Shown: positions 1 through 38,118 of the stretch, in pieces
Layout of the letters: every line of letters starts with the position of its first letter
Numbering within the stretch: position 1 is the first letter of the stretch
Source: Mycobacterium sp.
Lineage (GTDB): Bacteria; Actinomycetota; Actinomycetes; RYN-182
Length of the DNA stretch: 38,118 nucleotides
Assembly (NCBI GenBank): GCA_025965515.1
Contig: JAOPWU010000094.1
Coordinates: forward strand, 1-38,118
Direction: 5' to 3'
Notes under the pieces: model-generated
What the model was told of the DNA's origin: nothing
The model's input: only the letters and a program-made list of their open reading frames with translations
The model's database searches: none
Translations under genes and position numbers: made by a program

Positions 1-1
1 G

Positions 2-472
2 CTGCACCGCGGCGCCGGCGCGGCGGCCGCGCTGGCGGTCCTGGCGGCGTTCGCCGTCGTCGCCACCGCCGTCGAGGCCGGGCGGCTGCCGCAGCTGCCG
101 ACCTGGCACCGGCAGGTCGACGAGGACTGGCTCACCCGGTACCGGGGGTGGGTCTACGGCGTCGGCTTCGGTGCGCAGCTGGGCACCGGCCTCGTCACCA
201 TCGTCACGTCGCCGCTGCTGTACGTGGCCCTCGCGCTGGAACTGCTCAGTGGTTCGGCCCTGGCGGGTGCGGCGCTCGGGCTGGTCTTCGGCGTCGCCCG
301 GGCCGTGCCCGTGCTGGCCATGCGCCCGGTCACCAGCTTCGACCGGCTGCAGGCCGCCCACCGGCGGCTCGCGGACCTCGCCGCGGTGGGCCGCCGGGTC
401 ACTGCCGCCACGCTCGTCGCCGTGGCGGTCGCCGCGGCCGCCCTACTCGTCACCACCGGGGGGTCCCCATGA
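2..472 (+). CDS. Polytopic membrane protein, 3' part only (possible MauF/CcdA-like redox membrane protein)
   Basis: The 5' end lies outside the window; 156 residues are visible. The translation has about four hydrophobic stretches (roughly residues 3-24, 57-75, 77-98 and 135-152 of the visible part), joined by a loop with charged and aromatic residues (WHRQVDEDWLTRYRGWVYG), so it is an integral membrane protein. The stop codon overlaps the next start (ATGA at 469-472), so the two are translationally coupled. Its position just upstream of a MauA-like Cys-rich protein suggests a role in redox supply or disulfide handling, as MauF/MauE or CcdA proteins have in methylamine dehydrogenase clusters. 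That role is inference from context: no Cys pair is visible in this part, and I do not recognise the family with certainty. Confidence 0.55.
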   Translation: MHRGAGAAAALAVLAAFAVVATAVEAGRLPQLPTWHRQVDEDWLTRYRGWVYGVGFGAQLGTGLVTIVTSPLLYVALALELLSGSALAGAALGLVFGVARAVPVLAMRPVTSFDRLQAAHRRLADLAAVGRRVTAATLVAVAVAAAALLVTTGGSP

Positions 473-936
473 CGCTGCGAGCCCACGGCCTGGCCGTGGA
501 CGCCCCGAACGGCTGGGAGATCCGCATCGCGCGCCGCGCCCATGATCCGGAGTCGCCGGGCTCGGTGCCGCGGCCGGTGCTGCACGCCGCGACGATCCCG
601 CTGCCCGCCGACCGCGCCGACTTCGGCGATGGCGTCCTGCAGCGGCTGTCCGCCGGCGACCTGTTCGTCACGCTCTTCGAGTACGAGCCGCAGGCCGCGA
701 CCACCGCGCTGTTCGCGGCCCGGGGGCGCCCGACGCCTACCGCGGCGGACTTCTCCCCGATGGCCATGCAGCCGAGCCTGCCCGGCCTCTCGGGGCGGCA
801 GTGGTTCTTCAACGACGGCGGCCGGGCCTTCAGCCTCTACATCGTTCTGGGCAGCCACGCCCGGCGCGCGGTGCTGGTCAACCGGCTCCACCCCGTCCTG
901 TCCACCCTCACCATCGACCCGAGGGCCGACGCGTGA
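469..936 (+). CDS. Small soluble protein of unknown function in the MauA-like cluster
   Basis: 155 residues, starting at an ATG that overlaps the stop of the membrane gene by 4 nt. There is no signal peptide, no membrane segment and no Cys. It opens with MTLRAHGLAVDAPNGWEIRI, reminiscent of short actinobacterial domains beginning with an amphipathic strand and a 'P.GWE' turn, as in PsbP/LpqN-like folds. No catalytic motif is apparent. It ends 25 nt before the Tat-exported Cys-rich/LGFP gene and is very probably in the same operon. A chaperone or assembly factor for that exported protein is possible but unsupported by any motif. Confidence 0.6.
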   Translation: MTLRAHGLAVDAPNGWEIRIARRAHDPESPGSVPRPVLHAATIPLPADRADFGDGVLQRLSAGDLFVTLFEYEPQAATTALFAARGRPTPTAADFSPMAMQPSLPGLSGRQWFFNDGGRAFSLYIVLGSHARRAVLVNRLHPVLSTLTIDPRADA

Positions 937-950
937 CCGCCTCGCACCGC

Positions 951-957
951 GGAGGAG
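951..957 (+). promoter_or_regulatory. Shine-Dalgarno fixing the start of the MauA-like/LGFP gene
   Basis: GGAGGAG lies 4 nt before the ATG at 962. The reading frame is open much further upstream, but this site and the Tat signal directly after it fix the start. Confidence 0.8.
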
Positions 958-961
958 CCCG

Positions 962-2551
962 ATGACCACGCTCGTCGACCGGGTGGCCGGTTTCCTCGAG
1001 AACCGTTCGAACCGGCGCGGCTTCCTCGGCCGGGTCGCCGTGGTCGGGTCCGCGCTCGCCGTCGGGCCCGTCGACTTCCTGCTGAAGCCGGGGACCGCCT
1101 ACGCCAGCGTCTGCGGCAGCGACACGGCCTGCGCGACCGGGTACACGGTCTTCTGCGTGACCGTGAACAACGGCGTGAACCGCTGCCCGCCCGGCAGCCT
1201 CGTCGGCGGCTGGTGGAAGTCCGACGGTGCCGCGTTCTGCTGCGGCAACGCGCGCTACTACATCGACTGCCACAGCTACTGCAGCTGCGGCTGCGGGCCG
1301 GGCACGCAGTTCTGCGGCGAGGGCTGCCGGAACTGCTCCTGCGGGTGCGGGCCCGCCGGCCAGTGCGACCAGCGGCGGGTCTGCTGCAACCAGTTCCGCT
1401 ACGGGCAGTGCAACCAGGACGTGGGGTGCACCGGGCCCGTGTGGTGCCGGGTCGTCACCTGCACCCCGCCCTGGACCATTCCGGCCTGGAAGTGCACGTC
1501 CACCAGCGCGGTGGACCAGCGTACGAACGACCACTCGGCGCCGGGCCTCATCGACTGCAGCGCCATCAACGGCAAGTACTGGGCGCTCGGCGGGCAGGGC
1601 AGCCTGCTGGGGGAGGCCACGACGGGCGAGCTGACGACGCCCGACCGGTTCGGCCGGTACACCCATTACGACAACGGGTCGATCTACTGGACGCCGAACA
1701 CCGGTGCGTGGTCGGTGCTCGGCGCCATCTACGGGCGCTGGGCGGCGCTCGGCTGGGAGGCCGGCCCGCTGGGGTACCCGGTGACGGACGAGGTCGGTAC
1801 GCCCGACCGGGTCGGCCGCTTCAACCACTTCGCCGGCCGGGACGGGTTCGGCGCCTCTATCTACTGGACGCAGGCGACCGGCGCGTGGTCGGTGCACGGC
1901 GCCATCCGGGCCCACTGGGCCGACCTGGGCTGGGAGACGTCGGCGCTGGGGTACCCGGTGACGGACGAGACCTGGACCCCGGACGGTGTCGGCCGGTTCA
2001 ACCACTTCCAGAACGGCTCCATCTACTGGACGCCCGGCACGGGCGCCTGCGCCGTGCAGGGCCTGATCCACCGGCACTGGGCCGACCTGGGCTGGGAGAC
2101 CTCCGCGCTGGGGTACCCGGTGACGGACGAGACCGGGACCCCCGACGGTGTCGGCCGGTTCAACCACTTCCAGAACGGGTCCATCTACTGGACGGGCCCG
2201 ACCGGCGCGCACGCGGTCCTGGGTGCCATCCACACCCACTGGGCGAGCCTCGGGTGGGAGCGCAGCGCGCTGGGCTACCCCGTGACGGACGAGCTGGCGG
2301 CGCCCGGCGGGGTGGGCCGGTACAGCGACTTCCAGCACGGCTCGATCTACTGGTCGTCGAAGACCGGCGCGCACGCCGTCACGGGACCCCTCCGCGACGC
2401 GTGGCTGTCCCGCGGCGGCTCGTCGGGGCAGCTCGGCCTGCCCACCGACAACGCCGCGGCGGCCGGGACGGGGCGCGTCCGGCAGGACTTCCAGCACGGC
2501 TACGCGGTCCTCGACACGGCCACCGGGACGGTGACGATCACGATGACGTGA
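962..2551 (+). CDS. Tat-exported MauA-like (TTQ-type) Cys-rich domain fused to LGFP repeats
   Basis: 529 residues. Residues 1-49 are a Tat signal (SNRRGFLG at 16-23, hydrophobic stretch, then AYA at 47-49). Residues 51-178 hold 23 Cys. Several landmarks match the methylamine dehydrogenase light chain (MauA): a C-x5-C pair (C51, C57); CPPG(S/T) at 75-79 followed by Trp (W84/W85), where MauA has CPPGT...W57; a Cys-Cys step (C141-C142); and W161-C162 followed by C167-T, where MauA has W108-C109...C121-T. W57 and W108 are the two tryptophans cross-linked into tryptophan tryptophylquinone. Residues about 205-515 are five or six LGFP repeats (LGYPVTDE, GRFNHF, GSIYW), a module linked to cell-wall attachment. 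Expected role: an exported quinone-cofactor redox protein fixed to the envelope; substrate unknown. No MauB-type heavy chain is visible in the window. The MauA assignment is by eye. Confidence 0.7.
   Translation: MTTLVDRVAGFLENRSNRRGFLGRVAVVGSALAVGPVDFLLKPGTAYASVCGSDTACATGYTVFCVTVNNGVNRCPPGSLVGGWWKSDGAAFCCGNARYYIDCHSYCSCGCGPGTQFCGEGCRNCSCGCGPAGQCDQRRVCCNQFRYGQCNQDVGCTGPVWCRVVTCTPPWTIPAWKCTSTSAVDQRTNDHSAPGLIDCSAINGKYWALGGQGSLLGEATTGELTTPDRFGRYTHYDNGSIYWTPNTGAWSVLGAIYGRWAALGWEAGPLGYPVTDEVGTPDRVGRFNHFAGRDGFGASIYWTQATGAWSVHGAIRAHWADLGWETSALGYPVTDETWTPDGVGRFNHFQNGSIYWTPGTGACAVQGLIHRHWADLGWETSALGYPVTDETGTPDGVGRFNHFQNGSIYWTGPTGAHAVLGAIHTHWASLGWERSALGYPVTDELAAPGGVGRYSDFQHGSIYWSSKTGAHAVTGPLRDAWLSRGGSSGQLGLPTDNAAAAGTGRVRQDFQHGYAVLDTATGTVTITMT
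1919..2194 (+). repeat. Near-identical tandem LGFP repeat units (162-bp period)
   Basis: About 114 bp at 1919-2032 recur at 2081-2194 with only a few differences. The offset is 162 bp, exactly 54 codons, which is one LGFP unit. The other units in the gene are clearly more diverged, which points to a recent duplication or gene conversion within the gene. Confidence 0.85.
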
Positions 2552-2564
2552 CGCCCGCGGTGGG

Positions 2565-5309
<2,745 letters not shown>

Positions 5310-5417
5310 CGTCGACTCCTCGGGGAGGCACCCCTTCCTGGCTACCCGTGCGGTGCACCCGCACGCGCCCGGGAACGGGGGCGATCAGGGCGCCGCCGCG
5401 GGCGAGGAGGTCGCGGG

Positions 5418-5807
5418 CTACAGGTAGCCGTCGAGCCGGGGGAGGGGCCCGCTGCCCGCGGGCGTCTCCGCCAGCCCCCATGTGGCGCGGCGCAGCGGCA
5501 CCACGGCCGCGGGCGGCGGGGCGGCGTCCCGCGGCCGGGGGCGTCGTCGCCGGTCCGTGCCGGCGTGCCGCAGGAGCAGGTCCCGCGCGTCCAGCACCTG
5601 CTGCATGACGGCGCCGTCGACGCGGCCGGGCAGGTCCGGGCGCAGTGCCAGCAGGGTCGCGCGGTACCCCGCGCGCACCTCGGCGGACGAGGCGCCGAGG
5701 CGCACCCGCAGCAGCAGGCGGGCCGCCGCCAGGGCGTCGGCGATCGCCCTGTCCCCGCCGTCCCCGCCGTCCGGCGCCGGCGCGGTGCCCCGGTCGTTGT
5801 CGGTCAT
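5418..5807 (-). CDS. Small protein with a degenerate J-domain
   Basis: 129 residues; ATG at 5807 with GGGGAC just upstream. Residues about 24-80 read like a J-domain (LLRVRLGASSAEVRAGYRATLLALRPDLPG, then MQQVLDARDLLL), but the essential HPD tripeptide that stimulates DnaK ATPase is RPD here. The C-terminal part is Arg/Pro-rich and ends in LDGYL. It lies 108 nt upstream of the Clp gene on the same strand, so a shared transcript is possible. A pseudo-J protein that binds partners without activating DnaK is the simplest reading. The fold assignment rests on pattern only; no C-terminal DnaJ domains follow. Confidence 0.5.
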   Translation of the reverse strand: MTDNDRGTAPAPDGGDGGDRAIADALAAARLLLRVRLGASSAEVRAGYRATLLALRPDLPGRVDGAVMQQVLDARDLLLRHAGTDRRRRPRPRDAAPPPAAVVPLRRATWGLAETPAGSGPLPRLDGYL

Positions 5808-6169
5808 GTCCCCGCTCCGGTCGATCGGCGGGCCGGTGCGCCTCGCCGACGGGGTTCTCGGCCGGCCCGCGCCCTGGCGCGACCCCCCGGTCGGGTGGCC
5901 CGGCAGGACGCGTGCTCGGTTCCCTGTCCGGGGCCCGGGTACGAGTGGCCTACGTCACCTGCCAGGGGGACGATGCCGGACCCGGGCTGCCGCGTGGCGG
6001 TTCCCGGCTCCGTGACCCCGCAGGCCGGGAGTTCCCCTCCCACCGTCGACGGTCGAGCCTCGGCGGTGGGACAGGGGTAACTCCTGTCCGGTGTGGACAC
6101 CTGCCCGTTACACGTCCGCTATAGGTTGCGCGCGCAACCCCAGGTGGTGGGGCAGGCGAAGGGACAGGG
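5808..6169. other. Intergenic region upstream of the cytosine salvage operon
   Basis: 362 bp between divergent genes; no convincing gene on either strand. The half nearest codB is rich in inverted repeats: ACAGG/CCTGT arms at 6071-6075 and 6083-6087 around GGTAACT, and a perfect 16-bp palindrome at 6124-6139. TATAGG at 6120-6125 could be a -10 element overlapping the palindrome; no good -35 is seen at 16-18 nt. Confidence 0.6.
6124..6139. promoter_or_regulatory. Perfect 16-bp palindrome, candidate operator of the cytosine operon
   Basis: GGTTGCGCGCGCAACC is its own reverse complement. It overlaps a TATAGG -10-like element (6120-6125) and ends 30 nt before the codB start. The TTGCGC-GCGCAA core resembles operators of LacI-family repressors. 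The likely job is repression by a purine/pyrimidine-responsive regulator encoded elsewhere; the regulator is not in the window. Confidence 0.6.
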
Positions 6170-7585
6170 ATGACGGCCACTGTGGACGACGGCGCGCCGG
6201 CGGGGGTCCTCGAACGAGAGGGGACCTACGGGGAGCGGATCGTCGCGGTCGAACCCGGCGGCGCGGAGTTCATCCCCCTCGCGGAACGGCACGGCCGGCC
6301 GCTGCAGCTGTTCTGGACCTGGACGTCCCCGAACTTCGAGTTCGCGACCGTCTACGTCGGGGTCATCGGCGTGGCGATCTTCCAGGAGACCTTCTGGCAG
6401 GCGCTGCTCGCCCTGGTCCTGGGCACGGCGCTCGGCTCGATCACACAGGGCCTGCTGTCGGTCCGGGGCCCCGGCGCCGGTGTCCCGCAGATGGTGCTGT
6501 CGCGGATCTCGTTCGGGCACTGGGGCAACGCGCTCCCGGCCGGGCTCAACGCCCTCACGGCCGGCGTCGGGTGGTTCGCGGTCAACAGCGTCAGTGGCGC
6601 CTTCGCGCTGAACTCCCTGACGCACATGCCCAAGGCGCTGGCGCTGGTGATCATCGTGGTGCTGCAGGTCGGCATCGCGTTCTTCGGCCACAACCTGGTG
6701 CAGAGCTTCGAGAAGTACGCCTTCCCGGTGCTGGGCATCATCTTCGCGGTCGCCTGCATCACGATGCTCGCGAAGTCGCATCCGTCCGCCGCGCACGGCG
6801 GCGGCGGGATCGGTGGCTTCCTGCTGACGATGGGCGCCGCCTTCGGGTACGCCGCCGGCTGGAACCCGTACGCCAGCGACTACACGCGCTACCTGCCGCC
6901 GACCACCAGCCGCAAGGCCGTGGGCCTCTGGTCGGGGCTCGGCGTCCTCCTGTCCTGCGTGCTGCTCGAGGCGGCGGGCGCCGCGTCGGCCACGCTGGTG
7001 AGTGGCAACCAGGACAACCCCGCGACCGCGTTCACCGGCCACCTGCCGACCGCGCTGGCGAACCTCACCCTGCTCGCCATCGCCCTCGGGGCGGTCTCCG
7101 CGAATGTCCTCAACATCTACTCGGGGACCATGTCGTTCTCGACCCTGGCCATCAAGCTGCCGCTCGCGCTGCGCCGCGCGGTGATCGCGCTGGGCTTCGG
7201 CGTCATCGGCTTCATCGTGGCGCTGACGGGCCTGCACGACGCCGGCAGCAAGTACGAGAACTTCCTGCTGGTCATCGCCTACTGGATCGGCCCGTGGCTC
7301 GGCGTCTTCTTCGCCGACCAGCTGCTCCGGCGCGGCGAGGACACCACCGGCCTGCTGTACGACGTGCGCCACCGCAACATCGCGGGGCCGGTGGCCATGC
7401 TCGTCGGGATGGGCCTGTCGATCTGGCTGTTCTCCAACCAGACCGAGTACACCGGCCCCATCGCGAAGCACCACCCCGGCGTCGGTGACATCACCTTCGC
7501 GGTGGGCTTCGTCATCGCGGCCGCCGGTTACGCGGTGCTGTTCCTGCTGGGCCGCCGCCGGGCTGCGAACCGGGTCGCCGCATGA
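6170..7585 (+). CDS. codB: NCS1-family cytosine/purine permease
   Basis: 471 residues with about 12 membrane segments from residue 45 on. Family features include the [18 protein letters not shown] start of helix 1, helix 3 with [21 protein letters not shown], and the [14 protein letters not shown] motif typical of NCS1 cytosine/purine/allantoin symporters. It should import cytosine or related bases by cation symport across the inner membrane. AAGGGACAGGG before the ATG acts as the ribosome site. The stop overlaps the deaminase start (ATGA at 7582-7585), and upp follows, so the substrate is most likely cytosine. Purine transport cannot be excluded by sequence. Confidence 0.9.
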
Positions 7586-8049
7586 GCCTGTCCGACGCGG
7601 ACCGGGAGTTCCTCACCCTCGCGGTCGAGCAGGCCCGGATCGGCCGCGACGAGGGCGGCGTCCCCATCGGGGCCGCGCTCGTCAGCGACGGGGTCGTGCT
7701 CGGCGTGGGCCGCAACCGGCGAGTGCAGGCGGGCAGCGCCATCCGCCACGGCGAGACCGACGCGGTGGAGAACGCCGGTCGGCAGCCCGCCGCGGTCTAC
7801 CGGAACGCCACCATGTACACGACGCTGTCGCCCTGCGACATGTGCACCGGGCTGATCCTGCTGTACGGCATTCCGCGGGTGGTGCTGGGCGAGAACGAGA
7901 CGTTCCGCGGCGCCGAGGACCTGCTGGTGGCGCGCGGCGTCGAGGTGGTGAACGCGCAGGACCCGGAGTGCGTCGGCCTCATGCGCGGGTTCATCGCCGA
8001 GCAGCCGCACCTGTGGAACGAGGACATCGGCGAAGAGGGCCCGGGCTGA
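7582..8049 (+). CDS. Cytosine deaminase of the yeast Fcy1 type (small zinc CDA-fold)
   Basis: 155 residues. Zinc ligands and catalytic Glu are plain: H56-G-E58 and the PCDMC pair C85/C88. Flanking sequence matches yeast Fcy1 as I recall it far more closely than TadA or guanine deaminase: EGGVPIG, GSA...[28 protein letters not shown], and a C-terminal W..EDIGE tail that caps the Fcy1 active site. It therefore should convert cytosine to uracil and ammonia. This is not the amidohydrolase-fold CodA of E. coli. It is translationally coupled on both sides (ATGA with the permease, TGATG with upp), giving import, deamination and uracil salvage in one transcript. Same GC and codon style as its neighbours, so no sign of recent transfer. 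Confidence 0.9.
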
Positions 8050-8684
8050 TGCGGCTCCTGGTGGTGGACCACCCGCTGGTCCGGCAGAAGATCACGCTGC
8101 TGCGGGACGTCGGCACGCGGACGCCGACCTTCCGGGCCCTGACCGACGAGCTGGTCACCCTGCTCGCCTACGAGGCGACCCGGGACCTGCCCGTCCAGCC
8201 GGTGGAGGTGACGACCCCGGTCGCGACCGCGGTGGGCGTGGAGCTTGCGCTCCCGCGCCCGCTGGTGCTGCCGGTGCTGCGCGCCGGGCTCGGGATGCTG
8301 GACGGCATGACCCGGCTGCTGCCGACGGTCGAGGTCGGCTTCGTGGGGCTCGCCCGCGACGAGGAGAGCCTGCAGGCGCACTGGTACGCCGAGCGGATCC
8401 CCGGGGACCTGCAGGGGCGCCCGGTGTTCGTGCTGGACCCGATGCTGGCGACCGGCGGCACGCTGGTGGCCGTCCTCGAGCGTGCCCTCGCCCGGGGTGC
8501 GTCGTCGGTCACGGCGATCACCCTGCTCGCCGCGCCGGAGGGCGTCGCGCGGGTCGAGGCGGCGTTCCCCGACGCGGACGTCACCGTCGTGACGGCGGCC
8601 CTGGACGAGCGGCTCGACGAGAACGGGTACATCGTCCCGGGACTCGGGGACGCGGGGGACCGGCTCTTCGGGGTGGTCGCCTGA
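8049..8684 (+). CDS. upp: Uracil phosphoribosyltransferase
   Basis: 211 residues, the usual family length. The PRPP loop [11 protein letters not shown] (about 133-143) and the uracil-binding C-terminal segment [15 protein letters not shown] are both intact. It makes UMP from uracil and PRPP. The ATG shares a nucleotide with the deaminase stop (TGATG at 8047-8051), so uracil produced by the deaminase is directly salvaged. Start at [10 protein letters not shown] matches family members. Confidence 0.95.
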
Positions 8685-8723
8685 GCGCCCCGGTGCCGGA
8701 CACCCGGTCCCGCAGCAGGAGCT

Positions 8724-8752
8724 GACCTCGCTGGTGTACTTCGGGCGAGGTC
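8724..8752. terminator. Stem-loop between convergent upp and the M42 peptidase gene
   Basis: GACCTCGC (8724-8731) and GCGAGGTC (8745-8752) form a perfect 8-bp stem with a 13-nt loop between two converging genes. There is no U-tract, as is common in actinobacteria; a bidirectional terminator is likely. Confidence 0.55.
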
Positions 8753-8777
8753 GACGTGGGCATCGGCCAGGACCGGG

Positions 8778-9857
8778 TCAGCCGGCCGGGACGGGCCGCA
8801 CCAGGTACTCCGCGACCAGCCGGGCGGTGCGCTCGACGGTGTCGTCGCGCATCACCTCGAAGCCGTGCGTCGACAGCGTCGGCAACGACACCAGGGCCGC
8901 CTGCGCCGCGAGGCCGTGGCTCTTCGCCTGCGAGGCGTCGGAGTCGTAGCTCGCGAACACGGCCTGCGCCGGGTCCACGCCCAGCTCGCGGCCGAGCCGC
9001 ACGAGGTGGTCGGCGAGCGCCCGGTCGTAGACCACCGCGTCGTCCGCGTAGGCGACGATCGGCCCGGAGTCGACGGTGGTCTGGTACTCGGCCTCGGCCG
9101 CGCCGACGTCCAGCGCCAGGGTGACGTCCCCCGGCAGGTGGTGGCTGGCCCACGTGGCGCCCACCCCGCCCAGCTCCTCGCTGGTGGTGAACACCAGGTA
9201 GGCGTCCCCCGCCGGGCGACGGCCCTCGTCGCGCAGCAGCCGCGCGGCGACGAGGAGGGCGGTGACGGCGGCACGATCGTCCAGGAAGTAGCACCCGATG
9301 TGGTGCGCGAACCGCACCAGCGTCCGCCGGGAGCGGTCGATCACCACGCGGGTGCCCGGGTGCACCCCGGTCTCGCGCAGCTCCTGCTGCGTCCGCCCGG
9401 TGAAGACGTAGACGTGCCGCCAGTCGAGCGCCTTGTCACCGCCCTCGGGCTTCGTCTCCCAGATCCGCTGGGACTCCACGGTCGTGTGCTCAGACCCGAG
9501 CACGAGCGCGGCCTGCAGCGGGCCGTCGTCGGCGAGGATCGTGACCGGGCCGAGCCCGAAGTTGCCGGGGTTCATGGCGCCCAGCTGCTGGACGGCGAGC
9601 GTCCCGTCCGGCTCGACCCGCTTCACCATCATCGAGAGCTCGTCCAGGTGCGCCGTCACCCGCACGACCGGGGCGCCCGGGCCGGCGGGGTCGCCGCGCA
9701 GCAGCCCCACCACGTTGCCCGCGGGGTCGACCGACACCTCGTCGACGAGCCCGGCCAGCTCGCGCAGGCAGATGGCGCGCACGTCGTCCTCCTGGCCGCA
9801 GGGGCCGTAGGCGGCCAGCAGCTCCTGCAGCAGTTCCTGGTGATCGGCCAGGGACAC
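8778..9857 (-). CDS. M42-family metallo-aminopeptidase
   Basis: 359 residues; GTG start with AAGGGGTGG just upstream. The co-catalytic metal site of M42 peptidases (FrvX/TET/PepA type) is complete: H70 and D72 (TAHLDE), D193 (FLDDRAA), E227-E228 (TSEELGG, catalytic Glu then ligand), D250 (LALDVG) and H331 (STHGFEV). These cytosolic enzymes remove N-terminal residues from peptides and often form 12-mers. Length is normal. It stands alone: upp converges on it, and the DUF1003 gene diverges 92 nt upstream. Preferred residue cannot be told from sequence. Confidence 0.92.
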   Translation of the reverse strand: MSLADHQELLQELLAAYGPCGQEDDVRAICLRELAGLVDEVSVDPAGNVVGLLRGDPAGPGAPVVRVTAHLDELSMMVKRVEPDGTLAVQQLGAMNPGNFGLGPVTILADDGPLQAALVLGSEHTTVESQRIWETKPEGGDKALDWRHVYVFTGRTQQELRETGVHPGTRVVIDRSRRTLVRFAHHIGCYFLDDRAAVTALLVAARLLRDEGRRPAGDAYLVFTTSEELGGVGATWASHHLPGDVTLALDVGAAEAEYQTTVDSGPIVAYADDAVVYDRALADHLVRLGRELGVDPAQAVFASYDSDASQAKSHGLAAQAALVSLPTLSTHGFEVMRDDTVERTARLVAEYLVRPVPAG

Positions 9858-9949
9858 GTGGCCACCCCTTCCGCGCGGTGATCGGTCGGGCCCCTCGTTC
9901 CCCGGGAGATCGCCGCGAAGCGGTGCCGTCGGATGCGACGCTGCTCCGC

Positions 9950-10516
9950 ATGACCACGAACGTCGAGCCGCAGATCTGTCCCACGTGTCACCAGGTGCTG
10001 ACGGCGCGCGGCGTCGTGGTGCCCGGCGCCAAGGAGAGCGTGACGGTCCACGCCCGGAACGAGGCGCACCTGGTCGCCGCCTTCAGAACCGCGCAGGATG
10101 CCGCGACCGACCGCATCACGGGCTTCGCCGGGTCCCTGTCCTTCGTCTACCTGCACGCGGCCTGGTTCGTGGTGTGGATCCTGCTCAACGCCGGTCTGGC
10201 GGGCGCGGGGCTGATCTTCGATGCCTTCCCCTACGGGCTCCTGACCATGGTCGTCTCGCTGGAGGCGATCTTCCTGAGCACCTTCGTCATGGTGAGCCAG
10301 AACCGGCAGGCGGCCCGTGCCGACCTCCGCAGTGAACTCGACTTCGAGACGAACCTCCGCTCGGAGATCTGGTCGATCCACATCGGCCGTCAGCTCGGCC
10401 TCGACCCCACCGAGATCGAGCAGCACGTGCAGCGCGCGGTACAGGCGAACAAGGCGCAGATCGCCGGGTCGGCGGGCGTCGACGCGCAGCCGGCCTTCGA
10501 CCCCGCGGCCGCCTGA
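9950..10516 (+). CDS. DUF1003 membrane protein
   Basis: 188 residues from the ATG at 9950; a longer in-frame start at 9878 exists but adds a non-conserved Arg-rich leader. Residues 10-13 are CPTC, a likely half zinc knuckle. Then come RITGFAGSLSFVYLHAAWFVVWILLN and FPYGLLTMVVSLEAIFLSTFVMVSQN segments, the two-helix hairpin typical of DUF1003, followed by a charged amphipathic tail (RADLRSELDFETNLRSE). Inner-membrane location is expected; no biochemical role is established. No clear Shine-Dalgarno precedes the ATG. Confidence 0.8.
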   Translation: MTTNVEPQICPTCHQVLTARGVVVPGAKESVTVHARNEAHLVAAFRTAQDAATDRITGFAGSLSFVYLHAAWFVVWILLNAGLAGAGLIFDAFPYGLLTMVVSLEAIFLSTFVMVSQNRQAARADLRSELDFETNLRSEIWSIHIGRQLGLDPTEIEQHVQRAVQANKAQIAGSAGVDAQPAFDPAAA

Positions 10517-10551
10517 GGGTGGGGTCCGTGCGTCACGCGATCGCCGCGGGG

Positions 10552-10557
10552 GACGAT
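10552..10557 (+). promoter_or_regulatory. Candidate leaderless -10 element of the oxidoreductase gene
   Basis: GACGAT, then six nucleotides, then the ATG at 10564. It fits the nAnnnT-N6-start pattern seen repeatedly in this window; no recognisable -35. Confidence 0.4.
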
Positions 10558-10563
10558 CGGGGC

Positions 10564-11592
10564 ATGACGACTTCCCGCGCCGTACACCTGGCCCGCCGTC
10601 CCGAGCTCGGCCAGGCGGCCACTCCCGGCTCCTTCGAGCTGATCGAGACCGAGCTCCCCGAGCCCGCGGACGGCCAGGTACGGGTCGACAACCTGTTCAT
10701 CAGCGTCGACCCGTACATGCGCAACCGGCTCAACGACATCAAGAGCTACGTGCCGCCGTTCGAGGTGGGGCGTCCCCTGACGGGCGGCGCGGTGGGGGTC
10801 GTCACCGCCAGCCGCGCCCCTGCCCTCCCCGAGGGCACGCTGGTGCTGTCCGACTATGGCTGGCGCGAAGGCTTCGTGACCGCGGCCGAGAAGCTGACTC
10901 CCGTACCGGCCCCGCCGGCGGGCGTGAGCCCCAGCGCGTACCTGGGCGTGCTCGGCATGACCGGGCTGACGGCCTGGGTCGGGGTCACCGTGATCGCTCC
11001 CGTCACCGAGGGCGACGTCTTCTACGTGTCCGCGGCGGCGGGTGCGGTCGGCAGCATCGCCGGCCAGCTCGCCCGCGTCCGCGGCGCCCGGAAGGTGATC
11101 GGCAGTGCGGGCTCCCCGGACAAGGTCGAGGCGCTCACGAAGGTCTTCGGTTTCGACGCCGCGTTCTCCTACCGCGACGGGGACGTCGAGACGCAGCTGG
11201 CCGCCGCCGCCCCCAAGGGCATCGACGTCTATTTCGACAACGTTGGCGGCGACCACCTCGCTGCCGCGCTGCGGGCGTCCCGGCCCTTCGGCCGGATGGC
11301 GCTCTGCGGGTCGATCTCGACCGGCTACGACGGCGGCGAGGGTGCGCCGGTGGCGGGCCTGGGCCTCGCGGTGGGCAAGCAGCTCAGCCTGCGGGGCTTC
11401 ATCGTCAGCAGCTACGCCGACCGGCAGCCCGAGTTCATCGCCGAGGTCGCCCCGCTGCTGGCGTCGGGCAAGCTGGTGGCCCGCGAGCACGTCGTGCCCT
11501 CGCTGGACGGCGCCGTGGGCGCGTTCCTCGACCTGTTCGGCAGCAACCAGGCGCTCGGCAAGGTCGTCGTGGACGTGTCCCGGCGAGACTGA
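10564..11592 (+). CDS. NADP-dependent oxidoreductase, zinc-independent MDR family (CurA/leukotriene B4 dehydrogenase-like)
   Basis: 342 residues. The PTGR/CurA-type N-terminal half carries ISVDPYMRNRL and GGAVGVV. The Rossmann half has the nucleotide motif VSAAAGAVGSIAGQLAR (about 155-171), and FDNVGGDHL follows. No structural or catalytic zinc Cys set is present, as expected for this branch of the medium-chain dehydrogenases. It should use NADPH to reduce the C=C bond of enones and enals (detoxification or secondary metabolism). Start at MTTSRAVHLAR fits the family; an upstream ATG at 10519 would add an unconserved leader. Substrate unknown; monocistronic. Confidence 0.88.
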   Translation: MTTSRAVHLARRPELGQAATPGSFELIETELPEPADGQVRVDNLFISVDPYMRNRLNDIKSYVPPFEVGRPLTGGAVGVVTASRAPALPEGTLVLSDYGWREGFVTAAEKLTPVPAPPAGVSPSAYLGVLGMTGLTAWVGVTVIAPVTEGDVFYVSAAAGAVGSIAGQLARVRGARKVIGSAGSPDKVEALTKVFGFDAAFSYRDGDVETQLAAAAPKGIDVYFDNVGGDHLAAALRASRPFGRMALCGSISTGYDGGEGAPVAGLGLAVGKQLSLRGFIVSSYADRQPEFIAEVAPLLASGKLVAREHVVPSLDGAVGAFLDLFGSNQALGKVVVDVSRRD

Positions 11593-11620
11593 GTCGCCGC
11601 CGGCCCCGCCGGTCGCGGGG

Positions 11621-11869
<249 letters not shown>

Positions 11870-11925
11870 GGTGCGAGCCCGCTGGGCACCCGCCCGACGA
11901 GCAGGCCGGGCGCTCAGCCGCGTGG

Positions 11926-11931
11926 CACAGT
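11926..11931 (+). promoter_or_regulatory. Candidate leaderless -10 element of the SpoIIE-phosphatase gene
   Basis: CACAGT, six nucleotides, then the GTG at 11938. No Shine-Dalgarno is present, so the pattern supports this GTG as start. Confidence 0.45.
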
Positions 11932-11937
11932 GATCTC

Positions 11938-14586
11938 GTGGCGGGGCGCACCGGAGCGGGCAGCGGCGGTGGCACCGGTGGTCCGGTCGCGGTCGCCCTG
12001 CACCGGGCGCGGGCCGTGTGGGACGCCAGCAGTACTGGCCCCGCGCGGGCGCGGCGGGAGGTGGCCCTCGCCGTCCTGCTGTGCTGCGGCGTCGCCATCG
12101 CCACGCCGCTGCTCCTCGCAGCGGTGACCACCACAGCCGGCCTGCGGCGCGGTGGCGCCTCTTTCCCCACCGTCTCGGCGGCGATCATCGCCGGCGGGCT
12201 CATCGCGGCCTACAGCCTCGTGGCGCAGGCCCGCGCCAGCCGCGACCCCAGCCTCACGTGGATCGCCTGCGGCGTCGGTACGGCCATGCTGGGGCTGGCG
12301 CTGCAGCTGGTCCGCTTCCCGCAGCTCGGTCCCCCGCCCGGGGTCGACACCGCGGCGCGGCAGGACTTCACGCTGCTGACCCCCGTGTGGCACGCGGTCC
12401 TCGCGCTCTCCGCCCTCTACGCGGTCCGCTACGGCACCGCCGCCCGGCGGCGTACCAGCTGGGCCCGCCTGGCGCTCGTCACCGCGGGCGTGGCCGTGCT
12501 GCTCCTCGTCGGGTACAGCCAGTCGCTGTCCGCACTGGTCACCGCCGACGGCGCCTACACGGTGCTGCTGCGCGTGCTGCTCCTGCCGTTCGTGGCCCTG
12601 TCGGGGTACGCGAGCTGGGTCTGGGCCCGCTCGATGGACGTGCCGGACCGCACCCGCGCCTGGATCCTCGTCGCCCTGCTGGCGAGCACCCTGGATCTTG
12701 CCGCCCTCGTCGTGGCGGACGGCCCGCTCGGGCTCGCCTGGTGGACGTCGCTGACGCTGCGGCTGCTCACCTTCGACGGGCTCGCGCTGGGGCTGCTGGC
12801 TGGCTTCGTCTCGCTGCTGCGGCACCTGGACGCGCGGGCGGCCCTGGAGCTGTCCCGGGCGCAGGGGGAGGTCCGGCTCGCGACGGGGCAGGCGCGGTCG
12901 GCGGAGGAGCGGCTGGCCCGCCTGCTCGACACCAGCACCGCGCTGGCCCGCGCGATCGGCCTGGCGGAGGTCGCGGACGTGCTGCTGCGCCGGGCGATGG
13001 AGACGACCGGCGCGACCGCCGGCTCGCTCTTCGCGGTGGACCCCGACGCGGAGGTGCTGCGCCTCACGAGCTGCGTGGGGTACGACGAGCTGGCCCGGCG
13101 CGCGGCGGCCGAGCTCCCCCTCACCGCCGAGGTCCCGGCGGCCGCCTGCTACCACGCCCGCCGGACGCTCACGTGGGTCGGCCGCGAGGACTTCGAGGCG
13201 GCGTTCCCCGGCAGCAGCCGCTGGCCGCAGCTGCGCGAGGCGCGCAGCCTGCTGTTCGTGCCCCTGGCCGGTGGTGACGGGGTGCAGGCGGTACTGGGGC
13301 TCTGGCGCGAGGAGGAGGAGCACTTCTCGGCGGCGGACCGGGAGCTGGTGCAGGCGCAGGCGGCGCTGGGCGCGCAGGCGCTGGAACGCGCCAGCCTCTA
13401 CGAGCGGCAGCGTGGCATCGCGGAGGCCCTGCAGCACAGCCTGCTGCCCGACACGCTGCCCACCGTGGACAAGCTGGAGCTGGCGGCGGTCTACCTCGCG
13501 GGGACCGCGGGGGTCGAGGTCGGGGGCGACTGGTACGACGCCATCCCCATCGACGACCACCGCACCGCGCTGGTGATCGGGGACGTCATGGGCAAGGGCG
13601 TCGGCGCGGCCGCCCGCATGGGCGAGCTGCGCTCGGCGGTGCGGGCCCTCGTCGGGGTCGACCCGCGGCCGCTGCGCGTCGTGGCAGGGCTGGACCGGGT
13701 GGCGACCGGGTGGCCCGACGACGAGCTCGTGACCATGGGGTACGCGGTGCTCGACGCCGAGGCACGCACGCTCACGCACACCTGCGTGGGCCACCTGCCG
13801 CCGCTGGTGCTGTCCCCGGACGGGCCGACGCGGCTGCTCGAGGGCGCGACCAGCCCCCCGCTGGGGCTGCCCGGGTCCACCCGCACCGAGGAGTGCGTCC
13901 GGCTCTCCGACGGCGACGTGGTGCTGCTCTACACCGACGGCCTGGTCGAGGAGCGGACGCGCAGCCTGGGGGACCGGCTCGCGGCCCTGCGCAGCGCGGC
14001 GGGGACGGCGCTGGCCGTCGGCGACCTCACGGTGGGCGCGCGGCAGCTGGTCAACGCGCTGACGCCCCACGACCAGCGGCCGGACGACGTCACGCTGCTG
14101 GCCGTGCGGCTGGCCACCGCGCGGCCCGCAGCGCTGCCCCACCACCCCCACCTGCGGGCCCGCGTCGACGGCCCCGAGCGGCTCGATCTCCGGCTGCCCG
14201 CCGAGCCGGGGAGCACCCCGGCCGCCCGGCGCGCCGTCGCCCAGCTGCTGGCCGGCGCCGCCGTGGACCCGGACGTGCACGACGCGGCGATGCTGGTCGT
14301 GAGCGAGCTGGTGACCAATGCCGTCCTGCACGCCCGCACGCCCGTGCGGGTCACCGCGGTCCTGGGCCCGACCCGGCTGCGGCTGGCCGTCGAGGACGAG
14401 GTGTCCCGGCACCCCCAGGTGAAGGACGCCGACGAGGGCGACACGGGCGGGCGCGGGATGGCGCTGGTGGCGCTGTCCGCGGTCGACTGGGGCGTGGTGG
14501 ACCTGCCGGACGGCGGCAAGTCGGTGTGGTGCGACCTCGCCCTCGACCCGGACGCACCGCTCCTGGCACCCGACCCGATCCTGTAG
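11938..14586 (+). CDS. Membrane GAF-SpoIIE (PP2C) phosphatase with C-terminal anti-sigma HATPase domain
   Basis: 882 residues. About eight membrane helices occupy residues 40-300, followed by a short coiled linker (about 300-330) and a GAF sensor domain (about 335-480). The SpoIIE-type PP2C phosphatase (about 500-725) shows GGDWYDA, GDVMGKG and LLYTDGLVEE, which supply the metal-binding Asp residues. The last ~130 residues are an RsbW/SpoIIAB-like HATPase: N-box SELVTNAVLHA and G2 motif GGRGMALV. In actinobacteria such proteins dephosphorylate anti-anti-sigma (STAS) proteins in partner-switching stress systems, and the HATPase phosphorylates the same class of partners. Here both activities sit in one membrane-tethered sensor. 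No STAS or sigma partner lies nearby. It converges with the sugar porter (10 nt between stops). Confidence 0.88.
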   Translation: MAGRTGAGSGGGTGGPVAVALHRARAVWDASSTGPARARREVALAVLLCCGVAIATPLLLAAVTTTAGLRRGGASFPTVSAAIIAGGLIAAYSLVAQARASRDPSLTWIACGVGTAMLGLALQLVRFPQLGPPPGVDTAARQDFTLLTPVWHAVLALSALYAVRYGTAARRRTSWARLALVTAGVAVLLLVGYSQSLSALVTADGAYTVLLRVLLLPFVALSGYASWVWARSMDVPDRTRAWILVALLASTLDLAALVVADGPLGLAWWTSLTLRLLTFDGLALGLLAGFVSLLRHLDARAALELSRAQGEVRLATGQARSAEERLARLLDTSTALARAIGLAEVADVLLRRAMETTGATAGSLFAVDPDAEVLRLTSCVGYDELARRAAAELPLTAEVPAAACYHARRTLTWVGREDFEAAFPGSSRWPQLREARSLLFVPLAGGDGVQAVLGLWREEEEHFSAADRELVQAQAALGAQALERASLYERQRGIAEALQHSLLPDTLPTVDKLELAAVYLAGTAGVEVGGDWYDAIPIDDHRTALVIGDVMGKGVGAAARMGELRSAVRALVGVDPRPLRVVAGLDRVATGWPDDELVTMGYAVLDAEARTLTHTCVGHLPPLVLSPDGPTRLLEGATSPPLGLPGSTRTEECVRLSDGDVVLLYTDGLVEERTRSLGDRLAALRSAAGTALAVGDLTVGARQLVNALTPHDQRPDDVTLLAVRLATARPAALPHHPHLRARVDGPERLDLRLPAEPGSTPAARRAVAQLLAGAAVDPDVHDAAMLVVSELVTNAVLHARTPVRVTAVLGPTRLRLAVEDEVSRHPQVKDADEGDTGGRGMALVALSAVDWGVVDLPDGGKSVWCDLALDPDAPLLAPDPIL

Positions 14587-14596
14587 TCGGACGCAC

Positions 14597-16021
14597 TCAG
14601 GCTGCGCGGGCCTCGGTCGGTGCGCTGCCCAGGTCCCGCTCGATCGCGGCCAGCGGCCGGCCCTTGGTCTCCGGGACCCGCCGCCACAGGAAGACCAGCG
14701 AGAACACCGTGATCCCGGCGTACAGGTAGAAGGTCTGCGCCTTGCCGAGGTTGTCCAGCAGGCTGAGGTAGGTCTCCGCGACGGCGAAGTTCGCGAGCCA
14801 GTTCACGAAGGTCGCGACGCCGATGGCCTGCCCCCGCACCCGCAGCGGGTAGATCTCGGCGATCAGCAACCAGAACACCGGGCCCAGCCCTATGGCGAAC
14901 GACCCCACGTAGAACATCAGCGCGGCGAGCGCGACGTAGAGGACCGTGCCGTGCAGGTCGCCGGTGGCCGCGAAGCAGCTGCCGAGGACGACGAGACCCA
15001 CGATCATCCCGGCCGTCCCGCCCAGGAGCAGCGGCCGCCGCCCGGTGCGGTCCAGCAGCCGCAGCGACACGACGGTGAGGGCCACGTTGATGACCCCGAT
15101 GAGGACGGTGCCGAGCAGCGCCGCGTGGGTGCCGACGCCCGCGTTCTCCAGCAGCGTGGGCGCGTAGTAGATGACGGTGTTGATGCCCGTGACCTGCTGG
15201 ATCGCGGCCAGGGCGACCCCCACGAGCAGGGCCGGCCGGACGCGTGCGGAGAAGACCTCCGAGAAGCTCGCGGTGGCGCGGGCGGTCTCCTCGACCTCGG
15301 CGAGCTCGGCATCGACCTCGCCCGGCTCCCGCAGCCGCTGCAGCACCGCACGGGCCTCCTCGGGGCGGTTGCGGCGCAGCAGCCAGTGGGGGCTCTCCGG
15401 GGTGGTGAGCGTGCCGAGCCCCAGCAGGATCGCCGGAACCAGCGCGAACCCGATCATCAGCCGCCAGTTGGCGGTGGTGGCCAGGAAGTAGTCCACGAGC
15501 CCGGCGGCGAGGATGCCGACGGTGATGGCGAGCTGGTTGAGGCTCACCAGGCGGCCCCGGACGGCCGGCGGGGCGATCTCCCCGATGTACAGGGGCACGA
15601 CGACCGACGCCGATCCGACGGCGAGGCCCAGGATGATCCGGGCGACGATGAGCACGAACGTGTCCGGCGTGAAGATCGACCCGAGGACGCCGACCGCCGC
15701 GGTGATGGCGGTGATCAGTACGGTCGTCCGGCGGCCGACGAGGTCCGCGAGCCGGCCCGCGATCATCGCGCCGAGCATGGCCCCGAGCAGCAGCACGGCC
15801 GTGACGGTGGACTTCATGAACGAGCCGAGGTGGAAGTCCTTGGCGATGAACGTGAGCGCGCCGGCGATGACGCCGGTGTCGTACCCGAAGAGGATCCCGC
15901 CGACCGCGGTCACGACCGAGGCCCGGCGCACGGCCCGGCGCGGGGCGCCTTCGCGCGGGCGGGACGTCCCGCCCGCAACGGCGAGCCCGGCTGTCGACGT
16001 CGGGGGCTGCTGCCTGGTCAC
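14597..16021 (-). CDS. MFS sugar porter (proton/sugar symporter)
   Basis: 474 residues, 12 membrane helices. Sugar-porter signatures are clear: GGILFGYDTGVIAGAL in helix 1, GRLADLVGRRTT (the D-R-x-G-R-R loop), PLYIGEIAPPAVRGRLVSLNQL, PESPHWLL before the central loop, QQVTGINTVIYYAP in helix 7, and VPETKGRPL at the end. It should import a monosaccharide such as glucose, xylose or inositol with protons. GTG start, with CTGGAGG in front. No catabolic genes are adjacent, so the substrate stays open. Confidence 0.93.
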   Translation of the reverse strand: MTRQQPPTSTAGLAVAGGTSRPREGAPRRAVRRASVVTAVGGILFGYDTGVIAGALTFIAKDFHLGSFMKSTVTAVLLLGAMLGAMIAGRLADLVGRRTTVLITAITAAVGVLGSIFTPDTFVLIVARIILGLAVGSASVVVPLYIGEIAPPAVRGRLVSLNQLAITVGILAAGLVDYFLATTANWRLMIGFALVPAILLGLGTLTTPESPHWLLRRNRPEEARAVLQRLREPGEVDAELAEVEETARATASFSEVFSARVRPALLVGVALAAIQQVTGINTVIYYAPTLLENAGVGTHAALLGTVLIGVINVALTVVSLRLLDRTGRRPLLLGGTAGMIVGLVVLGSCFAATGDLHGTVLYVALAALMFYVGSFAIGLGPVFWLLIAEIYPLRVRGQAIGVATFVNWLANFAVAETYLSLLDNLGKAQTFYLYAGITVFSLVFLWRRVPETKGRPLAAIERDLGSAPTEARAA

Positions 16022-16088
16022 GGTCGCCTCCAGGAACGCGCGGCTGGCAGGAGAACCTGCGTCCGTGTCCTGCCCGGCTGCCGCCGGG

Positions 16089-16925
16089 CTACCCCTCCTG
16101 GGGCGCCGGCCGCGCCGCAGCGCCCAGCTGGGCGAGGACCGCGTCGTGCAGCGCCCCGTTGCTGGCGACGGCGTCGCCCCCGGCGGGACCGGGCGCGCCC
16201 GACAGCGCCGTGAAGCGTCCCCCGGCCTCGGTGACCAACGCCGCCGGCGCGGCGAGGTCCCAGAGGCTGACCTCGGGCTCCGCGGCCACGTCGACCGCGC
16301 CCTCCGCCACCAGGCAGTAGGACCAGAAGTCGCCGTAGGCGCGGGTCCGCCAGACCCGGTCGCAGAGGGCGAGGAAGCCCTCGAGCCCGCACGGCGCCCC
16401 GCGCCAACTGGTCACGCTGGAGTGGGACAGGCTCGCGTCGGCGAGGTCCGTCACGCCGCTGACCCGGCAGGGCCGGGGGGTCGTGCTGCCGACGTCGAGC
16501 GTCCACGCGCCGGCACCCCGGGCGGCCCACCAGCGCCGTCCCAGCGCGGGGGCGGACACCACGCCGACCACCGGCTCCCCAGCCACCACCAGCGCGATCA
16601 GGGTGGCCCAGACGGGGACGCCGCGCAGGAAGTTGCGGGTCCCGTCGATGGGGTCGACCACCCACTGCCGGGCGCCGCTCCCGGTGCTGCCGTGCTCCTC
16701 GCCGAGCACGGCGTCCGCCGGCCGCCGGGTGGCCAGCAGGTCACGGATCGCCCGCTCGCAGGCCAGGTCGGCATCGGTCACCTCGGTGGCGTCGGCCTTG
16801 GCGCGGACCGCGAGGTCGGCCGCCAGGAAGCGGGGGAGGGTGACCGCGTCCGCGAGGTCGGCGGCGGCGAGGGCTACGGCCAGGTCGTCGGCGAAGGAGA
16901 GGTCGGTCGGGTCCGCGGGCGCCAT
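16089..16925 (-). CDS. hisN: Histidinol-phosphatase, inositol monophosphatase family
   Basis: 278 residues. Metal and catalytic motifs of the IMPase family are present: GEEHG (E76/E77), DPIDGTRNF (D91, D94) and [15 protein letters not shown] near the C-terminus. The aroA-rsgA-hisN order is standard in actinobacteria, where this member was shown to be the histidinol-phosphate phosphatase of histidine synthesis. The start [10 protein letters not shown] lies 13 nt after the rsgA stop, so they are co-transcribed. General inositol-phosphatase activity is the alternative. Confidence 0.87.
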
Positions 16926-16938
16926 GCGGCTGATCCTG

Positions 16939-18084
16939 TCAGGCGTCCTCGCCGGCGGCGCGGGCGCTGGCGGAGCGGCCGCCACCCGCCTCGCGGTCAC
17001 CCTCGCGGCTCGCCAGCAGCCGTCGCAGCGAGTCCAGCCGGGCGCGGCTCGCCCCCGACCGCTCCACCCAGGCGTCGAGTCCGCAACCGGGGCTGTCCGC
17101 CCGGTGGGTGCACCCCGGGGGGCAGTCCGCGAGGCCGGGGGCCAGGTCCGTGAAGGCGGCCACCACCCGGTCCGGGCTGACGGCCCCCAGCCCGAGCGAT
17201 CGAACGCCTGGCGTGTCCACCACCCAGCCACGCGTGCCGTCGCCGTCCGGCAGGCGCAGCGCCACCGCGGAGGAGGTGGTGTGGCGGCCGCGACCGACCC
17301 CGGACACGATGCCCGTGCTGCGGTCGGTCCCCGGCACGATCCGGTTCACCAGCGTGGACTTGCCCACGCCGCTGTGCCCGAACAGGACGGACACCCGGCC
17401 GGTGAGCTGGTCCACCAGCGCGGCGACGCCGGGGTCGTCCGGCGCGGGGCTGGTGGCGATGACGGGCACACCGAGCGGCTCGTAGGCGGCGATCAGGGCC
17501 GCGAGCACGGGGGCCGTGCCCGGGAGGTCGGCCTTGGTGAGGCACAGCAGCGGCAGGAGACCGCCGTCGAAGGCCGCGACGAGGCAGCGGTCCACCATGC
17601 GCGGGCGCGCCGGCGGGTCGGCGAGCGCGGTGACGATGACGAGCAGGTCCGCGTTCGCGACGACGGGGCGCTCCGTGGTCTCGTCGTCCTCCGGGGTCCG
17701 GCGCAGCACGGTCCGCCGATCGGCGAGCCGCACGATCCGGGCCAGCGTGTCGGCCTGCCCCCGCACGTCCCCGTCGACCGACACCCGGTCACCGACGACG
17801 AGCGGCACCCGCCGCACGGGTCCGCCGCGGACACAGACCACGGGCGGGGCGCCGGGGACGACCCGGCCCCACCCGGGGGCCGCGTCGTCCGGGTCCTCCC
17901 GCGGGTCGGGCTCGAGCAGGCGGCAGGTGTAGCGCCCCCGGTCGACCGCGACGACGACGGCTTCGCGGGCCTCGGCGAAGGCGGGGCCCTCCTTGGTGCG
18001 CCGGCGGCTCGGCCGCCCGGCGCGGACGCGGACGTCGTCCTCGTCGAAGCTGCTGGCGCCGCCGCGCCGCGACGCGGGTGTCAC
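16939..18084 (-). CDS. rsgA: Ribosome small-subunit-dependent GTPase A
   Basis: 381 residues. The circularly permuted GTPase order is visible: G4 TKAD (183-186), then G1 GHSGVGKS (236-243), then G3 DTPG (290-293). An N-terminal OB-type region precedes these and a zinc knuckle follows (C321, C325, H327, C334). RsgA checks late 30S subunit maturation. The GTG start overlaps the aroA stop (GTGA at 18081-18084). The frame is open far upstream through aroA, but that part is only a shadow of aroA. The residues 50-70 insert is Asp/Pro-rich and not conserved. Confidence 0.93.
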
Positions 18085-19442
18085 GCCGGGGCGACGGTCG
18101 GGTGGGGGTCGGCGGCCGCGAGCATGGCCCCCCACCGGTCCGGGAAGTCGGGCAGCGTCTTGCCGGTGGTCGCGATGTCGCTGATCCGCACGCCGGGGAC
18201 CCGCAGTCCGATCAGCGCGTAGGCCATGGCCAACCGGTGGTCGGCTCGGGGGTCGAGCACGGCGCCGTGCAGGGGCACCGGGTGGATGACGAGCCCGTCG
18301 GCGGTCTCCTCGACGTGGGCGCCGAGCCGGCCGAACTCCTCCCGGCAGGCCGCCAGTCGGTCCGTCTCCTGCAGCCGCAGGTGGGCGATGCCCGACAGCC
18401 GGGACGGGCCGTCCGCGAACAGCGCGAGCGCGGCGAGCGTCGGGGCCGACTCGGGGTGGTCGGAGAGGTCCAGGTCCACGCCGGTCAGCCGGTCCGGCCC
18501 GACGACGGTGAGCCCGCCGGCGTCCAGCGTCGTGGTCGCGCCGAACGCCTCGAGCAGGCGGGGCAGCGCCGTTCCCGGCTGCAGGCTGGCGATCGGCCAG
18601 CCGGCCACGGTGACGCGGCCGGCCGTTGCGGCAGCCGCGCAGGCGAACGCGGTGGCCGTGGACAGGTCGGGCTCGATGTCCTCGACCCCGCCCCGCAGCG
18701 GGCCGGGTGCGACCTGCCAGACGTCCGGGCTGCCGCCCGGGTCCTCGGGGGCCACGACGGACGCGCCGCGGGCGCGCAGCGCCGCCACCGTCATGGCCAG
18801 GAACGGGCGGCTGGGGAGCCGGGGTCCGGCGTGCCGGACGGTGACCCCCGCGTCGAACCGGGCGCCCGCCAGTAGCAGCCCGCTGATGAGCTGCGAGGAC
18901 TGCGACGCGTCCAGCGTGACCGCCCCGCCGGCGATCCCGCCCCTGCCGTGGACGACCACGGGCAGCGCGCCGCGACCGCCGTCGTGCAGCGAGGCCCCCA
19001 GCGCGCGCAGCGCGTCGAGCAGCGGCCGCAGCGGGCGCTCCCGGATGCGCGGGTCGCCGTCGAGCGCGACGTCGCCGTCCGCGAGGCAGGCCAGCGGCGG
19101 CAGGAAGCGGGCGGCCGTGCCGGCGTTGCCGACGTCGAGGGTTGCCGCACCGAGCGGCCCGGGCGTGACCGTCCAGGTGCGGGTGCCGCCGGGGCCGGAG
19201 GCGTCGTCGACGCGGACGCCCAGCGACCGGAGCGCACCCGCCATGAGCCGCGTGTCGCGGGCGACGAGCGGCGCCCGCAGGACGCTCACGTCCCCGGCGG
19301 CGGCAGCGAGGACGAGCGCCCGGTTGGTGCCGCTCTTCGACCCCGGCACGTGCACGGTGGCCCGCACCGGCCCGTCGGCCACGGGGGCGTCCCACAGCAG
19401 CGGGGCGGCCGGCGGCCGTTCGGGGACCGTGGGAGCTGCCAT
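18081..19442 (-). CDS. aroA: 3-phosphoshikimate 1-carboxyvinyltransferase (EPSP synthase)
   Basis: 453 residues. Joins shikimate-3-phosphate and phosphoenolpyruvate in aromatic amino acid synthesis. Motifs: PGSKSGTNRAL (33-43, substrate-binding Lys), RDTRLM, the PEP/phosphate loop LDVGNAGTAARFLP, GDPRIRERPL, a DHPESAPTLAAL region and RLQETDRLAA. The start at MAAPTVPERP is preceded by GAGGGC; an earlier in-frame ATG at 19604 would add an Arg-rich leader and overlap the divergent SRAP gene, so it is rejected. First gene of the aroA-rsgA-hisN operon. Confidence 0.93.
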   Translation of the reverse strand: MAAPTVPERPPAAPLLWDAPVADGPVRATVHVPGSKSGTNRALVLAAAAGDVSVLRAPLVARDTRLMAGALRSLGVRVDDASGPGGTRTWTVTPGPLGAATLDVGNAGTAARFLPPLACLADGDVALDGDPRIRERPLRPLLDALRALGASLHDGGRGALPVVVHGRGGIAGGAVTLDASQSSQLISGLLLAGARFDAGVTVRHAGPRLPSRPFLAMTVAALRARGASVVAPEDPGGSPDVWQVAPGPLRGGVEDIEPDLSTATAFACAAAATAGRVTVAGWPIASLQPGTALPRLLEAFGATTTLDAGGLTVVGPDRLTGVDLDLSDHPESAPTLAALALFADGPSRLSGIAHLRLQETDRLAACREEFGRLGAHVEETADGLVIHPVPLHGAVLDPRADHRLAMAYALIGLRVPGVRISDIATTGKTLPDFPDRWGAMLAAADPHPTVAPA

Positions 19443-19522
19443 GCCCTCATGGTCGCAGGCGGGCGGTACGCACCCGCGGCCCGGGCTGGTGCGGCGCGGC
19501 CTGCGCGTGATGCAGTGAGGGC

Positions 19523-20347
19523 ATGTGCGGACGTTTCGCCTCCACGCGGTCCTCGAAGGACCTGTCGGTCCTCTTCGGCGCCCGGGACACGACGGGCGAC
19601 GCACCGCCGCCGGGCCCCAACGTCGGGCCGACCCGGGACGTCCCCGTCCTCGTGACGCCGCGAGCCTCCCGCGCTCCGGAGCCGGAGGGGCTGGCCCCGG
19701 CCGCTCCGGAGCCCACGCTCGACCTGGTGCTGGCGCGCTGGGGGCTGGTGCCGTCCTGGGCGAAGGACCCCGGCATCGCGGCGAAGCTCATCAACGCCCG
19801 CTGGGAGACGGCGGCGACGAAGCCTGCCTTCCGCAAGGCCTGGCGGTCCCGGCGCTGCGCCGTCCCGGTCGACGGGTGGTACGAGTGGGACGGCGAGGTG
19901 GAGTGGCAGGGGCGCCCGCGCCGCCGGCCCTGGTTCATCGGTCCCCCCGGCGGCGGCGTCGTGTGCCTGGCCGGGCTGTGGGAGCTCTGGCGGCCGCCCG
20001 GGGAGCCCGGGGCGGCTGGGGAGCCGGCCCCGTGGTGGACGACCTTCACCGTGCTGACCACCGACGCGACCGACGAGGTCGGCCGCGTCCACGATCGCGC
20101 CCCCGTGCTGCTACCGGACGAGTCGGCCGTGCGGGCGTGGATCGGTTCCGGCGTGCAGGGCGACCCGGCCGCGGCCGCGCCGGGGCTCGCCGCGCCCGAC
20201 TACGGCGCACTGGAGGTGGTCCCCGTGTCGCCGCTCGTCAACGACGTGCGCGTGCAGGAGGGAGATCTCACGGCGCCGTACTGGCCCCCGCCGGGCGTGC
20301 CGCAGCAGCTGGAGCTGGGAGCGGGGCCCTCCGCGGGCCCGCTGTAA
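19523..20347 (+). CDS. SRAP-domain protein (YedK/HMCES), abasic-site shield
   Basis: 274 residues. The protein starts MCGRF, so removal of Met exposes Cys2, which forms a thiazolidine link with abasic sites in single-stranded DNA. Other family residues are in place: WGLVPSW, N91 (INARWET), E121 (WYEW) and H190 (VHDRAPVLLP). It protects abasic sites at replication forks. Length is normal, with actinobacterial Pro/Gly-rich insertions at about 25-65 and 155-170. Divergent from aroA with 80 nt between starts. Confidence 0.92.
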   Translation: MCGRFASTRSSKDLSVLFGARDTTGDAPPPGPNVGPTRDVPVLVTPRASRAPEPEGLAPAAPEPTLDLVLARWGLVPSWAKDPGIAAKLINARWETAATKPAFRKAWRSRRCAVPVDGWYEWDGEVEWQGRPRRRPWFIGPPGGGVVCLAGLWELWRPPGEPGAAGEPAPWWTTFTVLTTDATDEVGRVHDRAPVLLPDESAVRAWIGSGVQGDPAAAAPGLAAPDYGALEVVPVSPLVNDVRVQEGDLTAPYWPPPGVPQQLELGAGPSAGPL

Positions 20348-20442
20348 CCGCTTCGTGGGTGTACGGGTGGATGCCGCGGGTAGTTGCGCGCTAACCGCCG
20401 GGCAGACCCGGCCGGACCAGCCGGGCGGTACGGCCGGCGGCA

Positions 20443-20449
20443 GAGGAGG
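20443..20449 (+). promoter_or_regulatory. Shine-Dalgarno fixing the GTG start of the DksA-like gene
   Basis: GAGGAGG ends 7 nt before GTG 20457. It decides for this start over an in-frame ATG at 20355 that would add a low-complexity leader. Confidence 0.75.
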
Positions 20450-20456
20450 CAGAGGC

Positions 20457-20801
20457 GTGGACACCGCGCAGGCGCGCAGGCGTCTGGAGGAGCTGAGGTC
20501 GGAGCTCAACGGGAGCATCGCGACGATGCTCCGCCAGAACGAGGGCGGCAACGACGAGCTCAGCACCTACGACCAGCACCCCGGCGAGACCAACCTCGCG
20601 GACACCGACCGCGAGGTCGCGCTGGTCGAACACCAGAACGGCCAGCTCGAGCAGGTGACCGCCGCGCTCGCCCGGCTGGACGACGGTGCCTACGGCGTGT
20701 GCCTGCGCTGCGGGAGGACGATCCCCGACGCCCGGCTGGAGGCGCGGCCCGAGGCGGCCTACGACATCGAGTGCCAGGCGATCATGGAGGCCCAGGGATG
20801 A
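20457..20801 (+). CDS. TraR/DksA (YteA-type) C4 zinc-finger protein with one ligand replaced
   Basis: 114 residues. An N-terminal helical coiled part carries the STYDQHPGETNLADTDRE motif typical of YteA-like relatives. The C-terminal finger follows: C82-LR-C85, GRTIPDARLEARPEAA, and Y-D103-I-E-C106, where family members have C-x2-C. The first Cys of the second pair is Asp103, so only three Cys ligands remain. The DksA family binds RNA polymerase through the secondary channel, but actinobacterial short members are mostly uncharacterised. The stop overlaps the whiB-like start (ATGA), so the two proteins are made together. Confidence 0.85.
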   Translation: MDTAQARRRLEELRSELNGSIATMLRQNEGGNDELSTYDQHPGETNLADTDREVALVEHQNGQLEQVTAALARLDDGAYGVCLRCGRTIPDARLEARPEAAYDIECQAIMEAQG

Positions 20802-21127
20802 GCCGCCGCCTCGTCCTGGACGCGGATCAGCTGGCGGCGATCCGCCGTGATCCGCGGTACCGCGCAGCGCTCGGGGCGCGGCGCCCCGAGCAGGACTGGC
20901 GGTTGCGCGGGCGCTGCCTGCACCTGGACCCGGACCTGTTCTTCCCGCAGACGGGGGTGGACGCCGCGCCCGCCCTCTCGGTGTGCCGGGGCTGCCCCGT
21001 GCGTGACACCTGCCTTGCCGTCGCCCTGGACCGCGGGGAGGTCGACGGTGTGTGGGGTGCGACCACCCACGACGAGCGCCGGCGCATGCGGCTGGCGTGG
21101 ACGGCCGACGTCGTCGAAGCTGCCTGA
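20798..21127 (+). CDS. WhiB-like iron-sulfur transcription factor
   Basis: 109 residues. The four Fe-S Cys are C40, C63, C66 and C72 (RGRC...VCRGCPVRDTC). They are followed by the GVWGATT turn (usual G[VI]WGG) and a basic tail DERRRMR for DNA binding. Wbl proteins bind region 4 of the principal sigma factor through their [4Fe-4S] cluster and respond to NO or O2. This one has about 30 extra N-terminal residues compared with WhiB1, and translation is coupled to the DksA-like gene by ATGA. Subclass not assigned. Confidence 0.9.
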   Translation: MSRRLVLDADQLAAIRRDPRYRAALGARRPEQDWRLRGRCLHLDPDLFFPQTGVDAAPALSVCRGCPVRDTCLAVALDRGEVDGVWGATTHDERRRMRLAWTADVVEAA

Positions 21128-21132
21128 AGCCC

Positions 21133-21183
21133 GCGCCGGCAGCCCGGCCGGCGCCGCACGCCCGTCACCCGCTCGCGGGTGAC
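21133..21183. terminator. Double stem-loop between the whiB-like and methyltransferase genes
   Basis: Two perfect 8-bp stems in tandem: GCGCCGGC/GCCGGCGC (21133-21140, 21147-21154, 6-nt loop) and GTCACCCG/CGGGTGAC (21164-21171, 21176-21183, 4-nt loop). They lie between convergent stops at 21127 and 21189, one hairpin for each direction. Confidence 0.7.
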
Positions 21184-21188
21184 CGGCC

Positions 21189-22064
21189 CTACCGCTTGAA
21201 GGCCGCCGCCACCAGCTGGCTGCCCACCGCATCGTCCTCGCGCTCGCAGGCCAGCAGCATCTCCGCCGCGAGCAGTTCCTCGCGGTTGCCCTTCCCGGTC
21301 AGCGTCCGCTCCACGGTGGCCCGCGACAGGACCGTGCGGGGCCGGACCCACTCCACGTCGAGCCCGACCTCCTCGAGGCTCGCGCGCAGCTGCGCCGGCC
21401 AGAAGCAGCGGCCCAGCGTGCCGTCCGCGCGCGGCACCACGACGACGTCCGCGCTCGGGGCGTCCGCGAGCTCGGCCCAGCGCTGCTGCTCGGCCAGCCG
21501 GGCGAGCCCCAGCACCAGCGAGTCCACCGACAGCAGGATGCGGCCGCCCGGGCGGAGCGCACGCACGAGTTCGCGCAGCGTCTCCTCGGTGGCGAGCCGG
21601 TCGGAGAGGACCTGCCCCTCCGCCACGATGCCGTCGACCGACGCCGGGGCGAGCCACGTGAAGTCGCACGGGTCCGCGGTGACGTGCCGGATGGCGCCGT
21701 CGGCGGGACCGCGGTCCGGCATCAGCGGGGCGTAGGCCAGGTCGGGCAGCGTCTGGACCACGTCGTGCCCCGCGTCGGCGAGGATCGGCGCGGTACCGGC
21801 CCAGATGGGGGAGATGTCGAGGATCATGCGCGGCGGCAGGTCCGCCCAGGCGCCCATCCAGGAGATCAACTGCCGGTGCGCCACCTCTCGGGTGAACTCT
21901 GCGAAGGGGTCACCGGAGACGGGGGCCGGCGTGGGGGCGCCGGTGAGGGGACGCTCGTACGCCTGAGGGGGGAGCTGCGATGCGGTCACGGAACGTGTCG
22001 ACAACAACACACCATCCCGCTCGTCGGCGTCTGCGCCCTCGTGGCCGAGGAGATCGGCGGTCAC
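21189..22064 (-). CDS. SAM-dependent methyltransferase-like protein with degenerate motif I
   Basis: 291 residues; GTG start at 22064. Overall order fits a class I methyltransferase: an acidic strand (ILDISPIWAG, about 81-90), a second strand ending ADAGHDVV, a DGIVAEGQVLSD motif IV-like segment, and LRPGGRILLSVDS. However, the glycine-rich SAM loop normally reading D.G.G.G is DISPIWAG, so cofactor binding is doubtful. It may be a non-catalytic relative or may bind a different ligand. The start is uncertain: residues 1-50 are low complexity. Divergent from the alpha/beta hydrolase gene. Confidence 0.7.
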   Translation of the reverse strand: MTADLLGHEGADADERDGVLLSTRSVTASQLPPQAYERPLTGAPTPAPVSGDPFAEFTREVAHRQLISWMGAWADLPPRMILDISPIWAGTAPILADAGHDVVQTLPDLAYAPLMPDRGPADGAIRHVTADPCDFTWLAPASVDGIVAEGQVLSDRLATEETLRELVRALRPGGRILLSVDSLVLGLARLAEQQRWAELADAPSADVVVVPRADGTLGRCFWPAQLRASLEEVGLDVEWVRPRTVLSRATVERTLTGKGNREELLAAEMLLACEREDDAVGSQLVAAAFKR

Positions 22065-22179
22065 GGAGCGTCGATACCCGAGGCGGCTCGCTGCACACTC
22101 ACGGGAGCGATGGTGCCGGGTGTCCGAGCGCGTGTAAAGACTTGAGCGTGAGCTACATCACTGCTAGCGGGAGTCTCAG

Positions 22180-22938
22180 GTGGCCTTGAGGCCCGAGGAA
22201 GCTGGCGTCCAGGCGACCCCCGGCAGGAGCCTGGCCGTGCCCGGCCCGCGGGGCGAGGGGCGCCTCGTCGTGGGCCGCGGCGGGCCCGACACCGTGCTCC
22301 TCCTGCACGCGGCGGGCTCCGGCGTGGACCACCCGGCGCTCCTGGCGGTGGGACGCGTCGCGGCGGCCGCAGGCTGGCGGGTGGCGACGCTGGAGCAGGC
22401 GTACCGCGTGGCCGGGCGCCGCATCCCCGACCCGGCGCCCGCGCTGGACGCGACCGCGCTGGCCGCCTGCGGGCTGCTCGCCGAGCCGGCGGGCGCCCTG
22501 GTGCTGGTGGGGCGCTCCTCGGGCGCTCGGGTGGCCTGCCGCGTGGCGGCGGCGACCGGAGCCGACGCGGTCGTCGCGCTGGGGTTTCCGCTGCACGTGC
22601 CGGGGCCGGCGGGAGCGCGGCCGTCCGGGGACCGGTCGGCGGAACTGGCCCTGCCGCCGTGCCCGGTGCTCGTGGTGCAGGGCGACCGGGACCGGTTCGG
22701 CATGCCGCCGGCGGCCGACGGCGTCCAGGTCGTGGTGGTGCCTGGCGCCGACCACGGCTTCGCCGTTCCCCACCCCGGTGCCGCGGACGCCACGGCCCGT
22801 CGGGAGGCCGTCCTGGCGGCGGTGGCGGCCCACGCGGGGCAGGCACTCGCACGGGTGCGGGACGGCCGGGGGAAGAGCCGCGCGGGACCCGGCGTTGTCG
22901 AAACCAGATCCGGTGCGCACGACGAGCCGGTCGGGTAA
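22180..22938 (+). CDS. Alpha/beta hydrolase of the KANL3/Tex30-like family
   Basis: 252 residues, GTG start. Hydrolase landmarks: [13 protein letters not shown] (oxyanion-side loop), nucleophile elbow [19 protein letters not shown] (acid strand) and GADHGFAVP (His). This short form with GRSxGAR is typical of the KANL3/Tex30 branch annotated as dienelactone-hydrolase-like. Substrate unknown. Its end is followed by the sigR leader region; no obvious functional link. The last ~30 residues are not conserved-looking. Confidence 0.78.
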
Positions 22939-22960
22939 CTGTCCCAGCCGTTTCGCTCCC

Positions 22961-23221
22961 AGGAGGTCGATCGTGCAGTTCGCACGTTCCACCCGGCGCC
23001 CGGTCGCCATCCGACCGGTTGCCGAGCGGGCACCCGCCGACGGCGGTCCCGGCCGCGCAGGCGCCCGGCGCCCGGCCCGGGTCGGAGCGCTAGACTGCGC
23101 CTCCGATGCGGTAGCCACGCCGGGGACCTCCCGGCCGAGCCGAACCGTGGTCGCGCCCCTGCCCGGTGGACAGCCCCCGGTGTTGCGGCGTGGCCGTCAC
23201 GTCAGCGGGGAGGAGGTGGTC
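22961..23221 (+). other. sigR leader with a possible in-frame N-terminal extension start
   Basis: AGGAGGT (22961-22967) is followed after 5 nt by a GTG at 22973 that stays in frame, without a stop, into the sigR ATG at 23222. This would add 83 residues. Streptomyces SigR has a longer, unstable isoform made from an upstream in-frame start, so this may be the counterpart. Alternatively it is an open frame of GC-rich DNA. TAGACT at 23091-23096 is a possible -10 for the short form. Confidence 0.4.
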
Positions 23222-23893
23222 ATGGCTGCGACACGCCCGGTGGACAAGGATCTGCCGGAGGAGTCGGTGCAGGAGCGCAACGCCCGCTTCGAACGGGACG
23301 CGTTGCCCTTCCTCGACCAGCTCTACGCTGCTGCGCTGCGGATGACGCGCAATCCCGCGGACGCCGAGGACCTGGTCCAGGAGACGTTCGTCAAGGCCTA
23401 CGCCGCCTTCCACCAGTTCCAGCCCGGCACGAACCTGAAGGCCTGGCTGTACCGGATCCTCACGAACACGTTCATCAACAGCTACCGCAAGAAGCAGCGC
23501 CAGCCGCTGCAGTCGCCGACCGAGCAGATCGAGGACTGGCAGCTCGCCGAGGCCGAGTCCCACACGTCGGTCGGGCTGCGCAGCGCGGAGGTCGAGGCGC
23601 TCGACCGGCTGCCGGACTCGGACGTCAAGGACGCCCTGCAGGCGCTGCCCGAGGACTTCCGGATGGCCGTGTACCTCGCGGACGTCGAGGGCTTCTCCTA
23701 CAAGGAGATCGCCGACATCATGGGGACGCCCATCGGCACCGTGATGTCGCGGCTGCACCGCGGTCGTCGGGGTCTCAAGCGCTCCCTGGAGACCTACGCG
23801 ATCGAGCGGGGCCTGGTGCGTCCGCAGGTACCGGACGGTGACGAGGGCGCCGGCGTGCTTCCGGGCGTCGCTGCCACGGGAGGCGCGGCATGA
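23222..23893 (+). CDS. sigR: ECF sigma factor SigR/SigH type (thiol-oxidative stress)
   Basis: 223 residues from the ATG with GGGGAGGAGG 6 nt upstream. Region 2 (about 28-95) contains [37 protein letters not shown] and [10 protein letters not shown]. Region 4 (about 140-195) contains [20 protein letters not shown] and [20 protein letters not shown], all diagnostic for the SigR/SigH group. It directs thioredoxin, mycothiol and protease genes under disulfide stress. Coupled to its redox-sensitive anti-sigma factor by an ATGA overlap. The C-terminal ~25 residues beyond region 4 are variable. Confidence 0.95.
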
Positions 23894-24180
23894 GCTGCGG
23901 CGAGCCGCACGACCTCGACTGCGTCGAGGTCCTGGGACAGATGTACCTGTACCTGGATGCCGAGACGTCCCGGGGCACCCTGGGGACGATGGAGATCAGG
24001 CACCACCTGGAGGAGTGCGCCCCCTGCCTGCGCAAGTACGGGCTGGAGGAGCAGGTGAAGGCGCTCGTGGCCCGCTGCTGCGGCAACGACCAGGCGCCCG
24101 CCCGGCTGCGCGACCAGGTGCTGCTGCACATCGCGCAGATCCGCCGGGAGATCACCGAGCAGCAGGTCGCCGAGACCTGA
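23890..24180 (+). CDS. rsrA: Zinc-binding redox-sensitive anti-sigma factor
   Basis: 96 residues. The ZAS motif is H39-LEE-C43-AP-C46, and the redox partner Cys is C11, as in RsrA where C11 pairs with the second motif Cys on oxidation to release zinc and SigR. Two further Cys (C63, C64) are present. It should hold SigR inactive under reducing conditions. Its start overlaps the sigR stop, giving near equimolar synthesis. Confidence 0.95.
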
Positions 24181-24231
24181 CGGGCCGGCGGCCGTCCAGC
24201 GCGCGTCCTGCCGGGACCCGGCGTCGTTCTC

Positions 24232-24237
24232 TAGGCT
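24232..24237 (+). promoter_or_regulatory. Candidate -10 element of the epimerase gene
   Basis: TAGGCT, 34 nt before GTG 24272; a short 5' leader with TGAGG as ribosome site would result. No clear -35. Confidence 0.45.
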
Positions 24238-24265
24238 GACAGGGCCCCGACCACCCGAGCTGTGA

Positions 24266-25228
<963 letters not shown>

Positions 25229-25239
25229 CGGGCCCTGAC

Positions 25240-25256
25240 AACGCCGCAGCGGCGTT
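25240..25256. terminator. Stem-loop between the epimerase gene and the bL37 gene
   Basis: AACGCC/GGCGTT (outer arms 25240-25245 and 25251-25256) close a 5-nt loop; the whole is a 17-bp near-perfect palindrome between two convergent stops 35 nt apart. Confidence 0.55.
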
Positions 25257-25262
25257 CGTGCG

Positions 25263-25337
25263 TCAGGCGTTGGGGCGCTTGCCGTGGTTCGCCTTGTTCT
25301 TCTTACGGGCGCGGGCCTTGCGCTTCTTCTTCGCCAT
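25263..25337 (-). CDS. 50S ribosomal protein bL37 (24 residues)
   Basis: ATG at 25337, stop at 25263, giving only 24 residues: MAKKKRKARARKKNKANH, then GKRPNA. Fourteen of the 24 are Lys/Arg. The ANHGKRPNA end is the hallmark of bL37, a very small actinobacterial large-subunit protein first seen in mycobacterial ribosome structures. GAGAGG lies 6 nt before the ATG. It binds 23S rRNA. It is far below usual gene-calling length limits and easily missed. Confidence 0.85.
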   Translation of the reverse strand: MAKKKRKARARKKNKANHGKRPNA

Positions 25338-25412
25338 GGTGTTCCTCTCGCTGTCCTGAGTGCGCTGTCCGATGGTCCCATGCGCACCCGCAGGGTGCGC
25401 CGACGGGCCGGG

Positions 25413-26021
25413 CTACGCGGCGCCGCTGCCCACCGGTCGCACCTCGACGGTGGTCGTGCACGGGGCGAACGTGCTGCCGTCGGTCGCCTTCACCGTGAGC
25501 GTGAGCGGGTCGGTCTCGTCCGGCGGCGTCAGCAGCAGGTGGTCCGGCGCGGGCTGGCAGCTCGTGTCGGTGCCCGACGGGATGTTGTTGGCCCGGGCCT
25601 GGAAGCGGGTGGTCGCCCCCGGCGCCAGGGTGACCACCGTCGCCGCGAGGCTGGTGTCGCGGTTGACCGTGGTCGGCACCTGCTGGCCGCCGCGCTCGAA
25701 GGCCAGGCCCACGTACCCCTGGATGGTGCAGGTGTCCGCGCTGGCGTTGCGCAGCGTGAAGGCGGCGATGGAGCTGCCCGCGGCCCCCTGGACCGAGTCG
25801 ATCGTCGCGGCGAGCTGCGAGGTGTGGCAGCGGGTCGACGCGGCGGTCGCCCGGGGTGCGGCCGAGTGGGTCGCCGTGGTGGCGGCGGACGGGCTGGTCG
25901 TCGCGGCGCCGGTCGTGGGCGAGCCGACGGAGGCGGTCGGCGACGAGGAGCTGCCGGAGCCGCAGCCCGCCAGCGCGGCCAGGATCAGGGGAGAGGCCAG
26001 CAGGGGACGGAGAAGCTTCAT
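25413..26021 (-). CDS. DUF4232 lipoprotein
   Basis: 202 residues. Residues 1-20 are a lipoprotein signal with lipobox LAGC (Cys20), then a Ser/Thr/Ala-rich linker to about residue 60. A beta-rich domain follows with four Cys (RCHTSQL, TCTIQGYVGL, SCQP, APCTTTV). The pattern C..SQL...GAAGSS.AAFTLRN...TC.I.GY.G is the DUF4232 signature of actinobacterial secreted proteins; function unknown. Anchored to the outer face of the membrane. The ATG at 26021 lies 50 nt downstream of the DUF5317 stop, so they may share a transcript. Confidence 0.85.
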   Translation of the reverse strand: MKLLRPLLASPLILAALAGCGSGSSSSPTASVGSPTTGAATTSPSAATTATHSAAPRATAASTRCHTSQLAATIDSVQGAAGSSIAAFTLRNASADTCTIQGYVGLAFERGGQQVPTTVNRDTSLAATVVTLAPGATTRFQARANNIPSGTDTSCQPAPDHLLLTPPDETDPLTLTVKATDGSTFAPCTTTVEVRPVGSGAA

Positions 26022-26071
26022 GCCTCCACTCTCGCCGACGACCGCCGTCCGTGTGGACAACACGCCTGAAT

Positions 26072-26656
26072 TCACCCGGGCGGCGGTGTCCGAGCGAGCC
26101 GGTGGGCGGCTGCGGACCGCTGCGGCCGCATGCCCCGGACCACCAGCAACCCCGCTCCCGCGGCCACCAGCAGGTCGCCGGGGCTGGCGACGAGCGGGTG
26201 CCCCGGCAGCGACACGGGAATCACGTCGGTGAGCGGGCGCAGGCGGGTGGCCGCGGTGGCCTCGCGGTGCCGGCCGTCGATCTCGAGCGGGAGCACGGCG
26301 AGCCCCGCCCGCGCCGCGGCCGAGACGGAGACGGGCATCCGTGCCCCGTTGGCGGCCAGCGCGGCCGCGTTGCACAGTAACCCTGCCGCGACCAGCCCCA
26401 GGCCCGCCAGGCGCCGGTTGAGGGCCAGGAACGCCGCTACCAGCCCCGCCGAGGCCAGCAGGCCGGCGACGGCGGCGACGCCGTCCCCGGGCGACGGGAG
26501 CAGCGCCTGCCCCACCGCGCCCAGCAGCTGGGCGACCACGGCGGCTACCAGCAGCCGGGCGTGCCGCAGCGGCAGCTCGCCCAGGAGGGCGAACCGCCCG
26601 CCGGAAACCCGGCCCACGACGAGGCCCACGAGCACGCAGATGATCGCCAGCACCAC
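26072..26656 (-). CDS. DUF5317 membrane protein
   Basis: 194 residues from the GTG at 26656, chosen because CACACT plus six nucleotides stands directly before it. About five hydrophobic segments are present, and NAAALAANGARMPVS matches the N.G.MPV motif of DUF5317. The domain after it (LRPLTDVIPVSLPGHPLVASPGDLL) forms the usual extracytoplasmic loop and last helix. Inner membrane; role unknown. An upstream ATG at 26728 would add 24 non-hydrophobic residues. Confidence 0.8.
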   Translation of the reverse strand: MVLAIICVLVGLVVGRVSGGRFALLGELPLRHARLLVAAVVAQLLGAVGQALLPSPGDGVAAVAGLLASAGLVAAFLALNRRLAGLGLVAAGLLCNAAALAANGARMPVSVSAAARAGLAVLPLEIDGRHREATAATRLRPLTDVIPVSLPGHPLVASPGDLLVAAGAGLLVVRGMRPQRSAAAHRLARTPPPG

Positions 26657-26662
26657 CGGACC

Positions 26663-26668
26663 AGTGTG
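26663..26668 (-). promoter_or_regulatory. Leaderless -10 element of the DUF5317 gene
   Basis: Minus strand: CACACT, GGTCCG, GTG. It supports a transcript beginning at the start codon. Confidence 0.45.
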
Positions 26669-26767
26669 CGGGATCGGCGGGCAGCCGGGGCCGCGCACCG
26701 CCGGACGGCCCAGTCGGGTGGCGCCCACGGGTCAAGACAGGTGTGCCCGCCGCCGATCCCTCCGGAT

Positions 26768-27844
26768 GTGACGCTCGTCGAACCCTTCCTGCGCGCCCTC
26801 GTCGAGAGCGGCGGATCCGACCTGCACATCAAGGTCGGCAGCCCCCCGCGGGTCCGGATCGACGGCCGCCTGCGGCGGCTCCAGACCCGCGACCTGACGG
26901 CGCAGGACACCGAGATCATGGTGCGCGAGGTGCTGCGCAGCGACCTCGCCGAGGAGTTCGACCGCACCAACGAGGCCGACTTCGCCTACTCGCTGCCGGA
27001 TGTGGGGCGGTTCCGCGTCAACGCGTTCCGCGCCCGTGGCTCCGCGGGCCTGGTGTTCCGGAAGGTCAGCGTCGGCGCGGTCCCGCTGACCGAGCTGGGG
27101 CTGCCGCCGGTGCTCGCGCAGCTGGCGCTGGAGCCCCGCGGGTTGGTGCTGGTCACCGGCCCGACCGGCAGCGGGAAGACGACGACGCTCGCCGGGATGG
27201 TCGACCACGTCAACGAGCACCGCGAGGTGCACATCATGACGATCGAGGACCCCATCGAGGTCCTGCACCGGGACAAGCGCGGGATGGTGAACCAGCGCGA
27301 GGTGCGGGTGGACACCGAGGACTTCGCGACCGCGATGCGCGCGGCGATGCGGCAGGACCCGGACGTCATCCTCGTCGGCGAGATGCGCGACGCGGAGACC
27401 GTGAAGGCGGCCCTGGCGGCTGCGGAGACCGGCCACTTCGTCATGTCGACGCTGCACACGACCGATGCGACCGAGACGATCGCCCGCATCATCGACTTCT
27501 TCCCGCCGTACGAGCAGAAGCAGATCCGGCTGGGCCTCGCCGGGTCCCTGCGGGGCATCGTGTGTCAGCGCCTCGTGCCCCGCGCCGACGACCACGGCCG
27601 GGTCGTCGCGATGGAGATCTGCGTGAACACGGGTCGCGTCGCCGAGGCCATCGCCGACCCGGACAAGACCGGGACCATCCGCGAGCTGGTCGCCGACGGG
27701 GCGTTCTACGGCATGCAGACGTTCGACCAGCACCTGGTGCAGCTGTACCGCGAGAACGCCGTCACGCTGGATGCCGCGCTGGCGGCGAGCACGGCGCCGC
27801 ACGACCTGCGCGTGGAGCTGCGGCGGCAGGGGCTCGTGGCCTAG
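26768..27844 (+). CDS. pilT: PilT-type twitching/retraction ATPase, orphan
   Basis: 358 residues. PilT hallmarks: N-terminal SDLHIKVG, Walker A GPTGSGKTTT (131-140), Asp box IMTIEDPIE, Walker B DPDVILVGEMRD, His box GHFVMSTLHTTDATETI, and a C-terminal TIRELVADG in the place of the AIRNLIRE motif. It should power retraction of a type IV pilus as a cytoplasmic hexamer. No pilin, PilB, PilC or PilM gene is near. The start is uncertain: GTG 26768 gives the family-typical N-terminus, GTG 26741 is possible, and neither has a good ribosome site. Confidence 0.9.
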   Translation: MTLVEPFLRALVESGGSDLHIKVGSPPRVRIDGRLRRLQTRDLTAQDTEIMVREVLRSDLAEEFDRTNEADFAYSLPDVGRFRVNAFRARGSAGLVFRKVSVGAVPLTELGLPPVLAQLALEPRGLVLVTGPTGSGKTTTLAGMVDHVNEHREVHIMTIEDPIEVLHRDKRGMVNQREVRVDTEDFATAMRAAMRQDPDVILVGEMRDAETVKAALAAAETGHFVMSTLHTTDATETIARIIDFFPPYEQKQIRLGLAGSLRGIVCQRLVPRADDHGRVVAMEICVNTGRVAEAIADPDKTGTIRELVADGAFYGMQTFDQHLVQLYRENAVTLDAALAASTAPHDLRVELRRQGLVA

Positions 27845-27863
27845 GTAGTGGGCAGGAGTGCCC

Positions 27864-27900
27864 CCGGGGGGTCGTGGGCTGCTCGCCGACGACCCCCCGG
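27864..27900. terminator. Strong stem-loop between pilT and rnj
   Basis: CCGGGGGGTCGT (27864-27875) and ACGACCCCCCGG (27889-27900) pair perfectly over 12 bp with a 13-nt loop, between convergent stops at 27844 and 27908. Bidirectional terminator without U-tract. Confidence 0.8.
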
Positions 27901-27907
27901 ACGGTGC

Positions 27908-29593
27908 TCAGGCGTCGATGACGATCGGCATGATGAGCGGCTGGCGGCGGTAGGTCTCCCGCGCCCAGCGGGCCACGGTCCGCGCGATCAGCTGCTCCAG
28001 TTGCTGCGCGTCCCCGATCCCCTCTTCTGCGGCCTTGTCGAGCGCCTTGCGGATCAGCGGCACCACCGGGTCGAAGGTCGTCGCGTCGTGGACGAAGCCG
28101 CGCGCCAGGAAGTCCGGCGTCTCGGCCAGCTGCCCCGTGTCCGCGTCGACGATCGCGACGATCGTGAGGAACCCCTCCTCGGCGAGCCGGCGACGGTCCT
28201 TCAGGTTCGCCTCGGTCACGCCGCCGACGGTCGAGCCGTCGACGTAGACGTTGCCGCAGGGAACCTTGCCGACCACGGATGCCTTGCCGTCCACCAGGTC
28301 GACCACGAGGCCGTCCTCGGCGAGGACCACGTTCTCCTTGGGCACACCGGTGCGGATGGCGAGCTGCGCGTTCGCCATCAGGTGTCGCCACTCGCCGTGC
28401 ACGGGCATGACGTTGCTCGGCTTGACGATGTTGTAGCAGTACACGAGCTCGCCGGCGCTGGCGTGCCCCGACACGTGGACCTTGGCGTTGCCCTTGTGCA
28501 CGACGTTGGCGCCCCAGCGCATCAGGCTGTTGATCACGCGGTAGATCGCGTTCTCGTTGCCCGGGATGAGGGAGCTGGCGAGCAGCACGGTGTCGCCGGG
28601 GCCGACCCGGATCATGTGGTCCCGGTTCGCCATGCGGGACAGCGCCGCCATCGGCTCGCCCTGCGAACCGGTGCAGATGAGCGTGACCTTGTTGTCCGGC
28701 AGCTTCTCGAGCACCTTCAGCTCGACGACGAGGCCATCGGGGATGGTGAGGTAGCCCAGTTCGGACGCGATGCCCATGTTCCGGACCATGGAGCGGCCGA
28801 CGAACGCCACCTTGCGGCCGTGCTTGTGCGCAGCGTCCAGGACCTGCTGGATGCGGTGCACGTGGCTGGCGAAGCTCGACACGATGACCCGCCGAGGGGC
28901 GTTGCGGAAGACCTCCTCGATCGCCGTGTTGAGGTCTCGCTCGGCGGTGGTGAACCCGGGCACCTCGGCGTTCGTGGAGTCCGTGAGGAACAGGTCGACC
29001 CCCTCCTCACCCAGGCGGGCGAAGGCCCGTAGGTCGGTGAGGCGGTCGTCCAGCGGGAACTGGTCCATCTTGAAGTCGCCGGTGTGCAGGACGAGCCCGG
29101 CGCCGGTGCGGATGGCAACGGCCAGCCCGTCCGGGATCGAGTGGTTCACGGCGATGAACTCGCACTCGAACGGCCCGCGCTGCAACTTGTCACCCTCGAC
29201 GACCTCGATGGTCTTCGGGGTGATCCGGTGTTCCTTCAGCTTCGCCGTCAGGAACGCGATCGTGAGCCGCGAGCCCACGACCGGGATGTCCGGCCGCTCA
29301 CGGAGCAGGTAGGGGACGGCCCCGATGTGGTCCTCGTGGCCGTGCGTCAGCACGATGGCCTCGATCGCGTCCAGGCGGTCCCGCAGGAACGTCCAGTCCG
29401 GCAGGATCACGTCGACGCCGGGCTGCGTCTCCTCCGGGAAGAGCACCCCGCAGTCCACGATCAGGAAACGGCCGGCGTGCTCGAAGACGGTCATGTTGCG
29501 CCCGACCTCGCCGAGGCCGCCGAGCGGGACGATGCGCAAGCCACCCTTGGGCAGTTTGGGCGGGCTTCCGAGATCGAGGTGCGGGTGACTCAA
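27908..29593 (-). CDS. rnj: Ribonuclease J
   Basis: 561 residues. Metallo-beta-lactamase/beta-CASP nuclease: HGHEDH (H84, H86, D88, H89), downstream His/Asp ligands in HTGDFK, beta-CASP motifs TDSTNAE, SSFASHVHRIQQ and CTGSQGEP, then HVSGHASAGEL and MPVHGEWRH. The C-terminal domain for dimerisation is complete. It performs 5'-3' exonuclease and endonuclease cleavage of mRNA and rRNA. The start is an unusual TTG at 29593 (TTGAGTCACCCG), supported by AGGAG 8 nt upstream; no ATG or GTG occurs before the conserved core. Confidence 0.95.
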   Translation of the reverse strand: MSHPHLDLGSPPKLPKGGLRIVPLGGLGEVGRNMTVFEHAGRFLIVDCGVLFPEETQPGVDVILPDWTFLRDRLDAIEAIVLTHGHEDHIGAVPYLLRERPDIPVVGSRLTIAFLTAKLKEHRITPKTIEVVEGDKLQRGPFECEFIAVNHSIPDGLAVAIRTGAGLVLHTGDFKMDQFPLDDRLTDLRAFARLGEEGVDLFLTDSTNAEVPGFTTAERDLNTAIEEVFRNAPRRVIVSSFASHVHRIQQVLDAAHKHGRKVAFVGRSMVRNMGIASELGYLTIPDGLVVELKVLEKLPDNKVTLICTGSQGEPMAALSRMANRDHMIRVGPGDTVLLASSLIPGNENAIYRVINSLMRWGANVVHKGNAKVHVSGHASAGELVYCYNIVKPSNVMPVHGEWRHLMANAQLAIRTGVPKENVVLAEDGLVVDLVDGKASVVGKVPCGNVYVDGSTVGGVTEANLKDRRRLAEEGFLTIVAIVDADTGQLAETPDFLARGFVHDATTFDPVVPLIRKALDKAAEEGIGDAQQLEQLIARTVARWARETYRRQPLIMPIVIDA

Positions 29594-29792
29594 CGGATCG
29601 ACTCCTGGGGAGGGGGGAACGGCGGAACGGGCGACTGCGGGGCGTGCGCCTCCGCCCCGGCCCCGGCAGCCTCAGGCGGCGTCGGGTCGCCACGGCGGGC
29701 AGCGGAGCATTCCCCTGGTGCGTCACGGTACAACCCGGGCGCGTCGTGGTCGGGGAGACGCGGCGATCGCGCTGCCCGGGGCGGGGGAGCGG

Positions 29793-30020
29793 TCAGGCGG
29801 TGGCGGCGCCGCTGACGGTCGTGCCGTGCTCGCTGCAGCGCGCCGACCAGCCGGTCGGGACGACCTGCACCACCATGCGGCGACCGCAGGCCGAACACCA
29901 GCGGGGCGGATCGAGGGCGGCCCGGGCGCGGCACGCGTCGTGACTGCCCGCGGACTCCGGGCTCCCGCACCAACCGCAGACCACGGGGGCGGCGTCGGGG
30001 GAGGCGGGCGCGCTGGTCAC
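29793..30020 (-). CDS. bsaP: Biotin synthase auxiliary protein BsaP
   Basis: 75 residues. The C-terminal half carries the family core [16 protein letters not shown], then a GW.ARCSEHG finish. That gives a CxxC plus C-x2-H metal-binding set; another CGWC pair is at residues 15-18. Proteins of this family lie next to bioB in actinobacteria and are needed for biotin synthase function, probably in handling its auxiliary iron-sulfur cluster. It is 49 nt downstream of bioB on the same strand but also has its own TAGCGT-N6-GTG leaderless promoter pattern, so it may be made independently. Confidence 0.85.
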
Positions 30021-30026
30021 GCGTCC

Positions 30027-30032
30027 ACGCTA
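30027..30032 (-). promoter_or_regulatory. Leaderless -10 element of bsaP
   Basis: Minus strand: TAGCGT, GGACGC, GTG; no Shine-Dalgarno present. Confidence 0.55.
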
Positions 30033-30069
30033 CTGCCCGACCGGCGGGCGAGCAGGAGCCGGGACCCGA

Positions 30070-31122
30070 TCAGAGCGCCTGGCCCAGCGCCTTGATCGGC
30101 ATCTTGAGCTGCTCCAGCATCTCGAGGTCACCGGTGGCGGGGCGGCCGAGCGTCGTCAGGTAGTTCCCGACGATGACCGCGTTGACGCCGCCGAGCATGC
30201 CCTGCTGCGCACCCAGGTCACCCAGGGTCACCTCCCGGCCGCCCGCGAACCGCAGGATCGTGCGGGGGAGCGCCAGCCGGAACGCCGCGATCGCGCGCAG
30301 CGCGTCGCTGGCCGCCATCGTCGGCAGGTCACCGAACGGGGTGCCGGGGCGCGGGTTCAGAAAGTTCATCGGCACCTCGTCGGGCTCGAGGGCCGCGAGC
30401 TGCACCGCGAACTCCGCGCGCTGCTCCAGCGTCTCGCCGAGGCCGAGGATCCCGCCGCAGCAGACCTCCATGCCGGCTTCGCGGACCATCCGCAGCGTGT
30501 CGAAGCGCTCCTCCCACGTGTGGGTGGTGACCACGTTGGTGAAGTTGCTGCGGGCCGTCTCGAGGTTGTGGTTGTAGCGGTGGACGCCGATGGCGGCGAG
30601 CTCGTCGACCTGCTCCTGGGTCAGCATGCCGAGGGAGCACGCGACCTGGATGTCCACCGCCGCCTGGATGGCGGCGACGCCCTCCTTCACCTGCGCCATG
30701 AGCCGGGCGTCGGGGCCGCGGACGGCGGCCACGATGCAGAACTCGGTGGCGCCGGTCGCGGCGGTCTGCCGGGCGGCCTCGACCAGCGAGGGGATGTCGA
30801 GCCACGCCGCGCGGACCGGGGAGGTGAACTGGCCGGACTGCGAGCAGAAGTGGCAGTCCTCCGGGCAGCCGCCCGTCTTGAGGCTGACGATGCCCTCGAC
30901 CTCGACCTCGGGGCCGCACCAGCGCATCCGGACCTCGTGCGCGAGCTGCAGCAGCGCCGGCACGGCGTCGTCCGCCAGCCGCAGGCAGGCGAGCACCTGC
31001 TGCTCGGTGGCCGGCTCGCCGCGGTCCAGGACCTGCGCCCGCAGCGTGGCGAGCAGCGTGTCGGTGGCCGGGTCGCCGGACGTGGCGGCGCCGGGGGCGG
31101 GGGGCTCGAGCAGGTCGGTCAC
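30070..31122 (-). CDS. bioB: Biotin synthase (radical SAM)
   Basis: 350 residues. Radical-SAM cluster C86-x3-C90-x2-C93 ([14 protein letters not shown]). Biotin synthase features follow: [41 protein letters not shown], and [13 protein letters not shown]. The auxiliary cluster Cys residues lie in the QVACSLG and CCGG segments. It inserts sulfur into dethiobiotin. The GTG start overlaps the bioD stop (GTGA at 31119-31122). Confidence 0.96.
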
Positions 31123-31904
31123 GCGGTGTCCTCTCGGGGTGTCGTCGGACCGGCGGACTGCGCAGCGCGCGGCAGCCCCTCGGTCCGACGGAAGTGTCCC
31201 GCATCGAACGTGCCGCCGAGCGGGGGGGCGAGCGCGGCGAGGGCCAGCTCACGGAACTGCTCCGGGGCGGCGCTGCCCGCCCCCGCGGGGACCGCGCCGA
31301 GCAGCGGCGCACCGGGCAGCCGGGCCAGGTCCTCGAGGTTGCTGCGGCAGGCCAGGTCCGGTGCGGCGGGCCAGGCGCCGATCACGACGCCCCGGCAGGC
31401 CAGGCCCCGGTGCGCCAGGGCCTCCAGCGACAGGGCCACCTCGTTGAGCGCCCCCAGCCCCGCGCGGGTCACGAGCAGCACCTCCACCCCGGGATCGCCG
31501 GCGAGGTCGGTGGCCAGGTCCGCCAGCGTGGCGCCGGCGGGGTCGAAGCGGACCAGCAGCCCGCCCGCCCCCTCGACGAGGACCAGCCGGTCGGGGCCGT
31601 CGAGCGCGCGGACGTGGTCGGCGAGTGCACGCAGGTCGACGGGCGGCAGCCCGGCCAGCCGCGCCGCGGCCTCGGGGGAGAGGGGGTCGGGGAAGCGGGC
31701 ACCCTCGCTGCCGTCGGCCGCCGGTAGGCCGCTGAGCCGCACCACGTCGGCCAGGTCCCCCGGCTCGCCGGGCAGCAGGCCGGTCTGCGCGGCCTTCACG
31801 ACGGAGACGGGGCGCCCCACCGCGCGGGCGGCCGCCACCAGAGCGGCGGTGACCACCGTCTTCCCGACGTCCGTACCGGTCCCGGAGACGACGAGGAGGG
31901 CCAC
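31119..31904 (-). CDS. bioD: Dethiobiotin synthetase
   Basis: 261 residues. P-loop GTGTDVGKT (8-16), VVKAAQTG (K-x-x-Q-T-G substrate motif), VEGAGGLLV. It closes the ureido ring of dethiobiotin from DAPA, CO2 and ATP. About 30 C-terminal residues beyond the core are variable. The GTG start follows TAGGGT-N6, predicting a leaderless bioD-bioB mRNA. bioF is on the same strand but is separated by an opposing gene. Confidence 0.93.
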
Positions 31905-31910
31905 CCGCCG

Positions 31911-31916
31911 ACCCTA
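31911..31916 (-). promoter_or_regulatory. Leaderless -10 element of bioD-bioB
   Basis: Minus strand: TAGGGT, CGGCGG, GTG. It is a full TAnnnT -10 exactly six nucleotides before the start codon. Confidence 0.6.
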
Positions 31917-32033
31917 GCTCCGCCCGCCCGATCCACCGTTCGGGGCATCCGTCCGGCCCGCGCGCCGCCGATTCCTCTCCCAGGTGATCGGTCCCACGAG
32001 GTGACCGGCACGTCCAGCCGGGAGGTGGGTCGG

Positions 32034-33050
32034 GTGACGGAAGCGGACAGCCGCACGGCCGGGACCGGCTGGTGGCACCGGGTCCACGTGCTGCACCGGC
32101 AGCAGCTGCGCCGCACCGCGCGGGCGACCGGCCCGGTGGGCGGCCCGACCGTGTTCGTGCTGGGCGGCGGTGGGGCGTTCGGCGCCGTGCAGGCCGGCCA
32201 GCTGGTCGCGCTGCTGGAGGCCGGGGTGCGGCCCGACGCGCTGGTCGGCACCAGCGTCGGCGCCCTCAACGCCGCGTTCCTGGCGGTGCGGCCGGACGCC
32301 GACCGCGCCCGGGAACTGGCGGCGCTGTGGTGCGGCGACGAGCCCGCGCAGGTCTTCGCGACGCCCGCCTGGCGGCGCGCCTACAACGTCGCGCGCGCGG
32401 CCGTCCGCCGGTGCGACCACCTGCTCGAACCGGACGCGCTCGCCGCGCTCATCCGGCGCTGGGTGCCGGTGGCCGACCTGGCCGACCTGGCCGTGCCACT
32501 CCAGGCCGTCACGACGTGCCTGGAGACGGGCGGGGCGTGCTACCACGCGGCCGGGGACCCGGTCGCGGTGCTGTCCGCGTCCGCGGCCCTGCCCGGCCTG
32601 CTGCCACCCGTGCGTCTCGCGGGCGGCCTCCACGTCGACGGCGGCGTCGTCGACCACCTCCCGGTGGCCGCGGGGCTGCAACTGCTGGGCGACGGCGGCG
32701 GCCGGCTGGTGGTGCTGGACACGGGCAGCACGCTGCCCCGCACGGACCCCGTGCACGCCGCACCGGCCGGGCACCCCGCCCACCTCGGGGCGCTGGACGT
32801 CCTGCTGGCGTCCTTCGCCGCGACCCGCAGACAGCTGCAGCAGGACCTCGCGGCGGCGGTCGCCTGCGACCCGCGGGTGACGGTCCTGCCGACCCCGGCC
32901 GCGCTGTACCAGGCGGGGGAGCTTGCGGCCCTGCCGGCCGACCCGCGCGACTTCCACCTGGGCGCAGCCCTCGTCGCGGCGGGCAGGGCGTCGACGGCGC
33001 GGCTGCTCGCGGCGGGTGTGCTCAGCCCGGGACGGGCGCTGGTGGGCTGA
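32034..33050 (+). CDS. Patatin-like phospholipase
   Basis: 338 residues from GTG 32034, which has GGAGG 8 nt upstream; GTG 32001 is a weaker option. The Ser-Asp dyad and oxyanion loop are intact: GGGGAFG (44-50), GTSVG (nucleophile S74), and the DGG motif with D202 (VDGGVVDHLP). It should be a cytosolic or peripheral lipid acyl hydrolase. No signal peptide or membrane helix. It lies head-to-head with bioD, and its last 29 nt overlap the 3' end of bioF on the other strand, so it interrupts the biotin cluster. Confidence 0.9.
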   Translation: MTEADSRTAGTGWWHRVHVLHRQQLRRTARATGPVGGPTVFVLGGGGAFGAVQAGQLVALLEAGVRPDALVGTSVGALNAAFLAVRPDADRARELAALWCGDEPAQVFATPAWRRAYNVARAAVRRCDHLLEPDALAALIRRWVPVADLADLAVPLQAVTTCLETGGACYHAAGDPVAVLSASAALPGLLPPVRLAGGLHVDGGVVDHLPVAAGLQLLGDGGGRLVVLDTGSTLPRTDPVHAAPAGHPAHLGALDVLLASFAATRRQLQQDLAAAVACDPRVTVLPTPAALYQAGELAALPADPRDFHLGAALVAAGRASTARLLAAGVLSPGRALVG

Positions 33051-34224
33051 GCCCCTCGCGGGCCAGCAGCGCCCGCACGGCGGCGAACGCCGCGGCGGCG
33101 CGGTCGACCTCTGCGTCGGTCAGGTCCGCCCGCGCGGTGATCCGCAGCCGGGCGGTGCCCGCGGGGACCGTGGGCGGCCGGAAGCACCCCACGGCCACGC
33201 CCGCCCCGGCGGCCTCGGCCTGCGCGCGGACCGCTAGGTGCGGGTCGCCGACGAGCCACGGCACGACCGCCGAGGTCGACGCCGGGACGCCGGCGGCCGC
33301 CGCCAGCGCGGCGGCCCGCGCGAGGGCCCGGGCCGGGAGCCCTGGGTCGGCGCGCACCAGGCGCAGCGCCGCCAGCGCGGCGGCGGCGGACGCCGGGGCC
33401 AGCGCGGTGTCGAAGACGTAGCCTCGCCCGACCTGCCGGACGTGCTCCACGGCGTCGCGCCGGCCGAGGATCGCCCCGCCCTGCCCGCCGAGGGCCTTCG
33501 ACAGCGTCGCGGTGGCGAGGACGTCCGGCTCGCCGGCCAGGCCGGCTGCGGCCACGGCGCCCCGTCCGCCCGGTCCGACGACGCCCAGGGCGTGCGCCTC
33601 GTCGGCCAGCAGCACGGCGCCGTGCCGCCGCGCCACCGCGTGCAGGTCCCGCAGCGGGGCCACCTGCCCGTCCGTGGAGTCGACCGCGTCGGTCACCACC
33701 AGGGCGCCACGTTCGGTCCGGGCTGCCAGCGCCGCGGCGACCGCGGCGACGTCGTGCGCCGGCACCACGACGATGCGCGCCCGCGACAGCCGGCAGGCGT
33801 CGATGAGCGAGGCGTGGGCGCTGCGGTCGCTCACCACGAGGTGGTCGGGGCCGGGCGCGAGGGCCGTCACGGCCGCGAGGTTCGCCAGGTAACCGCTGGA
33901 GGTGACCGCGGCGTCCGCCGCCCCGCAGAAGTCGGCCAGCGCCGCCTCGAGGTCCGCGTGCTCGGTCGTGGAGCCGCTGACCAGCCGGGAGCCGGTCGAG
34001 CCGGCGCCCCAGGTGCGCAGGGCGGTGACGGCGGCCTCGACGACCGCCGGGTGCTGGGACAGGCCGAGGTAGTCGTTGCCCGCCAGGTCGAGCACCGCCG
34101 CCGTGGCGTCGGCGGTGCGCACGCGGGGGCGTCGCTCGAGGCCTGCCGCACGGCGGTCCCGCGCGGCATCGGCGAGCCACCCCAGCGGGTCCGTCGACGG
34201 GCGCTCGACCGGCTGCTCCACCAC
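33022..34224 (-). CDS. bioF: 8-amino-7-oxononanoate synthase
   Basis: 400 residues. PLP-dependent alpha-oxoamine synthase: NDYLGLSQHP, GAGSTGSRLVSG, SGYLAN, DEAHALGVVG (D208, H211), and Schiff-base K243 in TLSKALGG. It condenses pimeloyl-thioester with alanine. DSTDG replaces the more common SMDGD. The GTG start at 34224 follows TACCGT and six nucleotides; tesB diverges from the same 50-nt region. bioA is not in the window. Confidence 0.93.
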   Translation of the reverse strand: MVEQPVERPSTDPLGWLADAARDRRAAGLERRPRVRTADATAAVLDLAGNDYLGLSQHPAVVEAAVTALRTWGAGSTGSRLVSGSTTEHADLEAALADFCGAADAAVTSSGYLANLAAVTALAPGPDHLVVSDRSAHASLIDACRLSRARIVVVPAHDVAAVAAALAARTERGALVVTDAVDSTDGQVAPLRDLHAVARRHGAVLLADEAHALGVVGPGGRGAVAAAGLAGEPDVLATATLSKALGGQGGAILGRRDAVEHVRQVGRGYVFDTALAPASAAAALAALRLVRADPGLPARALARAAALAAAAGVPASTSAVVPWLVGDPHLAVRAQAEAAGAGVAVGCFRPPTVPAGTARLRITARADLTDAEVDRAAAAFAAVRALLAREGLSPPAPVPG

Positions 34225-34230
34225 AGCCCG

Positions 34231-34236
34231 ACGGTA
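34231..34236 (-). promoter_or_regulatory. Leaderless -10 element of bioF
   Basis: Minus strand: TACCGT, CGGGCT, GTG. Perfect TAnnnT with six-nucleotide spacing to the start codon. Confidence 0.6.
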
Positions 34237-34262
34237 GCAACGTCCCCCGGGCGGCCATCGGG

Positions 34263-34268
34263 CAGGAT
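34263..34268 (+). promoter_or_regulatory. Leaderless -10 element of tesB
   Basis: CAGGAT, six nucleotides, GTG 34275. Back-to-back with the bioF promoter. Confidence 0.5.
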
Positions 34269-34274
34269 GGCGGC

Positions 34275-35189
34275 GTGAGTCTCGTGCCGCCGCCCCCTCG
34301 TGAGGGCCCCCGCCCGCCCCTCGAGGTGCTCCTCGAGCTGTTGGACCTGGAACAGATCGAGGTCGACATCTTTCGCGGGGCCAGCCCGGACACCCGCCGG
34401 CAGCGTGTGTTCGGGGGCCAGGTCGCGGGGCAGGCGCTCGTCGCCGCGGGCCGGACGGTGGACCCGGCCCGGACCGTGCACTCGCTGCACGCCTACTTCC
34501 TGCGGCCGGGGGACACCAGCATCCCCATCGTCTTCAGCGTGGAGCGGGTGCGGGACGGGCGCTCCTTCACCACACGGCGGGTCACGGCCGTGCAGCACGG
34601 CAAGCCGATCTTCGCGCTGACCGCCTCGTTCTGCGTCGACGAGGAGGGCTGGGACCACGCGGACCCGGCCCCCGACGTGCCGCGGCCGGAGGAGCTCACG
34701 CCCCTCGTCGACCGCATCACGCCGTTGGCCGAGAAGCACGGCGAGCTGGGCCAGATGTGGCTGGACTGGGTGCGGGGGCGGCCGTTCGACCTGCGGTACG
34801 TGGGCGATCCACCGGCGGTCGCGGCGGCCGCGGGGGAGTGCAAGCCGGCCCGTTCCGCGGTGTGGATGCGGGCCACGGGGGCGCTGCCGGACGTGCCCCT
34901 GGTGCACGTCTGCGCGCTGGTCTACGCGAGCGACATGACGCTGCTCGACTCGACACTGCTGCCGCACGGTCTGTCGTGGGAGAGCGGGAACGTCGCCGGG
35001 GCGTCGCTGGACCACGCGATGTGGTTCCACCGGCCGTTCCGGGCCGACGAGTGGCTCCTCTACGACCAGGAGTCGCCGTCGGCCAGCGGCGGGCGCGGGC
35101 TCGCCACCGGCCGCATCTTCGCGGCGGACGGGCGGCTCCTCGTGAGCGTGGTCCAGGAGGGCCTCATCCGCCCGGTGCGCCGCCGCTGA
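34275..35189 (+). CDS. tesB: Acyl-CoA thioesterase II
   Basis: 304 residues, usual family length (double hotdog). Family segments: RVFGGQV-type RQRVFGGQVAGQALVAA, HSLHAYFLRPGD, FTTRRVTAVQHGKPIF, then the second hotdog with YASDMTLLD (catalytic Asp), SLDHAMWFHRPFRADEW (Ser/Thr region) and VVQEGLIR (catalytic Gln). It hydrolyses medium- and long-chain acyl-CoAs. The GTG start is supported by the leaderless pattern. The gene is divergent from bioF. Confidence 0.94.
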   Translation: MSLVPPPPREGPRPPLEVLLELLDLEQIEVDIFRGASPDTRRQRVFGGQVAGQALVAAGRTVDPARTVHSLHAYFLRPGDTSIPIVFSVERVRDGRSFTTRRVTAVQHGKPIFALTASFCVDEEGWDHADPAPDVPRPEELTPLVDRITPLAEKHGELGQMWLDWVRGRPFDLRYVGDPPAVAAAAGECKPARSAVWMRATGALPDVPLVHVCALVYASDMTLLDSTLLPHGLSWESGNVAGASLDHAMWFHRPFRADEWLLYDQESPSASGGRGLATGRIFAADGRLLVSVVQEGLIRPVRRR

Positions 35190-35227
35190 CCGGCTGCCTG
35201 CGCGGCGGCCCGTCGCCGGCGCGCCAC

Positions 35228-35233
35228 TAGGCT
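35228..35233 (+). promoter_or_regulatory. Leaderless -10 element of pdtaS
   Basis: TAGGCT, six nucleotides, GTG 35240. No Shine-Dalgarno; a leaderless mRNA is predicted. Confidence 0.6.
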
Positions 35234-35239
35234 GACGGT

Positions 35240-36841
35240 GTGCCCAGCCTCGCTGCCGTCGTGCGGCGGTACGCGCCCGGCCTGACCGATGCCGACGTCG
35301 ACCACCTGCAGCGGCTGGTCGCCCAGTGGCAGATGCTGGCGGACCTGTCGTTCGCCGACCTCCTGCTGTTCCTGCCGGCCGAGGAGGCCGACGGCGCCGG
35401 CACCGACCCCACCGCCGACGGGGCCCGCGCGGACGACGGCGAGGCCGCCGCGCCGGCCGCCGGGGTGGGGCCGTGGGCCTGCGTGGCGCACGTCCGCCCC
35501 GCGACGACCACGACGCTCTACCACGACGACCAGGTCGGCACCCGCGTGCCGGCGGACGCCCGCCCGGCGCTCGCGCGCGCGTGGCGGGAGGGCCGGCTCA
35601 TCCGCGACGGGGACCCGACCTGGCGCGGCGGCACGCCCGTGCGCGAGGAGGCGATCCCGGTGCGCCGGGGCGGCCGGGTCGTGGCCGTGGTCGCCCGCGA
35701 CACCGACCTCGCGTCCACCCGCAGCCCCAGCCAGCTGGAGCTTGCCTACCTCGACGCTGCTGCGGACCTCTCCCGCATGGTGGCCGAGGGCCGGTTCCCC
35801 TACCCGGGTGCCCCGGACCTCGCCGTCAGCCCGCGGGTGGGCGACGGGCTGGCGCGCATCGACGACGAGGGCGTCTGCACCTACGCGAGTCCGAACGCGC
35901 TGTCGGCGTACCGGCGGCTCGGGTACACCGCGAACCTGGTCGGCCTGCCGCTGTCGGAGGTGCACCGCGGCCTGCCGCTCACGGACCGGCTCGCCGACCA
36001 CAGCAGGATCGACCAGGTGCTCGACCGGCGGCAGCCCGTGGACGCGGAGCTGGTGACATCCGGTGCGGCGGTGGTCCTGCGTGCGGTCCCGCTGCTCACT
36101 GCCGGGCGGATCCTCGGGGCGCTGGTGCTGGTGCGGGACGTCACCGAGCTGCGGCACCGGGACCGCGCCCTGCTGACGAAGGACGCGACCATCCGGGAGA
36201 TCCATCACCGGGTGAAGAACAACCTGCAGACGGTGGCCGCGCTGCTCCGGCTGCAGGCCCGCCGGGTCGACGTGCCGGCGGCGCGGGACGCCCTGCAGGA
36301 GTCCGTCCGGCGGGTCACGTCGATCGCGCTGGTGCACGAGACGCTGTCGCAGACGCTCGACGAGGAGGTCGAGTTCGACGGCATCTGCGACCGCCTCATC
36401 GCCAGCATCTTCGACGTGGGCGTCGCCGGGCCGCGGCCGCTCACCGTCCGGGTCGGCAGCTTCGGTGTGCTGCCCGCGGCGGTCGCGACGCCCGTGGCCC
36501 TGGTGCTGTCCGAGCTGCTGCAGAACGCGGTGGAGCACGCCTACGGCGGGGGCCCGGCGGGGGAGTACGAGGAGGTCGGGGCGGCCTCGGCCGAGCCCGT
36601 CCAGCGCGGCCTGCTGGAGGTCCGGGTGCGGTCGCTGCCCGGCGACGGGCTGGAGTTCGTCGTGGCCGACGACGGGCCCGGGCTGCCGGCGTCGTTCCTG
36701 CTGGAGCGTTCGCCGCGGCTCGGCCTGCAGATCGTGCGGAGCCTGGTGGTCAGCGAGTTGCGCGGGACGTTCGCGCTGCGGACCGGCGCCCAGGGCGGCA
36801 CCGAGGCTGTCGTGACGATCCCGGAGTGGCCCGACCTGTGA
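35240..36841 (+). CDS. pdtaS: Sensor histidine kinase PdtaS (HisKA_2 family)
   Basis: 533 residues. An N-terminal PdtaS-type GAF domain (about 1-185) opens with LTDADVDHLQRLVAQWQMLA. A PAS domain follows (about 200-305), then the HisKA_2 dimerisation domain with phospho-acceptor His in IREIHHRVKNNLQTVAALLR (H322), then HATPase_c (N-box ELLQNAVEHAY, DDGPGLP, LGLQIVRSLV). No membrane helices, so it is a soluble kinase. In mycobacteria PdtaS phosphorylates the ANTAR RNA-binding regulator PdtaR and senses NO and copper. pdtaR is not adjacent. An acidic Ala-rich insertion at about 48-75 lies inside the GAF domain. Confidence 0.93.
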   Translation: MPSLAAVVRRYAPGLTDADVDHLQRLVAQWQMLADLSFADLLLFLPAEEADGAGTDPTADGARADDGEAAAPAAGVGPWACVAHVRPATTTTLYHDDQVGTRVPADARPALARAWREGRLIRDGDPTWRGGTPVREEAIPVRRGGRVVAVVARDTDLASTRSPSQLELAYLDAAADLSRMVAEGRFPYPGAPDLAVSPRVGDGLARIDDEGVCTYASPNALSAYRRLGYTANLVGLPLSEVHRGLPLTDRLADHSRIDQVLDRRQPVDAELVTSGAAVVLRAVPLLTAGRILGALVLVRDVTELRHRDRALLTKDATIREIHHRVKNNLQTVAALLRLQARRVDVPAARDALQESVRRVTSIALVHETLSQTLDEEVEFDGICDRLIASIFDVGVAGPRPLTVRVGSFGVLPAAVATPVALVLSELLQNAVEHAYGGGPAGEYEEVGAASAEPVQRGLLEVRVRSLPGDGLEFVVADDGPGLPASFLLERSPRLGLQIVRSLVVSELRGTFALRTGAQGGTEAVVTIPEWPDL

Positions 36842-36862
36842 GCCGGTCCGGCGGGTCCGGCG

Positions 36863-37117
36863 TCAGGCGGCCGTGGCGATCGCGGCGACCGGGCCGGGGC
36901 GGCCGAGGCCCACGCCGGGGTTCTGCCGCTCCGGGTTCGCCAGCGTGATGAAGTAGCTCACGAGCAGGACGAACAGCGCCAGCAGGACCAGGGCGACCAG
37001 CCGGAACCGCCACACGGACCAATCGACGTGGCGGGGCTGGGATCCGCTCGTGACCGGTCGGACGTAGACGTCCCCGGTTCCGCGCCTGCCGTGCCGCACG
37101 ACGATGCGCTGGCCCAT
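36863..37117 (-). CDS. Small single-pass membrane protein, function unknown
   Basis: 84 residues, ATG 37117 with GGGAGGG upstream. The N-terminal 30 residues are basic (GQRIVVRHGRRGTGDVYVRP), then one membrane helix (about 41-60, FRLVALVLLALFVLLVSYF), then a short Pro/Gly tail. N-in topology expected from the positive charges. It lies downstream of whiB1 on the same strand but is separated from it by a strong stem-loop. No family recognised. Confidence 0.7.
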   Translation of the reverse strand: MGQRIVVRHGRRGTGDVYVRPVTSGSQPRHVDWSVWRFRLVALVLLALFVLLVSYFITLANPERQNPGVGLGRPGPVAAIATAA

Positions 37118-37169
37118 GGGCGTTGCCCTCCCCGCCGGCGCTTGGTAGCGCCGGCCCCCGGAATGCGAA

Positions 37170-37197
37170 GGACCGCACCGCTTGTGCGGTGCGGTCC
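37170..37197. terminator. Terminator hairpin downstream of whiB1
   Basis: GGACCGCACCGC (37170-37181) and GCGGTGCGGTCC (37186-37197) form a perfect 12-bp stem with a TTGT loop, 33 nt after the whiB1 stop (37230) in its direction of transcription. Confidence 0.85.
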
Positions 37198-37229
37198 GTC
37201 GAACGTGCGTGTGTGAGGCGGTCGTACCG

Positions 37230-37481
37230 TCAGGCGGTGCGGACGCGGGTACGGCTGCCCCGGCGCTTCAGCGCACGACGCTCGTCCTCGCTCATCCCGC
37301 CCCACACGCCGGCGTCCTGGCCCGTCTCGAGCGCCCACTGCAGGCACTCGTCGGTAACAGCACAACGGCGGCAGACGGCCTTGGCCTGCTCGACCTGACG
37401 TTCAGCCGGCCCGGTCGTCCCGATGGGGAAGAACAGCTCCGGGTCTTCGTCACGGCAGAGCGCGCGGTGGCGCCAGTCCAT
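37230..37481 (-). CDS. whiB1: WhiB1-type iron-sulfur transcription factor
   Basis: 83 residues, almost exactly the length of M. tuberculosis WhiB1, and closely similar: MDWRHRALCRDEDPELFFP at the start and GVWGGMSEDERRALKRR near the end. The [4Fe-4S] Cys are C9, C37, C40 and C46. WhiB1 is an essential NO-sensitive regulator that binds SigA region 4. The ATG at 37481 is chosen on family length; the frame continues upstream without conserved sequence. A 12-bp terminator follows. Confidence 0.95.
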   Translation of the reverse strand: MDWRHRALCRDEDPELFFPIGTTGPAERQVEQAKAVCRRCAVTDECLQWALETGQDAGVWGGMSEDERRALKRRGSRTRVRTA

Positions 37482-37784
37482 GCGGACACTCCTCGACGTC
37501 GTCGTCTGAGCCCCTGGCAGGATGCGCCAGGGAAATGCAAGCACTGCTTCCCACTTCTGGAGTGGGCGCCGGACATCAGTCACCCGCGGCGGAAGGGCAC
37601 AGTAAGGTAGATCGGGACCGCAGAGTCCCGCGCCACCTGGTCAACCAAACCATTGCCGTGGCGTGCGGGCAAGCATAAGCGAGCACCGTCACAACTTGGC
37701 GTGTCCGCCGCGTAGCGGACTGTTGACGCTCGGGCAACGTGTTCAGCTGGGTGGTCCTGCAAGGGTACGCGGGCGGAGGCGAAC
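37482..37784. promoter_or_regulatory. whiB1 upstream region with inverted repeats and a CRP-like site
   Basis: 303 bp between divergent whiB1 and the phosphodiesterase gene; no gene seen, and it is noticeably less GC-rich than its surroundings. Two 18-bp inverted repeats with 6-nt arms and 6-nt spacers stand out: CGGGAC/GTCCCG (37613-37630) and GTCCGC/GCGGAC (37703-37720). At 37678-37693 the minus strand reads TGTGACGGTGCTCGCT, which matches the CRP pattern TGTGA-N6-TCACA in 8 of 10 defined positions. Long leader and multiple sites are in keeping with heavily regulated whiB1. Confidence 0.5.
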
Positions 37785-38118
37785 GTGTGGGTCCTCGGTC
37801 ACCGCGGGCAGCGCATCCCGGGCCCCCGCGAGAACACCGCGGCGGCGGTCCGCGCGGCCCTCGCCGCGGGCGCGGACGGCGTCGAGGTCGACGTGCGCCG
37901 CAGCGCCGACGGGCTGCTGTTCTGCCACCACGACGCGCGGCTCCCGGACGGTCGGCCGCTGGTGCGCTGCACCGCCGCGGAGCTGCTGGCGGCGGGCGTG
38001 GAGCCGGCCGCCGAGGTGCTCGCCGCGGTCGACGCGGCGGGCGCCCGCATCGTCTGCGAGGTGAAGAACGGGCCGGCGGACCCGGACCGCCAGCCGACCG
38101 CGGCCGACGCGCGGCGGC
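37785..38118 (+). CDS. Glycerophosphodiester phosphodiesterase, N-terminal part
   Basis: 111 residues before the window ends. GTG start with GGAGG 5 nt upstream. GDPD motifs in order: GHRG (5-8), ENT (16-18), E-V-D-V (33-36, the metal-binding E.D pair), CHHD (catalytic His) and CEVKN (metal-binding Glu). It hydrolyses glycerophosphodiesters to glycerol-3-phosphate and an alcohol. No signal peptide, so cytosolic. The C-terminal half is outside the window. Confidence 0.9.
   Translation, partial: MWVLGHRGQRIPGPRENTAAAVRAALAAGADGVEVDVRRSADGLLFCHHDARLPDGRPLVRCTAAELLAAGVEPAAEVLAAVDAAGARIVCEVKNGPADPDRQPTAADARR

Follow-up and report, generated by a model that had tools for sequence, protein, structure and literature searches.

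The first-pass annotation of positions 962–2551 (plus strand) in the 38,118-nucleotide stretch of Mycobacterium sp. DNA analysed here (the window) raised the question of whether an actinobacterial Cys-rich protein fused to cell-wall repeats could resemble MauA, the light chain of methylamine dehydrogenase (MADH), and carry a tryptophan tryptophylquinone (TTQ) cofactor made from its own Trp residues. We followed this question through the protein itself, its relatives, and the genes that accompany it. The annotation was right on the Mau neighbourhood of this gene and wrong on the cofactor for the family.

An exported cysteine-rich core and its wall modules

The architecture proposed for the 529-residue product, a Tat signal, 23 Cys within residues 51–178, and LGFP repeats, is present as described, with the repeats numbering six. 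The signal peptide (residues 1–48; positions 962–1105) carries its twin Arg at residues 18–19 within NRRGFL (17–22) and is probably cleaved at AYA (46–48), a site assigned by eye. Tat export is upheld by a TIGR01409 match above the cut-off (23 bits vs 16.7, NCBIfam) and by conservation of the RR motif in 59/62 relatives. The LGFP region (positions 1520–2548) comprises six PF08310 stretches (Pfam, E 1.7e-116), and a PDB sequence search relates these repeats to the solved repeats of C. glutamicum PS1 (MytA) (6swz/6sx4, E 1.6e-36). In MytA, the repeats make up a stalk, which interacts with peptidoglycan-arabinogalactan (PMC11299179). Surface anchoring, as first suggested, is the predicted fate of the window protein.

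Between the signal and the repeats lies the Cys-rich core (residues 51–178; positions 1112–1495). Its fixed points include C51-x5-C57, CPPGS at 75–79, the W84-W85 pair of a GWW motif (positions 1211–1216), and D102-C103 of a Y-x-D-C motif (positions 1265–1270), the last equated with MauA by motif only. W84/W85 and W161-C162 stand where the annotation had placed them, W161 being encoded at positions 1442–1444. Two further Trp residues were noted, W171 (in PPW) and W176. The core found no match in a PDB sequence search.

In one scan of 85k GTDB species representatives, the core had 34 clear relatives, which came from Kineococcus, Frankiales, and Acidimicrobiia, and the core profile was found in 30/397 sampled Actinomycetota genomes, so the Cys-rich region is not a chance feature. 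Conservation was counted on an alignment of 62 family members. W84, W85, and D102-C103 are each present in all 62, as are 11 Cys residues; a twelfth, C51, is kept in 61/62. This number would fit six disulfides. The total Cys count ranges from 16 to 25, and one large clade does without the middle Cys segment, leaving a core with about 18 Cys. W171 is nearly invariant and was lost in only a few members (L087 and L107–L110). In the Cys-rich gene of Kineococcus rubinsiae (L012 7001–7678), we observed a frameshift in mid-core, attributable to sequencing error or decay.

What follows the core is freely swapped between relatives. The C-terminal modules include LGFP, SLH, CWB2 (cell wall binding domain 2), DGGIFAFG-type repeats, FG-GAP-like repeats, and Ig-like domains, several of these labels resting on sequence motifs instead of profile matches. 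Four divergent members (L107–L110) have no C-terminal module, and wall anchoring is therefore not universal in the family. The notion of a propeller in every C-terminal module, in place of MauB, was rejected because SLH, CWB2, LGFP, and module-less forms occur.

Comparison of the core with MauA

The core and P. denitrificans MauA (PF02975) share several features: a Tat signal, CPPG followed by Trp, a Y-x-D-C motif, and a similar complement of Cys (12 in MauA vs 11–12 conserved here). These likenesses stop short of detectable sequence homology. The comparison with PF02975 that the annotation had called for gave no match for the 529-residue protein or its genome up to E=10, and no supported match across the 397 Actinomycetota genomes. 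The family's own core profile likewise gave no match to MauA. Profile–profile comparison produced a local CPPG..W alignment with MauA that 4/200 column-shuffled controls equalled or bettered; for Thermomicrobium sequences the figure was 3/200. Two AlphaFold2 models of the core were also compared with known structures. Foldseek listed AADH/MADH light chains first for model 1 (pLDDT 58), at E of at least 2, and returned no MADH match for the better model 2 (pLDDT 67). Since the better model does not repeat the AADH/MADH enrichment, this enrichment was left out of the evidence. The core probably either is related to MauA at a great distance or is its functional analogue, homology being hinted at and not proven. 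As neither profile comparison nor the structure models show direct homology, we treat the core as working like a MauA-type client and do not count it among MauA family members.

The TTQ proposal does not stand for the family. Two of the outcomes that the annotation had named as refuting it came about, the missing PF02975 match and the poor conservation of the second candidate Trp. Both Trp residues are present at the TTQ positions in the window protein itself, but the second is not kept across the family. Conservation of the candidate Trp residues thus holds for W84/W85 and fails for W161, the proposed equivalent of MauA W108: this position is Trp in only 6/62 members, all close to the window protein, and most commonly Val (37/62). 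MauG makes TTQ. No MauG was found in 17 carrier genomes. MauB was likewise found in 0/17, by a search that recovers Paracoccus MauB at 2e-212, which extends to the carrier genomes the earlier remark that no MauB was in view.

Mau-type neighbours and an in-frame UGA in mauF

The suspected Mau connection was borne out by the neighbouring genes. When neighbouring ORFs were clustered and searched with profiles, a five-gene cluster emerged in about 60 loci, consisting of the Cys-rich gene, MauE, a MauD-like thioredoxin, a MauF homologue, and a protein of about 155 residues that we call p155. MauE-like and MauD-like proteins lie near every relative with enough flanking sequence, a MauF-like protein near almost all (mauF went undetected in L027, L032, L082, and L094), and p155 occurs in nearly all family loci. 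Because gene order is rearranged between clades across these loci, the association goes beyond short-range synteny. MauE passes its Pfam cut-off (3e-15), and the best NCBIfam match of the CxxC thioredoxin-like protein is MauD, at 9.8e-6 and below the cut-off. Profiles built solely from the actinobacterial sets recover the P. denitrificans proteins at 1.2e-21 (MauF), 3.2e-10 (MauE), and 6.5e-10 (MauD) (Z=1000). According to literature cited in PMC7794033, MauE has been considered to assist disulfide formation in the MADH light chain, and the part played by MauD is described there as unclear.

Relative to the mau cluster of P. denitrificans, with its homologous MauE, MauD, and MauF neighbours, the clusters described here have no MauB, MauG, or amicyanin, and they add wall-module fusions, p155, and a MauF gene with a UGA. 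The MauF homologue is a polytopic membrane protein weakly related to DsbD_2 (PF13386, E 7e-6). CcdA has an SPC-type motif near its start, like the MauF-like protein here. Unlike the CcdA/DsbD carriers, the latter has only one conserved Cys or Sec, and its clear best relation is MauF.

The window shows only part of this cluster. Its first gene is the 3′ part of mauF (positions 2–472, plus strand; DsbD_2 E 2.6e-5, MauF profile 2e-46). The stop codon of mauF overlaps the start of p155 (positions 469–936, plus strand) in ATGA. The p155 protein has no apparent signal peptide and found no match in Pfam, NCBIfam, or PDB. In the same genome, mauE, mauD, and the 5′ end of mauF lie on the minus strand at the end of contig C70 (L048/L057), whose terminal 28 bases are identical at 27/28 positions to the first 28 of the window. 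The window therefore begins inside mauF.

Elsewhere in the window, the convergent neighbour of the Cys-rich gene (positions 2565–5309, minus strand) resembles a ClpC-type ATPase by eye, with an N-terminal CxxC zinc-finger-like segment. Positions 6170–8684 encode, in a row and also judged by eye, cytosine/purine permease-like, nucleoside deaminase-like, and uracil phosphoribosyltransferase-like proteins, which suggests a pyrimidine salvage operon.

The most surprising element of the system, a putative selenocysteine (Sec) in MauF, lies just outside the window. Followed upstream from the apparent ATG, the mauF frame of this genome continues across a UGA (C70 178–180, minus strand) in the motif TWSP-UGA-GESML, and the gene continues in the window. 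P. denitrificans MauF has STWSPCG at the corresponding site, the same motif with Cys. Among the loci read, the codon at the Cys of TWSP-C-G is UGA in 46 and UGC in 9 actinobacterial ones. The selenocysteine machinery follows the codon: SelB exceeded its cut-off in 19/22 genomes with UGA vs 1/8 with UGC (Fisher p 4e-4) and a strong tRNA-Sec match was found in 21/22 vs 1/8 (Fisher p 3e-5), p-values that overstate the case because the genomes are related by phylogeny and kinship was left uncorrected.

The RNA downstream of the codon is consistent with the same reading. Hairpins form in the 45 bases that follow the UGA, and the second of them has an apical loop starting with GG about 33 nt after the UGA, and SECIS-like hairpins of this kind lie directly 3′ of the UGA in the mauF of this genome. 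Measured against synonymous-codon shuffles, hairpin stability gave a mean z of -1.94 for UGA copies vs -0.24 for UGC copies (p 8e-5, overstated for the same reason), although the encoded peptides are alike. Singly, 26/46 UGA copies reach p<0.05, and one hairpin helix has compensatory changes. The mauF hairpin satisfies the published bacterial SECIS model, which specifies a hairpin 16–37 nt after the UGA, G in the first loop positions, and a minimum free energy of -7.5 or below (PMC13188914). The 2026 catalogue that contains this model includes UGA/Cys pairs such as the one seen here; its 119 prokaryotic selenoprotein families include neither MauF nor a CcdA-type family with an SPU motif (PMC13188914). 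NCBIfam likewise gave no match, and we found no description of a Sec-containing MauF or of the core family in the open-access literature. In the genome of the window, selA and selB stand side by side. No tRNA-Sec was found in this draft, including near selAB, which may be a gap in an assembly that is 93% complete.

With UGA in place of the motif Cys codon, a SECIS-like hairpin behind it, and selenocysteine machinery in the same genomes, MauF is very probably a previously unlisted selenoprotein. We consider it highly improbable that the UGA is instead a true stop, with a short upstream ORF and translation of MauF from the ATG four codons later (UGA-G-E-S-M). The in-frame ATG shortly after the UGA and the tRNA-Sec not found in this genome would fit such a reading. 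It is contradicted by the Cys at this residue in Paracoccus MauF and in nine actinobacterial copies, by a frame and protein motif that extend upstream of the UGA, and by a hairpin seen only in UGA copies and accompanied by selB and tRNA-Sec.

Two further known systems come close to this one. Thermomicrobium roseum carries, on its megaplasmid (L037 717–9349), a divergent methylamine-dehydrogenase-like cluster annotated as encoding a methylamine dehydrogenase light chain. Like the actinobacterial loci, it has Tat-type MauA-like proteins (two), MauE, a MauD-like protein, and a MauF homologue (1.9e-12), the last also with an in-frame UGA, at position 8744 (WSP-UGA-GYS). It differs in keeping both TTQ-position Trp residues, in doing without wall modules, and in encoding several paralogous propeller-like proteins missed by PF06433, to one of which its MauE is fused. 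The decRiPPter clusters of Streptomyces (PMC7794033) also place MauE/MauD beside Cys-rich proteins in actinobacteria; they differ in that no MauF or Sec is reported and in being read as short peptide precursors.

Proposed role of the system

Our favoured reading, held with moderate confidence, is that the product of positions 962–2551, rich in disulfides and displayed on the wall, is matured as a client by a Mau-type (MauD/E/F) system and is not a TTQ enzyme. In this proposal, Sec-containing MauF would act as a CcdA/DsbD-like membrane protein that carries electrons across the membrane, and MauD and MauE would draw on these electrons as they form the numerous disulfides of the exported core or proofread them. 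p155 may do its work intracellularly, ahead of export. Once folded, the core would be held on the cell wall by its LGFP or other module. The finished core would be a disulfide-locked surface domain, with its conserved GWW, YxDC, and FRYG residues forming a binding or redox site; this activity is the least certain step of the proposal.

Several other readings were weighed against this one. Possible, if doubtful, is a purely structural surface protein, adhesin or coat-like, that is stapled by disulfides and has no redox or catalytic site. The swappable modules, wall or repeat types of six kinds or more, and the variable number of Cys residues fit such a protein, but the invariant non-Cys residues over 62 sequences (GWW, RY, D, FRYG, R) suggest a specific site, and the stand-alone members have nothing to anchor. 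At the other extreme, the core could bear a different Trp-derived cofactor, for example Trp-Cys or else oxidised W84/W85 paired with W171 or with an invariant Cys, formed without MauG in a wall-bound redox enzyme. The invariance of W84-W85 amid variable flanking sequence, the near-invariance of W171, and a dedicated set of Mau-type helpers that would include a very reactive Sec all lend this some appeal. We nonetheless think it unlikely, as the conserved cluster has no oxidase-type modifying enzyme, some members have lost W171, and structural cores often contain conserved Trp pairs. Less likely again is its most far-reaching form, in which a selenium-dependent Mau-type line builds at W84-W85 a new kind of protein-derived cofactor, independent of MauG, and so defines a hitherto unknown class of wall-anchored surface redox enzymes.

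A TTQ protein that works like MauA, with W84 or W85 cross-linked to W161, now seems very improbable. The Mau helpers in the operon, the likeness of W161-C162 to MauA W108-C109, and the invariant D102 in Y-x-D-C, as in the YRDC of MauA, speak for it, and they are outweighed by the restriction of W161 to close kin of the window protein, the 17 genomes in which neither MauG nor MauB was found, and the null result with PF02975. We give just as little credence to the core as a RiPP-like precursor on which MauE/MauD act as modifying proteins, the reading that decRiPPter offered for the Streptomyces clusters. There, MauE/MauD homologues do adjoin precursors with at least 8 Cys (PMC7794033), but the size of a folded domain, Tat export, and large conserved wall modules are at odds with such a precursor, as is a conserved cluster with no peptidase, transporter, or cyclase genes.

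The reading of a disulfide-rich client matured by MauD, MauE, and MauF bears on more than this one protein. The five-gene system is real, widespread, and apparently undescribed. In a sizeable fraction of the actinobacteria sampled (30/397 genomes), its Mau-type maturation proteins accompany a client other than an amine dehydrogenase, and it adds what appears to be an unlisted selenoprotein family, MauF, which annotation that reads UGA as a stop will truncate. The existence of both UGA and UGC versions, and of both stand-alone and wall-anchored clients, opens the role of MauD, MauE, and MauF, be it in disulfide formation, in proofreading, or in cofactor chemistry, to tests in culturable Kineococcus species.
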